Below the pieces are notes generated by a model, which worked only from the letters and a program-made list of their open reading frames with translations, was not told the origin of the DNA and did no database searches. 64,000 nucleotides of DNA from Anaerolineae bacterium (GTDB lineage Bacteria > Chloroflexota > Anaerolineae > Aggregatilineales > Phototrophicaceae): assembly GCA_022823945.1 (NCBI GenBank), contig JAJEBK010000017.1:1-64000 (forward strand), written 5' to 3'. Of this stretch, positions 1 to 64,000 are shown one piece after another (position 1 is the first letter of the stretch; every line of letters begins with the position of its first letter). A program made the translations under genes and the position numbers.

Positions 1-224
1 ACGACAACGCGATGATGGAGAGCTTTATCGCCACGTTGAAGACCGAATGCGCGCACACCCGCTTTGCCACGCTGGCCGAAGCGCGCAGAGCCGTCTTCCG
101 CTACATTGAAGGCTGGTACAATCGCCAGCGTCTACATTCCAGCTTGGACCACATGAGCCCAGAACAATATGAGCAAGCAGAGGGATTCCCCAAATAAGCT
201 GTCAACTAAAACGGGGCAAGATCA
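1..224 (+). mobile_element. Right end of an IS3-family-like insertion sequence, truncated by window start
   Basis: Transposase OrfB C-terminus followed by CTGTCAACTAAAACGGGGCAAGATCA, which resembles an IS3-family terminal inverted repeat ending in CA. Confidence 0.6.
12..197 (+). CDS. IS3-family transposase (integrase core) C-terminal fragment
   Basis: MMESFIATLKTEC...FRYIEGWYNRQRLHSSLDHMSPEQYEQ is the typical IS3 OrfB tail; the 5' part lies outside the window. Confidence 0.85.
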   Translation: MMESFIATLKTECAHTRFATLAEARRAVFRYIEGWYNRQRLHSSLDHMSPEQYEQAEGFPK

Positions 225-267
225 AAGAGCCGGGGGTGGGGGCGCGCCGAAATGCTATACTAGGCGC

Positions 268-1227
268 ATGCAATCGCGCCCCGCCACTTCTGTGCTGGAT
301 CTGATTGGCCAGACGCCACTGGTCGAGTTGGCGCGCATCGCCCGCGGGCTGGACGGGCAGATTTTCGCCAAAGTCGAATTCCTAAATCCCGGCTATTCCA
401 AGAAAGACCGCATCGCGCTGCAGCTCATCCAGGACGCAGAAGCCAGCGGCGCGCTGCAAAGAGGCGATACAGTGGTCGAGCTGACCAGCGGCAACACGGG
501 CACGGGCTTGGCGATCGTCTGCGCAGCCAGGGGCTATCATTTTGTGGCGGTCATGTCGCGCGGCAATTCGCCAGAGCGCGCGCGCATGATGACGGCGCTG
601 GGCGCAGAAGTCATGCTGGTCGATCAATGCGCTGAATCGACATCCGGCGAAGTATCGGGCGAAGACCTGGCGCTGGTGGAGGCGCGCGCCCAGGCAATTG
701 TCCGCGAGCGAAAAGCTTTTCGCGCCGACCAGTTTCAGCTGCCCGGCAATGCCCGCGCCCACTATCTGCATACGGCACCGGAGATCTGGGAGCAAAGCGG
801 TGGCATTGATGTCTTTTGCGACTTTATCGGCAGCGGCGGCTCATTCGCTGGCTGCGCAAGTTATTTCAAAGAGCGCGACCCTTCAGTGCGCTGCTATGTG
901 GTAGAGCCAGCGGGCGCTGCGGCTTTTGCGGGCGAAGCGGTCAGCCGACCCAATCACAAAATCCAGGGCGGTGGTTATGCCATGTCGCAGTTGGCGCAGA
1001 TCGACCGTGCGCTGGTGGATGGCTGCCTGCAGGTCAGCGATGTGGCAGCCGCGGAGATGACACGCCGGCTGGCGAGTGAACAAGGGCTCTTCGCCGGTTA
1101 TTCGTCCGGCGCGAACCTGGCGGCGGCGCTGCAACTGCTGGACGGCGCAGAGCAGGGCGCGCGCATCGCCATATTGCTCTGCGACAGCGGCTTGAAATAC
1201 CTGAGCGGCGATCTGTTCTTGCCTTGA
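268..1227 (+). CDS. Cysteine synthase family PLP-dependent enzyme
   Basis: MQSRPATSVLDLIGQTPLVELARI, KKDRIALQLI, ELTSGNTGTGLAIVCAARGY; start chosen at ATG 268 rather than the longer ORF start. Confidence 0.85.
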   Translation: MQSRPATSVLDLIGQTPLVELARIARGLDGQIFAKVEFLNPGYSKKDRIALQLIQDAEASGALQRGDTVVELTSGNTGTGLAIVCAARGYHFVAVMSRGNSPERARMMTALGAEVMLVDQCAESTSGEVSGEDLALVEARAQAIVRERKAFRADQFQLPGNARAHYLHTAPEIWEQSGGIDVFCDFIGSGGSFAGCASYFKERDPSVRCYVVEPAGAAAFAGEAVSRPNHKIQGGGYAMSQLAQIDRALVDGCLQVSDVAAAEMTRRLASEQGLFAGYSSGANLAAALQLLDGAEQGARIAILLCDSGLKYLSGDLFLP

Positions 1228-1316
1228 ACCCCCCTCGGTCCCCCCGACGAGTCAGGGGGAGGCAGGCTTTGGCTACCCTCTCCGTCCTGACGGGGAGGGG
1301 CTGGGGGAGGGGTCAG
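1228..1316. repeat. C/G-rich palindromic intergenic repeat (type A core CCCCCCTCGGTCCCCCC plus type B-like GGGGAGGGGCTGGGGGAGGGG)
   Basis: Matches several other copies in the window by eye. Confidence 0.75.
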
Positions 1317-2155
1317 CCTCCCAGCCGCCAGCGCAGATGCCGCCATAGCAGCCAGGCAGCGGCCTCGCGCAACATCAGCACCAGCCCAACCGCCACCAGC
1401 CACCAGCCTTGGCTCGTCATCCACAAACCCAGCAGCAATGGCAGCACGCTCAACGCCAGGTACAGGCACAGCCCTGCAAAAGCCACATCCCGGCGCTGCC
1501 AATTGAAGGCGCTCGCCCACAATCCACAGACCACTGCCAAAGCCAAAGTCTGCGCCAACTGCGCATAATAAACCGCCAGCCCCAGCGCCAGCAGCAGCAG
1601 CAAACGCGCTTGTTCGTCGCCCAGCGCTTGCTGGCCGGTGATAGCCAGCCACAGGCTCAGCAGCGCCAGCAGCAACCAAAGCGTCATGCCCAGCCACAGC
1701 ATCAATCGCGCCATAAACCGCAGCGGCAGCAGCCAGGCTCCGCGCTGTGCGATGCCGATCGCGCAAGACCAGTTCGCCTGCAATGCACCACCGGGCAGCG
1801 AGCAAAGCAGCGGCCAGGTGTGCCAATGTCGTTCTCGCCCAATACCCGCCAAAATCTCGCTGGTCAGCAGTACGCCCAGCAATGGCACAATGGCCGGCAG
1901 CAACAATGGCGAAAGCACCAACAGTGTCAGCAAGACAACTGGCAGGGTGAAAAAGAACATCAAGAGCTGCGGCGCATAGAAAAGCGAGCCCAGGCAAAGG
2001 AAAACCAGCAGCGCCAACAACATGCGCGGGGCATGCCAGGTCGGTCCTTGGCGCGCAATGGGGCGGTCTGCCTGGCTCAAGCGCCGCACAAGCGGGTCGT
2101 CGCGGTCGGGCTGCGCCAGCGCCTGCCACACGCGCCAAGAAAGCACGGCGATCAA
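1313..2155 (-). CDS. Multi-pass membrane protein of unknown function
   Basis: 280 aa with many Leu-rich hydrophobic segments; TTG start overlaps the stop of the upstream chaperonin-like gene. Confidence 0.6.
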   Translation of the reverse strand: MIAVLSWRVWQALAQPDRDDPLVRRLSQADRPIARQGPTWHAPRMLLALLVFLCLGSLFYAPQLLMFFFTLPVVLLTLLVLSPLLLPAIVPLLGVLLTSEILAGIGRERHWHTWPLLCSLPGGALQANWSCAIGIAQRGAWLLPLRFMARLMLWLGMTLWLLLALLSLWLAITGQQALGDEQARLLLLLALGLAVYYAQLAQTLALAVVCGLWASAFNWQRRDVAFAGLCLYLALSVLPLLLGLWMTSQGWWLVAVGLVLMLREAAAWLLWRHLRWRLGG

Positions 2156-3765
2156 GGATTGTAACTGGAAGGCGGGGTTGCGTGATGCAGAAGCACATCG
2201 ATGGTCAGCGCCAATGCCGCGCTGCTGACAGCTTTGTGCAGCGATGCTTCGACCACCGAAGCCACATCGACAATGCCCGCCGACAGCATATCGACTGCCT
2301 CGCCACTGCGCGCATCAATGCCCGTGCCCGGCGGTTCACCATCCAGTTTCGCGACAGTCGCTCCGTCAAAGCCAGCGTTGTGGCAAATCGTCCGCAGTGG
2401 TGCCTCCAGCGCCTCCAACAAGATGCGCCGAGCCGCGCGAGATTCGCTATCGTCGGCCGACTGATCGCGCAGCGCATCGCGAATCGCCCAAAGCGCCGCG
2501 CCACCGCCGGGCACGACGCCATCGCGCAGCGCCTGTCGCAGTGATTTGGCCGTCTCTTTTGCCAGGGCGATGCGCGCATCCATCCGCGCCGGCACGCCAT
2601 CGCCTATACGCAAGATCGCCACGCCACCCAGGATCTTGCCCACACGCGTTCGCAAGAAGGCCTCGCTGTCCTTGTCACGCGCATATTCCAGTTGTTCCAA
2701 CAGATCAGCCAGATGCTCGGTCAATTCGCCCTGGTTGTCGCGGTCAGAAACGAGCCCGAAGAGATTGCGCTCGACCCAGACCTGCCTGGCGCTGCCCAGA
2801 CGCGCCGTCTTCATGCCGCGCAATGTGTCGCCAGCCGCCTTATATAAAGGTGTCGCGCCGGTGATGACGGCCATGTCCGTCAGGTGCGCATGTTGATGCT
2901 GGGGGGTTTCGCCCGGCGTCTTGACTGCCACCACGCGGAATTGTTCGGGCTTTTTGTTGGCGAGGATGAAGTTGATGACCGGCTCGGAGAACTTGCCGCC
3001 GACCAGCAGCAGATTCTTTGCGCCGGCACCCATCAACGCGGCGAAGAGCGGCGCGACCTCGTCCAGCGATTCGATATCCAGGTCGCTGAGCAAGATGGCG
3101 CTGTCATTCATGACCATGCGGTCGGCCTCTTTGCCGCCACGCAACATGGCTCGGGATACCGCGCCGCGCTGCCAGTACATGCCGCGCATATAATCGTGGG
3201 CGATCTCGCGCCGATGACCGCGCCGCACATCCAGTTGTCCATATTCGCCGATGAACGCGAAGATTTCGCCCAGCCGCTCGGCCAGTTCGCGGTCGTGGCA
3301 GATGCAATATGCCAGCTGCGCCAGTTCGTCGCGACCTTCGATTGCGGTCTTTTGCTGCCGCAGCCCGCTCAGAGCGAGTTCCAGCTGCCGGTTCAGCTCG
3401 CCCCGCAAACGTATGGCATCTGCGCCAGCTACAATCGCGCGCAGCCCATCGTTGACGATTGATTGGAATAGCAGCGCTGCTGTCGCCGTGCCATCGCCCA
3501 GCTCGTCATAGAGCTGCCAGAGCATGCCACGCAGCAGCATCGCGCCCATGTCTTCATCGCGGTCAGGCAGGTCGGTGATGCGCCGCGCGATCAGCCCGCC
3601 TTTGTCCAACAGCTCGGGCGGCTTTTCGGCATCTGTCAGATCAAAAGCGATCGACCGCGGAATGGGACCGAGCGTGGGGCGGATGGCATCGGCGATCAGG
3701 TTGATGCCGCGCTGCAAACGCAAAGATGCATCGGGTTGGAAGACGAGTCGCTCTGCGCCGCTCAA
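2152..3765 (-). CDS. Divergent GroEL-like (Cpn60) chaperonin paralog
   Basis: GDGTATAALLFQSIVNDGL, ALRDGVVPGGGAALWAIRDAL, ALEAPLRTICHNAG, GIVDVASVVEASLHKAVSSAALALTIDVLL; no C-terminal GGM repeat. Confidence 0.85.
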   Translation of the reverse strand: MSGAERLVFQPDASLRLQRGINLIADAIRPTLGPIPRSIAFDLTDAEKPPELLDKGGLIARRITDLPDRDEDMGAMLLRGMLWQLYDELGDGTATAALLFQSIVNDGLRAIVAGADAIRLRGELNRQLELALSGLRQQKTAIEGRDELAQLAYCICHDRELAERLGEIFAFIGEYGQLDVRRGHRREIAHDYMRGMYWQRGAVSRAMLRGGKEADRMVMNDSAILLSDLDIESLDEVAPLFAALMGAGAKNLLLVGGKFSEPVINFILANKKPEQFRVVAVKTPGETPQHQHAHLTDMAVITGATPLYKAAGDTLRGMKTARLGSARQVWVERNLFGLVSDRDNQGELTEHLADLLEQLEYARDKDSEAFLRTRVGKILGGVAILRIGDGVPARMDARIALAKETAKSLRQALRDGVVPGGGAALWAIRDALRDQSADDSESRAARRILLEALEAPLRTICHNAGFDGATVAKLDGEPPGTGIDARSGEAVDMLSAGIVDVASVVEASLHKAVSSAALALTIDVLLHHATPPSSYNP

Positions 3766-4613
3766 CCGCGGATCGCCCCTTGCGTCAAACCAGCGATGAT
3801 CTGTCGCTGCATCAGCACAAAGACGATCAAAATCGGCAGGGTGCTCAGGAAAGACGCCGCCATGATCGCGCCGATCTCGACATCATAAGGACCATCCATG
3901 GTGGCGATGCCGATGCTGAGCAGGTACTTGGTGTCGTCGTGCAGCACGACCAAGGGCCACAGGAAGTCGTTCCAGGTATTTACGAAAGTCAAAATCGCCA
4001 CCACGCCCAGGGCTGGCCGCACCAGCGGGATGATGATGCGATGGAAAATGCCGATCTCCGATGCGCCGTCGATGCGCGCCGCGTCCATCAGCTCGTCGGG
4101 CACAGCTTCAATATACTGGCGCATCAGAAAGATATTGAACGCGCCGACAATGCCCGGGACGATGACCGCCAAATAGGTATCTATCCAGCCGAAATCGCGC
4201 ATGAGCAGGAAGAGCGGGATGAGAATCACATGGAAGGGCAATGTCAGGGTCGCCAGCACGATGAAGAAACACAGCCGTTTGAAGCGAAATTCGTATTTGG
4301 CGAAGGCCGCCCCCGCCAGCGCCGCAAAATAAACGCCCAACACGGTACGGATGCCCGCCGTGAAGATCGTGTTGCCATACCAAATCACAAAGTTCGTATC
4401 GCCAAAGAGCTTCTCATAATTGTGCCCCGTCCATTCGCGCGGCATGATGGTCACCGGCAACGAATACAATTCGCCTTGATGACGAAAACTGGCTGTGATC
4501 ATATAGATGAAAGGAATGGCGCTCACCAACACGCCCAACAATACGACCGTGTTCATGAACATCAGGTTGATGCGTCCGCCATCCATGGGTCCGCCGCGTT
4601 TGCGTTTCAGCAT
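3762..4613 (-). CDS. Carbohydrate ABC transporter permease, MalG-like (CUT1)
   Basis: EAA-like motif ELMDAARIDGASEIGIFHRIIIPLVRPALGVVAILTFVNTWNDFLWPLVV. Confidence 0.9.
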   Translation of the reverse strand: MLKRKRGGPMDGGRINLMFMNTVVLLGVLVSAIPFIYMITASFRHQGELYSLPVTIMPREWTGHNYEKLFGDTNFVIWYGNTIFTAGIRTVLGVYFAALAGAAFAKYEFRFKRLCFFIVLATLTLPFHVILIPLFLLMRDFGWIDTYLAVIVPGIVGAFNIFLMRQYIEAVPDELMDAARIDGASEIGIFHRIIIPLVRPALGVVAILTFVNTWNDFLWPLVVLHDDTKYLLSIGIATMDGPYDVEIGAIMAASFLSTLPILIVFVLMQRQIIAGLTQGAIRG

Positions 4614-4621
4614 CGTCGTGC

Positions 4622-5587
4622 CTAGACCTTCCAGAGCCGGAACAGCAGCAACTGCAAGCCAGTGACCATGAGGATGATCACAGTCAAGACAAAGCCCATC
4701 GCCGAGGCATACCCCATGCGGAAATTCTCGAAGCCCATGAAGAAGAGGTACATCAATGGGAAGAGCGCGCTGTCCTGGGGTCCCGAGCCGCTGTCAAAGA
4801 GCAGGTAGGGCTGGCTGAACAAGCTGAATGAGCCGATCAAACCGGTGATGATGACGAAAACAAAGACGGGGCGCAGGAAAGGAATGGTGATATGCCAAAA
4901 TACGCGCAAGGTGCCCGCGCCATCGATGCGCGCCGCTTCTTTCAAGTCGTCCGGCACATTCTGCAAGCCCGCCAAAAAGAAAAGTGAGTTGTAACCCACC
5001 CAGGTCCATAAGCCCAGGATGATCAGCGCCGGCATGACGAAGTCTTTGTTGGTGAGCCAGGCGATCGGCTCTATCCCCACAAAGCCAAGCAAGGCGTTCA
5101 GCAAGCCATAACGCTCCTCGAATATCAAAGTGAATATCCAGGCGACGACAATCGCCGAGGTGATATAAGGGGCGAAGAAGGCTAATCGCGCCAGGGTCTT
5201 GAAACGAACATGCGGCGCGTTCATCAGCAGCGCCACGCCCAGCGCCAGCGGCATCTGAATCAGCACCGTGCCCGCGGCAAACTCCGTGCCATTGATGATC
5301 GCTGTGCGGAAGCGCTTGTCTTTGGTCAGCAGGCGCTCGTAGTTCTTCAGCCCCTGGTGCTCCAAGACGACGCCGCCACCCTCTTCGACGCTGATAAAAC
5401 CGCGCACCCGCTGGAAGCTGAGAAAAAACGAAGCGCCCGCTGGATAGACTGTGAAGATCAAAAAGGCGATCAAGAACGGCGACAGGTAGATGTAGGGGAT
5501 AACCTTGCGCTGATTGCGCGACCACCAACTGGATACCGTCCGCGGCTCCATATCTCTTTTGGCGGTCATCGCGCTGGCGGTCATCAA
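4622..5587 (-). CDS. Carbohydrate ABC transporter permease, MalF-like (CUT1)
   Basis: LKEAARIDGAGTLRVFWHITIPFLRPVFVFVIITGLIGSF. Confidence 0.9.
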   Translation of the reverse strand: MMTASAMTAKRDMEPRTVSSWWSRNQRKVIPYIYLSPFLIAFLIFTVYPAGASFFLSFQRVRGFISVEEGGGVVLEHQGLKNYERLLTKDKRFRTAIINGTEFAAGTVLIQMPLALGVALLMNAPHVRFKTLARLAFFAPYITSAIVVAWIFTLIFEERYGLLNALLGFVGIEPIAWLTNKDFVMPALIILGLWTWVGYNSLFFLAGLQNVPDDLKEAARIDGAGTLRVFWHITIPFLRPVFVFVIITGLIGSFSLFSQPYLLFDSGSGPQDSALFPLMYLFFMGFENFRMGYASAMGFVLTVIILMVTGLQLLLFRLWKV

Positions 5588-5620
5588 TGCGCTTCCTTCT
5601 CAGTCGTAAGCTCTGTCATT

Positions 5621-5737
5621 TACCCCCCTCAGTCCCCCCATCCCGATGGGGGAGGCTGAACCGAATTATTGCAGCCGCTTGTCAAGCGACCACACTCCCC
5701 TCCCTGATGCTTCGGGGAGGGGTTGGGGGTGGGGTAG
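5621..5737. repeat. Composite type A plus type B C/G-rich repeat
   Basis: ACCCCCCTCAGTCCCCCCATCCCGATGGGGGAGG ... CTCCCCTCCCTGATGCTTCGGGGAGGGGTTGGGGGTGGGG. Confidence 0.7.
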
Positions 5738-5800
5738 ACGCGAAATGGCGAATCCCCCCTTGAATTGGGCGGCAGAGAGGTGCCACCCTGGCAACTGCCA

Positions 5801-7096
5801 CTACTTGTTGAATTCAAACTCGTCGATGGCATCCTGAATGGCGCTTTCGGGATCTGCGCCGTCCAGCAAGACCGGCTGCACGACAAGGCGGTTGACCGCA
5901 TCCACGAAGAGCGTCCAGTACGGGCTGACATTCACCTCAGCCATGGCAGAAGCGGCTTCGGCGATGAATTCGCCCGGCTTCTGCCCGCTGAAGTAGTCAT
6001 CCGTACGCAGCAATTCTTCGGCGTCCCAAACTGGCTTGTAGGACGGGAAGAGGTTCATGCGGCGGAAAGCCAGCAACGAGCCTTCGGCGGTGAGGTTGCA
6101 GACGCGGATGAATTCCCAGGCTGCTTCCTTGTTTTCAGAAGCGGCGGTGATGCCCATGCCAGTGCCGCCGCGCGGGACAGTCGCATAGCCGCCATCGCCC
6201 CACATGGGCAGAGGACGCATCTTCCACTTGCCCTCGAGCTCAGGGGCGTTCTGCTTCATGAAGCCTTGATACCAAGGCGCGCCCCAAATGGTGATGTAAG
6301 CGCCCTCGTTCATCATGGCGTATTGCACATCGCCGCTGCCCTGCTGGACATACACGCCGCTGTCCAAATGACCCTTGACCCAGTTGAGGATCTCGACCGC
6401 CAACGGCGATTGCAGCTGCACATTGTCTTCGGCGTCAAAGAACTCGCCGCCCGCCTGATTGAACTGGACGTAGAAGTCCGCCCAGCTGTTGACATTGAAG
6501 GGGAAGAGTCCGTGCCCGGCATCCATTGCCCCGCCGCCCAGCATCTCGACGAATTCGTCCCAGGTGCCCGGTGCTTCGGCATCCATGCCCAGTTCGTCCA
6601 TGATATCGTGGCGATAATAGAGCAGCACGGGATTGACCTCGTTGCCGACGCCATAGATGTTGCCGCGCACAGTCCAGGGTTTGGTGGCTGAGGGGATGGA
6701 CAAGTCTTCGAGCTGTTCGCCGATGTGATCGTTCAGGGCGGCGTAGGGCTCGCTGCCGGCGTCGCGGACGAACTGCCCCATGGCGCTGATTTCGATATCG
6801 ACCATATCGGGGATGCCCGCGCCGGCGACGAATGCCGCTTGCAGCTTGGGCCACAGGTCGGAGTAGGGCGTCAGTTGCAGGTCGACATTGACATTGGGAT
6901 GCATGTCCGACCAGAGTTCGTCGACCACATTGTGCATCCACTCGTCGCGATTGTTGGCGAAACCCCACAAAGAAATGGTAACCTCGTCATCCTGGGCGCG
7001 CACCATGCCGAGGGGCAATGCTGCAAAGCCGCTGGCCGCCAGCGCTGTCGATGCCGCTTTCAAAAAGTCGCGGCGCGAAAGTTTCTTGTCTGACAT
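5801..7096 (-). CDS. Extracellular sugar-binding protein with Tat-like signal peptide
   Basis: MSDKKLSRRDFLKAASTALAASGFAALPLGMVRAQ (RRDFLK) followed by a family 1 solute-binding protein fold; start at ATG 7096 behind GGAG. Confidence 0.9.
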   Translation of the reverse strand: MSDKKLSRRDFLKAASTALAASGFAALPLGMVRAQDDEVTISLWGFANNRDEWMHNVVDELWSDMHPNVNVDLQLTPYSDLWPKLQAAFVAGAGIPDMVDIEISAMGQFVRDAGSEPYAALNDHIGEQLEDLSIPSATKPWTVRGNIYGVGNEVNPVLLYYRHDIMDELGMDAEAPGTWDEFVEMLGGGAMDAGHGLFPFNVNSWADFYVQFNQAGGEFFDAEDNVQLQSPLAVEILNWVKGHLDSGVYVQQGSGDVQYAMMNEGAYITIWGAPWYQGFMKQNAPELEGKWKMRPLPMWGDGGYATVPRGGTGMGITAASENKEAAWEFIRVCNLTAEGSLLAFRRMNLFPSYKPVWDAEELLRTDDYFSGQKPGEFIAEAASAMAEVNVSPYWTLFVDAVNRLVVQPVLLDGADPESAIQDAIDEFEFNK

Positions 7097-7232
7097 AGTT
7101 TTCTCCTTCATACTGAACTGCCTGCGAAAAGATAGAACTTACGCGACAAGCATAGCCCAATGCCGCGCGAATCGCAAATGCAAACCACAAAGAGTTTTGC
7201 CACAGAGACACAGGGGAGGGGCACAGAGGAAC

Positions 7233-7754
7233 ATGTCCGCGCGATTTTCAATCATCGAACTGCCCAAGACTCGCTGGCGAGAGGCGCGCGCATTGCGGCT
7301 GCATGCGCTGCAGACCGACCCCAGCGCCTTCGCATCCAGCTATGCCGATGAGCTGGCATTCGCCGATGAGGTCTGGCTGGCGCGGGCAGATTCGGCAGAG
7401 CGACACGCCGGCAATATGACCTTGTTTGCGGAACTGGATGGCGAGCTGGTGGGCATGGCCGGCGCGAACTGGTCGCAGCGCGAAAAAATCCGGCATGTTG
7501 CGCATGGTTATGGCGTCTATGTGCTGCCAGCCCACCGTGGCAAAGGCATCGGGGGCGTCTTGATGCAAAGCCTGCTGGATGAATTGGCGCGCCTGCCCCA
7601 GATTAAGAAAATCAGCCTGCAGGTCAACAGCGAGAGCGCTGCGGCTGTCGCGCTGTATGAGAAGCTGGGCTTTGCGACTGTCGGCATAGCGCGCGGAGAA
7701 CTCTTTGTCGGCGGACGATATTATGACCTGCTGTATATGGAGCGAAAAAGCTGA
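7233..7754 (+). CDS. GNAT family N-acetyltransferase
   Basis: YVLPAHRGKGIGGVLMQSLLDELARLPQIKKISLQVNSESAAAVALYEKLGF. Confidence 0.9.
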   Translation: MSARFSIIELPKTRWREARALRLHALQTDPSAFASSYADELAFADEVWLARADSAERHAGNMTLFAELDGELVGMAGANWSQREKIRHVAHGYGVYVLPAHRGKGIGGVLMQSLLDELARLPQIKKISLQVNSESAAAVALYEKLGFATVGIARGELFVGGRYYDLLYMERKS

Positions 7755-7841
7755 GCCACCGAGTACACCGAGTTAAATGAGTATTCCGAGTGATGTAACC
7801 CTCTGTGCCCTCCGTAAGTGCCAGTAAGCCGTGAAGCAACA

Positions 7842-7952
7842 ATTTGCCACCGAGGCACAAAGGCACAGAGAAATACCTTGCATTTCTCTCGGTGTACTCG
7901 GTGGTTGATTTTTGTATTACTTTCTTGGTTATACTTGTGCCTCTGTGGCGAT
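7842..7952. repeat. CACAGAG-type dispersed intergenic repeat
   Basis: AACAATTTGCCACCGAGGCACAAAGGCACAGAGAAA ... GTGTACTCGG ... TGTGCCTCTGTGG; related copy at 28892. Confidence 0.75.
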
Positions 7953-7961
7953 CTTCGACAA

Positions 7962-8798
7962 TTAGGCCTTCACCGCGCCGCTGGTCAAGCCGCTGATGAA
8001 CTGGCGCATCGCCACCGCGAAAACGCAGAGCAGAGGGATGGACGAAATCACATAGCCGGCGAAGAGCGTGCCCCAGTCGGTTTCGTAAGCGGACGAAAAT
8101 TGCATCAAGCCCTGCGCCAACGGCATCTTGCTCTTGTCGGTGATGGTAACCAGGGGCCAGATCAGGTCATTCCAGGTGCCGATCAAGGTCGTCATCGCCA
8201 CAGTGGCGATCATCGGTCGCGCCAGGGGCACGGACACATAGGTGAAGACCTGCCATTCCGCCGCGCCATCCACATAAGCCGCATCAAAAAGCTCCTGGGG
8301 CAGCGACTCGAAATAAGAGCGCATCAGCCAGGTGGACAATACCAGCCCGCCACTGACCCAGACGCTGATCAAAGCCATAGGCGTGTTGACCATGCCCAGA
8401 TCACGCACCAGCACAAAGCGCGGCGCCAAAGTCAAAACGCCCGGCACCATGATCAAGGTGATAAACGCCAGGAATATGACCGTCTTGAACGGGAAGCGAA
8501 AACGGGCGAAGACATAACCCGCCACCGATGCGATTGCCGCGATCAGGCAGATGGTCGTGCCCGAATAGAGCACGCTGTTGACGATATAGCGCCAGATTAT
8601 GCGAAATGCCGAGCTGTAATTGCCCAACTGGAAAGGCAGCTCGGGCAGCCAGAAGTTGTGATAAAATTGCGTGTTGGATTTCAGCGAGGTGATGACCACC
8701 AGCACCAGCGGAAAAAAGGTCACAAAACCGAAGCAGACCAGCACCGCCTGGAAAGGCAGATCGCGGTTGCCGAGGCTGTATCGTAGCCGTTTGCGCAT
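7962..8798 (-). CDS. Carbohydrate ABC transporter permease, MalG-like (CUT1)
   Basis: MRKRLRYSLGNRDLPF...LFDAAYVDGAAEWQVFTYVSVPLARPMIATVAMTTLIGTWNDLIWPLV; start shortened from the longer ORF. Confidence 0.88.
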   Translation of the reverse strand: MRKRLRYSLGNRDLPFQAVLVCFGFVTFFPLVLVVITSLKSNTQFYHNFWLPELPFQLGNYSSAFRIIWRYIVNSVLYSGTTICLIAAIASVAGYVFARFRFPFKTVIFLAFITLIMVPGVLTLAPRFVLVRDLGMVNTPMALISVWVSGGLVLSTWLMRSYFESLPQELFDAAYVDGAAEWQVFTYVSVPLARPMIATVAMTTLIGTWNDLIWPLVTITDKSKMPLAQGLMQFSSAYETDWGTLFAGYVISSIPLLCVFAVAMRQFISGLTSGAVKA

Positions 8799-8815
8799 GG
8801 TTTCGCCGCCTCCCC

Positions 8816-9757
8816 TTAGCCCGCCGCCGCGCCTGACGAAACGCGCAGATTGATCACAGTCAGCGCCAGCATGCCCACAAACAACACCACGCCTATCGCC
8901 GAGGCGTATCCGAATTCCAGGAAGCTGAACGCCGACTGAAAAAGCTGCAAAGCCGGCACCATGGTGCTGTAGCCTGGCCCACCATCGGTCATGACCAGAA
9001 AGAGGTCGAAGCGCTGGGTCATGAAGAGCATGGTGAGGATCATGGCCAGGGTGATCTGCCGGCGCGTCATGGGGATATCGATGTAAAAGAGCCTTCGCCA
9101 AAAGCCCGCGCCATCAATGGACGCGCTTTCATGCACTTCGTGTGGGATAGTCTGCAAGCCGCCCAAGATGATCAGGAATTGCAGAGTCGGCAGCCACGGG
9201 AATCGTACAAATGACAGCGCCCACATGGCTGTCAGGGGATCGCCCAACCAAGCGTGCGTATAGGCGTCCAGGCCCAGCAACTCCAGCCCCTCGTTGAGCA
9301 GGCCGACCTGCGGATTGTAGATGAAGCGCCAGATCAGATAATTCAAGATGGTGGGCACGACCATGGGGAAGACAAAAATGATCTTCCACCAGTATGACCA
9401 GCGAGCGCTGCGCAGGTTGATGATCATCTCGGCGGCGAAGAAAGGCAGGACAGTCTGCATGACGACGCGAAAGATCACGAAGCCGACCAGATTGCTGAGC
9501 GCCACGCGGAAGGTGCGGTCGCTCAGCAGGCGCTCATAATGCTCCAGCCCGACATAGATGTGCACCTTGCCGCCGTTCCAGATGTAGAGCGAGTTGTAGA
9601 GCGCGCTGAAAGCCGGCAGCCACTCAAATAGCAGCAGCAACGTCACCGGGACGAGCAGCGCCAAATACAGCCATTTCGCCCGCCACAGGCGCCGGGGCAG
9701 CGGAGCACGGCTGTGGAGCAGGCTGTAACTGGAACTGCGTGTGGCGGATCGAAACAT
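8816..9757 (-). CDS. Carbohydrate ABC transporter permease, MalF-like (CUT1)
   Basis: HESASIDGAGFWRRLFYIDIPMTRRQITLAMILTMLFMTQRFDL. Confidence 0.88.
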   Translation of the reverse strand: MFRSATRSSSYSLLHSRAPLPRRLWRAKWLYLALLVPVTLLLLFEWLPAFSALYNSLYIWNGGKVHIYVGLEHYERLLSDRTFRVALSNLVGFVIFRVVMQTVLPFFAAEMIINLRSARWSYWWKIIFVFPMVVPTILNYLIWRFIYNPQVGLLNEGLELLGLDAYTHAWLGDPLTAMWALSFVRFPWLPTLQFLIILGGLQTIPHEVHESASIDGAGFWRRLFYIDIPMTRRQITLAMILTMLFMTQRFDLFLVMTDGGPGYSTMVPALQLFQSAFSFLEFGYASAIGVVLFVGMLALTVINLRVSSGAAAG

Positions 9758-9770
9758 GGGCACCTGACTC

Positions 9771-9882
9771 CCCACCCCAAACCCCTCCCCCAAAATGAGG
9801 GAGGGGCTTAAACGTACATTACCTGGCAGGTGAGACGACACCCCTTCTCTACTCGTGGGGGAAGGGGCCGGGGGATGGGGGC
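9771..9882. repeat. Type B C/G-rich repeat, inverted pair
   Basis: CCCACCCCAAACCCCTCCCCCAAAATGAGGGAGGGGCTT ... CTCGTGGGGGAAGGGGCCGGGGGATGGGGGC. Confidence 0.8.
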
Positions 9883-9901
9883 AAACATCCTATCTCCAAG
9901 C

Positions 9902-11365
9902 CTATTCCATCTGGAAGTCGCAGGTCCATTCGTTTTCGGCGATGACGACGCGCGCTTCGCGGGTCATCAGGCGGTCTTCTTCGGCGATCAGTGTCTCGAG
10001 GTCGATCTGTCCGGTGAAGTATTCCTGCATGAGGCGGCGGTGATCTTCGCCATAACGGCGGCTGAGACGCGGGTCGGGGTCTTTCAGCGCGCGGATGGGC
10101 AGCTCGAGGAAAGCGACCGTCGGCTTTAAGGCATCGGGCACATCCAGGCCAAACTGCGTCGGAATGCTGCGCGGCGAGTCGGTGACGACGCGTCCCCATT
10201 GTGGCTGGGCGGTCATGTACATGAAGAAGTCGATGACCTGGTCTTCGATGCCTTCGCGGCGCGCGCGATCGGTCATGGTGAAGCCGGCTGTGAAGCCACC
10301 GACCAGGTAGGCGCTGTCATTGTTGGCGGCATGCGGGCTGGAGGTTTCGGTGATGGGCGGGAAGTAGCTGATGCCCCAGTTGAAGTCGGCGTCGCGGGTT
10401 ACATTGAGTGTCTGGCTGGCGGCATTGCCCAGCAAGAATGGCACCTCGCCGGTGATGAACAGGCGATAGGCTTCGTCCCAGGTCATGGTCGCATACCCGT
10501 CCACCCACATCGGCTCGAAGTCGGCAAGCAGCTGCAGCCAATCGGCGAAGGCATCGTCATTGGCGCTGATCAAGCCATTTTGGATCGCGCAGGCGAATTC
10601 GCGCTGGTTCAAGGCGTGCCAACTTGCGCCCGGCTCCCACCAGCTTTCGATGTGGTCGATGTAGAAGCTGGTCAGGCTGGTGCCATCAAACCAGTTGTAG
10701 GTATAGGGCGTGGCAGTGGACATGCTCATGGCCAAAGGCTCGTAGCCGGCTTCGGCCACAGCGCCCATTTCGTCAATCATCGTCGCCCAGTCTTGCCACA
10801 GCGAATAGGAAATATCGAATTCGGCGTCGATGCCATTGGCTTCCAGCATGTCGATATTGTAGTAGAAACCGACAGCCACCGCGTTCACAGTCACGACATA
10901 CTGATTGCCGCTGCCGGTGTGGAAAGTCGTATTCCAAACGACATCGGGGATAGCGTCTGCCCAACGTTCGTGACCCGGCGTGCCTTCGGGAATGTAGGGA
11001 TTGGGCATCTCAATATAGTTATTGAGCGGCACATACCAGTCATTGCCCTGCTCTTGCCAGACGCGGATGTAATTGTTCACGATGATATGCGGCTCGTTTT
11101 GACCATTGAAGACCGTGCTGCGCCATTGGTCGCCCGAGATGTTGTCTGGCGTGTCGATCAGCTCGATGTTGACGCCGGGATTCATGGCTTCGTATTCGGC
11201 GACGATTTCGTTCATCATGCGCGGCGGATCGGGGTTGTTATCGGTCGGTTCATCCGGGTAGTAGGCACCGACGGTGGCGAAGATAGTAACCTCGTCCTGC
11301 GCAAGCCCAGTGAATGCGCCGAAGACCAATACGAGTAACAAAACGAAAAGCAAACGTTTGAACAT
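9902..11365 (-). CDS. Extracellular sugar-binding protein of CUT1 ABC importer
   Basis: MFKRLLFVLLLVLVFGAFTGLAQ signal peptide, family 1 SBP-like body; directly upstream of two permease genes. Confidence 0.85.
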   Translation of the reverse strand: MFKRLLFVLLLVLVFGAFTGLAQDEVTIFATVGAYYPDEPTDNNPDPPRMMNEIVAEYEAMNPGVNIELIDTPDNISGDQWRSTVFNGQNEPHIIVNNYIRVWQEQGNDWYVPLNNYIEMPNPYIPEGTPGHERWADAIPDVVWNTTFHTGSGNQYVVTVNAVAVGFYYNIDMLEANGIDAEFDISYSLWQDWATMIDEMGAVAEAGYEPLAMSMSTATPYTYNWFDGTSLTSFYIDHIESWWEPGASWHALNQREFACAIQNGLISANDDAFADWLQLLADFEPMWVDGYATMTWDEAYRLFITGEVPFLLGNAASQTLNVTRDADFNWGISYFPPITETSSPHAANNDSAYLVGGFTAGFTMTDRARREGIEDQVIDFFMYMTAQPQWGRVVTDSPRSIPTQFGLDVPDALKPTVAFLELPIRALKDPDPRLSRRYGEDHRRLMQEYFTGQIDLETLIAEEDRLMTREARVVIAENEWTCDFQME

Positions 11366-11457
11366 CAGAAACTCCTCCTGAAAGAGATATGACAAAGCAT
11401 GGAAAGACAGCTTTCACGCGCAAGGATATACGATTTGCGCAGGGGCGGCAACGATTC

Positions 11458-12516
11458 CTAAAGCTCGCCCAAAAAGTCGTGCAGAGCCGCATTGAACTCC
11501 GCCGCTTTTTCGATGAAAGGCGTGTGTCCGCAATCGGCGATGAGCGCTTCTTGCACGCTGCCGCCAGCCCCCGCATACGCATCCAGCACGGCTTTGGTCT
11601 GGGCGATCATGGGCTGGGGCGGGCAGACTTCGTCGCCGGGCCAGCCCGGGACCACGCCCAGCTTGCCAAAGGTCGCCAGGTCAAACATCGACATGTCGGC
11701 GATGACCTGGTCGCTGTCGCCGCGCAGCCACAAAACCGGCGGCTTGTTCTCCAAGGCAGCCAGGCGCAGCGGGTCGGGCTGGTTGTTGGGCGCCATGGCA
11801 TTCAGCACGCCCCACCTGCCCGGCGCAACCTGAGGCCAATTCTCCGATGCCACTGAATCGCCAGGATAATCTCGCTCGCCCGTGTGCGTGGCCAGAACGC
11901 TGCTCAGCAGGTCTTCTTCGCGCGGGGAGATATAGCCCGGCTTCCAATAAAAATTGTTCATGATCTGGCGCGGCGTCATCTCGCCATCGCCGCGATCAGC
12001 ATCGCGCAGCAGCTGCGAGAATTGCGGATTGGCGACTCCTCCGCCACTGCCAGCGGCATCCTCGGCGCAGAGACTGCCAGCCGCGTCTTTTGTCCCGCCA
12101 AATCCATAGGGCGAAACCGGCGCGACAAAAGTGGCGCTCAACAAGCGGTCTGGCGCATCGCCCAGCAACTGCCACAGCGCGCCGCCGCCCATCGAATGCC
12201 CGACTACATGCGCCCGTTCAATGCCCAGCGCGTCCATCAGCGCCAGCGCGTCATCCGCATGATCAGCCAGCCCGCGCGAGCCATCGACCACAGCGTCCGC
12301 GTCCGCAGCGCCGAAGCCGCGCTGGTCATGCGCAACGCAACGATATCCAGCCGGCATCACCAGCATGGTCTCTTCCCAGAATGTGGCGGAGCTGAGGTTG
12401 CCATGAATGAACAGGACGGGCGTGCCAGCTTCAGCGCCGCTGAACAAGACGCGCGTTGTCAGGCGTTCAGAGGCGATCGTACGCACAGTGATGCCGGGTA
12501 GCGTGGGGACAGACAT
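11458..12516 (-). CDS. Alpha/beta hydrolase
   Basis: LFIHGNLSSATFWEETM, AHVVGHSMGGGALWQLL nucleophile elbow, DCGHTPFIEKAAEFNAALHDFL catalytic His. Confidence 0.9.
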   Translation of the reverse strand: MSVPTLPGITVRTIASERLTTRVLFSGAEAGTPVLFIHGNLSSATFWEETMLVMPAGYRCVAHDQRGFGAADADAVVDGSRGLADHADDALALMDALGIERAHVVGHSMGGGALWQLLGDAPDRLLSATFVAPVSPYGFGGTKDAAGSLCAEDAAGSGGGVANPQFSQLLRDADRGDGEMTPRQIMNNFYWKPGYISPREEDLLSSVLATHTGERDYPGDSVASENWPQVAPGRWGVLNAMAPNNQPDPLRLAALENKPPVLWLRGDSDQVIADMSMFDLATFGKLGVVPGWPGDEVCPPQPMIAQTKAVLDAYAGAGGSVQEALIADCGHTPFIEKAAEFNAALHDFLGEL

Positions 12517-12729
12517 GAGAATTGCTCTCCTTGTGGCTGGCGTGGTTAGCAAGGCGAGTGTAGCGCAGCATGACACGACACGGCAAACAGGCTCCCAAGC
12601 TAGGAATGGGCGGGAGGCTGCGGGCGTGATGTCGGCGAAATTGGAGTTCGGCCTTTGTTGTCCGGCATGCTTTTCGCAGCATTTCCGTTACACTATCCAG
12701 CGACTCGCACAATCATAATGGGGATCCTC

Positions 12730-14118
12730 ATGGTCACAACTCCCTATCCCAAAGTTGTCGTCATCGGCGCGGGCAGCCTGTTTTTCGGCCGCGAGGTCAT
12801 CTGGCAAATGACGCATTCCGAGCATCTGCGCCATGGCTGTTTGGCGCTGGTCGATACCGACGCCGAGCGACTCGACAAAATGGGCAGGCTGGCTCAGCTG
12901 GTCGCCGCGCAAACTGGCGCTCCACTGCAAATCGAGGTACATGCCAACTGGAAAGATGCGCTGCCGGGTGCGGACTTCGTTGTGCTCAGCTTCGCGGTAG
13001 ACACGGTGCGCTATCGCGGCGTCGACTGCGACATCAGCGCCAAATACGGCGTGCGCATGTGCAGCGGCGACACCATCGGTCCCGGCGGGATCCTGCGTGC
13101 CATGCGCGACCTGCCCGCTGTCCTGGACTGCGCCGCCGATGTCGCCAGCCTCTGCCCGCAGGCCTGGCTGATCAACTACATCAACCCCAGCACGGTCAAC
13201 GGCATCGCCTTGGCGAAGTTCGCGCCCAGCGTAAAGAGCTTCGCCCTGTGCGATTCGCTGCACATGCCACACATCAAAATCCGCCAGGCGCTCTTGGCGG
13301 GAATCATTGACGACGCGGGACAGTGGAACGCCGAGCTGGATTCTGCCTTCGACCTGCGCATCGCCGGCGTCAATCACTTCACCTGGCTGCTGCATGCGCG
13401 GGTTGCCGGGCGCGATGTTACCTCGCAGATCGTCGACTCACTGCGAATGCGCCGCCTCGCTTCCCGACACATGGATGGCGGCGGCAGCGCAAAAGCCCTG
13501 CACAATGACGAAATCGCCTGCCAGCTCTACGAAGTCTTCGGCAAAGTCCCCGCCTGCGTCTCGCACACCAAAGAATATGTGCGCTTTTATCAGGGACATG
13601 GCATCTTGCCGGGCGAGATTCCGCCGCTCAAGGTGTGGGAGACCGAGCCACGCCATGCACGCCATGCCGATATGTGGCGCGAGGTTGACGAGGCCGTCAC
13701 GGGCAAAATGCCCATCGGCGATTTCCTGCAGCGGCATGGGCCCGACCACGCCACGGACATCATCGAGGCGATGGCGGGGGGGCTTGCGCATCCCTTTTAT
13801 ATCAACACGCTCAACCGCGGCGCTGTCGGCAACCTGCCCGATGATGCCTTCCTGGAGCTGCTCTGCGATGTGGATATGGACGGTCCATTGCCGCGTCCGG
13901 TCGGCGATATGCCGCTGGGCATTCGTGGTTTGACGCAGCAAATCCTGGACACGCACGAACTGACGGCAGAGGCTGTCGCGCGCGCGGATTATGCCCTGTT
14001 GCGCCGCGCCCTGATGACCGACCCGCTGACGAATTCCATCACCGACGCCGATGCCATCCTGCAAGAACTGATCGCCGCCCAAAGCGCTGCCCTGCCCGCG
14101 CATTGGCGAAGCCTGTAA
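12730..14118 (+). CDS. Glycoside hydrolase family 4-like NAD-dependent glycosidase
   Basis: VVVIGAGSLFFGREVIWQM, SGDTIGPGGILRAMRDLP, INYINPSTVNGIAL, FALCDSLHMPH, GVNHFTWLL; start 12730 or 12718. Confidence 0.82.
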   Translation: MVTTPYPKVVVIGAGSLFFGREVIWQMTHSEHLRHGCLALVDTDAERLDKMGRLAQLVAAQTGAPLQIEVHANWKDALPGADFVVLSFAVDTVRYRGVDCDISAKYGVRMCSGDTIGPGGILRAMRDLPAVLDCAADVASLCPQAWLINYINPSTVNGIALAKFAPSVKSFALCDSLHMPHIKIRQALLAGIIDDAGQWNAELDSAFDLRIAGVNHFTWLLHARVAGRDVTSQIVDSLRMRRLASRHMDGGGSAKALHNDEIACQLYEVFGKVPACVSHTKEYVRFYQGHGILPGEIPPLKVWETEPRHARHADMWREVDEAVTGKMPIGDFLQRHGPDHATDIIEAMAGGLAHPFYINTLNRGAVGNLPDDAFLELLCDVDMDGPLPRPVGDMPLGIRGLTQQILDTHELTAEAVARADYALLRRALMTDPLTNSITDADAILQELIAAQSAALPAHWRSL

Positions 14119-14152
14119 ACCTCTGCGCGCTCTGTGGTACAAAAAACGCATT

Positions 14153-16234
14153 ATGAATCCTGCCCGCATCATCCTCGCTATCGATATCGGCGGCACGTTC
14201 ACCGACATTGTCGCGCTCGACAAACAGAGCGCGCGCATTGCGGTCGAAAAGCTGCTGACCAGTTATCCCGACCCCTCGGCCGCGGTTATCCAAGGTGTGC
14301 GCAGCCTGCTGGAGCGCGAGAAGTTCCCGCCCGAGTCGCTTCGCTATGTCGTGCATGGCACCACCTTGATCGCCAATACGTTGATCGAACGAACAGGCGC
14401 AAAGACTGCCCTGCTGGCCACGGCTGGCTTCCGCGATGCGATCGAGATCGGCAACGAAGGGCGTTACGACATGTATGATCTGGCGCTGCAAAAGCCGCAG
14501 CCGCTTGCGCCGCGACATTTGCGGTTTGATGTGCCAGAACGCATGTTGGCGGATGGGCGCGTCTACAAACCGCTGGACGAAGAGGCGCTGCGAGACATCT
14601 GCCGGAAGCTGCGCGGGATAGAGATAGAAGCGGTCGGAATCTGCTTTCTGCACGCCTATACCAACCCAGCTCATGAAGCGCTGGCGCTGCAAATCGCGCG
14701 CGGAGTATTGCCCGAGGCGGCTGTTTCTGCCTCGCACCAGGTTGCGCCTGGCATGCGCGAATATCCCCGCGCTTCCACCACCATCGCCAATGCCTATGTC
14801 CAGCCCATCACAGAAAATTACCTGACGCGGCTGGAGCACGACTTGCACGCTGCTGGCATCGCCGCGCCCTTGAACATCATGCTGAGCAGCGGCGGCACGA
14901 CGACTGTGGCAGCGGCGCGCAATTTCCCAATCCGCCTGGTGGAAAGTGGACCGGCTGGCGGCGCGCTGGCTGGTGTCTATTGGGGTCGCCTGCTGGGGCA
15001 GCGCGATGTGCTGGCATTCGACATGGGTGGCACCACAGCCAAAGCCGCTCTCACACGACAAGGCGAGTTGGCCATCAGCAATCAGTCCGAAGTGGCGCAT
15101 GTGCATCGCTTCAAACGTGGCAGTGGCTTGCCGTTGATGGTGCCGATGATCGAACTGATCGAGATTGGCGCGGGCGGCGGCAGCATCGCCCGACTCAACG
15201 CGCTGGGCTTGCCGACTGTGGGACCACAAAGCGCGGGCAGCTCGCCTGGACCAGCTGCCTACCAACTGGGCGGGACGCAGCCGACCGTCACCGATGCCGA
15301 TTTGCTGCTGGGCTACTTGAACCCCGATTATTTTGCCGGCGGCGCAATCCGACTGAATGCCGATGCTGCGCGAACAGCCTACACCGATTTGGCATCCGCG
15401 CTGGATTTGCCGTTGGAAAATATGGCTTGGGGCGTGCATCAATTGGTCAACGAAAATATGGCTGCCGCAGCGCGCGTGCATGCCGCCGAGCGTGGGCTGG
15501 AGGTCCGCCGCTATTGCATGGTGGCGACCGGCGGCGCAGGTCCCGTGCATGCTTGTGGCGTGGCCAACGGCTTGGGCATAGAGCGCATCATCATCCCGCC
15601 GTTGGCTGGCGTGGGCAGCGCATTTGGTTTTCTCACCGCGCCTATCGCTTTCGATTTTACGCGCAGTTATGTCAGGCGGCTCAGTGACATCGATCTGGAC
15701 GCGCTCAACGCCATTCTGCAAGGGCTGGTGCGGCATGGCACACAGATTGTGCAAGCGGCTGGCGTATCCTCCGCTGACATTCGCGTGCAACTGCATATCG
15801 ATATGCGTTATGTCGGACAGGGCTATGAAGTGCGTGTGCCCTTCCCCTTGCAGACCTTGACGCGCGCGCATATCCAGCGCATGCAAGAAGTCTTTGAAAG
15901 CGAATACCGCGCCTTTTATGGGCAGCTGGCGGAAGGCGTGCCCATCGAAGCCGTCAATTGGCGCGTGCTCATCAGCGGTCCCCAGCCCCAAGTAGAAAGC
16001 CCATCCCCGCCCAGCGGCGGCCATCACGAGCCAGTGGCGATGCGTCTCGTGCGTTTTTCTGCTGATGCTCCGCCTGTGCCGACGCCTGTGTATCGCCGAG
16101 AGCAGCTGGCGGCTGGCTGGATGGCGCAGGGTCCGCTTATTATTGAAGAAGCGGCCTCAACAACTGTCGCCTTGCCGGGCTGGTCGGCGCAGTTGGCGAC
16201 AGGGAATTGTCTGTTGTTGCTGCGGGATGCATGA
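14153..16234 (+). CDS. hyuA: Hydantoinase/oxoprolinase family protein, HyuA-like
   Basis: AIDIGGTFTDIVALD, VVHGTTLIANTLIERTGAKTALLATAGFRD, FDMGGTTAKA, IPPLAGVGSAFGFL. Confidence 0.9.
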   Translation: MNPARIILAIDIGGTFTDIVALDKQSARIAVEKLLTSYPDPSAAVIQGVRSLLEREKFPPESLRYVVHGTTLIANTLIERTGAKTALLATAGFRDAIEIGNEGRYDMYDLALQKPQPLAPRHLRFDVPERMLADGRVYKPLDEEALRDICRKLRGIEIEAVGICFLHAYTNPAHEALALQIARGVLPEAAVSASHQVAPGMREYPRASTTIANAYVQPITENYLTRLEHDLHAAGIAAPLNIMLSSGGTTTVAAARNFPIRLVESGPAGGALAGVYWGRLLGQRDVLAFDMGGTTAKAALTRQGELAISNQSEVAHVHRFKRGSGLPLMVPMIELIEIGAGGGSIARLNALGLPTVGPQSAGSSPGPAAYQLGGTQPTVTDADLLLGYLNPDYFAGGAIRLNADAARTAYTDLASALDLPLENMAWGVHQLVNENMAAAARVHAAERGLEVRRYCMVATGGAGPVHACGVANGLGIERIIIPPLAGVGSAFGFLTAPIAFDFTRSYVRRLSDIDLDALNAILQGLVRHGTQIVQAAGVSSADIRVQLHIDMRYVGQGYEVRVPFPLQTLTRAHIQRMQEVFESEYRAFYGQLAEGVPIEAVNWRVLISGPQPQVESPSPPSGGHHEPVAMRLVRFSADAPPVPTPVYRREQLAAGWMAQGPLIIEEAASTTVALPGWSAQLATGNCLLLLRDA

Positions 16235-16238
16235 TTCT

Positions 16239-16270
16239 ACCCCCTCGGTCTCCCCGACGGGTCAGGGGGG
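16239..16270. repeat. Type A C/G-rich palindromic repeat
   Basis: ACCCCCTCGGTCTCCCCGACGGGTCAGGGGGG. Confidence 0.7.
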
Positions 16271-16328
16271 ATGATGTCGCCCGCGTCGTGCATCATGGCT
16301 TGTCCGCTAGTGGATAGTTCTCAGGCCA

Positions 16329-16496
16329 ACCCCCACCCCAAACCCCTCCCCCAAAATGAGGGAGGGGCTTAGAACCGAAATAATCGCATGCAATTTCGGC
16401 ACGGTGTTGCTGAAAACAACAGTAATTGCGACGATACTGCTCGATTCTAGCTCCCCTTCCCTCTCGATGGGGGCAAGGGGCCGGGGGATGGGGGTG
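16329..16496. repeat. Type B C/G-rich repeat, inverted pair
   Basis: CCCCCACCCCAAACCCCTCCCCCAAAATGAGGGAGGGGCTT ... CTCCCCTTCCCTCTCGATGGGGGCAAGGGGCCGGGGGATGGGGG. Confidence 0.8.
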
Positions 16497-16559
16497 AAAT
16501 CCGGCGAGTTTGCTATAGTAGCGCACAAGCCCTACAGAACAACTGATTTGGGGGAATTC

Positions 16560-18209
16560 ATGATCGATCCCATCACGCTGGAAGTGATCTGGCGGCGGCT
16601 CATCTCGGTCGTGGACGAACAGGCGGCCGCGCTCATTCACAGCTCCTTCACGACTGTCGTGCGCGAGGCGGGCGATTTGTCGGCGGGCGTATTCGACCGG
16701 GCTGGTAACATGGTGGCGCAGTCGGTCACCGGCACGCCCGGGCACATCAACACCATGGCGAATTGTGTGCGCAAGTTCATCGTTCCCCAGCATCCAATCG
16801 ACACATTGCAGCCTGGCGACACCTTGATCACCAACGACCCGTGGGCAGCCAGCGGCCATCTCTTCGACCTGACTATCGTATCGCCAGTCTTTTACCGAGG
16901 GCGGGGCGTCGCTTTTTTCGCCAGCACCTGCCACGCGGTCGATATTGGCGGCGCGACCATGGGCGGCGATGCGCGCTCGGTGCACGAAGAAGGCCTGGCC
17001 ATCCCGCTGATGAAGCTGTTCAAAGCGGGCGAAGCCAACCAGGAACTCTTCGATATCATCCGCGCCAATGTGCGCGTGCCCGACCAGGTCATCGGCGATA
17101 TCTATGCGCAGGAAGTGGGCAACCGGGTCGGCGCGCGCAAGTTGATAGAGATGCTGGACGAATATAATCTGCCCGATATCGAAGAGGTCTCCGCGTCCAT
17201 TTTGCGCCGAACAGAAGCTGCTGTGCGCGCTGCTATTCGCGGCCTGCCCGATGGCAGTTGCCGCAACGCTATCCAGATCGATGGCTTTGATGCTCCATTG
17301 ACCATCGCTTGCGAGATCACGGTGGCGAGAGACGAATTGCGCGTTGATTATGCTGGCAGTTCGCCCCAGGTCGACCGCGGCATCAATGTCGTGCTGAATT
17401 ACACGCATGCCTATACCACCTATACATTGATGGCTGCGCTTGCGCCGGGCATCCCCAACAACGAAGGCGCATTTCGCCCCATTCAGATCAGCGCGCCCGC
17501 AGGCAGCATATTGAATTGCCGCCGCCCGGCACCGGTCAGCGCGCGTCATCTGATCGGTCATTTTGTCAGCCAGCCCTTGCTGACGGCGCTGGCGCAGATC
17601 GTGCCGCAGCGCGTGATCGCCAATGGCTCGGCCGGCTTGTGGAATACCATGATGGACGGGGTGGACGCGGATGGCGAGGAATTCGCCTACATATTCTTTT
17701 CGGCCGGCGGCATGGGGGCTGCGCACGACCGCGATGGGCTGTCCGCAACCGCCTTCCCCAGCGGCATCATGGGCGTGCCAGTCGAAGCCATCGAAACGGC
17801 AGCGCCCCTGCTGATGCACCGGCGCGAGTTGCGCGTAGATTCCGGCGGGGCTGGGCAATTCCGTGGCGGCCTGGGGCAAGTGATGGAGCTGGAGATCATT
17901 ACCGGCGCGCCAGCCACGCACAGCTGCATGTACGACCGCACCAAGCGACCGGCGCTGGGCTTGCAGGGAGGGCAGCCAGGCTCGCCTGGCAAAGTCAGCT
18001 TGTCGGATGGCACACAGCCACATCCAAAGAGCCATTACAGCTTGCAGCCGGGGCAGCGCGTGATCCTGGAGTTGCCGGGCGGTGGCGGCTTTGGCGATCC
18101 ATCCCGGCGCGATCCCCAGCGCGTGCGGGACGATGTTCGCGCGGGATATGTGTCCAGCGAGGCAGCCGCGCGCGATTATGGCGTGGTCATCCCAGTAGAG
18201 GAGTGGTGA
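16560..18209 (+). CDS. hyuB: Hydantoinase B family protein, HyuB-like
   Basis: MIDPITLEVIWRRLISVVDEQAAALIHSSFTTVVREAGDLSAGVFDRAGNMVAQS, GQFRGGLGQVMELEI, LPGGGGFGDPSRRDPQRV. Confidence 0.92.
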   Translation: MIDPITLEVIWRRLISVVDEQAAALIHSSFTTVVREAGDLSAGVFDRAGNMVAQSVTGTPGHINTMANCVRKFIVPQHPIDTLQPGDTLITNDPWAASGHLFDLTIVSPVFYRGRGVAFFASTCHAVDIGGATMGGDARSVHEEGLAIPLMKLFKAGEANQELFDIIRANVRVPDQVIGDIYAQEVGNRVGARKLIEMLDEYNLPDIEEVSASILRRTEAAVRAAIRGLPDGSCRNAIQIDGFDAPLTIACEITVARDELRVDYAGSSPQVDRGINVVLNYTHAYTTYTLMAALAPGIPNNEGAFRPIQISAPAGSILNCRRPAPVSARHLIGHFVSQPLLTALAQIVPQRVIANGSAGLWNTMMDGVDADGEEFAYIFFSAGGMGAAHDRDGLSATAFPSGIMGVPVEAIETAAPLLMHRRELRVDSGGAGQFRGGLGQVMELEIITGAPATHSCMYDRTKRPALGLQGGQPGSPGKVSLSDGTQPHPKSHYSLQPGQRVILELPGGGGFGDPSRRDPQRVRDDVRAGYVSSEAAARDYGVVIPVEEW

Positions 18210-18222
18210 GAAGCGTGGATAT

Positions 18223-18318
18223 GCCCCCACCCTAAATCCCCCCTAAATAGGGTGGGACTTCAAAACATAGTAGCGCTCCCCTTCCCTCATTTTGGGGGCA
18301 AGGGGATGGGGGACAGGG
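18223..18318. repeat. Type B C/G-rich repeat
   Basis: GCCCCCACCCTAAATCCCCCCTAAATAGGGTGGGACTT ... CTCCCCTTCCCTCATTTTGGGGGCAAGGGGATGGGGG. Confidence 0.75.
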
Positions 18319-18357
18319 ACGATACCTGTGTCGCCCAAGCCCAGGCAGCGCGCCGGG

Positions 18358-19476
18358 TTAGCTCCTCGCGGCTTCCAGCATAGCCAGCGCCTTGCGAGCG
18401 ATAGACTCGGTCGGGTTGGCGCTGGTGCCTGGTGCCCGTTCGACCAGAACCTCGAGGAAGAATTCGTCCACAGCGAAGAGTGCGACCGAACCGTACAGAC
18501 CGCGGCCCAGTACATGCGGCTGTGGGAAATCTTCAATGGAGTTTTCTTCTTCGATGCCCTCGCGAATGTCTTTCATGCGCAGATAATGCGCCATAGCAGC
18601 TTCCGCCGCGTCGAATTGCGCAAAGGTCATCTGGAAGTTGTTCGCCATCTGATCAATATAAGCGACACGGAAGCCGCGGCCATCCTGAATGTTTCGCGGA
18701 GTTCCCACGCCGTCATCAAAGCGTGAAAGGTCGCGCCGCCATTGCGTATTGGTGATGATCTCGTTGGGCAGGTCGTCGAGCAGAACCTGCAAAACATCTC
18801 TTCAACCGTCTTCTTCTGCGGCAGACATTGCAGACGCTTCGAAGGCTTCGCGATTGTTTTCAAAGAATCGCAGTGTCTCGCTGGCCAGGGGCGCAAGCGG
18901 GCTGATCGAGGTGGTGAAAATCTCTACATAGACCTCGAAGAAATAATTGTCGACCTGGAAGAGCGCGAAAGAGCCATACAAGCCCGAACCAAAGGCGTTG
19001 GGCGTGGGGAAGGCATCGTCCTGCGCCAGATTGACATCGGCAGAGCGCAGCCCATGTTTGCGCTCGAACTCGGCAGCTGCGCCAGCTTCGTCGGAAAAGA
19101 TGACGAAGTTTAGCAACATCCTGCTGCCTTGCTGCGAGCCATAGGGGATAGCGCGCCCGACAGCGGGACGCCGAATGCCGCGGATATTGCGCACCTCCGC
19201 TTCACCACCCTCGTATGGGCGCTTCCATTCTTCGACCGCAGGCAGCGGATCGGGCAGCAGCGCAATCAGCCGTTCCATGACATCGAGATTGACCTCGTAG
19301 GGGTCTACAAAGTCAGCTGGCGCGGGTGTCGGCGATGGCGTGGCGGTGGGTTCGGGCGTGGGCGTGGGCGATGGCGTGATATCCAAAGTGTCTTCAGGGC
19401 GGCAGGCAGTCAAGATCAGCATGGCGGTCAATGCCAACAGGAATAGACGGCTGCGCTGCAAAGGGGTTGATCTCAT
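18358..19476 (-). CDS. Duplicated-domain lipoprotein reading frame interrupted by an in-frame TGA at 18802-18804
   Basis: Lipobox LLALTAMLILTAC; repeat 1 FGSGLYGSFALFQVDNYFFEVYVE and repeat 2 LGRGLYGSVALFAVDEFFLEVLVE lie in the same frame on either side of the TGA. Confidence 0.65.
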
Positions 19477-19478
19477 GA

Positions 19479-20279
19479 TTACTCTCCAACCGCTTCCTCG
19501 TACAGGCGCAGGCGCTCGGGTATCTGTCCGGTGACAATCATATCGGCGACTTCGTTTTCGGTCACTTCGCTCTTGTAAAAGTCGCCCAGCTTGTGCCCGC
19601 GTTCAATGATGGTGAAGCGGTCTGCCACTTCATAAACATGGCGGATATTGTGCGTGATGAAAATGACGCTCATGCCTTTTTCTTTTGCCGCGATCGTGTA
19701 GTCGAGCACCTTCTGCGTCTCGCCGACCGAAAGCGCCGATGTGGGCTCGTCCAAGATCAGCAGCTTCTTGCCAAAGTACACTGCGCGGCCGATGGCGATA
19801 GATTGCCGCTCGCCACCCGACATTGTGCCGACAGTTTCTGCCGAATCGCGAATGTGGATGCCGACATCAGCCAAAGCGCCGATCGACTCGTTCGCCATCT
19901 TTTGCTTGTCGAGAAATTTGAAAGGACCGATTGAATAGGTCGGTTCTTGCCCGAGCCAGAAATTGCGCGCGATGCTCATCAGAGGGACGAGCGCCAAATC
20001 CTGATGCACGGTCTCGATGCCCAGCTCGCGCGCGTCGTGTGGCGACTCGATATCAACGGCATCGCCATCAAAGTAGATTTGTCCGCGCGTCAAGCTGTGA
20101 AAGCCGGTGAGCACTTTGATGAGCGTGGACTTGCCAGCGCCGTTGTCGCCGAGCAAACCAACAATTTCTTGCCGATCGACATGAAAGTCGACGCCGCGCA
20201 AGACCTGTACGCTGCCAAAATATTTGTGAATATCGATCATATCCACCAGAGCGTCGGCGTTCTGCTGCTTGTATTGCAT
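19479..20279 (-). CDS. Sugar ABC transporter ATP-binding protein, single NBD, RbsA-like
   Basis: GLLGDNGAGKSTLIKVLTGF (Walker A), MSGGERQSIAIGRA, LLILDEPTSALS. Confidence 0.92.
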   Translation of the reverse strand: MQYKQQNADALVDMIDIHKYFGSVQVLRGVDFHVDRQEIVGLLGDNGAGKSTLIKVLTGFHSLTRGQIYFDGDAVDIESPHDARELGIETVHQDLALVPLMSIARNFWLGQEPTYSIGPFKFLDKQKMANESIGALADVGIHIRDSAETVGTMSGGERQSIAIGRAVYFGKKLLILDEPTSALSVGETQKVLDYTIAAKEKGMSVIFITHNIRHVYEVADRFTIIERGHKLGDFYKSEVTENEVADMIVTGQIPERLRLYEEAVGE

Positions 20280-20291
20280 CAGGTTGGCTCC

Positions 20292-22412
20292 CTAATTTCG
20301 CTGCGCGCCGCGGACAAGCGTGTTCAAAACGACCGCCGCGATGATGATTACGCCGATCGTGCCGCTAAACAGGCGAGATTCGATGCCGACCAGCACCAAA
20401 CCAGTCTGCAGCATGCCAAAGATCAGCGCGCCCAGCAGCGAACCGACCACACTGCCATAGCCGCCTGTCAGCAGCGCGCCGCCAATCACCGTCATGGCGA
20501 TGACTTCCAGCTCCCAGCCTTCGCCCTTCAAGGGGTCGACGCCGGGATTTCGCGAGGTCTCATAGATGGCCGCAATGCCTGTTAATATCGCGACGATAGC
20601 AAAGTTCTGCAGCTTGACCCGGTCTACATTTACGCCTTGAGCGCGCGCCGCGCCTTCGTTGCCACCAGTAGCGAATATGCTGTTGCCGAAGGAAGTGTTG
20701 GTCAGGATGACATGGAAGATGGCCACGAATATGAACCACCAGACGATGGCGAGGCGGACATTGGCGTTGCGCGGTATCGGCATATGGAAGAAATCACCTT
20801 CCGAGCCGATGGCAAGTACGCGGCCGTTGAACAGATCGAAGTAACCGACCTCGACCATTTGCCCGCCACCAGCGCTGCCGTGATAGCTGAATACCGCCAC
20901 CAGCCAAACGACCGCGACGACGATCACAAAGAGCGCGATCAAAAATACGGCAGTCCGCACAATTGCGCCGGTCGTGCCAAAGTCGCCATTGTTTTCGCGG
21001 ATTGACCAGGCATGCGCCGCTTGTCGATACCAAACAGGCAGAACGCGATAGGCAGTGAAGGCGACCACCAGCAAGCCAATCACAACCAGCGCCATGAATA
21101 CCAGGTTGCTTATGCCGATGACAGGCAGCGCATCGTGATGATCGCTGTAGCGCAAGATGCGCCCGCCGGCGATCGCGACCAGCGTGATAGCCCGGAAAGC
21201 CAGCATCGTGCCCAGAGTCACAATGAAGGAGGGTATTCGCGTGGTGATCAACAGCACGCCATTGATCGCCCCCAGCATGAAGGCGACGAAGATCGCCAGC
21301 ATCGCTGCTGGTATTGGCTCCATCACACCAAACACCGGCGCGCCATGCGTCATAAAGTTCATGAACGAAAGCGCGGTGACGCCCAATATCGAGCCAACGG
21401 ACAAATCGAACTCGCCGGATATCATCAAATAGGTGACGCCGATAGCGATGACGCCTTTGGTCGCCACATTGCTGAGGAACGAAGCCACCGAACTCGGTTC
21501 CAGGAATAGATCTGTCGCCATGGTAAAGCCCATAAAAATGGCGATGAAGCCGATGATGGCGCCAGCGCTTGGCGACTTCGCCAGTTCGGCGCGGATGAAC
21601 TTGCCGGGCGTCAAAGCAATGGCGCGGCGCAGTTCATCCGATTCTTCTTCTACCTGGCGGACCAGTCGGTAGCCGACAAAGCCTGGCAAGAAGAATAGCA
21701 AACCGGCCAACAAGCGATGATTGTCGGCTTCACGAATCGTGGTCATGCCAGGATAGAGCGGCACGACAAATGCGCCGGCGATCAAAATGCCCACGACACC
21801 CACCGCCAGCAAGACCATAATGGCCACGATCAAACGGCGCGGCGGCGACACGATTATGCGAACGCCATCGATGCGACGCAGAACATCCAGGGCGGGGATA
21901 ATGAATACCAGCAAAGCCAACAAAGCCAGCAGCGCGATAAGAAAGAGGCTGATGCCGATGAGCGATTCGCCAATCGACAAAGCCAGCGGCGCCAAGCCAC
22001 TCACCGTGGGGTCTTCGTTGATGATCGTGCGCAGGTCGATATCTTGCCCGAGCAAGAGCGAAAACTTCAAGCCAACCGGAATGATGACGCTGAGTAGAAT
22101 GGCACCGCCAATCATGGTGGTGATGAAGAGCATCCATTGCGACCAGCGCAGGCTGGACTTTTCGCGCCGCAGCAGCCCCAGGCCCGTTCGCGCGCAGCAT
22201 ACGGCATAGATCAAACTGGCGATTGTGACGATTATCTCGATAGCGTTGAGGTTGCTGCGCAGGATCATCGCCCGTTCGCCCAAGGGCATCCAGCCAAAGA
22301 AGACCAGAAAGGCGATCAACACCCCCAAAACCGCGAAGCCCAAAGTCAGAAAGGCTACGAGGAAACCGATGTTGGAGGCTTCTCGCTTGTTTTCCAGATA
22401 TGCTTGCATCAT
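20292..22412 (-). CDS. Sugar ABC transporter permease, RbsC-like, with long extra N-terminal membrane region
   Basis: Core GVTYLMISGEFDLSVGSILGV, NTSFGNSIFATGGNEGAARAQGVNVDRVKL, MTVIGGALLTGGYGSVVGSLLGALIFG; about 290 extra N-terminal residues with several TM-like segments. Confidence 0.85.
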   Translation of the reverse strand: MMQAYLENKREASNIGFLVAFLTLGFAVLGVLIAFLVFFGWMPLGERAMILRSNLNAIEIIVTIASLIYAVCCARTGLGLLRREKSSLRWSQWMLFITTMIGGAILLSVIIPVGLKFSLLLGQDIDLRTIINEDPTVSGLAPLALSIGESLIGISLFLIALLALLALLVFIIPALDVLRRIDGVRIIVSPPRRLIVAIMVLLAVGVVGILIAGAFVVPLYPGMTTIREADNHRLLAGLLFFLPGFVGYRLVRQVEEESDELRRAIALTPGKFIRAELAKSPSAGAIIGFIAIFMGFTMATDLFLEPSSVASFLSNVATKGVIAIGVTYLMISGEFDLSVGSILGVTALSFMNFMTHGAPVFGVMEPIPAAMLAIFVAFMLGAINGVLLITTRIPSFIVTLGTMLAFRAITLVAIAGGRILRYSDHHDALPVIGISNLVFMALVVIGLLVVAFTAYRVLPVWYRQAAHAWSIRENNGDFGTTGAIVRTAVFLIALFVIVVAVVWLVAVFSYHGSAGGGQMVEVGYFDLFNGRVLAIGSEGDFFHMPIPRNANVRLAIVWWFIFVAIFHVILTNTSFGNSIFATGGNEGAARAQGVNVDRVKLQNFAIVAILTGIAAIYETSRNPGVDPLKGEGWELEVIAMTVIGGALLTGGYGSVVGSLLGALIFGMLQTGLVLVGIESRLFSGTIGVIIIAAVVLNTLVRGAQRN

Positions 22413-22571
22413 AGGCTTTTTCTCGAATGCAACTTGTATTTTCTATAGGATACCCTACATCAAGCGCGGCGCGATTTACTTGTTAAGCGCATCAAAAAAC
22501 TTGCGCGACCCAGAGAAACAGGTTGGGCGGGAAGCGCAAGCTCCCCACCCATTGCTATTGCCGATTGCAGT

Positions 22572-23558
22572 CTAGCGATAGCCTTGCGCGGTCAATTCAA
22601 TGATCGCATCGACATTGCCGCCATCAATGACACCAGGACCAGTCAGAATGTCGCCGCCCGGCGCCATCTGGAACTGGCTGTTCAGGTAGAGCCACATGAT
22701 GGTCTCGAAACCTTGCAGGTAGGGCTGCTGGTCGATCGCCTGGAGCAGGTAACCCTGCTGGATCATCTCATAGATCTCGGCGCTGGTGTCATGCGTGGTG
22801 GCGAAAAGCTCGCCCGCCATGACGCCGGCTTCCTGGATATAGAGATTCAACGAGCTGGCCGGGTTGGGACCCAAGCTAAAGACCGCGTTGGTATCGGGGT
22901 TGGCGGAGAAGTAGTCGGCGAAGGTGCCGGCAGAAGCAGTCACATCGTTGTTGATGGTCAATTGATCCAGCGGGATGCCTGCTTCGTCAAAGACCGAGCG
23001 GACGCCCGCGCAACGGGCTTCCAGGCCACTGTGTCCAACTTCCTGGATCGGGCATACGCCTCTGGCGATCTCGACACCCGCCATGTCAGCTGCGTCAAGC
23101 ACGGCGTTGGCGTTGGAGCGGCCGCCCAGAAATTCGTTAGCGCCGATGTAGAACAGAGTCGGCAGCGCGTCCATGGTGCCAGCATTGGGATCGGCTGTGT
23201 TGAAGACGATGACCGGGATGCCAGCCTCGGCCGCGCGGTTCACGCCATCGCGGATAACTTCTGGATTCGGAACCGTGGTGCCGATGCCGTCGTTGTTGCG
23301 CGCCAAGGCATCGTCCCAATAGCCAGCCATGTCGTCAATGCTGTCAACAGGATCAGCCAACCAGGCGCAGTCCGCGTCCAACAGGGCGCAAGCGTCTTCC
23401 ATACCTTTAATAACGACGATCCAGAAGGGATTGCCGATGCCACCGTGGCTGACCATGCTGAAGGTCAACTGGTCTTGAGCGCCAACGCCACCGACGGCTG
23501 CGATCATGATGCCCAACGCCAAAAGCAGCACCGGGATTGTACGAAGTAACTTTCTCAT
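22572..23558 (-). CDS. Sugar ABC transporter substrate-binding protein, RbsB-like
   Basis: Signal peptide MRKLLRTIPVLLLALGIMIAAVGGVGAQ; FSMVSHGGIGNPFW, IPVIVFNTADPN; GGAGAAAC upstream of ATG. Confidence 0.88.
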   Translation of the reverse strand: MRKLLRTIPVLLLALGIMIAAVGGVGAQDQLTFSMVSHGGIGNPFWIVVIKGMEDACALLDADCAWLADPVDSIDDMAGYWDDALARNNDGIGTTVPNPEVIRDGVNRAAEAGIPVIVFNTADPNAGTMDALPTLFYIGANEFLGGRSNANAVLDAADMAGVEIARGVCPIQEVGHSGLEARCAGVRSVFDEAGIPLDQLTINNDVTASAGTFADYFSANPDTNAVFSLGPNPASSLNLYIQEAGVMAGELFATTHDTSAEIYEMIQQGYLLQAIDQQPYLQGFETIMWLYLNSQFQMAPGGDILTGPGVIDGGNVDAIIELTAQGYR

Positions 23559-23789
23559 TGCGTTTCTCCTCTGAAACTAGCGAATGTGCAAAATGCTCCA
23601 GGCAAACTGCCTGTAGAGACCCAGAATAGGCTGCGCGCGCCAAACGCTGCAGTCCAGGTAGTGTATCGCGTTTTTGTTGAATTGCAAATTGTTAATGTTT
23701 TGGGGAGATCTGCGTCCGCCCTCGATGCTTTTTTGCCCGGCCAGCGGTCGCTGTGTCATAATCGCGCAAAGTCAAGTTCGTCGTATTAT

Positions 23790-24125
23790 ATGGAGGAGCA
23801 GCCTGTGCAGCCTAACTGGGTGCTGAAAGAAGACGAAGCCATTGAACTGCTGGCGCTACTCATCACCTCGGCGCGCATCCAAATGGACGAGCCGGCGCAT
23901 TATGGTCCGCTGCGTCTGCTGACCGCTGTTGAACGGCTGAGCAGCGTGATCGAAGCGCGCAGCTCGCAGAAGTCACGCGGCTTTTTGCAAGACAATATCG
24001 AGCGCATCCCCGACTTGCACATGCAGATGTCGGATGTGGAAGCCTACACCGAGGGACTGGATGCCTTGTGTCGGGCGGTGGCGGAATGTTTGCTGCGGCA
24101 CAGCGCGCTGGAGGACGAGGCATGA
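23790..24125 (+). CDS. Small conserved protein, possibly DUF6092 family
   Basis: DEAIELLALLITSARIQMDEPAHYGPLRLLTAVERLSSVIE; overlaps the start of the nitroreductase gene. Confidence 0.5.
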   Translation: MEEQPVQPNWVLKEDEAIELLALLITSARIQMDEPAHYGPLRLLTAVERLSSVIEARSSQKSRGFLQDNIERIPDLHMQMSDVEAYTEGLDALCRAVAECLLRHSALEDEA

Positions 24126-24658
24126 ACGAGGCGTTGCGAAACATCAAAACGCGGCGAGTCGTGCGCGAAATGAGCGAAGAGCCTGTCGAACGCGAGCAGA
24201 TTGAAACCATCCTGGAGGCAGCTCGCTGGGCACCCAGCGGCGGCAACCTGCGCCCCAACCGCTATATCGTCATCGAAGATGCAGAAACGCGGCGTCTGCT
24301 GCGGCTGGTCGCGCCCGGCATGTTTCAGCGCGCGCCCGTCTTGATATTAATCTGCACGAACTGGCAGGTGGTAGAGGCGCATGGCTTGACTGCGCGCGAC
24401 CGGGCATTGCTGATTGATATCGGCACAGCGGCGCAGAATATCATGCTGGCGGCGCATGCGCTGGGCTTGGCATCGGGTCCTGTGACTTCCTACAGCAAAG
24501 AGGCGGTGCGCATTATGCTGAATCTGCCCGCGCATTACTCGCCGGAGATGTTCATCTGCATCGGGCACAAAGCTGAAACTGCGCGTCCGGGCATGCGCGC
24601 CTGGCAGAAAATCACCTGGCGCGACCTCACGCACTGGGAGCGGTTTGAAGGCAATTGA
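24122..24658 (+). CDS. Nitroreductase family protein
   Basis: RRVVREMSEEPVEREQIETILEAARWAPSGGNLRPNRYIVI, LLIDIGTAAQNIMLAAHALGLASGPV. Confidence 0.9.
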   Translation: MNEALRNIKTRRVVREMSEEPVEREQIETILEAARWAPSGGNLRPNRYIVIEDAETRRLLRLVAPGMFQRAPVLILICTNWQVVEAHGLTARDRALLIDIGTAAQNIMLAAHALGLASGPVTSYSKEAVRIMLNLPAHYSPEMFICIGHKAETARPGMRAWQKITWRDLTHWERFEGN

Positions 24659-24712
24659 GATATTCCAAACCGGACTAGCATGAATGAGGAGCGGGCAGGC
24701 AGGACCAGGTAA

Positions 24713-26200
24713 TCACCTCCGCCAGCCCACGCCTATCCTCCCCCCGACCCGACGGGGGGACCGAGGGGGGTTGCGCAGTTGCCAGCATTCGCGCAGGCTC
24801 CAGCCAGCCACCGCCGCGAAGGACATTGCATAGACCAGCAGATAGGGCAACAACTGCGGTTGTAATTCCCAAGCCAGCCCAGCCGCCCACAGCGCATAGA
24901 CCATCAGCGCCAGCTCCAGCCACAGCGCTGGCGAAAGCGAAAGCGCATAGGCATTGCGCGCCCAATCTCGCGCGAATTTGGGGGTGCGCTGGAAGTCACC
25001 GCGTCTGCCCAGCAAGGCGCCCAGCACAGCCAGGCTGCTGCAAAGCGACATGCCGCTGCCCAGCAGCAGCAGCGCAGGAAAGGCGCTCAAACCGCGCAGC
25101 CAGTCCTCATACAGACGCATCTGGCCCGCGGCATACATCAGCGGCGGTGCCAGCGCCAACAATCCCAGCGGCGCAAGCGGCAATCCGCCCAGCGCATCGG
25201 CCAACAGCAAGGGCGGCGTCAGCAGCAACAGCAGCAACATTAACAGCGGCGGCAGGTATTGGCACAAATGCTGCACCGCCATGATCTTCTGTGCGGGGCT
25301 CAAGCTGGAAGCCAGCAGAGGCCGCGCCAGCTTGCGCAGGCATTGTGTATTGCCGCTCGCCCAGCGCGCCTGTTGCTGTTTATAGGCGGCCAGTTGCGGC
25401 GGAATCTCGCCCGGCACCTCGACATCTGGCAAAAAGAGCGAACGCCAGCCAGTCATCTGGGCGCGGTAGCTCAGGTCGAGGTCTTCGGTGAGCGTATCGG
25501 CCGACCAGCCGCCGGCTTCTTCAATACAGCGCCGCCGCCAGATGCCGCCCGTGCCATTAAAAGGCACCAGCCAGCCGCTGCGGTTGCGCGCCGCCTGCTC
25601 CACCACAAAGTGCGTGTCGATGCTCAGCTTCTGCGCGCGCGTCAGGCTGTTTTCTTCGGCGTTGAGATGTCCCCAGCGGCTCTGCACAATGCCGAGCGAG
25701 GGATCGGCCACCAGATGCGGCAAGGTGCGCCGCAAAAAGTCGGGCGGCGGGATGAAGTCGGCATCGAAAATGGCGATGTAGTCGTCCGCCGTGTGTTGCA
25801 TGCCATGTGCCAAAGCCCCCGCTTTAAAACCGGCGCGCTCGGCTCGGCGGATGTGCTGGACGCGAAAACCAGCTTCTTCCAGCGCTGCCAGTTTCCGCGA
25901 CACCAACTGGACAGTGCGGTCGGCAGAATCATCCAGCGCCTGGATGAGCAGCTTGTCGCGTGGGTAGTCAAGTGCGGCGATAGCATCGATCAAGCGCAGA
26001 GCGACATTGGCTTCGTTGTAGAGCGGCAGCTGCACGGTGATAGCCGGCAGGTCGCCATCGGGCAAGGCAACTGGCGTGGGAGATGCGGCGCGAGTCCGCC
26101 AGTAGCGCCACAAGAGCAGCGCTTGCCCAGCCGTATACAAGCCCAATGCCAAGGCGCAAAGCACATAAAGCGAAGTCAGCAGCGGAATCATCGTCGGCAT
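24713..26200 (-). CDS. Family 2 glycosyltransferase, cellulose synthase-like membrane protein
   Basis: VQLPLYNEANVALRLIDAIAALDYPRDKLLIQALDDSADRTVQL, IFDADFIPPPDFL, FNGTGGIWRRRCIEEAGGW, QQQARWASG plus TM segments. Confidence 0.9.
   Translation of the reverse strand: MPTMIPLLTSLYVLCALALGLYTAGQALLLWRYWRTRAASPTPVALPDGDLPAITVQLPLYNEANVALRLIDAIAALDYPRDKLLIQALDDSADRTVQLVSRKLAALEEAGFRVQHIRRAERAGFKAGALAHGMQHTADDYIAIFDADFIPPPDFLRRTLPHLVADPSLGIVQSRWGHLNAEENSLTRAQKLSIDTHFVVEQAARNRSGWLVPFNGTGGIWRRRCIEEAGGWSADTLTEDLDLSYRAQMTGWRSLFLPDVEVPGEIPPQLAAYKQQQARWASGNTQCLRKLARPLLASSLSPAQKIMAVQHLCQYLPPLLMLLLLLLTPPLLLADALGGLPLAPLGLLALAPPLMYAAGQMRLYEDWLRGLSAFPALLLLGSGMSLCSSLAVLGALLGRRGDFQRTPKFARDWARNAYALSLSPALWLELALMVYALWAAGLAWELQPQLLPYLLVYAMSFAAVAGWSLRECWQLRNPPRSPRRVGGRIGVGWRR
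24737..24771. repeat. Type A repeat within the glycosyltransferase C-terminal coding region
   Basis: CCTCCCCCCGACCCGACGGGGGGACCGAGGGGGGT. Confidence 0.75.
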
Positions 26201-26572
26201 TCTAAAAGCGCGGGGACAATCTGGCAAGGTGTAGCAAATCGAAGCGAGACCAAGGCAATCGCATCAAAACATAATCCCGCTACGACAGCGCCGAAGAAAA
26301 AGCTCAACACAGAGATCAAAGAGAGCACAGAGAACACAGAGAATAGCTTCAATTTCACTGTGAGTGAATGAGAAGTCACCCTCATTGCAATGAGGACGCA
26401 GAAATGTTCTGCCTTGCAAAATGAATCTCAGTAAGACCCAGAATGTAGCGCAGTATATGAACCGCCGATTGGACCGAGTGCGCTGGCCTTGGTGCCATCT
26501 ATGAATACCTCTGCGTCCTCTGTGTCAAGAGATGATGTAATGCGATTGACCTGCGGAGGGGATCAGTCGCCG

Positions 26573-27127
26573 CTATTCGATATTCGCATGGCGCGCGTTC
26601 ATGTCGCGCTCATCAACTTTCAACGTTTCTTTCAGCCGTATCACCAGCAGATCACAGCTTAGGCCCAGGCAATGCTCAAAGAGCGCGCCCATCACCAGAA
26701 CAGACTCGTCGTCGCCGTTGGCTTTGAAGTTGGTGGCAGGGATGTACACCAGGTTGTCCGCTGCGCGCGCGATGGGCGAATCCAGGTTGCCGCAAATCGC
26801 CGCCAGACTCGCGCCTGTGCTCGCCAACGAGCCGACTGCGCCGACAAGGCTGCGCGTGCGTCCCGATGAAGAGCCGACCAGCAGCAAATCTCCCCCGCCG
26901 ATGGCTGGCGTGGTGACATCATCGACCACATGCACAGCCAGCCCCAGGTGCATCAGACGCATCGCGAAGGCGCGCATCTGCAAGCCAGTGCGGCCTTTGC
27001 CAGCGATGAACACCCGCCGCGCCGACAATATCGCTCGCTGCAGCGCATCCAGCTGCGCCGGGTCGATTCGCTTCATTGCCCCGCCGATATCCCCGAGGAT
27101 GGCGTTAATCAGCTCGGCTGTGTCCAT
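26573..27127 (-). CDS. hxlB: 6-phospho-3-hexuloisomerase (PHI)
   Basis: VFIAGKGRTGLQMRAFAMRLMHLGLAVHVVDDVTTPAIGGGDLLLVGSSSG (SIS domain), adjacent to HPS. Confidence 0.9.
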   Translation of the reverse strand: MDTAELINAILGDIGGAMKRIDPAQLDALQRAILSARRVFIAGKGRTGLQMRAFAMRLMHLGLAVHVVDDVTTPAIGGGDLLLVGSSSGRTRSLVGAVGSLASTGASLAAICGNLDSPIARAADNLVYIPATNFKANGDDESVLVMGALFEHCLGLSCDLLVIRLKETLKVDERDMNARHANIE

Positions 27128-27755
27128 AGTTGCGAATCCTCTCGGCGAATTTTCTGGCCATTGTCGCTGGCTGGCTGGATTGTGTGATGGCACCACCTAC
27201 GATGATGCTGTGCGGCAGGCTGGGCAAGAGTTGTGGAAGCGCGTCCAGTGTAACACCGCCAGCGATAGCCAGCCGCGCATCGGGTAGGTTGCTTCGCAGC
27301 GCTGCCAGCAGGGCATAAGGAGCGGCTTGCGATGCTTGCAGGTCGTGCGCGCGGTGCAGGCAGAGCGCATCGCAGCCCAATGCCAGCAGCTGTCGTCCGC
27401 GCACAAGCGGATCCGCCACTTGCATCATATCCGCCATCATGCGTTTGCCATGTGTCCGGGCAGCCTGCGCAGCGCCGGCAATGGTGGCATCGTTCGCCAA
27501 TCCCAGCACTGTGATGATGTCGGTGCCAGCAGAGAAGGCGATATCGGCTTCCAGGTCGCCGGCGTCCATGATTTTCAGGTCGGCGAGCAGGGTCAGCGTC
27601 GGATACGCTGCGCGGATTTGCCGCACAGCGCGCATGCCTTCGCGGTAGATCAGTGGCGTGCCCACCTCGGCGATATCTATGTGCGGGCGCGCCTCGGCCA
27701 GGATATCCAGCGCTGCGGAGAGTTCGCCATCCAGCGCAAGCTGCAGTTTGGGCAT
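27105..27755 (-). CDS. hxlA: 3-hexulose-6-phosphate synthase (HPS)
   Basis: MPKLQLALDGELSAALDILAEARPHIDIAEVGTPLIYREGM, LLADLKIMDAGDLEADIAFSAGTDIITVLG. Confidence 0.9.
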   Translation of the reverse strand: MPKLQLALDGELSAALDILAEARPHIDIAEVGTPLIYREGMRAVRQIRAAYPTLTLLADLKIMDAGDLEADIAFSAGTDIITVLGLANDATIAGAAQAARTHGKRMMADMMQVADPLVRGRQLLALGCDALCLHRAHDLQASQAAPYALLAALRSNLPDARLAIAGGVTLDALPQLLPSLPHSIIVGGAITQSSQPATMARKFAERIRNYGHSRAD

Positions 27756-27831
27756 AATCGGGATACTCGTTCCTTGCCACAGAGGCGCAGAAGCAGAACC
27801 AGGAAAGTAATGCAAAAGAATTGAGCCAAGT

Positions 27832-27906
27832 AGGGGCGATTTTTTCGAGTCGCCCGCTGCGAACCCAATCACAATTCGACGGCGACCGGATAGCTCGCCC
27901 CTACAT
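27832..27906. repeat. Type C GGGCGAG/CTCGCCC hairpin repeat
   Basis: GTAGGGGCGATTTTTTCGAGTCGCCC ... GATAGCTCGCCCCTACA. Confidence 0.6.
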
Positions 27907-27961
27907 CGCACGCTGCCCGCTCTGTAGTTACAATACCCACAACCGAAACAAGGAGGAGCGC

Positions 27962-28867
27962 ATGCCAGCCAAGATTGTCGTCGCAGGCAGTTTCAACACC
28001 GACTTGATCTCGTATATGCAACGTATGCCACGACCCGGCGAGACTGTGCATGGCGAGCGCTTCGTCACCGGTGCGGGTGGCAAAGGCAGCAACCAGGCAG
28101 TCGCGGCGGCGCGGCTGGGCGCGGATGTCACTTTCATCGGGCGGCTGGGCAAAGATGTCTTTGCCGAACTGGCTTATGAGATCTGGGATGCCGAAGGCGT
28201 TAATCGCGACTATGTGGCGCAGGATGATGAAGTGGCCACCGGCGTCGCGCCTATCTTGGTCGACAGCAACGGCGAAAATTCTATAGTGGTCGTGCTGGGG
28301 GCGAATCTGCGCGTGCAGCCAGCTGATATAGACGCGGCGCGCGACAAAATTGCGGGGGCCGACATCTTGATCGCGCAGCTGGAAATCAACCTGGATATGG
28401 TGGCGTATGCGCTGCAGGTGGCGAAGGCAGAAGGCGTAACCACGATTCTCAATCCCGCGCCGGCCGCCGCCTTGCCCGCCGAGACACTGGCGCTGGCGGA
28501 TTACCTCACGCCCAACCAGACAGAGCTGGAAGCGCTGGGCGATGGTGGAGATGTCGTCGAGGCGGCGCGCTCTTTGTTGACTCGCGATGATCAGACAGTG
28601 GTGGTCACCCTGGGCTCGGCAGGCGCGCAAATCGTGACTGGCGCGGATACGACAATTGTGCGCAGCTTTGATGTAGATGTGGTGGATACGACTGGCGCTG
28701 GCGATGCGTTTACTGCCGGGCTGGCGGTGGCGCTGGCAGAAGGCGCTGGGCTGGCAGAGGCTGTGCGCTTCGCCAATGCCACGGCGGCGCTGTGTGTGAC
28801 CAAGCCAGGCACCGCTCGCAGCACGCCGTATCGGGGCGAAGTTGCTGCGCTGCTGGCCAAGCAATGA
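27962..28867 (+). CDS. rbsK: Ribokinase (PfkB family)
   Basis: VVAGSFNTDLISYMQRMPRPGETVHGERFVTGAGGKGSNQAVAAARLGADVTFIGRLG, DTTGAGDAFTAGLAVAL. Confidence 0.93.
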   Translation: MPAKIVVAGSFNTDLISYMQRMPRPGETVHGERFVTGAGGKGSNQAVAAARLGADVTFIGRLGKDVFAELAYEIWDAEGVNRDYVAQDDEVATGVAPILVDSNGENSIVVVLGANLRVQPADIDAARDKIAGADILIAQLEINLDMVAYALQVAKAEGVTTILNPAPAAALPAETLALADYLTPNQTELEALGDGGDVVEAARSLLTRDDQTVVVTLGSAGAQIVTGADTTIVRSFDVDVVDTTGAGDAFTAGLAVALAEGAGLAEAVRFANATAALCVTKPGTARSTPYRGEVAALLAKQ

Positions 28868-28891
28868 TCGGGCGCAAGTCGTGAAAACAAC

Positions 28892-28975
28892 AATTTGCCA
28901 CCGAGGCACAAAGGCACAGAGAAAACCCTGCTTTTCTCTCAGTGTACTCTATCCAACTCGGTGTACTCGGCGGTT
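28892..28975. repeat. CACAGAG-type dispersed intergenic repeat
   Basis: AACAATTTGCCACCGAGGCACAAAGGCACAGAGAAA...TTTTCTCTCAGTGTACTC, near copy of 7842-7952. Confidence 0.75.
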
Positions 28976-29223
28976 ATTTTTTTTGGGATTCCTTTTTTGG
29001 TTTCACTTCTGCGGTTAGGCTATTGCGTGATTAACCAAGTTGTATCGGGAAAACCAGCATGAGCAGCGATCTCAGCGGCAAAGTCGCTATCATCACCGGC
29101 GCGAGCAGTGGCATCGGCGCGGCGCTGGCGCGAGCCTTGTCCGGGGCGGGCTGTCGCTTGACATTGACGGCGCGTTCGCTGGAAAAGTTGCAGGCGCTGG
29201 CGGACGAATTGCCTGGCGAGACC

Positions 29224-30174
29224 CTAGTTGTATAGTCCCATATTGAGATGGTGTGGTTTTTGATGAAATCGTTCCGGTGTTTCTCGCCAACGATCACAGA
29301 TGAATTCATAGGGACTTCGCCCCTTCAGGGTCTTCAGTCTTTTGCCAAAATTGTATGCCTGCAAGAACAACTCCAGGTGCTGACGCAACTCTTCATCGTT
29401 CCGATAAAAGTAACGATAGACCGTGTTTTCTTTGATGCTTCGGTTGATGCGCTCGACTTGTCCGTTGGTCCAAGGATGATACGGTTTGGTCAAGCGATGT
29501 TCAATCCCGTGCGCTTCACAGATTTTATCGAACTTCAGCATGCTTCTGCGCCGCGCCCGCGCCTGATGGGTAAACTGTGTACCATTGTCGGTCAAGATGG
29601 TGTGAATCTTGTAGGGCACGGCTTTAATCAGCCGGCGCAGAAAAGCGCAAGCGTCCTCGCGTTTAGCTCTTTGATACAATTTAGCGAAGACAAACTTCGA
29701 TGTCCGGTCAACAGCCACAAAGAGATTTAGCTTGCCTTGATCGCTGCGGACATGACAGATGTCGAGGTGAAAGTAACCGATGGGATATTCTTTGAAGCGT
29801 TTTTTCTTGGCTGGTTTGCTTTCGGATTCAGGCAGCCGATTGATACCATGGCGCTTTAAGCAGCGATGTAAGCTGGAGCGCGTCAGATGGGGTATGGTCT
29901 CTTGCAGGGCGTAAAGGCAGTCATCCAAGGACAGGAGGGTCTTGCTGCGGAAGGCGACGATGATGGCTTCCTCTTGCGCGGACAAGACGGTGGAGCGGGG
30001 ATGCTTGGGTCCCATCGGCTGGTCTTTAACGGAGTCGCGTTTCTTCCACTTGGCAACAGTCTTGGGATTGATGCCGAAACGCTTGGCCAGTTTATTTATG
30101 CTCTCTTGACTATTTTGTATTTCTCGGCGGGTCGCCTCTGTCGTTGTGGCGCGTGGGTGTAGAACCTGTCCCAT
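29224..30174 (-). CDS. IS481-like DDE transposase
   Basis: HTH region INKLAKRFGINPKTVAKWKKR; FHLDICHVRSDQGKLNLFVAVDRTSKFVFAKLY, TILTDNGTQFTH, HPWTNGQVERINRSIKE. Confidence 0.93.
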   Translation of the reverse strand: MGQVLHPRATTTEATRREIQNSQESINKLAKRFGINPKTVAKWKKRDSVKDQPMGPKHPRSTVLSAQEEAIIVAFRSKTLLSLDDCLYALQETIPHLTRSSLHRCLKRHGINRLPESESKPAKKKRFKEYPIGYFHLDICHVRSDQGKLNLFVAVDRTSKFVFAKLYQRAKREDACAFLRRLIKAVPYKIHTILTDNGTQFTHQARARRRSMLKFDKICEAHGIEHRLTKPYHPWTNGQVERINRSIKENTVYRYFYRNDEELRQHLELFLQAYNFGKRLKTLKGRSPYEFICDRWRETPERFHQKPHHLNMGLYN

Positions 30175-30227
30175 AGGGCATCCTTTTGACTATGTGATAG
30201 TACACCATTATAATCCGAGACTATACA
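29229..30227 (-). mobile_element. IS481-like insertion sequence, 999 bp, 6-bp target duplication CCTAGT
   Basis: Ends TGTATAGTCCCATATTGAGATGGTGT ... ACACCATTATAATCCGAGACTATACA; flanked by CCTAGT at 29223-29228 and 30228-30233. Confidence 0.93.
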
Positions 30228-30794
30228 CCTAGTTGTTCGCGCCGATATGCTGCAGCCGTCCGATATCGAGGATATGGTGAAGCGCACCCAAAAGCGATTC
30301 GGCGCTATCGATGTGCTGTGCGCCAACGCCGGCATCTTCATTCAGGGCGACTTCGCCGCGTATGACATGGACGCTGTGAGCGACATGCTGCGCATCAATA
30401 TCGAGGGGGTCTTGCGCTGCGCCCACGCTGTCATCCCTGTCATGCGTGAACAGTCCAGCGGCGATATCCTCATCACCAGTTCCATCGCCGGGCACGCCGA
30501 GCTGCATCGCGGCCCAGCCTATGGCGCGACCAAACACGCCCTCGAAACCATCGTCAACACATTGCGGCGACAATTGGCGGACGCTGGCATCCGCGTGATG
30601 TCGCTGGCGCCGGGCAAAGTGGCAAATGAGTTGTGGGGTTATGAAGACGCGGCAGAAATCGAGCGGCTTTCGGTAGCTGAAGGCGGCTGGCTGCGCTCGG
30701 ACGATGTGGCTGCGGCGGGATTGTTCATGCTCAGCCGTCCTCGTCATGTGACTGTGCGGACAGTGGTGATGGTGCCGCGGCATCAAGAGGCCTG

Positions 30795-31973
30795 ATGACA
30801 AAAACAGCGCAGGTTACATTGGGGCTGGAAGTCTTTCTGCGTGAGCGCCTCGATCTGGTTACTGGCAAGCGAGCCGCGCTCCTGGCTTGCCCCAGCAGCA
30901 TCGACAGCCAGTTGCGCAGCAGCCTGGAGCGATTGCGCGATGAGCCCGCCGTCAATATAGTCGCGCTCTTTGGTCCTGAGCACGGCCTGCGCGGCGATGC
31001 CCAAGCGGGCAGCCCTGTGCAAAACGCTCGCGACCCGCTCACGAATCTGCCTGTGCACAGCCTGTATGGAAAAACGCATAGCCCCACGCCAGAAATGCTA
31101 CGCGGCATCGATGTCATTCTCATCGACCTGCCCGATGGCGGCGTGCGCTTCTATACCTACCTGGCCACGGCGCTGAATGTCCTGCGAGCGGCGGCGGATG
31201 CCGGGATTACAGTTGTGCTGCTGGATCGTCCCGCGCCTCTGGGTGGCACGCGCGTCGAAGGACCCATCCTGCGCAGAGCCTGGCGTTCTTTCGTCGGTCC
31301 CTTTGAACTGCCAGTTCGTTATGGCATGACCATGGGCGAAATCGCGCAACTGGTCAACGCGGTGGAGATTGGCTGCGCCCTGACGATTGTGCCCATGCGC
31401 GGCTGGCGGCGGGATATGACCTACGCAGATACCGGGCTGCCTTTTGTGCCCTCGTCGCCCAATCTGCCCACGCTGGAGGCCATGCTGCTGTATCCCGGTG
31501 CCTGCCTGGTCGAAGGCACGAACCTGTCCGAGGCGCGCGGCACGACCAAGCCTTTTGAATACTTCGGCGCGCCCTGGATACATGCCGAAGAGCTGGCTGC
31601 AATCTTGAACGGGCTGGGTTTGGCTGGTCTGCGCTTTCGCCCCGTCTATTTCGTTCCCACCTTCAGCAAGCATCGTGGCGAGCTTTGCGCGGGCGTGCAG
31701 ATTTACATGCTCGACCGCGAAGCCTGCCAGCCGGTCGCCGCCATGCTGCATGTGCTGCAAGCGATCAAAATGCGCTATGCGAACGACTTCGCCTGGCGCG
31801 AATCGTGGCAAGCCGCTGCGCCAACACCCATCGACCTGCTCTATGGCAGCGACGACCTGCGGCTTGCGCTCGACGCGGGGCAGCCTGTGGACGAGCTGAT
31901 CGCCGGCTGGACGGCCGATCTGCGCGGGTTCGAGGCGCTGCGGGCGGAGCATCTGCTTTATGGGGATGGGTAG
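30795..31973 (+). CDS. DUF1343 / NamZ-like exo-beta-N-acetylmuramidase family protein
   Basis: VNIVALFGPEHGLRGDAQAGSPVQNARDPLTNLPVHSLYGKTHSPTPEMLRGIDVILIDLPDGGVRFYTYLATA, LLDRPAPLGG, VEGTNLSEARGTTKPFEYFGAPWI. Confidence 0.9.
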   Translation: MTKTAQVTLGLEVFLRERLDLVTGKRAALLACPSSIDSQLRSSLERLRDEPAVNIVALFGPEHGLRGDAQAGSPVQNARDPLTNLPVHSLYGKTHSPTPEMLRGIDVILIDLPDGGVRFYTYLATALNVLRAAADAGITVVLLDRPAPLGGTRVEGPILRRAWRSFVGPFELPVRYGMTMGEIAQLVNAVEIGCALTIVPMRGWRRDMTYADTGLPFVPSSPNLPTLEAMLLYPGACLVEGTNLSEARGTTKPFEYFGAPWIHAEELAAILNGLGLAGLRFRPVYFVPTFSKHRGELCAGVQIYMLDREACQPVAAMLHVLQAIKMRYANDFAWRESWQAAAPTPIDLLYGSDDLRLALDAGQPVDELIAGWTADLRGFEALRAEHLLYGDG

Positions 31974-31997
31974 CAGCTGGGGATTTTGCGCGAAGAC

Positions 31998-33236
31998 TCA
32001 CACCCCATCCACAATCTCGCGAGCGATTTTCAGCAATTCATCGCGGCGGCTGTCATCTACATCGCGACTTTCGAAATAACGTGCGAGCAACTCCAGCGGC
32101 GTGAGTTCTTCCGCGCTTTTGCCCAGCCGTGTGCGCGCGCTCCGCTCTATATCCTTGCGCAAGCCCGCCAGGTGAAAAATGCCCGACCGCCGCAGCGCCC
32201 GTTGAATCTGCCCGTCGTTTAGCAGCGCCTCGCTTTCCGGCGTGAGGTCGATGTGCAGCCGCAGCACGACATCGCGCAATTCCTGCGATTCCAGCGCTGC
32301 CAGCACTGACTGGGTCGGGTCGGGGCTATCGCGGCAATCGACCTCGATGGTCAGCAGCTTGCGCGCATTCAACTGCACGAATTGCCAATCGGCATGTCCG
32401 CGCCACAGCTCGACCCAGCAAAAGCCTTTGGCCGCGCCTTCTTCACCAAAGTCGATGCGCTCGATGCTGCCGCTGTAGACCACTGGCGGCATATCGGCTC
32501 GCCCATGAGTCATATTCTGGTGCTGATGGATATGCCCCAGCGCGACATAATCCCAACCCGCGCCGGCAACGCAATCCAGCCCCACCGCCACATCGCGCCC
32601 CAGCATGATGCCGCGCTCGCTGCCCCACATCGCGCCTTCCAGCGTAAAATGCCCGGCCAGGAGCTTTGGCGCATCGTCATTCGCCAGCGTCTGTGCCTGC
32701 TGCGCCAGCATTGCCAATTGCTCCATCAGCGCCTGCTTCAGCGCTTCGTCCTGTTCGGTGATTGTCCCGCGCATGTCGACATCTGCCAGCAGCCGCGCGC
32801 GCATGGGATAAGGCGCAGCGCCCAGCACGACATCGCCGCGCCGGGTGCTGATGCGCCGCGTTTCGTAGTCCTGCGCCACCCAGATGCCAGCCAGCGCCAG
32901 GGTGTCAAATATCTCGATGCTGGAGGCTTTGGCGGCATTCAAGGGCAGATCGTGATTGCCCGCCAGCAGCAGAGTTGGCGCAAGCCGGGACATCCGCAAG
33001 ACCCGCTCCGCAAATGCGCGCTGTATGGTCGGGTTAGGGCTGCGCGTGCGAAAAGCATCGCCAGCGAAAACAACCAGATCCACTTCGCGGGACTCGGCAA
33101 AGTCGATCATCTCGTCCAGTCGCGCCAGGAAGTCGACTATGCGGCTGCTGATGCCGCGCTGTGGGTCGGTCTTGCCGAAATTGGCCATGCCGACATGCAC
33201 GTCGGCGAAGTGCAAAACGCGGATGGGCGGCTTCAT
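31998..33236 (-). CDS. SbcD/Mre11-like DNA repair exonuclease (metallophosphoesterase)
   Basis: VLHFADVHVGMANFG, DLVVFAGDAFRTRSPNP, LLLAGNHDLP, LLAGHFTLEGAMWGSE, VALGHIHQHQNM. Confidence 0.92.
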   Translation of the reverse strand: MKPPIRVLHFADVHVGMANFGKTDPQRGISSRIVDFLARLDEMIDFAESREVDLVVFAGDAFRTRSPNPTIQRAFAERVLRMSRLAPTLLLAGNHDLPLNAAKASSIEIFDTLALAGIWVAQDYETRRISTRRGDVVLGAAPYPMRARLLADVDMRGTITEQDEALKQALMEQLAMLAQQAQTLANDDAPKLLAGHFTLEGAMWGSERGIMLGRDVAVGLDCVAGAGWDYVALGHIHQHQNMTHGRADMPPVVYSGSIERIDFGEEGAAKGFCWVELWRGHADWQFVQLNARKLLTIEVDCRDSPDPTQSVLAALESQELRDVVLRLHIDLTPESEALLNDGQIQRALRRSGIFHLAGLRKDIERSARTRLGKSAEELTPLELLARYFESRDVDDSRRDELLKIAREIVDGV

Positions 33237-33245
33237 GCGCCGCGC

Positions 33246-33635
33246 TCACTCGCCCGGGCGGTGGTCTTCGTCACCAGTACCGACCGGCTCGTTGGTGGTG
33301 GTGACGCTGGTCCATTGTGGATGATCGCCGCGCAGATGCCCAAAGATGGGTTTTTCGTTGCGCAAGATATCGACAAATGCGTGGATATCGCCGATTTCCA
33401 TGAAGATCGCGCCGCGGCGATTGGCGATATCGACCTGCGGAGCGGGCACGGGGCTGTCGGGCGCGAGGAAATAGACATCCAGGCGATACTCTTGCTGATC
33501 GCCCGTGCCAGTGCTGCTGCAGCGCACCAAGCCGCGGATCTGCGCCTGCACCTCGCCGAAGTCGCGTACTTCCAACTGCCGCCAAATGACCATGTATCGC
33601 TTGATTTCAAAGACCGCCACGCGCTGGTCTGCCAT
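33246..33635 (-). CDS. Hypothetical protein upstream of SbcD-like gene
   Basis: 129 aa ORF, co-directional with and 9 bp from the SbcD-like gene; no motif recognised. Confidence 0.5.
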   Translation of the reverse strand: MADQRVAVFEIKRYMVIWRQLEVRDFGEVQAQIRGLVRCSSTGTGDQQEYRLDVYFLAPDSPVPAPQVDIANRRGAIFMEIGDIHAFVDILRNEKPIFGHLRGDHPQWTSVTTTNEPVGTGDEDHRPGE

Positions 33636-33903
33636 CGCAATCGTCCTGAGTCTTTGTCTTGTTGAACCTGCCGCTTCATTTTAGCACTGCCGGCGCGAAT
33701 TTGCTGAACAGTTCAGCCCGCCAGATACGCAAGTGGGTTTCATACGCGGACGAGGCGACGACTCGCTCCCTACAGCAAATTCTGCAAAGCATCTACCTCC
33801 CTCCCGCCTCTTCGGGGCGGACCGAGTGGGTTGGGCACCGACCGCTATGCTACAATAGCGTACACAAAATGAAACGAGCATGATATTCAGCGAGGGCTTT
33901 CTC

Positions 33904-34929
33904 ATGCAAGTCGCAGAATCAGCCACGCGCGCTTACGAACAAGTGCTTGTCAGCGTGGAACAGTACAAAGCCTTCCGCCGCGATGGATTTCTGCATGTGC
34001 CAGGACTAATCGCGCGAGACGAGGTGGCGCAATTGGCGCGCTTCACCGAAGACATGATGGCAGGTCGCTGCAGCCTGCCTGGCATCCCCGTGCCGCCCGC
34101 CGACCTGGACGAAGCAGAACGCCGCCAGTTCTATGAGCGCATCCACATGCCGCATCGCAGCGCAGAACTCGCCGAGCGCTTCCTGCTGCACCCGCGCGTG
34201 GTGGATGTGCTGGAAGCGCTGATTGGTCCCGATGTGCTGGCGCTGCAAACCATGCTCTTTTTCAAGCAGCCAGGCCAAGCCGGGCAGGGCTTTCATCAAG
34301 ATTCTTATTACATCCCCACCCAGCCCGATAGCTTGATCGGCGCTTGGATCGCCATTGACGCCGCCACCGAAGAAAACGGCTGTTTGTGGATGACGCCCGG
34401 CTCCCAGATCGAGCCGATTTATCCCGACTGCGATGGCGCGTCTGAACAAGGCGACACCTTGCTGGACGATATCCCCGCCATCCAGTCCGCCAGCCACCCC
34501 GACCCTGAGGTCAACACGCTGGCGAAAATCGCCCTGCGCTATGGCAACGAAATCCCCGTGCCCGCCCAGCCCGGCGATGTCATTTTCTTCGGCGGGCACA
34601 TCTTCCATCGCTCGCACCGCAACCAGGCCGATCGTTCTCGCCGCGCCTTTGTGAGCCACTATTGCAACGCTCGCTCGCGCGTGCCGTGGAATCATGGCAT
34701 TCCCTACGCGGGCGAAGACGAAGGCACCGCCGCCAATCATGTGCACATCCTGGCGCGCGGCAGCACCCACCTGCCCTATGCCCAACCGATTTTTGGTACG
34801 CCCTGCGCCGCCAATATGCCCCAGCTTTATGGCGAACGTTTTGATGACCAGCGCACGCGCTCAATGATGGGCGATGGCAACGGCTTCATGGTGCTGGTGC
34901 CACATGACGAAGCCGCCCATGACCACTAG
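33904..34929 (+). CDS. Phytanoyl-CoA dioxygenase (PhyH) family Fe(II)/2OG oxygenase
   Basis: FRRDGFLHVPGLIARDEV, QGFHQDSYYIPTQPDSLIGAWIAIDAATEENGCLWMTPGS, FFGGHIFHRSHRNQADRSRRAFVSHY. Confidence 0.9.
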   Translation: MQVAESATRAYEQVLVSVEQYKAFRRDGFLHVPGLIARDEVAQLARFTEDMMAGRCSLPGIPVPPADLDEAERRQFYERIHMPHRSAELAERFLLHPRVVDVLEALIGPDVLALQTMLFFKQPGQAGQGFHQDSYYIPTQPDSLIGAWIAIDAATEENGCLWMTPGSQIEPIYPDCDGASEQGDTLLDDIPAIQSASHPDPEVNTLAKIALRYGNEIPVPAQPGDVIFFGGHIFHRSHRNQADRSRRAFVSHYCNARSRVPWNHGIPYAGEDEGTAANHVHILARGSTHLPYAQPIFGTPCAANMPQLYGERFDDQRTRSMMGDGNGFMVLVPHDEAAHDH

Positions 34930-34942
34930 CAGGAGCGACAAG

Positions 34943-35740
34943 ATGATCTTTGATGCGCCTTATGCCGTTTCCGATGCGCAAGTGGCCGCCTACCAGCGCG
35001 ATGGCCACATCCTGCTGGATGATGTGCTGCCCGCGCAGCATATCGAGCCGTATCACCAAGCTATCGTGCAGACAGTCGCCCGGCGCAACACAGAAACGCG
35101 CGCGCTGAAAGACCGCGACACCTATGGCATGGCTTTCTTGCAGACGGCGAACTTGTGGGAGCACAGCGCAGTCGTCAAGGAATATGTCATGGCGCGGCGC
35201 TTCGCTGGCATCGCAGCGCGGCTGCTGAATGTGCGGCGCGTGCGGCTCTATCATGATCAAGCGCTATTCAAAGAAGCGGGCGGCGGACTTACGCCCTGGC
35301 ACCAAGACCAGCATTATTGGCCCCTCGCCACCGACAAGACCATCACCATGTGGATGACATTGGCGAATATCCATGCCGAAATGGGCACATTGCGCTTTGC
35401 ATCGGGCTCGCACGCCGAAGGCTACCTGGGCGACATCCCGATTTCGGACGAATCGGAGGCACAGCTGCGCGCCTTCGTGCAAGAGCGGGGCTTCACGCTG
35501 CAGCAGGCAGAGACCATGCGCGCCGGCAGCGCCACCTTCCACAGCGGCTGGACCTTGCATTCTGCGCCGCCGAATGTGTCGGACTCGCTGCGCCCCGCTA
35601 TGACCGTCATCTATTACGCCGATGGCGCGCTGGTGGGCGAACTGGATAACAAAAACCGGGTGGGAGACCGCAACCGCTGGCTGCCCGGCACGCAGCCCGG
35701 TGAATTGGCGGCCACGCATTTGAATCCCGCGCTGGGGTGA
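34943..35740 (+). CDS. Second phytanoyl-CoA dioxygenase (PhyH) family protein
   Basis: AYQRDGHILLDDVL, LTPWHQDQHYWPLATDKTITMWMTLANIHAEMGTLRFASGSH, ATFHSGWTLHSAPPNVSDSLRPAMTVIYYADGA. Confidence 0.9.
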   Translation: MIFDAPYAVSDAQVAAYQRDGHILLDDVLPAQHIEPYHQAIVQTVARRNTETRALKDRDTYGMAFLQTANLWEHSAVVKEYVMARRFAGIAARLLNVRRVRLYHDQALFKEAGGGLTPWHQDQHYWPLATDKTITMWMTLANIHAEMGTLRFASGSHAEGYLGDIPISDESEAQLRAFVQERGFTLQQAETMRAGSATFHSGWTLHSAPPNVSDSLRPAMTVIYYADGALVGELDNKNRVGDRNRWLPGTQPGELAATHLNPALG

Positions 35741-37272
35741 TGCCCATGCCCAACTACATCGTCGCTCACGACCTCGGCACGACTGGTAACAAAGCCACGC
35801 TCTACGACCGCGAAGGCAGGTTGGCCGGCGCGGCATTCCATGCCTACGACACCGAATACGCTCACACTGGCTGGGCAGAACAGAACCCGAACGACTGGTG
35901 GCGCGCAGTCTGCTCTTCCACGCGCCAGTTGCTGGATGAAACGCGGGTGCCGGCGAGCGACATCGCCTGCATCACTTTCAGCGGGCAGATGATGGGCGCT
36001 GTCCCGCTTGATCGCCACGCGCGTCCGCTGCGCAATGCCATAATCTGGGCGGATCAACGCGCCCTGGCGCAAGTACGGGCGATTGGCGAACGCGTCAGTT
36101 TCGATGACATGTACCAGATCAGCGGGCATCGCCTGAGCGCCGCCTATTCACTGGCGAAGATTCTGTGGCTGCGCGACAAGCAACCCGATATCTATGCCCA
36201 AACGCATAAATTTATGCACGCCAAAGATGCCATCGTGGCGCGCTTGACCGGCGAATTCGTCACTGAGCCGTCCGACGCCTCCAGCATGAACCTCTATGAC
36301 TTGCGGCGCGGCGAATGGTCGGCGCAGATCCTGGACGCTGTGCAGCTGGATGCGGACAAATTGCCCCAACTGCGCCAGTCCATTGATGTAGTTGGCGCGG
36401 TGCGGGCGGATGTGGCGGACGAAGTCGGCGTATTGGCTGGCACGCCAGTTGTTGTCGGGGGTGGCGATGGGGCTTGCGCGGCCGCCGGGGCCGGCGTCGT
36501 CAGCGAAGGCAGCGCCTACAATTATGTCGGCTCATCTTCGTGGATCGCCATCAGCACGCCAGCGCCAATCTATGATCCCGCTCATCGCACCTTCACATTT
36601 GGACATGTCATCCCCGAACTGTTCATGCCCACTGGCACCATGCAGGCGGCCGGTGCCAGCTATCAATGGACTCGCGACCAGTTGGCAAGCCTGGAATCAG
36701 AAACAGCCGATCGCCTGGGCATCAGCGTGTATGAGCTGATGAACCTGCAGATTGAGCAGACCCTGCCCGGCGCAGAAGGGCTTTTCTTCTTGCCCTACTT
36801 GCTGGGCGAACGCAGTCCGCGCTGGAATCCACATGCCCGCGGCGCATTCATCGGGCTGACGATCCGCCACACGCGCGCGCATATGCTGCGGGCGGTGCTG
36901 GAAGGCGTCACGATGAATCTGCGCGTGATATTGGATGCCTTCCGCGCGCAGGGCACACAGATCAATGCCATGCGTCTCATCGGCGGCGGCGCAAGCGGCC
37001 ACATCTGGAATCAGATCATGGCGGATGTCTATGGCTTGCCTGTGCAGCGCCTGAGCATCCTGGAAGAAGCGACATCCATGGGCGCGGCGCTGGTGGGTGG
37101 CGTGGGCGTGGGCTTGTACGCCGGCTTCGAGATGAGCGAGCAGATGAATCAGGTGGCTGCTACCATCTTGCCCGAGCCCGCCAGCCAGGCGCTCTACGCA
37201 AAGATGCTGCCTCTCTTCGACCGCCTCTATGAGTCGCTCGCGCCTGTATATGACGATATGGCGTCGCTCTGA
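35737..37272 (+). CDS. Xylulokinase-like FGGY carbohydrate kinase
   Basis: VAHDLGTTGNKATLYDREGRL, ITFSGQMMGAVPLDRHARPLRNAIIWADQRA, MRLIGGGASGHIWNQIMADVYGLPVQRL. Confidence 0.88.
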   Translation: MMPMPNYIVAHDLGTTGNKATLYDREGRLAGAAFHAYDTEYAHTGWAEQNPNDWWRAVCSSTRQLLDETRVPASDIACITFSGQMMGAVPLDRHARPLRNAIIWADQRALAQVRAIGERVSFDDMYQISGHRLSAAYSLAKILWLRDKQPDIYAQTHKFMHAKDAIVARLTGEFVTEPSDASSMNLYDLRRGEWSAQILDAVQLDADKLPQLRQSIDVVGAVRADVADEVGVLAGTPVVVGGGDGACAAAGAGVVSEGSAYNYVGSSSWIAISTPAPIYDPAHRTFTFGHVIPELFMPTGTMQAAGASYQWTRDQLASLESETADRLGISVYELMNLQIEQTLPGAEGLFFLPYLLGERSPRWNPHARGAFIGLTIRHTRAHMLRAVLEGVTMNLRVILDAFRAQGTQINAMRLIGGGASGHIWNQIMADVYGLPVQRLSILEEATSMGAALVGGVGVGLYAGFEMSEQMNQVAATILPEPASQALYAKMLPLFDRLYESLAPVYDDMASL

Positions 37273-37319
37273 ACGCTCGGGTCAAGCGGAATGAAAATCG
37301 TCCTTACGGTTTCTACGCC

Positions 37320-38309
37320 ATGCACAATCCAGGATTGAGCCGGACGCCAACCTCCCCCCGACTCGACGGGGGGACCGAGGGGGGTCAATTCCTCTTCATC
37401 GGCGTCAGCACGGGCGCTTCGTCTATCCGGCGCATCTTCCCGCGCTGGATGCAGCTGCTGGGCGTGGATGCCGAGCTGGTAGGCGTAGATGTGCCATTGC
37501 GCGCGCCAACCGCGACTTATCGTGAAATCGCTGCGCGCATCATTGGCGATAGCCGCATCAAAGGCGCGCTGATCACCGCGCACAAGATCGACATGCTGCG
37601 CGCTTGTCATGATCTGTTCGACTGGCTCGATCCCTACGCCGAAATCTGCGCAGAGGTATCGTGCCTGGTCAAGCGCGAGGGACGGCTGCTGGGCTATGCC
37701 AAAGACCCGCTGTCATCGGCGCTGGCATTGCATCAATTCGTGCCCGAGCAGCACTGGACGGACGAGCACGATGTGCTGTGTTTGGGCGCCGGCGGGGCAG
37801 CGATCGCCATCAGCGTCTGCCTGGCACAGCGCGCAGAAGCACAGGGCTCGCCACGCCGTTTTGTGTTGACGGATATCTTGCTCGAGCGCCTGGAATCGAT
37901 CCGCCAGGTGCATGCGCGGCTGGAAACATCCGTGCAATTCTCGTATCAGCTCTGCCACAGCGCAACCGATAATGATGCCCTGCTGCGCGGTCTGCCGCCG
38001 GGTTCGCTGGTCATCAATGCGACCGGGCTGGGCAAAGACGCGCCTGGTTCGCCCCTGACTGATAACGCGCGCTTCCCGCAAGGCGGATTGGTATGGGAGC
38101 TGAATTATCGCGGCGAGCGAGCCTTCATGCGCCAGGCATTGGCGCAGGCAGAGCAAAAGCAACTGCATATTGAAGACGGCTGGGCCTATTTCTTGCATGG
38201 CTGGACAGAAGTGGTCGCCGAGGTATTTGGCGTGGCGCTGGACGATGCGCTCTTCGCGCGGCTGGCGGATGCGGCGGGGCGACGCGCCGCAAACCAGGAC
38301 TCGTCGTAG
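37320..38309 (+). CDS. Shikimate dehydrogenase-like protein
   Basis: FIGVSTGASSIRRIFPRWMQLLGVDAELVGVDVPL, LCLGAGGAAIAISVCLAQ, LVINATGLGKDAPGSPL; N-terminus passes through a type A repeat. Confidence 0.8.
   Translation: MHNPGLSRTPTSPRLDGGTEGGQFLFIGVSTGASSIRRIFPRWMQLLGVDAELVGVDVPLRAPTATYREIAARIIGDSRIKGALITAHKIDMLRACHDLFDWLDPYAEICAEVSCLVKREGRLLGYAKDPLSSALALHQFVPEQHWTDEHDVLCLGAGGAAIAISVCLAQRAEAQGSPRRFVLTDILLERLESIRQVHARLETSVQFSYQLCHSATDNDALLRGLPPGSLVINATGLGKDAPGSPLTDNARFPQGGLVWELNYRGERAFMRQALAQAEQKQLHIEDGWAYFLHGWTEVVAEVFGVALDDALFARLADAAGRRAANQDSS
37351..37385. repeat. Type A repeat within the N-terminal coding region of the shikimate dehydrogenase-like gene
   Basis: CCTCCCCCCGACTCGACGGGGGGACCGAGGGGGGT. 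Confidence 0.8.
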
Positions 38310-38331
38310 GGGCGAGACGACGGCTCGCCCA
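38307..38331. repeat. Type C GGGCGAG/CTCGCCC hairpin repeat
   Basis: TAGGGGCGAGACGACGGCTCGCCCA. Confidence 0.6.
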
Positions 38332-38423
38332 TCAAACCACGGACACGCGCTGTTTGCCACTGTCATTCAAATGCGGATTCTAATTTATGCGGGATTTCCG
38401 GGTCGAGAAATTAGGGATTCTAA

Positions 38424-38448
38424 CGGGCGAGTCAACGCCTCGCCCCTA
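38424..38448. repeat. Type C GGGCGAG/CTCGCCC hairpin repeat
   Basis: CGGGCGAGTCAACGCCTCGCCCCTA; GGGCGAGTCAACGCCTCGCCCC is repeated identically near 59977. Confidence 0.7.
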
Positions 38449-38498
38449 TGAATTACCGGCTATAATCCCCGCATATCCATCCGCGGAGGTAACGCTCC

Positions 38499-39074
38499 AT
38501 GCCGCTGATCCAGCCTTTCGTAACCGAAGTCGACTTTGCCAGCGGAGTCCTTTCGCCGGCGCGCAGCGTCTATCAGCGCCATCTCAGCGATATGCCGGGC
38601 TATTATGCCGAGCGAGATGTTGTCGCGCGCATCCTGGCAGACGAAGGCGACCGCTTGATCTATGAAGTGCAGAGCATCACACTGCCCGCTGATGAAGGAC
38701 AACTGCCGCATTGCACGACGCGCATTTTGCCGGGTCGCATCGGCGCTGAATTTCACATGACCAAGGGGCACTTTCACGCCCGTCGCGAACAAGGCGAGGT
38801 GTATTTCGGCTTGTCCGGGCGGGGCATGCTGCTATTGCAGACGGCAGACGGCGCAACCAGCGTTCAGCCTATGCAAGCGGGAACAGCCGCCTATGTGCCG
38901 CCATACTGGGCGCACCGCACGGTCAATGTCGGCGCTGAGGATTTCGTCTTCTTTTGCGTGTGGACTGCCGAAGCCGGGCACGACTACGCCACCATTGAAC
39001 GCGACGGCTTTCGCAAGCTGATTGTCTGGCGCGGTGGACAGCCGGTCATCATTGACAACCCGAAATCCGCCTGA
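38499..39074 (+). CDS. Cupin-type glucose-6-phosphate isomerase-like protein
   Basis: GRIGAEFHMTKGHFHARREQGEVYFGLSGRGMLLLQ, AAYVPPYWAHRTVNVGAEDFVFFCVW. Confidence 0.85.
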   Translation: MPLIQPFVTEVDFASGVLSPARSVYQRHLSDMPGYYAERDVVARILADEGDRLIYEVQSITLPADEGQLPHCTTRILPGRIGAEFHMTKGHFHARREQGEVYFGLSGRGMLLLQTADGATSVQPMQAGTAAYVPPYWAHRTVNVGAEDFVFFCVWTAEAGHDYATIERDGFRKLIVWRGGQPVIIDNPKSA

Positions 39075-39092
39075 AGAAAGTGGGGCACGCCC

Positions 39093-40514
39093 ATGGACAA
39101 GCCCAATATCATCCTCATCATCACCGACCAGCAGCGCTACGACACCATCAACGCGCTGGGTTTCCCCTACATGGACACGCCCAACCTCGACCGGCTGGCG
39201 CGCGAGGGGGTTAGTTTTGACAATTGCCACATCACTGCGCCATCCTGCGCGCCGGCCCGCGCCAGCTTGTTCACCGGCTATTACCCGCATGTCACCGGCA
39301 TCATGCGCAATGGCGACCGCTGGCAGCGCTCCTGGGTCGAAGATCTGGCCAGCGCCGGATATCACTGCGTCAACATCGGCAAAATGCACAGCAATCCTTT
39401 TGAAACGCCGCTGGGCTTTCATGAGCGCTATGTCGTGGAAAACAAAGACCGCTACCTGGAAGGGCGCTATTATTTTGATGAATGGGACAAGGCGCTGGCG
39501 GCGCAGGGACTGGTCAAACAGCAGCGCGAAAGCTATCGACAGCGCGCAGATTACCGCGAGCGAATGGGCGCATTCAGCTGGGACTTGCCGGCGCACTTGC
39601 AGTCGGACAATTTTGTAGGTGGGCTGGCGCAATGGTGGTTGCGCAGTCATCCACAGACACAGCCGCTCTTTTTGCAGATCGGCTTCCCTGGTCCGCATCC
39701 GCCTTATGACCCCACGCCCGACGCCGCCATCGAATATATCGACCGCGAGCTGCCCCTGCCCAATGTTACACAAGCCGAGCTGGATTCGCAGCCGCCGCCT
39801 TTTCAGCGACTTCGCCAGCACAATACCGAGATCGACCACGACTCCATCGTCCACCTCGAAAAGCCGACGCGTTTGCAGCTGCAGCGCCTGCGCGCCTATT
39901 ACGCCGCCAATGTCAGCATGATCGACCAGCAGGTCGGGCAGATCATGGCTGCGCTGGACGAGCAGGGCTACCTGGAAAACAGCATTGTCATCTTCACCAG
40001 CGATCACGGCGATTGTCTGGGCGACCATGGGCATATCCAAAAGTGGACGATGTACGACATCATCACCCGCGTGCCAGCGCTGTTTTGGGCGCCCGGACGC
40101 TTTCAGGCTGGCGCGCGCAGCGGCGATCTATGCCAGTGGATGGATATTGGGCCGACCGTGCTGGAGCTGGCGGGCCTGCAGCCGCCACCCAACATGCAGG
40201 CGCAATCGCTGCTGCCGGCGCTGAACAACGAAGCATGGTCTGGGCGCGAGCTGGTCTTCGCCGAGCATCCAGCCGATGGCGTCTACGAAGGTCCTTACAT
40301 GACGATGGCGCGCAGCCAACGGTACAAACTTGTGCACTTCGCCGGGCAAGCTTATGGGCAACTCTTTGACTTGCAAGCCGACCCCTGGGAAGTCGACAAC
40401 CGCTGGGATGACGAGGCGCTGGCGGGCACAAAGCGCGACATGCTGGATGCGCTGCTGGACTGGCGCATCGAAAGCGCTGTGCAAACGCGGGATGTTTTTC
40501 AGGATTTTCGCTAA
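39093..40514 (+). CDS. Sulfatase (arylsulfatase family, CxPxR type)
   Basis: NIILIITDQQRYDTINALG, PSCAPARASLFTGYYPH (CAPAR), VIFTSDHGDCLGDHG. Confidence 0.93.
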   Translation: MDKPNIILIITDQQRYDTINALGFPYMDTPNLDRLAREGVSFDNCHITAPSCAPARASLFTGYYPHVTGIMRNGDRWQRSWVEDLASAGYHCVNIGKMHSNPFETPLGFHERYVVENKDRYLEGRYYFDEWDKALAAQGLVKQQRESYRQRADYRERMGAFSWDLPAHLQSDNFVGGLAQWWLRSHPQTQPLFLQIGFPGPHPPYDPTPDAAIEYIDRELPLPNVTQAELDSQPPPFQRLRQHNTEIDHDSIVHLEKPTRLQLQRLRAYYAANVSMIDQQVGQIMAALDEQGYLENSIVIFTSDHGDCLGDHGHIQKWTMYDIITRVPALFWAPGRFQAGARSGDLCQWMDIGPTVLELAGLQPPPNMQAQSLLPALNNEAWSGRELVFAEHPADGVYEGPYMTMARSQRYKLVHFAGQAYGQLFDLQADPWEVDNRWDDEALAGTKRDMLDALLDWRIESAVQTRDVFQDFR

Positions 40515-40692
40515 ATGCCCCCATCCCCCGGCCCCTTCCCCCAGAACAGAGAGGGTAGCCGACCCCTCCCCCAGCCCCTCCCCGACGAGTCAGGGAGGGG
40601 AGTCAAGGTATGCGCTTCCCCCTGACCTGTCGGGGGGACTGAGGGGGGTTTCGCTTCCCCCTGCCTCGTCGGGGGGGGGGGCGAGGGGGGTT
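40515..40692. repeat. Cluster of type B and several type A C/G-rich repeats including an 11-G tract
   Basis: CCCCCATCCCCCGGCCCCTTCCCCC..., CTCCCCGACGAGTCAGGGAGGGG, CCCCCTGACCTGTCGGGGGGACTGAGGGGGGTT, CCCCCTGCCTCGTCGGGGGGGGGGGCGAGGGGGGTT. Confidence 0.85.
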
Positions 40693-40777
40693 AGCACATT
40701 TAGCCGTTTCGCGTTACAATCTGGCCATGCAAGCGATTGCACCCTTCATCTATACACAACACAACAGGAGCAAACCC

Positions 40778-42247
<1,470 letters not shown>

Positions 42248-42251
42248 GATC

Positions 42252-42290
42252 TACCCCCTCGGTCCTCCCATATCAATGGGGGGATTGAGT
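42252..42290. repeat. Additional type A repeat directly upstream of the DUF559 cassette
   Basis: CTACCCCCTCGGTCCTCCCATATCAATGGGGGGATTGAG. Confidence 0.75.
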
Positions 42291-42300
42291 CGCCAGGTGG

Positions 42301-42881
42301 TCTACCCCCCTCGGTCCCCCCATATCAATGGGGGGATGGAGACGCTAAGACAGATAACAGGTTGTAAGCGCTTGCGGGTGCGAGGACCAATAAGATAAGG
42401 ATACCGATTGTGAGCCGTCAAGCGGTCTGGACGCCGACACATACCGATCGTGCAATTTATGATGAGATTAAGGCGCGCGCTCAACTTATGCGACAGAATC
42501 CGACCGGTGCGGAAAAGGTGCTTTGGCAGAGGCTGCGCAGAAAACAACTAATGGGCTTTCGTTTTCGTCGTCAGCAGCCGATTGATCGCTTTATCGTAGA
42601 TTTCTTTTGTCGCGAAGCCGGTCTCGTGGTCGAAGTAGATGGGCCGGTTCACAACTCGCCAGAGCATAAAGAGTATGATGCGCAGCGTAGCGGCTACTTG
42701 CAAGAAAGGGGACTTGTGATTCTGCGCTTTCAAAATGATCAGGTCTTGTATGATATTGATTCGGTATTGCAAGACATCGCTCTATTTCTTTCTGGCATTG
42801 AATCTTCCTCGGGAGACTAAAGCTGATGCCAAGGGACCTTAATCATCCCCCCGTTGATACGGGGGGACCGAGGGGGGTAGA
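42301..42881. mobile_element. Candidate 581-bp cassette: DUF559 gene bounded by 37-bp imperfect inverted repeats (type A)
   Basis: Left TCTACCCCCCTCGGTCCCCCCATATCAATGGGGGGAT (42301-42337); reverse complement of right (42845-42881) TCTACCCCCCTCGGTCCCCCCGTATCAACGGGGGGAT. Confidence 0.55.
42410..42820 (+). CDS. DUF559 family (Vsr/PD-(D/E)XK-like) endonuclease domain protein
   Basis: [93 protein letters not shown] start. Confidence 0.92.
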
Positions 42882-42906
42882 CCGAGTCGTAAACGAAGAC
42901 CGCATC

Positions 42907-43848
42907 ATGAAGCGCGTCTTCCTCAGCCCCGCTGTGGTGATTCTGCTGGCTTTGTCGATCTTCCCGCTTTTGTGGTCGTTGGGCATCAGCTTCACCGATA
43001 TGCAGCGCGGCGGTAGCACAATCGCGCGTCAGGCTGCTGCCGAAGGCATAGAAAGCGGCGTCGGCTTCTTGGGCTTGGGCTTCGAGCTGACGGGGCGCAA
43101 CTATGAGCGTCTGCTGGGCGATACGCGGCTGCACAGCACCGTGCGTAACACAATGATTTATGTGTTCTTTGGCGTATGCATTCAATACAGCATCGGCTTG
43201 GGCTTGGCGACCGTGCTCAACCAGCCCTTCCGCGGACGCAATATCGTACGCGTCATCTTTTTGATGCCCATGATGATGACGCCGGTGGCAGCCGCTTATA
43301 CCGGGCGCATGTTCTTCGACTCCAATCCGCTGCGTTCGCCCCTGGCGCATTTCTTTCGCGAGTTGAGCAAAGCGCTGCAGCTGGAAAACAACATTTCCAT
43401 ACCCTGGTTCACCGACCTGGGCTGGGCGCCGGTGGCCATCCTGATCATCGATGCCTGGCAATGGATTCCCTTCATGACATTGATCTTGCTGGCGGGCATG
43501 CAAGCCATCCCCGAAGACATATACGAAGCGGCGCGCGTGGATGGGGCAAATGTCGCGCAGATTTTCGCGCGCATCACCCTGCCTATTCTGCTGCCCATCT
43601 CGCTGACGGTCATCCTCATTCGCGGACTGGAGATCTTCAAAATCATCGATGTCATCGTCGTGACGACCGGCGGCGGACCAGGCAGCGCGACCGAGTCGCT
43701 GACGCTCTACATCTTCGAGCAGGCACTGAGCAACGGCAATTATGGTTATGCCAGCGCCATCGCCTATGTATTGCTGGTTCTGGTGATCATCTTCGCCACC
43801 CTCTTCCTGGCGACCGGGCGGCGACTGGGCGGGCTGAGGACGGACTGA
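42907..43848 (+). CDS. Carbohydrate ABC transporter permease, MalF-like (CUT1)
   Basis: [73 protein letters not shown]; start 42907 preferred because the upstream ORF extension is repeat. Confidence 0.9.
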
Positions 43849-44747
43849 TGGCCAACAAAGCGAAAGCCAAAAGGCGCAGCTGGCGCAGCAGCCGGCGACC
43901 GCTGTGGCAATCGGCGCTGCTCTATGCCATCGTGGTCTTCTGGTGCTTCATCGTGCTCTTCCCCTTCTATTGGCTGGGCACGACTTCCTTGAAGCGCCCC
44001 ATTGATGTCAGCCGCGGACCCAAATACATCCCCTACCGCGACTTCCAGCCTATCCCCGACCACTGGGACGAGATGTTCGGCAGCCAGCGGGAATCGACCG
44101 AGCGACACTTCCGCAACAGCCTGATATCGGCGATCGGCAGCACGATTTTGTCGGTCATCATCGGCGCGATGGCCGGCTATGGCTTGTCGCGCTTTCGCTA
44201 TTTCTGGGGGCGTCTGGGCTGGGACAACGACAACATCGCTTTTTGGATCATATCGCAGCGATTCCTGCCGCCGGCTATTTTCATCGTGCCCTTCTTGCTG
44301 CTCTACAATTTCTTCGGCCTGGTCGATACCTACCCGGGTCTGATCCTCGCCTATACGATGTTCAATATCCCGTTCGCAGTGTGGATCATGCGCGACTTTT
44401 TTGACGGGCTGCCGGTCGACCTAGAAGAGAGCGCGCGCGTGGATGGCGCGACCCGCTGGCAGGCATTCATGCGCATCGTGCTGCCGCTCAGCGCGCCGGG
44501 CTTGGTGGCGGTGGCGATTTTCTCATTTATTTTCGCCTGGAATGAATACCTGTTTGCGCTGATGTTGACCAATTATCAAGCTATCACCATGCCGGTGCTC
44601 ATCGCCGGACAGAACAATACGCGCGGCATTGAATGGTGGTTCATCAGCGCGCTGACTCTGATGGCCGTGGTGCCCGTCATCATCATGGGACTGCTGCTGG
44701 AGCGCTTCATCACACGCGGCCTGACAGCCGGCGCGGTGAAGGGATAA
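43848..44747 (+). CDS. Carbohydrate ABC transporter permease, MalG-like (CUT1)
   Basis: [48 protein letters not shown]; starts at the overlapping stop of the previous gene. Confidence 0.9.
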
Positions 44748-44749
44748 GC

Positions 44750-46246
44750 TCACACCCCCAGCTTCCAGGCTGCCTCGTTCCAGCGCAGGGCGTCTTTGAA
44801 TGCGCGCAGCTCGGTGTTTTTGTCGATCTGCACATATTCCACGCCGGCCATTTCGCAGAAGTCATAGAGGTGCTCTGTGCTCAGCGATTGGCTGAAGACG
44901 GTGTGATGCGCGCCGCCTGCGGTTATCCAGGCCGCCGCCCCGACCGACAGGTTCGGATGTGGCTGCCACAATGCGCGCGCCACCGGTAGCCTGGGCAGGG
45001 GCTGTTCGGGCTCTATACAATCGACTGTGTTGACGATCATGCGGAAGCGGTCGCCCATATCCACCAGCGAAGCATTCAGCGCGCGGCCAGCCGCCGTATC
45101 AAAGACCAGCCGGGCAGGGTCCGCCTTGCCGCCGATGCCCAGCGGATGCACCTCCAGAGAGGGCACCTCCGCCGCGATGGACGGGCAGACTTCCAGCATG
45201 TGCGCACCCAGCACCGCCTGCCGCCCTGGCGCGAAGTGGTAGGTATAATCTTCCATGAACGATGTGCCGCCGGGCAGCCCCTGCGCCATGACCTTCAGCG
45301 ACCGCAGCAACGCCGCCGTCTTCCAGTCGCCTTCCGCGCCAAAGCCATAGCCAGCCGCCATCAGCCGCTGCACCGCCAAGCCCGGCAGCTGCGCCAGCCC
45401 ATGCAGATTCTCGAATGTAGTGGTGAAGGCATCGAAGCCGCCCTCGCGCAGGAAAGCGCCCAAGCCCAGCTCGATGCGCGCCGCTTCACGAATGGCCGCA
45501 TGCCGCTCGCCGCCTTTGCGCAGATCGGCGCTCATGTGATAGCTGGCTGCATATTCGGCTGTCAGCGTGTCGATCTCGGCATCGCTGGCTTGATTGACGG
45601 CATCGGCAAGATCGCCCAAGCCATAGCCATTGACCGAGTAGCCGAATTGCGCCTGTGCCGCGACCTTATCGCCTTCGGTGACGGCGACTTGACGCATATT
45701 ATCGCCAAAACGCGCCACCTTGATGCGCTGCGTAGCCTGCCAGGCCGCCGCCGCCCGCGCCCATGCGCCAACCTGCGCCTGCACCGCCGCGTCGCCCCAA
45801 TGCCCGACCACCACTTTGCGCCGCAGCCGCAGACGGCTCATCATGAAGCCAAATTCACGGTCTCCGTGCGCCGCCTGGTTGAGGTTCATGAAGTCCATGT
45901 CGATCTCCGACCAGGGGATATCGCGGTTGTACTGCGTGTGCAGGTGCAGCAGCGGTTTTTGCAAAGCCGACAAGCCAGCGATCCAGTTCTTGGCGGGGGA
46001 GAAGGTGTGCATCCAGGCGATGACGCCGACGCAATTCGCTGTCGTGTTGGCAGCGCGGCAGACATTGTAGATCTCTTCGGGCGTCGTCAGCACTGGCTTG
46101 TAGACGATGTTCGGCGGGATGGCCTCGACGCTGTCCAGATAGGCGGCAATCTCCCGCGAATGTGCGCCGACCTGCTCGATGGCTTCGGGTCCGTACAAGT
46201 GCTGGCTGCCGGTGAGGAACCAGATTTGGCTGTTGGCAAGCGACAT
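44750..46246 (-). CDS. araA: L-arabinose isomerase
   Basis: [90 protein letters not shown]. Confidence 0.97.
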
Positions 46247-46350
46247 GCGAATCTCCTTAGTGATTGGGACAATGCATTCTACATAAACTGCCACAGAGAC
46301 GCAGAGGTTTTCATTCCAGTGTCCCACAACTTGCGTGAGATGCAGGGGAG

Positions 46351-47004
46351 TTACCGCTGCCCATACACATTTTGATAGCGGTCGTGCAGGCTATCGATAT
46401 CGGCTTGCGGGATGGGGATGGGCTCGCCCAGCTGACGCGCCGTCCAGACGATGGCCGCGTTGTCTTCTGTCATCACCGCTGCTTTGACCGCGTCGCTCGC
46501 ATTTTTGCCGATGGTGAACACGCCGTGATTTTGCAGCAGCGCGGCGGGACTGCGATGCCCGCGCAAGGCCTCGACCACCAGCTGGCCGATCTCTTCGCCG
46601 CCGATCAAAGCGAAGCCGGCGCAGGGAATTTCGCCGCCGAATTCGTCGGCCATCGCGGTGGTGACACAAGGGATGGGCAGGCCCACCACAGCAAAGGCGG
46701 TGGCATATCGCGAATGGGTGTGCGCCACGCCATTGACCGCGGGCATGTGACGGTAGATCGTGCAGTGCGAAGCCGTATCGGACGACGGCGCGTGATCGCC
46801 CTGGACGACGCGCCCCTGAAGATCGACCACGACCATATTCTGGGGCGTCAGGTCGTCAAAGAGCACTCCGCTGGGTTTGATGACGACCAGGTTGCTGGCG
46901 GGGTCGCGGGCGGAGATGTTGCCGCTTGTCCAGGCGACCAAGTTGTTGCGCGGCAGCTCGGCATGCAGCTGGCAGACTTCGGCGCGGAGTTGGGGGAGGA
47001 GCAT
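46351..47004 (-). CDS. araD: L-ribulose-5-phosphate 4-epimerase
   Basis: [75 protein letters not shown]. Confidence 0.93.
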
Positions 47005-47008
47005 GGGG

Positions 47009-48160
47009 TTAGCCTGGTTGCTGCGCGCGTTCAATGTAGCTGTGCATCAAGTCTACATCCGGCACGGTTTCATAAATGAATTGGATTGGGCGGAGTTCTA
47101 GCTCCCAGGTGGCGGCGCAATCCTGCACGAGATCTTCGTAGAGGTTTGTGGCAAAGAGCAGTTGGCGAATCACTTCAATAGCAGGCATATTCAACTCGTC
47201 AATGTACTGAGTTTCATTGGCAAATTGCCGCCTAAGATAGCCACAAGCGGATTGCATTGCGCCCAATAATACGCGTCTTTCATTGTCCGAAAGCCGTTCG
47301 CAGCGGAAGTTGAGAAAGTCCAGACAATAGACCCAACAGGCGAAATCCAGCGAGCTCAACGCCGGGTCAAAGAACGAGGCCAGGTAGACGAGCCATACAC
47401 CGGGCGCATCGGGCGACCTGTCCAGCTTGTCCAGCAAATGGCAAACTCGATAGAATCCTTCCAAAGTGCCCGGCACGATTTTGACGAGCGCGTCCTCATC
47501 CACCACACGCTGCAATTCCCGCGCGAAACTTGCGTCCTGCATAGCCAGGAATTTGTGCTGGAAGGCGAGCAGGCTGTTCTTGCTTTCGACCCGCGCCACG
47601 ACCTCCGCCAGCGCTTGTCCGCCATCGTGGCATCGATCCAGAAAATCATCTACAGGCACGCGATAGGCAGTGCGATTGCCCCAAGCTGGTACGCCGCGTT
47701 CTTCACCGTGCCACATGATCCATTGGCATGGCAGCAACGCGTAGTAGCAACTGGACTGCACTATGTAGAAAAACTCGCGGTCTTCATGCGCAACTCGCGG
47801 CTGTCGCGGCTTTTTCTTGCCAACCTTGGACACTTTGAAGTCTACAAACCTCAACTTTTCCAGCGACTGCGCATACTGAAACTCGAATTGTCGTGTTTCA
47901 CCGGAACTCAAGACGCAGTTGTAATCCGGCTCCTGCGTAACTTGCGCCGCGCTCCTGCCAAACCACACTTGAGCATCGCCGCCAGCTTTGTGCACGGTCA
48001 CGGTATTGTCCTGATACCGCTCTCGCAGCAGGTCTTGCAGAAACGGCAAGAATTCCAGTTCGGCAATCGCCTTGCGCTTCATATCGTAGCGGTACGCAAG
48101 CCAGGTGCGAGACTTGATGTCGCTGGATTGGGCGTATGTGAGTTTTGACGATGCGCTCAT
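47009..48160 (-). CDS. Putative restriction endonuclease partner of adjacent methyltransferase
   Basis: 383 aa, ATGA overlap with the methyltransferase gene; possible PD-(D/E)XK-like PDYNCV...FVDFKVSKVGKKK; no family recognised. Confidence 0.55.
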   Translation of the reverse strand: MSASSKLTYAQSSDIKSRTWLAYRYDMKRKAIAELEFLPFLQDLLRERYQDNTVTVHKAGGDAQVWFGRSAAQVTQEPDYNCVLSSGETRQFEFQYAQSLEKLRFVDFKVSKVGKKKPRQPRVAHEDREFFYIVQSSCYYALLPCQWIMWHGEERGVPAWGNRTAYRVPVDDFLDRCHDGGQALAEVVARVESKNSLLAFQHKFLAMQDASFARELQRVVDEDALVKIVPGTLEGFYRVCHLLDKLDRSPDAPGVWLVYLASFFDPALSSLDFACWVYCLDFLNFRCERLSDNERRVLLGAMQSACGYLRRQFANETQYIDELNMPAIEVIRQLLFATNLYEDLVQDCAATWELELRPIQFIYETVPDVDLMHSYIERAQQPG

Positions 48161-49173
48161 AGCAGAATTTCAGCCAGACGCTGCTTCGTCATTTGGCAAA
48201 AGTCGGCGTTGATGTCATAACCGATGCCGTCGCGACCATTCAGCGCCGCCGCCAGCAAGGTTGTGCCAGAACCCAAAAACGGGTCTAGAACGCGCTCGCC
48301 AACGAAGCTGTAGGCACGGATGAAACGCTCGGGTAGTTCCAGCGGGAAGGGTGCCGCATGCTTGCGATTGCCGCCGCTGGTCTCGGGCTTCATTAGCCAC
48401 ACATCAGAATTCTTCAGCGAAAGCCAGAAGTCCTTGTCGAGCTTGCTGCGTTCGCGCTGTTCATCCGTGACATGCGCGTATTTGCGATGCCCTTTGCGGG
48501 AAGGTTTCTCCAGCTCCAAGATGAATTCGTGCATGTGGTTGAGCAGGATGCCGCCGGGATTGGGATACGTGCCGAAGTGTGCGCGCACGCCGTTGGTCTT
48601 GTGCCAGACGATATCGCGCTTGAAGACGAAACCCAGTCGCTCGCAGGCGTCGATTGTCTTTCCGACCAGGTTCAAGCTGCGGAAAGAACCATCCACGCGG
48701 ATAGGCAGGTTCATGATATTCAGGAAGAACTTGCGCCCCGGCTGCAAGACGCGGAAGACCTCTGCCCAAACGCGGCTCGTTTCTATCATCCACTCGTTCA
48801 AATCGTGAATGTTTGCCAGGTCGCCAAGCGTGTCATTGGAATACATCTTGGCGTTGAAATAAGGGGGCGAAGTGACAGCCAGATGCACGCTGCAATCGTC
48901 GGTATGCGACATATCCCGCGCATCGCCATTGACGAATTCTTGCACGGTGTCTTTGCAATGGACCACGCTACGTTTCTCGACTGTTTCTGGTGCAGGGTCG
49001 CGGCGATATTGGCTGATATCGGACAATCGAAAACGATACTGCCCGCTGGTGGACTTAACGGCGGGAAGCTCCTTGCAGCGAACCAATTCATGCAGCCGCT
49101 TAACATCCAGCCCCGTCAGTGATGCAACCTCGACGACTGACAGATAAGTACGCTCTTCGTAGTCTTTGCTCAT
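48157..49173 (-). CDS. Type II DNA methyltransferase (beta-class motif order, TSPPY) with N-terminal excisionase-like HTH
   Basis: HTH: LSVVEVASLTGLDVKRLHELVRCKELPAVKSTSGQYRFRLSDISQYRRD; motif IV AVTSPPYFNAKMY precedes motif I DPFLGSGTTLLAALNGRDGIGYD. Confidence 0.9.
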   Translation of the reverse strand: MSKDYEERTYLSVVEVASLTGLDVKRLHELVRCKELPAVKSTSGQYRFRLSDISQYRRDPAPETVEKRSVVHCKDTVQEFVNGDARDMSHTDDCSVHLAVTSPPYFNAKMYSNDTLGDLANIHDLNEWMIETSRVWAEVFRVLQPGRKFFLNIMNLPIRVDGSFRSLNLVGKTIDACERLGFVFKRDIVWHKTNGVRAHFGTYPNPGGILLNHMHEFILELEKPSRKGHRKYAHVTDEQRERSKLDKDFWLSLKNSDVWLMKPETSGGNRKHAAPFPLELPERFIRAYSFVGERVLDPFLGSGTTLLAAALNGRDGIGYDINADFCQMTKQRLAEILL

Positions 49174-49185
49174 GATCGCTGTGGA

Positions 49186-49563
49186 CTATGAACCTTCCCC
49201 GCCAAACACGCGCAGCGTCACCCGATTAGCCAGAGGGATAATCCGCTCTTCTCCACGCAAAGCGAACCACAGGCTGATGATCCAATTCACTGCCAAGAAG
49301 ATCGCCATGGCGATCACCATCGAAAACAGAGAAATTGAAAATATCGGACCGATCACTGGCACCTGCGCCAGCACAAATCCCGCGGCAGCCCAGACAACCA
49401 GGCTCAGCGCCAAAGTCAACAGCGCGCCGATGCTCTGCGTCGCATGCAGGCGAGTCAAGGGGTTGGCGCGGTCAATTGCCAAGCCCAGCAAGCCGCCCAG
49501 CAAAGGCAGCACATAAGCCAGCGCCGCCAAGAAACGAGGCCCCTCGTTAGGCTTCTGCGTCAT
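49186..49563 (-). CDS. DUF4870-like small membrane protein
   Basis: [48 protein letters not shown]. Confidence 0.65.
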
Positions 49564-50572
49564 GGATCACCCCCTGCAATTCCAGCTCATCGGCGAAGTG
49601 GCAGCGCGCCACATGCCCGGGACCGATATCCACCAGCGGAGGCACCTGCTCGCGGCAGATATCCTGCGCATAACGGCAGCGCGGATGAAAAATGCAGCCG
49701 GATGGTGGATTGGCCGGGCTGGGCACATCGCCCTCCAGGATGACGCGCTCCATTTTGATCAGCGGATCAGCCGGCGGCACTGCCGAAACCAGCGCTTCGG
49801 TGTAGGGATGGCGCGGATTGCGCAGCAGCTCATCGGTCGGCGCTAGCTCCACCAGCTTGCCGACATACATCACGGCGATGCGGTCGCAGATATGTTCGAC
49901 CACAGACAAATCGTGCGAGATGAAGATGAATGTCAGCCGCATTTCGTCTTTTAACGATTGCAGCAGGTTGAGCACCTGCGCCTGCACCGAAACATCCAGC
50001 GCCGACACCGGCTCGTCAGCGACGATCAGCCGCGGATTGAGCGCCAGGGTGCGCGCCACGCCGATTCGCTGGCGCTGCCCGCCACTGAATTCATGCGGAT
50101 AACGCCCCATATAAGCCGGCTTCAAACCGACAGCCTCCATCAGTTCGGCGACTCGCGTTGTGATCTCGTCGCCACTGGCTGTGCCATGAATCACCAGCGG
50201 CTCGGCAATGATATCGCGCACGGTCAAACGCGGATTGAGCGAGCTGAACGGATCCTGGAAGATCATGCGCATCTCTTTGCGCAGGTCTTTCATTTCGCGC
50301 TTGTTCAGCTTCGCCACATCCACCCAGCTGCCATCGGCGCGATGAAAAAGCACTTCGCCGCCAGTGGGATCATAGAGCCGCAGCAGCGCGCGCCCGACTG
50401 TCGTCTTGCCACAGCCGCTTTCGCCGACCAGCCCCATCACTTCGCGCTCGACCAGCTCGAAGCTGACGCCATCAACCGCCTTGATGGTGCCGACCTGGCG
50501 CTGCAGCATGCCCCGGCGCAGGGGGAAGTGCATCTTCAGGCCATTGACCTTGAGGATGATGTCGTCCCCCAT
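49547..50572 (-). CDS. Opp/Dpp-type ABC transporter ATP-binding protein (OppF-like)
   Basis: [91 protein letters not shown]. Confidence 0.95.
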
Positions 50573-50665
50573 CCCCTGCACCCCTTCCCCCACTCGGAGG
50601 GAAGGGGAGTTCGCTCGAGTTTCAGTCCCTCCCTCTTTATGGGGGAGGGATTTAGGGTGGGGGTA
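50566..50665. repeat. Type B C/G-rich repeat, inverted pair
   Basis: CCCCCATCCCCTGCACCCCTTCCCCCACTCGGAGGGAAGGGGAG ... CAGTCCCTCCCTCTTTATGGGGGAGGGATTTAGGGTGGGGG. Confidence 0.8.
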
Positions 50666-50693
50666 GCTTTCAGCCATGCCGAACTCGATTCAA

Positions 50694-51848
50694 TTATAGA
50701 TTCGAATAGGGGTCGGCTGCATCGCGCAAGCCATCGCCCAGGAAGTTCAGCCCCAGCACAGCCACCACGATGAAAATGACCGGCGTGAGGATCCAGGTAT
50801 TCTGGCCCAGAGTCTCCAGGCTTTGCGCGCTCTTCATCAAGAAACCCCAACTGGTCAGCGGCTCTTGAATGCCGATGCCCAGGAAGCTGAGGAATGCCTC
50901 AGCCAAGATGATATCGGGGATCATCAATGTCAATATCACGATGACATGCGACAGCACATTGGGGTACAGGTGCTTGAAGATAATCCTGAAATCGCCAGCG
51001 CCCTGTTCCTTCGCCGCCAGGATAAAGTCGGTTTCGCGCAAGGACAGCACCTTGCCGCGCACCTCGCGCGCCAAAACAGCCCAACGCAGGAAAGGGAAGA
51101 TGAAGGCCATCACCAGGAATATCTGACCAGAGGGCCAGGTCTTTGGTATCACCGCCGCCAGCGCCATCCACAGCGGCAGCTCGGGGAAAGACATCACCAC
51201 TTCCACAAATCGCTGAATGCCGTTGTCGATCGCGCCGCCATAGTAGCCAGAGATGACCCCGACCGACGAACCGATGACGATGGCAATCACGGCGGCTAAA
51301 ATGCTCAGCGAGAGAGACACCCGCCCCGCCAGACAGATGCGCCCCCACAAATCGCGCCCGAAGCGGTCTGTGCCCAGCAGATGCACGCGAACCTCGTCGT
51401 TCTCAAGGCCAAAAAGGTGCAAGTCGGTATGGATCAAACCAAAGAGTTTGTATTCCCAACTGCGAACGAAGAAGCGTATGAAGTATGGGTGTTCGGTATC
51501 CAGCGACTGTTTCGCTTGATAAGTCACCGGATCAATGATCAGTTCCGACTTGTACACGAAGGGGCGGAACAGGAAATTGCCTTCAACATCAAAAAAGCGG
51601 ACCTCGGCCGGCGGGATGTAGGTATCGCTCAAGGTTGTATTGTAGAAATCATAGGGCGAAAAGAACTCTGGGAACATCGCCAGCACAATGAGCATGATAA
51701 CCATCAAGGCACCAGCGATCGCGGCTTTGCTGCGGCTGAAGCGCTGCCAGACCAGCTGTGAGTACGAGTCGCTGCTTTCTTCCTCGAGCAGCATTTCTTC
51801 GTTTTCCTCAAGCGAGGGACGGTAGAAAGTCTCTGTGTACCTCTGCAC
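50694..51848 (-). CDS. Opp/Dpp-type ABC transporter permease (OppC-like)
   Basis: [93 protein letters not shown]. Confidence 0.93.
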
Positions 51849-51864
51849 GCGTCACATCCCGTAG

Positions 51865-52863
51865 TTAACTGTAGCTGATGCGCGGGTCGAGAATGCCCAG
51901 CAGTAAATCGGCAATAAAATTGCCCAAGATCAGCAAGATGCCGTACATCAGCATGATGCTGCCCGAGATATAAATATCTTGTTTCAGCAACGCCTCGTAG
52001 AACATAGGCGCGATGGTCGGCAAGCCAAAGACAACAGCCGCTTCCAATTCGCCCTGCAGCATATAAGGCAGCGCCGTGCCCTGATAAGCGATGATCGGGT
52101 GCAAGGCATTCGGCACCGCATGACGATTCATCACCCGCCGCTCGTGCAAGCCCTTGGAGCGGGCTGTCGTCACATACTGTTGATTGAGCACATCGAGCAG
52201 GTTGCCGCGCATCACGCGCAGGTTGCGGGCGATCCCGCCAAAGCCGGCGATGAAGATCACGGGCCAAACATGTTGGACCAGGTCAAGCGCCTTGGCAACC
52301 GACCAGGGCGCGTGACGAAACTGCGGCGAAAACATGGAACTGACATGCTCTTGGCCGAATTGGAAAACCAGCAAATACAGAAAGATCAGCGCCAAGGTAA
52401 AACGCGGTATCGAGGTGGCGAGAAAAGCGAATGTCGCCGCCACATTGTCCGACAGGCTGTACTGTCGATTGGCGACATAGATGCCGAGCGCGATGCCCAC
52501 CAGCGACGAAATCGCATGCGCGGCCAGGGCGATGCCGATTGTGCGCGGCAAGCGCTGTGCGATCAACTCGCCAACATCGGCGCGATACGAAAATGAAAAG
52601 CCAAATTCTCCGCGCAGGACGATGCCAGAGATCCAGTTGATATATTGAATGGGTAGCGGATCGCGCAAGCCATAGCGGTCACGCAATTTGTCGGCCGCCG
52701 CTTCTGCCTCTTCTTCCGATTGCCCGCCCAGCGCGATCAGCTCACGCTTATAGACATCGGCGAAGTCGCCCGGCGGCAGTTGTATGATGAAAAACGCCAC
52801 CAACGCGATAATCAGCAGGATGAAGACCGATGATACCAGTCGATTGACAACAAACCGTAGCAT
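51865..52863 (-). CDS. Opp/Dpp-type ABC transporter permease (OppB-like)
   Basis: MLRFVVNRLVSSVFILLIIALVAFFIIQLPPGD, MRGNLLDVLNQQYVTTARSKGLHERRVMNRHAVPNALHPII. Confidence 0.93.
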   Translation of the reverse strand: MLRFVVNRLVSSVFILLIIALVAFFIIQLPPGDFADVYKRELIALGGQSEEEAEAAADKLRDRYGLRDPLPIQYINWISGIVLRGEFGFSFSYRADVGELIAQRLPRTIGIALAAHAISSLVGIALGIYVANRQYSLSDNVAATFAFLATSIPRFTLALIFLYLLVFQFGQEHVSSMFSPQFRHAPWSVAKALDLVQHVWPVIFIAGFGGIARNLRVMRGNLLDVLNQQYVTTARSKGLHERRVMNRHAVPNALHPIIAYQGTALPYMLQGELEAAVVFGLPTIAPMFYEALLKQDIYISGSIMLMYGILLILGNFIADLLLGILDPRISYS

Positions 52864-52943
52864 GCGTGGCTGTCTCTCGCCGCCAGTCAGCGTGTAAGCG
52901 AATAAGGCAAGTATAACGCAGTTCGTGCAGCTTGGGCAAAAAG

Positions 52944-53058
52944 ACCCCATCCCCCAGCCCCTTCCCCCAAAATGAGGGAAGGGGAGTCTTGCAAATCCCT
53001 AACCCGCTGTGTCGCTGCGGGCTTCCCCCCGTTGATACGGGGGGATTGAGGGGGGTAG
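52944..53058. repeat. Composite type B plus type A C/G-rich repeat
   Basis: CCCCATCCCCCAGCCCCTTCCCCCAAAATGAGGGAAGGGGAG ... TTCCCCCCGTTGATACGGGGGGATTGAGGGGGGTAGAC. Confidence 0.8.
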
Positions 53059-53078
53059 ACCGATTGCGCAGACGCAAT

Positions 53079-55157
53079 CTACATATCCATATCGTCGTAG
53101 ACCGGCACGGTCTCGGGGAAGATCTGATCCAGCTGCTCGTCCGGGTTGACCCAAACGGCTTCTGGGATCACATTGCCCCAAGTCCACTGATAGAAGAAAG
53201 GCGGCGACCCAACCGGGATGTTGTTGAAGCGCTTCGCCAAAGCCAAGCCATAGCGACCGATGATGCCGCCGACGTTGTAGACTTGCTCGGTGAAGATCTG
53301 GTTGTAACGAGACATCAGCTCGGCGCGAGCATTGAAGTCTGGCTCCAGGCAGAATGCCTCAACGATCTCGACCAGCTCAACTTCGAAGTCCAGCATATCG
53401 CGCGAATCGCCATCGGCGCGATGCCAGGCCGGCGTCGTCGTGGTGATGGGCGCCAGATCGCGGCAGCGGGTGAAGGAGGTGGTGAATTCCTGACCGATGC
53501 GGTTGACGCGCGCTTCCCAGCGGCCGCTGACAATCGCGTCATCGCCGGCGGGACCCTGCAGCGGACGCAGGTTGACCTGGACGCCCACATCCTGCATCAG
53601 CAGAACGAAAGCTTCGCCGATTTGGCCCGTCGCTTCGGCAGCGACGCTCGTGTTCAGCACGATAACCAGGTTCTCGCCAGCCAGCGGACCATCCGTCCAG
53701 TTGACGATGCCATCGCCATCCGTATCTTCAAAGCCCAGCTCTGCCAGCAGCGCGCTCGCTGAATCGGGCGAATAGGGATAGTAGACAACGCTGTCGATGT
53801 CGAAGTAGGGCGAACCCGGCACGATGCCGCCGCCGAAGCCGCGCATGAAGGGACCGCGGATCACCGCTTGACCGATGCCATCGCCGTCAACCGCATGCTG
53901 TACAGCGCGACGGAAAGTCTGGTTGCGGAAGAGCTCGCGCAGCGCCTGGTCGCGCTCGTCTTCGACACCCAAGGTCGCCGACAGGTTGAACTGGATGTTG
54001 AACGCCAGAGTCTCGGGACCCCACTCGATGCGGAAGTGCGCGTCGTCTTCCTGCGCCCGCGTGATGGCTTCCACATAGGTGCTGGGGTTCTCCAGGTTCG
54101 TGTGATCAATCGAACCCGCCAGCGTGCCCAGCGTACGCCCGATGCCGCTCGGACCCTTCTCGAAAGTCACTTCGTCGAGGTATGGCAACTGGTTGCCAGC
54201 CTCATCGACCTTCCAGTAATAGGGGTTGCGGCGCATCACCATGAACTCGTCGATCTGGTAGTCAGTCGCCACCCAGGGACCCATGCTCGGCACCGGCAGG
54301 TCGTCCTGGACCTGGAAAGTCTTGAAGGTGTCGTAGTCGGAGTCTTCGTTGATAGCCGGGTGCATCGGCGCATAAACATGCTCGGCGCAGATGTTGAAGT
54401 CGAGGAAGTCCATGTTGAACAACTGCTGCACCGGGAAGGGCACGGGGAATGTCCACAGGATCGTGTCGTCATCCACCGCTTCCAGGGTGATCGGCTCGCC
54501 GCCAATGGAGAAGGTGCTGCCGGTCGTCCAGGAATCGACATTGTCATCTTGAATCACATGTTCCCAGGTGAACATGATGTCATGCACGCCGAAAGGATGG
54601 CCATCGGACCACTTCGCGCCGCGGATGATATTCATCGTCAGCTGCAAGCCGTCTTCGCTCCATTCCCAATCGGTCGCCAGGTTGGGCAGCGGCTCCAGAT
54701 TGTCCTTGCGCAGGAACATGGGTCCCGATTTCACCAGCTGTTCGCCGTAGATGTAGTTGATGCCGAACCAACCTTGCGTCTGCCGCGCGCACAGGTTCCA
54801 GCCTTCGGTCGGCACGGCTGAGAAATCACGCCACTGGCCGCCATAGACGCCCGGACCGGTCGACATGCCAGATTCCAAAATGACTTGTGGATTCTCGGGC
54901 AGGCGCTCTTCAACGGGCGGGAGTTCGCCAGCTTCCACCAGCGCTGTCACCCAGGCTGGCTCACTGTAGGAATCGAGCGCTGCGTAGACCAGCATCTCGT
55001 CCAGGTTGAACTTGACAATCGGGTTGTCGCCCAACTGCACGCCTTCGGGATAGGGGATCGGGTCGGCGACTTCGCTCATTTGGGCAAAGCCCACCCCGAA
55101 CATGGTGAACATGACTGCTGTCGCCAGCAGCATCCGAACAAATGTGTTGCGTTTCAT
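53079..55157 (-). CDS. Family 5 ABC transporter solute-binding protein (OppA-like)
   Basis: Signal peptide MKRNTFVRMLLATAVMFTMFGVGFAQ; LEPLPNLATDWEWSEDGLQLTMNIIRGAKWSDGHPFGVHDIMFTWEHV; GGAGGAAG upstream. Confidence 0.92.
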   Translation of the reverse strand: MKRNTFVRMLLATAVMFTMFGVGFAQMSEVADPIPYPEGVQLGDNPIVKFNLDEMLVYAALDSYSEPAWVTALVEAGELPPVEERLPENPQVILESGMSTGPGVYGGQWRDFSAVPTEGWNLCARQTQGWFGINYIYGEQLVKSGPMFLRKDNLEPLPNLATDWEWSEDGLQLTMNIIRGAKWSDGHPFGVHDIMFTWEHVIQDDNVDSWTTGSTFSIGGEPITLEAVDDDTILWTFPVPFPVQQLFNMDFLDFNICAEHVYAPMHPAINEDSDYDTFKTFQVQDDLPVPSMGPWVATDYQIDEFMVMRRNPYYWKVDEAGNQLPYLDEVTFEKGPSGIGRTLGTLAGSIDHTNLENPSTYVEAITRAQEDDAHFRIEWGPETLAFNIQFNLSATLGVEDERDQALRELFRNQTFRRAVQHAVDGDGIGQAVIRGPFMRGFGGGIVPGSPYFDIDSVVYYPYSPDSASALLAELGFEDTDGDGIVNWTDGPLAGENLVIVLNTSVAAEATGQIGEAFVLLMQDVGVQVNLRPLQGPAGDDAIVSGRWEARVNRIGQEFTTSFTRCRDLAPITTTTPAWHRADGDSRDMLDFEVELVEIVEAFCLEPDFNARAELMSRYNQIFTEQVYNVGGIIGRYGLALAKRFNNIPVGSPPFFYQWTWGNVIPEAVWVNPDEQLDQIFPETVPVYDDMDM

Positions 55158-55217
55158 CTAGCTTCCTCCGAAAATTGGTTGACTACAAATTATCCCGCCA
55201 GCGCGCTCGCCAGCGAG

Positions 55218-56246
55218 TTAATTCCCTTCGGCTGCCTGGTCTGTGTGCAGCCAGCAAGCCACTGTGTGCGCGCCATCAATGTGGGCCGGCATGGGCAGAT
55301 GCTCGCGGCATTTCGCCATCACATGCGGGCAGCGGTCGGCAAATGCGCAGCCAGCGATGTCGGTCGTGGCATTGGGCACGATGCCTTCGATAGGCACCAG
55401 AATCTCTTTGCGCCGCCCCAGCACCGGGATCGATTCCAGCAAGCCCACCGTGTACGGATGCTGCGGGTTACGAAAGATGTCGATGGCTGTGCCATATTCG
55501 ACGATGCGCCCGAAGTACATCACCGCCACAAAATCAGCCATCTGCGAGACCACGCCCAGGTTGTGCGTGATGACGATGATGGACGAGCCGAAATCTTCTT
55601 GCAGCTTTTCCATCAGGTCGATGATCTGCGCCTGAATGGTCACATCCAGCGCCGTGGTCGGCTCATCGGCGATCAAAATCGATGGATTGCACGATAAAGC
55701 CAGCGCGATCATGACTCGCTGACGCATGCCGCCGCTGAGCTGATGTGGATATTGTTTGATGCGCTCTTCGGGATCGGCGATGCGCACGCGGTCTAACATA
55801 TCAATAGCGACCTTGATCGATTCCTTGCGCCCTAGCCCCTGATGCAGCTCCACCACTTCAGCGATTTGACGCCCGACAGTGTGCAGCGGGTTGAGCGAGG
55901 TCATGGGCTCCTGGAAGATCATGGAGATTTCGCCGCCGCGGATGCTGCGCATTTCGACGCCCTTGGGGTCGAGCTCCGCGATATCAATGGTCTCGGCGCG
56001 GCGCTTCTGTCGGCGGAAGATGATTTCGCCAGCGACGATCTTGCCCGGCGGCGACTTGATCAGCTGCATGATGGAACTGGCGGTTACGCTTTTGCCACAG
56101 CCACTTTCGCCGACGATGCCCAGAGTTTGTCCATTGGCCAGCGAAAAGCTGACGCCCTTGACCGCCTGCACGACGCCCTTGTCAGTGAAGAAATGCGTCT
56201 TGAGGTTTTTGACCTCGAGGATTGGTTCCGCGCCGTTATTCGTCAA
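55218..56246 (-). CDS. Opp/Dpp-type ABC transporter ATP-binding protein (OppD-like)
   Basis: [65 protein letters not shown]; likely TTG start at 56246 or 56267. Confidence 0.93.
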   Translation of the reverse strand: MTNNGAEPILEVKNLKTHFFTDKGVVQAVKGVSFSLANGQTLGIVGESGCGKSVTASSIMQLIKSPPGKIVAGEIIFRRQKRRAETIDIAELDPKGVEMRSIRGGEISMIFQEPMTSLNPLHTVGRQIAEVVELHQGLGRKESIKVAIDMLDRVRIADPEERIKQYPHQLSGGMRQRVMIALALSCNPSILIADEPTTALDVTIQAQIIDLMEKLQEDFGSSIIVITHNLGVVSQMADFVAVMYFGRIVEYGTAIDIFRNPQHPYTVGLLESIPVLGRRKEILVPIEGIVPNATTDIAGCAFADRCPHVMAKCREHLPMPAHIDGAHTVACWLHTDQAAEGN

Positions 56247-56278
56247 CAGACACCCCCGCAGACCCAATGAATTTCTGC

Positions 56279-56387
56279 CCCCATCCCCCGGCCCCTTCCC
56301 CCAAAATGAGGGAAGGGGAGCGATAATGCGCGCATTTTGCAGTTAAAGCCCCTCCCTCTTCATGGGGGAGGGGTTTGGGGCGGGGGC
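56279..56387. repeat. Type B C/G-rich repeat, inverted pair
   Basis: CCCCCATCCCCCGGCCCCTTCCCCCAAAATGAGGGAAGGGGAG ... AGCCCCTCCCTCTTCATGGGGGAGGGGTTTGGGGCGGGGGC. Confidence 0.85.
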
Positions 56388-56396
56388 AAAATATCA

Positions 56397-57896
56397 TCAG
56401 CCCGCAGCCCGCATTTCTTCGACGCTGCGTGTGTGCAGTCGCGCCGCTCCCTGTGTCTGCCGCAGCTTCACCCGTGTGCCAGCCGCTTCGTGTCGCTCCA
56501 GCCGCTGTTGTGCCGCGCTGATTTCTGCCCGGTCATAATTGGGCAGCCATTGCGCCTGCGCCACCAGCATCTCGTCGGTCATTTGCCAGACTTCTTCTGG
56601 ATTGCAGACCGCGCCCACCAGCGGATCATGCAGCATCGCACCCTTCAGCAAGTCCACATCGCCATGCACAGCCGCTTCCATCGCCATCTGCTGCACGCGC
56701 ACACTGGCGGAACAGGTGGCCGCGCAAGCCAGCGGCAAGTCGCCCACGACCGGCAGGTTGATGCCGTTGGCGTCCACATAACCGGGGATCTCGACCACGC
56801 AGCCATCGGGCAGGTTGCTGATATGCCCGCGGTTGGGCACATTGAAATGCCCGCGATACAGCCGCCCCGTCTCCAGCCCTTCTATGATATAGCTGCCATG
56901 TTCGAGGCTGCGTTGCTCGGGGGTGATCTGGGGCGGGTCTGCTTCCAGCCAGTTGGGGAAGTCGGTTTCAAACCAGTTGCGTCCCTCGGTGCAAACGCGC
57001 AGATAGCCGCCGGTTTCGCCATGGATCCAGCGGTTGAGGCTGATCCAGTCGCCGATTTCGTCGGCGCGCTTGCGATACCAAGGCAGGTATTCGCTGAGGT
57101 GGCCGTTGGACTCGGTGGAGTAATAGCCAAAGCGCCGCAGCACATCGATGCGAACTTTTTCTTCTTCGCGATAAACAGGATGCGCTTCAAACAATTCCAG
57201 CAGCCGCGGCCGCATATCGAGCCCGCGCCAGCGCACGCTGATGTACCAGGTTTGGTGGTTGATGCCAGCGCAGATGATATCGACATCATCGCGGGTGATC
57301 GTCTCATCCGCGTCGATATGACCATTCTCGCGCGCCCATAGCTCGATGCAGTCCGCGATCTGCTGGTGGCCGTGCTGCACGCCATGGCACAAGCCAATTG
57401 CCCGCACGCCGCCGTATTGATTGCAAGCCCAGGTGTTCATGGCCATGGGGTTGGAATAATTCAGGAAGAGCGCGCCGGGCTTAGCGACTTCGCGAATGTC
57501 GCGGCAGATATCCAGCAAGGCAGGGATGGTGCGCTGCCCATACATGATGCCACCGGCGCAAATGGTATCGCCAACGCACTGGTCGACGCCGTAGCGCAGT
57601 GGAATATCTATATCCAACTGAAATGCCGCCAGGCCACCTTGACGGATCATGCTGATGACATAATCGGCATCGGCAATGGCTTCGCGCTGGTCGAGCGTGG
57701 AAGTCACCGTGGCTGGCAGATTATTGGCGGAGATGTCTCGCTGGCACAACTGCGCGACCATGCCCAGATTGCGCTCGGAAATGTCCATCAATGCGAAATG
57801 CGTATCGGCGAATTCTGGCACATTCAGCAGGTCGGTCATCAGCCGGCGGGTGAAGCCGACAGAGCCAGCGCCAATCATAGCGATTTTTAGTGTCAT
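56397..57896 (-). CDS. Glycoside hydrolase family 4 (alpha-glucosidase/galactosidase-like)
   Basis: MTLKIAMIGAGSVGFTRRLMTDLL, GDTICAGGIMYGQRTIPALLDICRDI, FLNYSNPMAMNTWACNQYGGVRAIGLCHGVQHGH, CAGINHQTWYI. Confidence 0.93.
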   Translation of the reverse strand: MTLKIAMIGAGSVGFTRRLMTDLLNVPEFADTHFALMDISERNLGMVAQLCQRDISANNLPATVTSTLDQREAIADADYVISMIRQGGLAAFQLDIDIPLRYGVDQCVGDTICAGGIMYGQRTIPALLDICRDIREVAKPGALFLNYSNPMAMNTWACNQYGGVRAIGLCHGVQHGHQQIADCIELWARENGHIDADETITRDDVDIICAGINHQTWYISVRWRGLDMRPRLLELFEAHPVYREEEKVRIDVLRRFGYYSTESNGHLSEYLPWYRKRADEIGDWISLNRWIHGETGGYLRVCTEGRNWFETDFPNWLEADPPQITPEQRSLEHGSYIIEGLETGRLYRGHFNVPNRGHISNLPDGCVVEIPGYVDANGINLPVVGDLPLACAATCSASVRVQQMAMEAAVHGDVDLLKGAMLHDPLVGAVCNPEEVWQMTDEMLVAQAQWLPNYDRAEISAAQQRLERHEAAGTRVKLRQTQGAARLHTRSVEEMRAAG

Positions 57897-58063
57897 AAGT
57901 CTTTTGCAAGCCCGCCAGGCAAGGCCTGCGGCTATGCTTCCTTAAGTAGAGCGCGAGCATTAGAACAGACCAATGCCACACTGTCAAGGCGCGGTATGGG
58001 TAGCACTAGGCCATTCACATCAAAACGAAACCCATGATGCCAGCGACCAAATACATCAAATAC

Positions 58064-58199
58064 TTGCCACAGAGGCACTGAGACACAGAGAAAAGCGTTC
58101 AAATTGACATTGAGTGGCTGACAGCTCGCCCTCATTACAATCAGGATTCCAAATTGTTCTGCCTAACCAAACTCTGTGCCTCTGTGCCTCTGTGGCAAA
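58064..58199. repeat. CACAGAG-type repeat as an inverted pair (MITE-like)
   Basis: TTGCCACAGAGGCACTGAGACACAGAG ... CTCTGTGCCTCTGTGCCTCTGTGGCAA. Confidence 0.8.
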
Positions 58200-58288
58200 T
58201 AAACAATTTAATGCGCTTGCATTGTGGTTGGCGCGCGCTAACGCAACCCCTGCCCCTCACCGACATGTCTATGGGATGAGCGCAGATA

Positions 58289-59146
58289 CTAGGCCAACCC
58301 CGCCAGCTCCCACAGCTGATTCATCGACTCGGCTGTAATTTGCGCGGCTTGCAGGGCATCATCCATCGCATTGAGGCGAGCGCTGAATGGCTCTGGCGTG
58401 ACTGGGCCATCGTATCCCAATTCCGCCAGCTTCCGCATAAAGTCGCGCAGGGGCAGCACGCCCGTTTCCAGCGGCAAGCGGCGGTCGTTGTCGATGTATT
58501 CGTGCATCCGCAGGTCCAGCGGCGCATCGTTGACATGCACATTGACGATATCGGCATTGCTGATCTTGTCCAGGTCGCTCACCGCCCCGCCCGATGTATA
58601 CAAGTGCCAGGCATCCAACAGCAAACCAACATTGCCGGTGCCCAGCGCCGCCGCCAATTCCAACATACCCCCCATGTCATAGATGAAGGCATGTTTATGC
58701 GGTGGGCGCAGGGTCTGCGGACCGATGAACTCAATGCCAAAGCGGATGCCATGCTCAGCCAGCGCCGCGGCAATGGGCTGGAAGCGCGCGACATGCCAGT
58801 TGAAGTTCTGGTCAAAAGCGCGCTGGTCGGACGAAGGCGGGCACCAGGTGGATGTGCGGTCCGCGCCAAGCGCTGCGGCCAGGGCGGCGTAACTCGGCAA
58901 TTGCGCCAGGTCGGCTTCCCAGTCGTCGCTTTGCCACCTGACGGGCAAACCCCAAGCGCCGAATCGTATGCCAGCCTCTTCAAAAAGCGCCTTGACGCCC
59001 TGCGTGCCGATCTCGTCCGCCAGTTGCGCCGCCTCTGCGATGTTGAAATCCAGCCCGCCGAAGCCGGTACGCGCCGCCAATGCGATGCTATCCGCCAACG
59101 ACAAGCCGCGTATGCCGATCGCGCCCGGGCTTAGTGTCTTGTACAT
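58289..59146 (-). CDS. Sugar phosphate isomerase/epimerase (xylose isomerase-like TIM barrel)
   Basis: RTGFGGLDFNIAEAAQLADEIG, EHGIRFGIEFIGPQTLRP, NVGLLLDAWHLYTSGG, IVNVHVNDAP. Confidence 0.88.
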   Translation of the reverse strand: MYKTLSPGAIGIRGLSLADSIALAARTGFGGLDFNIAEAAQLADEIGTQGVKALFEEAGIRFGAWGLPVRWQSDDWEADLAQLPSYAALAAALGADRTSTWCPPSSDQRAFDQNFNWHVARFQPIAAALAEHGIRFGIEFIGPQTLRPPHKHAFIYDMGGMLELAAALGTGNVGLLLDAWHLYTSGGAVSDLDKISNADIVNVHVNDAPLDLRMHEYIDNDRRLPLETGVLPLRDFMRKLAELGYDGPVTPEPFSARLNAMDDALQAAQITAESMNQLWELAGLA

Positions 59147-59270
59147 GAAAAATACCTTTCCGCCTGTGCCTTTTTTGGAATAGCGGGATAGTAACACATA
59201 AGCCATGACAAAGAAGCGCTAGGCTGAACAGGGTAAGCCGCTTTCGGTCAAGTTGCGCTAGAATTGCCCC

Positions 59271-59969
59271 ATGCCTGCCACAGACACGACCGCGCTCAAA
59301 CAGCAAGCTGGCGCATTTGCCGCCGATCTCGTGCAGTCGGGCATGAGCATCGGGCTGGGCACCGGCAGCACAGCCATTCACGCTACGCGACGCATCGCCC
59401 AGCGCTTGACGAGTGGCGAGCTGCGCAATATCCGCGCGATCCCCACCTCGCGCGCGACTGAAGCCGCCGCAATCGAACTGCGCATCCCGCTGGTTAGCTT
59501 CGCCGACTGCCAGCGCATCGACATAACCATAGACGGCGCGGATGAGATTGACCCAGCGCTGAATTTGATCAAAGGCGGGGGCGGCGCATTGCTGCGCGAG
59601 AAGATCGTGGCGCAATCCACCGACCGCTTCGTCATCGTGGTCGATGAATCCAAGCTGTCGCCGCGGCTGGGCAGCCTCTTCGCCGTGCCCGTCGAGGTGG
59701 TCGAATTTGGCTGGCAGTCGCAGGCTCGCTTCTTGCAATCGCTGGGAGCGAATGTCATCATGCGCCGAAATGGCGGCGAGATCTATCGCACCGACCAGGG
59801 CAATCTGATTTTGGATTGCGACTTTGGACCTATCGGAGATGCGCAAGAGCTGGCGTCTGAACTGAATGCTCGCGCAGGCCTTGTTGAGCACGGATTGTTC
59901 ATTTCTCTGGCTCAGCAGGTTGTCGTGGCGGGCAATACCGGCATCCGCATTCTGCCCGCGCAGCAGTAG
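59271..59969 (+). CDS. rpiA: Ribose-5-phosphate isomerase A
   Basis: GMSIGLGTGSTAIHATRRIAQRL, IDITIDGADEIDPALNLIKGGGGALLREKIVAQSTDRFVIVVDESKLSPRLG. Confidence 0.96.
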   Translation: MPATDTTALKQQAGAFAADLVQSGMSIGLGTGSTAIHATRRIAQRLTSGELRNIRAIPTSRATEAAAIELRIPLVSFADCQRIDITIDGADEIDPALNLIKGGGGALLREKIVAQSTDRFVIVVDESKLSPRLGSLFAVPVEVVEFGWQSQARFLQSLGANVIMRRNGGEIYRTDQGNLILDCDFGPIGDAQELASELNARAGLVEHGLFISLAQQVVVAGNTGIRILPAQQ

Positions 59970-59974
59970 GGGTT

Positions 59975-60032
59975 GCGGGCGAGTCAACGCCTCGCCCCGA
60001 CAAAGCTATTCGGGGGGACCGAGGGGGCCAAT
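59975..60032. repeat. Type C hairpin repeat followed by a partial type A repeat
   Basis: GCGGGCGAGTCAACGCCTCGCCCC then TTCGGGGGGACCGAGGGGGCC. Confidence 0.6.
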
Positions 60033-60111
60033 CTCCGCATTGCAGCCTGGCATAGCGCGATTCCTGCGCTATAGTCCGAGAGGATTCGGTTTTTCTGTAA
60101 GGTGGCGTGGC

Positions 60112-61275
60112 GTGGCGATTCGATTTCGTTCCAGCACAGACGAGGCAACCAGGTCGGCGTTGGTGCAGTTGCAAGAAACCGTCGCGGCGCAGAATGCCCT
60201 GATCCAGGCACAGAGCGAGCAGATCGCCATTTTGCGATCCGCCAGCGAGGCGCAGGGCGGGCATATCAAAGCGATCAATGACCAATTGCAGCGGCAAGAT
60301 GCGCAGATCCAGGCGCAGCTCCAGCGAACCGCCGACACACAACAGCAGCTTTATGGCTACATCCAACGCGTTGTCGGCGCAGTCGTCCAGCATCAGAATG
60401 ACTTGCTGACACAATTGGGCGAGTCGCTGCAGGGATTGTCAGAGCAGCAAGCCGATACAGAGCCCATCCAGATCATCCAGGAAGAATTCCAGCGCCCCCC
60501 TGCTGTTGAGCCTGCGCCCCCTGCCAGAGCCGCTGATCTGGACGCGGTGTATGCGCCAGTCGTGGTTGAAGCCGATAACGCGCCTGGCACGCCCATACCG
60601 CCGCGCGACCCACTGGAAAAGCAGCTCAAGGTCATGCGCGCCTTCATTGACGCCGGCGACCGCTTTGTCGATTACATTGGCGAAGACCTGCCCAAAGCCC
60701 AGGTTAATCGCCTGGAAGAGCAAGCCAGGCTCGAGCGTCACAAATTCCATCCCTACAAGCTACGCCCAACGCCGACCGGACGCAAATGGTTCGAAGAAGC
60801 CACTATGCCGGATGACGCGCCGCAGCCAGACGACGCCGATACCCAGCCCTTGTCTGCCCTTGTGGACGAAGAGAAGGCTCCGCAGCACGATACCCTGGTC
60901 GGGCAAGTCACATTTGATCCCCTGGCAGACGAGGACGATATCCCGCCGCTGGATGCATTGGTCGGGGAACAAGGCAGCGACTCGGCCAAGCTGATAACCT
61001 TGCTGATGGGGCGCGGCTGGGCAGCCACAGAATCTGAATTGCAAAATGCTTTCCCGCGCAGCCAGTTCGTCAATGTCATCATCGACGAAATTAACGAGCG
61101 GGCGCAGGACGAAATCGGCGACAATCTCATCACCGACGAGAAGGGAAACTGGACGATTGAAGCGGACTATCGTCAGGCGCTTTTGAACTGCCTGCAGGAC
61201 GAGGCTTTTGAGGAAGCGCCGCAGATGAAACAGGAAGCTGGCGGCGCGGCGGTTGCAGAAACCGGAACGGAATGA
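60112..61275 (+). CDS. Coiled-coil protein with TerB-C-like C-terminal domain, first gene of the BrxD/helicase cassette
   Basis: Heptad-like LQETVAAQNALIQAQSEQIAILRSASEAQGGHIKAINDQLQRQDAQIQAQLQ; C-terminal SAKLITLLMGRGWAATESELQNAFPRSQFVNVIIDEINERAQDEIGDNLITDEKGNWTIEADYRQ resembles TerB-C; GTG start is a guess; ATGA overlap with next gene. Confidence 0.65.
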   Translation: MAIRFRSSTDEATRSALVQLQETVAAQNALIQAQSEQIAILRSASEAQGGHIKAINDQLQRQDAQIQAQLQRTADTQQQLYGYIQRVVGAVVQHQNDLLTQLGESLQGLSEQQADTEPIQIIQEEFQRPPAVEPAPPARAADLDAVYAPVVVEADNAPGTPIPPRDPLEKQLKVMRAFIDAGDRFVDYIGEDLPKAQVNRLEEQARLERHKFHPYKLRPTPTGRKWFEEATMPDDAPQPDDADTQPLSALVDEEKAPQHDTLVGQVTFDPLADEDDIPPLDALVGEQGSDSAKLITLLMGRGWAATESELQNAFPRSQFVNVIIDEINERAQDEIGDNLITDEKGNWTIEADYRQALLNCLQDEAFEEAPQMKQEAGGAAVAETGTE

Positions 61276-62600
61276 TGGACAGAATCCCCAAACGCCGCAA
61301 GGTTTCGCAAGCCATCTTGCAGTCGCTCGGCAGTGGGCTCGTGCCGCGCAAAGGGGTCGAGCATATCGCTATCGGCCGCGAGGCAGAACTGACCGAGCTG
61401 CGGAATGACCTGGCTATCATTTTCGACGGTGGCGCGGCTTTTCGCCTGATAGTCGGGCGATATGGCGCTGGCAAAAGTTTTATGCTGCAACTGCTGCGCC
61501 ATCATGCGCTCAATCAGCGATTCGTGGTGGCGGATGCCGACCTCAGCCCGCAGTGCCGTTTGACCGGCTCCAAAGGCGAAGGGCTGGCGCTCTATCGCGA
61601 GCTGCTGGGCAATTTGTCCACAAAAACGCGGCCGGATGGCAAGGCTTTTGGCGCGTTGATCGAAAAGTGGCTTAGCAACCTGCAATCACGGCTGGCGCGG
61701 GATGGCATCGCCCCGGACTCGGACGAATTTGACCGCAAGCTAAACGGACTGGTGCATCAGGTGCTTGGCGAGATCGAAACGATGATCCACGGCTACGATT
61801 TCGCCAATGTGCTGAATGCCTATACGCGCGGGCACCGACAGGGCGATGACGAACTCAAGGCGGCGGCGCTGCGTTGGCTGCGTGGCGAATATCACAGCAA
61901 GTCGGAAGCGCGGCGCGGGCTGCGTGGCGATGTGCGCGTGATGATCAATGATGCCACCTGGTACGACAATATCAAGCTAATCGCCTATTTCGCCCGGCAG
62001 GTCGGCTATCGCGGCTTGATCATCTTCTTCGACGAAGCCGTCAACCTGTCCAAGATCAGCAACCGGACAGCCCGGGACAATAACTACCTGCGTCTGCTGG
62101 CTATGGTCAACGATACACTGCAGGGCAATGCCGAGCATCTGGGCATCTATATCGGCGCGACGCCAGAAGCCGTGACCGACCGTCGCCGCGGCTTCTACAG
62201 CAATGAAGCGCTGGAGACACGACTGCGTGAAAGCCGCTTCAGCGCGAAAGGGCTGCGCGATCTATCGGGTCCGTTGCTCCGTCTGGAGATGCTGCGTGAA
62301 GATGAACTGCGCCGGCTGCTGCAGACAGTGCGGGATATTCACGCCTGGCATCATCGCTACGAAAGCCGCGTGGATGACCGCGCCATCAACCTGTTCCTGG
62401 ATGAAGTGCAGGGGCGGGTGGGCGCAGACAGCTTGCTAACCCCGCGCGAAGTGCTGCTCGACTTTGTCTCTCTGCTCAATCTGCTGCGTCAATATCGCCG
62501 CCAGAGCTTTGAGTCGCTGCTGGGCAGAGTCGAATATGAAACTGGCGCGCCACCCAAAAAAGCAGCGGTTGATCCGCTATTCGCCGACTTTGCCATCTGA
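61272..62600 (+). CDS. BREX-type BrxD-like P-loop ATPase (DUF2791 family)
   Basis: GLVPRKGVEHIAIGREAELTELRNDL, FRLIVGRYGAGKSFMLQLLRHHAL (Walker A), VVADADLSPQCRLTGSKGEGLALYRELLGNLSTKTRPDG, GLIIFFDEAVNL (Walker B). Confidence 0.92.
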   Translation: MMDRIPKRRKVSQAILQSLGSGLVPRKGVEHIAIGREAELTELRNDLAIIFDGGAAFRLIVGRYGAGKSFMLQLLRHHALNQRFVVADADLSPQCRLTGSKGEGLALYRELLGNLSTKTRPDGKAFGALIEKWLSNLQSRLARDGIAPDSDEFDRKLNGLVHQVLGEIETMIHGYDFANVLNAYTRGHRQGDDELKAAALRWLRGEYHSKSEARRGLRGDVRVMINDATWYDNIKLIAYFARQVGYRGLIIFFDEAVNLSKISNRTARDNNYLRLLAMVNDTLQGNAEHLGIYIGATPEAVTDRRRGFYSNEALETRLRESRFSAKGLRDLSGPLLRLEMLREDELRRLLQTVRDIHAWHHRYESRVDDRAINLFLDEVQGRVGADSLLTPREVLLDFVSLLNLLRQYRRQSFESLLGRVEYETGAPPKKAAVDPLFADFAI

Positions 62601-64000
62601 TGAGCAGCAGCGCCTTTTATCAGCTTGCGCCTTTCGTTCAAGAGTTCATTTATCGCCATCGCTGGGACGAGCTGCGCCCCTTCCAGAGCGAGGCAATCGC
62701 CGCCATCCTGGGCGAGCCACAGCATGTGTTGGTCTGCAGCGCCACCGCCAGCGGCAAGACCGAAGCCGCTCTGCTGCCCATCATCACCCGGCTGCATGAA
62801 GACCCGCCCCAGTCCATCGGCGCGCTGTATATCGGTCCCTTGAAAGCGCTGATCAACGACCAGTTCTTGCGATTGAACGACTTGCTGGACGACAGCGGCA
62901 TCCCCGTGCAAAGCTGGCATGGCGATGTGCCGCAATCAAAGAAGGCGCGCTTTTTGCGGCAGGCGCGTGGCATCTTGCAGATCACGCCCGAATCGCTGGA
63001 AGCCATGCTGATGCGCCGCCACCACGAATTGACGCGGCTCTTCGGCGATCTGCGTTTTGTGGTCATAGACGAGGTGCATGCCTTCCTCGCTTCCGACCGG
63101 GGCCGCCAGGTGATCTGCCAGTTGGAGCGGCTCGGCCCGGGGCATTTTCGGCGCATTGGCTTGTCGGCAACCGTGGGCGAACCCAAGCTGGCGATGCGCT
63201 GGCTGCAGGGCAATACGCCGCTGCCTGTGCGCCAGATCGAAGCGTCAGGCCGTGCGCCGGTTGCGTTGGCGCTCGAATATTTTCGGTTCGAAGAGCCGCG
63301 CGACGAACAAGAAGATGCGCCGCAGACGCCATATCCCGCGGGCGAGCTTGCGCAACTGACTGTCGATCCGGCTGTCTATTATGCGCATATGCACAAGTTG
63401 ACCCAGCGCGCCACCAAGACACTGATCTTCGCCAACAGCCGCAATGGCGTCGAGCAGATCGGACTGGAGCTGCGCAAGATTTCCCGGCGCGACAAGCTGC
63501 CCGACTTTTACCATGTGCACCATGGCAATGTATCTGCACCGCTGCGAGAAAGCGCCGAAGCAGCCATGCGCGCGCCCGATGCGCCAGCTTGCGTCGCCGC
63601 CACCGTCACGCTGGAACTGGGCATCGACCTCGGGCAGCTCGACCAGGTTCTCCAGGTCAATGCCACGCACACGGTCAGCAGCTTTGTGCAGCGCCTGGGG
63701 CGTTCGGGCAGGCGCAGCGGCAGCGCCAGCAAGATGTTTTTCTATTGCAGCGAAGACGACAGCCCTGCCGCCCATATCGGCGAAGAAATGCCCTGGAATC
63801 TCTTGCAGACCATCGCCATCATCCAGCTGTATGCGGAAGACAAGTGGATCGAGCCGCCGCAAATCCCGCGCTTGCCGACCAGCCTGCTCTACCACCAAAC
63901 AATGAGCATCGTCTATGCGCATACCGAGCTAACGCCGCCGCAATTGGCCGAGCGCGTGCTGGGTTTATCGCCATTTGCCCAGGTTACGCAAGATCATTTT
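62600..64000 (+). CDS. Lhr-like DEAD/DEAH-box helicase (BrxHI-like), truncated by window end
   Basis: RPFQSEAIAAILGEPQHVLVCSATASGKTEAALLPII, FVVIDEVHAFLASDRGRQV, RRIGLSATVGEP, ATVTLELGIDLGQLDQVLQVNATHTVSSFVQRLGRSGRR; ATG overlaps the previous stop (TGATG); absent from the ORF track because it is open at the edge. Confidence 0.93.
   Translation, partial: MSSSAFYQLAPFVQEFIYRHRWDELRPFQSEAIAAILGEPQHVLVCSATASGKTEAALLPIITRLHEDPPQSIGALYIGPLKALINDQFLRLNDLLDDSGIPVQSWHGDVPQSKKARFLRQARGILQITPESLEAMLMRRHHELTRLFGDLRFVVIDEVHAFLASDRGRQVICQLERLGPGHFRRIGLSATVGEPKLAMRWLQGNTPLPVRQIEASGRAPVALALEYFRFEEPRDEQEDAPQTPYPAGELAQLTVDPAVYYAHMHKLTQRATKTLIFANSRNGVEQIGLELRKISRRDKLPDFYHVHHGNVSAPLRESAEAAMRAPDAPACVAATVTLELGIDLGQLDQVLQVNATHTVSSFVQRLGRSGRRSGSASKMFFYCSEDDSPAAHIGEEMPWNLLQTIAIIQLYAEDKWIEPPQIPRLPTSLLYHQTMSIVYAHTELTPPQLAERVLGLSPFAQVTQDHF

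What the first reader, a model, noticed from the sequence alone, without database searches (positions are those of the whole stretch)
60112..64000. Three-gene overlapping cassette: TerB-C-like coiled-coil protein, BrxD ATPase, Lhr-like helicase
Seen directly: gene 1 and gene 2 overlap by ATGA (61272-61275) and gene 2 and gene 3 by TGATG (62598-62602), so all three are probably translationally coupled. The ATPase reads as BrxD/DUF2791 and the third protein as an Lhr-family DEVH helicase. Established knowledge: BrxD and the helicase BrxHI occur in type 2 BREX, and TerB-N/TerB-C proteins have been associated with ATPases and helicases in predicted Ter-linked DNA-processing systems. No PglZ, PglX, BrxA/B or TerD/TerZ gene appears in this window. 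The partner is a long coiled-coil fused to a TerB-C-like tail with no obvious TerB core, which is an unusual architecture. Inference: a compact defence or DNA-damage module that may continue past the right edge.
Basis: partly seen in the sequence, partly recalled or inferred. Interest (0 to 1): 0.78.

Follow-up and report, generated by a model that had tools for sequence, protein, structure and literature searches.

The report
Shango defence cassette with stripped-down SngA
These three overlapping genes are a Shango anti-phage system, a known bacterial defence, but in a variant whose first protein has lost the TerB parts that usually characterise it, which suggests that its conserved tail is the part that works with the other two proteins.

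Summary
In detail: three overlapping genes, 60112-61275, 61272-62600 and 62600-64813 (the last ends 813 bases past the window). PADLOC models identify them as SngA, SngB and SngC, the known anti-phage system Shango. It is not BREX: SngB is far below the BrxD cut-off and the draft genome has no PglZ. The genes after SngC are metabolic, so no defence island follows. The cassette is patchy in its genus (12 of 34 genomes), and a relative has the empty site.

The new part is SngA. Canonical SngA carries TerB_N and TerB_C, sometimes TerB. This 387-aa form, found in four genomes, is only a coiled coil, a small winged-helix-like domain and the end of TerB_C. Other copies in the genus carry the non-nuclease part of a type IV restriction enzyme, with or without TerB_N. 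The tail is the only part all copies keep. The short gene is under purifying selection. One relative lost SngB and SngC but kept an orphan SngA, and there the tail alone shows relaxed constraint. I read SngA as a swappable front end docked by its tail. Function and mechanism are untested.

The parts
60047..60075 (+). promoter-like site CTGGCA-N17-TATAGT upstream of sngA
   Evidence: consensus match, 9 of 12; not above chance by count alone; the stretch is conserved in L031, L032, L033 and L082
60112..61275 (+). sngA, short TerB_N/TerB-less variant, 387 aa, GTG start
   Evidence: PADLOC SngA 4.4e-13, model 236-526 of 528; TerB_C end only; dN/dS 0.27-0.37 among four copies
60127..60450 (+). sngA: long single-helix / coiled-coil segment, residues 6-113
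   Evidence: AlphaFold2 pLDDT mostly 92-98 over residues 11-100
60613..60804 (+). sngA: small winged-helix-like domain, residues 168-231
   Evidence: AlphaFold2 H-H-E-E-H, pLDDT about 85-90; the same topology appears in the L040 model; the segment is present in L039, L040, L041 and absent from L038 and L045
60979..61212 (+). sngA: conserved TerB_C-end tail, residues 290-367, winged-helix-like topology
   Evidence: the only part shared by all SngA copies that carry different front ends; AlphaFold2 H-E-H-H-E-E-H
61272..62600 (+). sngB, BrxC/BrxD-family ATPase, 442 aa; Walker A GRYGAGKS (61455-61478), Walker B IIFFDE
   Evidence: PADLOC SngB 519 bits against BrxD 175 bits; Pfam 478 bits; motifs
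62600..64000 (+). sngC, Lhr/BrxHI-like SF2 helicase, 737 aa; continues to contig position 64813, past the window
   Evidence: PADLOC SngC 772 bits against BrxHI 452 bits; SATASGKT, DEVH, SAT, QRLGRSGR intact; full gene in L002:4600-6813

Best explanation
The cassette is a complete Shango anti-phage system (SngA-SngB-SngC) in a Chloroflexota genome. SngA is a reduced variant. Shown by sequence: SngB and SngC have intact ATPase and helicase motifs, and SngA keeps only a coiled coil, a small winged-helix-like domain and the TerB_C-end tail. Inferred: SngA is the recognition and assembly subunit. Its tail docks on SngB and/or SngC, its coil makes it oligomeric, and whatever precedes the tail (TerB_N/TerB, the front part of a type IV restriction enzyme, or here only coil and winged helix) senses phage DNA or its intermediates. 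Once recruited, the BrxC/D-type ATPase and the SF2 helicase act on phage DNA and hinder its replication. No nuclease domain was found in any of the three, so blocking or remodelling DNA is likelier than cutting it. My odds: Shango identity about 0.95; functional rather than decayed about 0.85; tail as the docking site about 0.6; the DNA-remodelling mechanism about 0.35.
For: Identity: PADLOC SngA/B/C, with gene order and overlaps conserved in 26 related loci. Shango was shown to restrict phages with the same TerB-like protein / ATPase / helicase trio (PMC10250203). Accessory behaviour: 12 of 34 genomes of the genus have SngB; G017 has an empty rpiA-cupin site where the window has the cassette; L033 carries the same variant at another site. 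Function kept: dN/dS 0.27-0.37 (A), 0.14-0.19 (B), 0.25-0.34 (C). Tail as docking site: it is the one constant part while front ends are swapped. In G014, which lost sngB and sngC but keeps an orphan sngA, tail dN/dS is 0.47-0.56 against 0.11-0.27 among intact copies, while the coil is unchanged. Of positions invariant in the four intact copies, 18 of 56 tail and 9 of 73 coil positions changed in the orphan, p 0.008; two control lineages gave p 0.58 and 0.56.
Against: No phage assay exists for this variant or, as far as I found, for any TerB_N-less SngA. The orphan comparison is one event over 78 codons. SngA's match to TerB_C is marginal (25.5 bits against a 26.3 cut-off). The inter-domain arrangement of the AlphaFold model is not reliable (pTM 0.27), and its PDB matches are winged-helix proteins only at non-significant E-values. 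Protein-protein contacts were not tested.
Confidence: 0.6

Rival explanations
1. Decayed Shango: loss of the TerB and restriction-enzyme parts has left a non-functional SngA remnant that is only carried along with sngB and sngC.
For: SngA has lost two front modules, and in one close relative, G014, the cassette is plainly decaying.
Against: Four copies, with pairwise dS up to 0.76, keep a full-length ORF with the same start, promoter-like site and overlaps; winged helix and tail have dN/dS about 0.2. The variant is present at two different chromosomal sites.
Confidence: 0.1
2. A piece of a type 2 BREX system (BrxD + BrxHI) with an accessory protein.
For: SngB matches BrxC_BrxD and SngC matches BrxHI strongly.
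Against: SngB scores 177.8 bits against the 350-bit BrxD cut-off. SngB and SngC models beat BrxD and BrxHI by more than 300 bits each. PglZ, the defining BREX gene, is not found in this 94%-complete genome, and PF10923 occurs once, here.
Confidence: 0.02
3. A host DNA-repair or stress module rather than phage defence: it sits between metabolic genes, not in a defence island.
For: Neighbours are rpiA, a cupin protein and sugar transporters. In five other genomes Shango abuts amino-sugar genes, in four of them by overlapping start and stop. In the wider literature TerB-domain proteins are tied to stress.
Against: Patchy presence, an empty site and several insertion sites inside one genus fit an accessory element. 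In the sister G030 an Eco57I-like modification-restriction gene sits right after sngC. Tested Shango systems protect against phage.
Confidence: 0.12
4. Shango in which TerB_N/TerB acts in trans: a separate gene elsewhere supplies the lost domain.
For: Domain loss from a complex is sometimes compensated by a stand-alone gene (general knowledge).
Against: No TerB_N match in the four short-variant genomes, although the same search finds it in G002, G020 and G059. The type IV restriction front module is also absent from G000 and G003. Genomes are drafts, about 94% complete.
Confidence: 0.05

Closest known systems
Shango (SngABC), from P. aeruginosa PA14 and E. coli (Johnson et al. 2023, PMC10250203; Millman et al. 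2022, cited there)
   Same: Same three components, gene order and overlapping layout; SngB and SngC match the Shango models over nearly their full length.
   Different: SngA is 387 aa against 569-842 aa in the copies with the canonical layout that I read, and lacks TerB_N and TerB.
SngA copies of the same genus carrying a type IV restriction front module (L035-L041, L045)
   Same: Same SngB/SngC family clade; the coil, in L039-L041 also the winged helix, and the tail align with the window's SngA.
   Different: They begin with the non-catalytic part (model 51-398 of 544) of PADLOC mREase_IV, without Mrr_cat; some also keep TerB_N. The window variant has lost all of this.
BREX type 2 BrxD and BrxHI
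   Same: Same ATPase and helicase superfamilies; SngC, BrxHI, DruE and DpdJ form one defence helicase clade (PMC12278908).
   Different: No PglZ; SngB is well below the BrxD equivalog cut-off.
Type IV modification-dependent restriction enzyme with Mrr_cat (L086, 577 aa)
   Same: Its front part is 30% identical to the front part of the L040 SngA.
   Different: It ends in an Mrr_cat nuclease; SngA has a coil and tail there instead, and the window's SngA has none of it.

Membership tests
Shango (SngABC) | BrxC/D-type ATPase SngB with intact Walker motifs | tested here: met
   PADLOC SngB 2.1e-156 over model 5-423 of 439; Walker A and B present
Shango (SngABC) | SF2 helicase SngC directly downstream | tested here: met
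   PADLOC SngC 1.7e-232 over model 1-715 of 720; motifs intact
Shango (SngABC) | SngA gene directly upstream, recognised by the SngA model | tested here: met
   PADLOC SngA 4.4e-13, but only model 236-526 of 528; ATGA overlap
Shango (SngABC) | SngA carries the TerB-type domain (TerB_N and/or TerB PF05099) | tested here: not met
   No TerB_N or TerB match in SngA or TerB_N anywhere in the genome; only the end of TerB_C. The descriptions of Shango speak of a TerB-like protein, and some TerB_N copies that PADLOC calls SngA also lack a PF05099 match, so I file this as a variant
Shango (SngABC) | restricts phages when expressed | not testable with these tools
   shown for PA14 Shango (PMC10250203), not for this one
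BREX | pglZ (alkaline phosphatase-fold protein) | tested here: not met
   PF08665 not found in the genome, with control genomes positive
BREX | BrxD equivalog | tested here: not met
   177.8 bits against a cut-off of 350

The most novel reading that the evidence does not exclude
SngA is a modular adaptor whose front end is swapped during evolution. TerB_N/TerB can be joined or replaced by the recognition part of a type IV (modification-directed) restriction enzyme without its nuclease, and can be dispensed with altogether. What defines Shango mechanistically would then be the winged-helix-like tail coupling any front end to the SngB/SngC motor, and not the TerB domain.
Probability: 0.45. Interest if true: 0.65.

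Novelty: new variant of a known kind. Interest (0 to 1): 0.45.

Why it matters
I found no published mechanism for Shango, and the TerB domain is the feature it is described by. A natural version without TerB_N/TerB, under purifying selection, says that the TerB part is not required in every Shango and points to the short tail as the core of SngA. The nuclease-free restriction front end in sister copies suggests that some Shango systems may have been re-aimed at modified phage DNA. Both ideas can be tested with small constructs. Models that demand TerB_N would miss this variant.

Tried and rejected
BREX fragment: rejected. Defence island past the right edge: read to the contig end, only metabolic genes and a large fibronectin-like/PT-repeat protein. 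Frameshifted or split N-terminus upstream of sngA: translated searches with nine long SngA proteins find nothing upstream of 60202. TerB_N or restriction front module in trans: not found. Weak PPK2 and ATG17-like matches of SngA lie in the coil and were discarded as coiled-coil noise. Solved relatives by sequence: none for SngB, a canonical SngA, or the profile of restriction-front SngA copies. Fold of the restriction-enzyme front module: AlphaFold model of L040, no significant PDB match. Viral contigs: no close relative of SngB. MukE, ScpB and JetABC fold matches are weak, with low probabilities and large rmsd, and I make nothing of them beyond the winged-helix shape.

Full report
What is there. 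The contig goes on to 75423. The third gene ends at 64813 and is 737 aa long. After it come a cupin protein, an alcohol-dehydrogenase-like gene, an ABC sugar transporter and a large fibronectin-like/PT-repeat protein, so nothing that looks like defence. Upstream lies rpiA, ribose-5-phosphate isomerase by my reading of the translation. The genome is a Chloroflexota draft of 3.5 Mb, by its near relatives.

What it is. PADLOC names the genes SngA (4.4e-13), SngB (2.1e-156) and SngC (1.7e-232), the three parts of Shango. Shango was described from P. aeruginosa PA14 and E. coli as a TerB-like protein, an ATPase and a helicase that together give modest to strong phage protection (PMC10250203). The BREX reading fails: SngB reaches 177.8 bits against a BrxD cut-off of 350, the genome has no PglZ while control genomes ring, and the BrxC/D family occurs once. 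SngC is related to BrxHI but closer to the SngC model, 772 against 452 bits. A published tree puts SngC, BrxHI, DruE and DpdJ in one defence clade of helicases (PMC12278908).

How it is distributed. In the genus, 12 of 34 genomes have a strong SngB; in 400 genomes drawn across the phylum, 10 including this one do. All 26 other loci read have the three genes in order. The window's copy and those of G003 and G030 sit at the same place, between rpiA and a cupin gene; the copy of G027 sits elsewhere. In G017 the rpiA-cupin place is empty. Five other genomes carry Shango beside amino-sugar genes. So it is an accessory element at several chromosomal places, without a defence island around it here.

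What is unusual. SngA here is 387 aa. In the canonical copies I read, on plasmids of E. coli, Sulfitobacter and Bradyrhizobium and in one other Chloroflexota, SngA carries TerB_N, TerB and TerB_C; the Paenibacillus plasmid copy and four other Chloroflexota copies carry TerB_N and TerB_C without a TerB match, and one (L062) shows only TerB_C. In this genus SngA comes in several builds. L035-L037 have the front part of a type IV restriction enzyme (PADLOC mREase_IV, model 51-398 of 544), then TerB_N and the tail. L039 has that front part, coil, winged helix, TerB_N and tail. L040 and L041 have it with coil, winged helix and tail. L038 and L045 have it with coil and tail. In a true restriction enzyme of this kind the rest is an Mrr_cat nuclease (L086); SngA never has it. 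The window variant has neither the restriction front nor TerB_N. Translated searches find no remnant upstream. On the SngB+SngC tree the four short copies form one clade (support 100), next to L035-L037 (93), inside the group with the restriction front, so that front was probably lost. TerB_N presence is scattered on that tree: gained or lost more than once.

Is the short SngA alive? Among the four short copies dN/dS is 0.27-0.37 for SngA, 0.14-0.19 for SngB and 0.25-0.34 for SngC. Within SngA the winged helix and tail are near 0.2, the coil near 0.4 and the last 25 residues near 0.6. The upstream promoter-like site and start are conserved. I conclude it is functional, though no assay exists.

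A natural experiment. G014, another relative, has at the same place an orphan sngA of 294 codons. Its winged helix is deleted, and sngB and sngC are gone; no SngB was found elsewhere in that genome. Its coil evolves as in intact copies (dN/dS about 0.27-0.37), but its tail has 0.47-0.56 against 0.11-0.27. Of positions that are invariant in the four intact copies, 18 of 56 in the tail and 9 of 73 in the coil changed in the orphan (Fisher p 0.008). The same count for the intact lineages G027 and G030 gives no difference (p 0.58 and 0.56). This fits a tail whose constraint comes from SngB and/or SngC. It is one event, tested after I had seen it.

Structure. AlphaFold gives the window's SngA a long helix 6-113 (pLDDT mostly 92-98), a winged-helix-like domain at 168-231 and a tail at 290-367 with the order H-E-H-H-E-E-H, again winged-helix-like. 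The L040 model, from another alignment, repeats both. PDB matches are mostly winged-helix proteins but none is significant. No solved relative of SngB or of SngA exists by sequence.

How it may work. SngA would be the recognition and assembly subunit: oligomeric through its coil, in contact with DNA through its winged helix or other front end, and joined through its tail to SngB/SngC. The ATPase and helicase would then act on phage DNA. No nuclease domain was found, so I favour blocking or remodelling over cleavage. Identity as Shango is nearly certain; the tail as docking site is supported indirectly; the action on phage DNA is inference.

Novelty. The system is known. The TerB_N/TerB-less SngA and the nuclease-free restriction front in sister copies are, as far as the held literature shows, not described. 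I rate it a new variant of a known kind. My sample outside the genus is small (9 Chloroflexota, 5 plasmids), so I cannot say how rare it is elsewhere.

Noticed in passing
L035-L041, L045 (SngA genes of the same genus): SngA is fused to the non-catalytic front part of a type IV methyl-directed restriction enzyme, with the Mrr_cat nuclease replaced by coil and tail; possibly a Shango aimed at modified DNA.
   Followed up: partly
L082:3208-4092 (G014): Orphan sngA left at the same site after loss of sngB and sngC, with the winged-helix segment deleted and its tail diverging.
   Followed up: yes
L032:12759-15860 (G030): An Eco57I/N6_Mtase gene (1033 aa, type IIG-like) sits on the minus strand right after sngC, between it and the cupin gene; absent from the window's genome.
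   Followed up: partly
L038, L039, L040, L041, L045: Shango lies immediately before an amino-sugar gene set; in L038, L039, L040, L041 and L045 the first of these genes starts within or next to the end of sngC (4-base overlap), so host metabolic genes may be coupled to the defence genes.
   Followed up: no
L061:739-6144 and L062:7069-11097: Very long SngA proteins (1801 and 1342 aa) in other Chloroflexota, with large front regions that match almost nothing in Pfam.
   Followed up: no
L034:10326-13958 (G059): SngA of 1210 aa with an unassigned front region of about 600 aa that, by eye, resembles a degenerate helicase, followed by TerB_N and TerB_C.
   Followed up: no
L002:12280-16761 (contig 70280-74761): A 1493-aa protein with fibronectin-like repeats and long PT-rich stretches near the contig end.
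   Followed up: no
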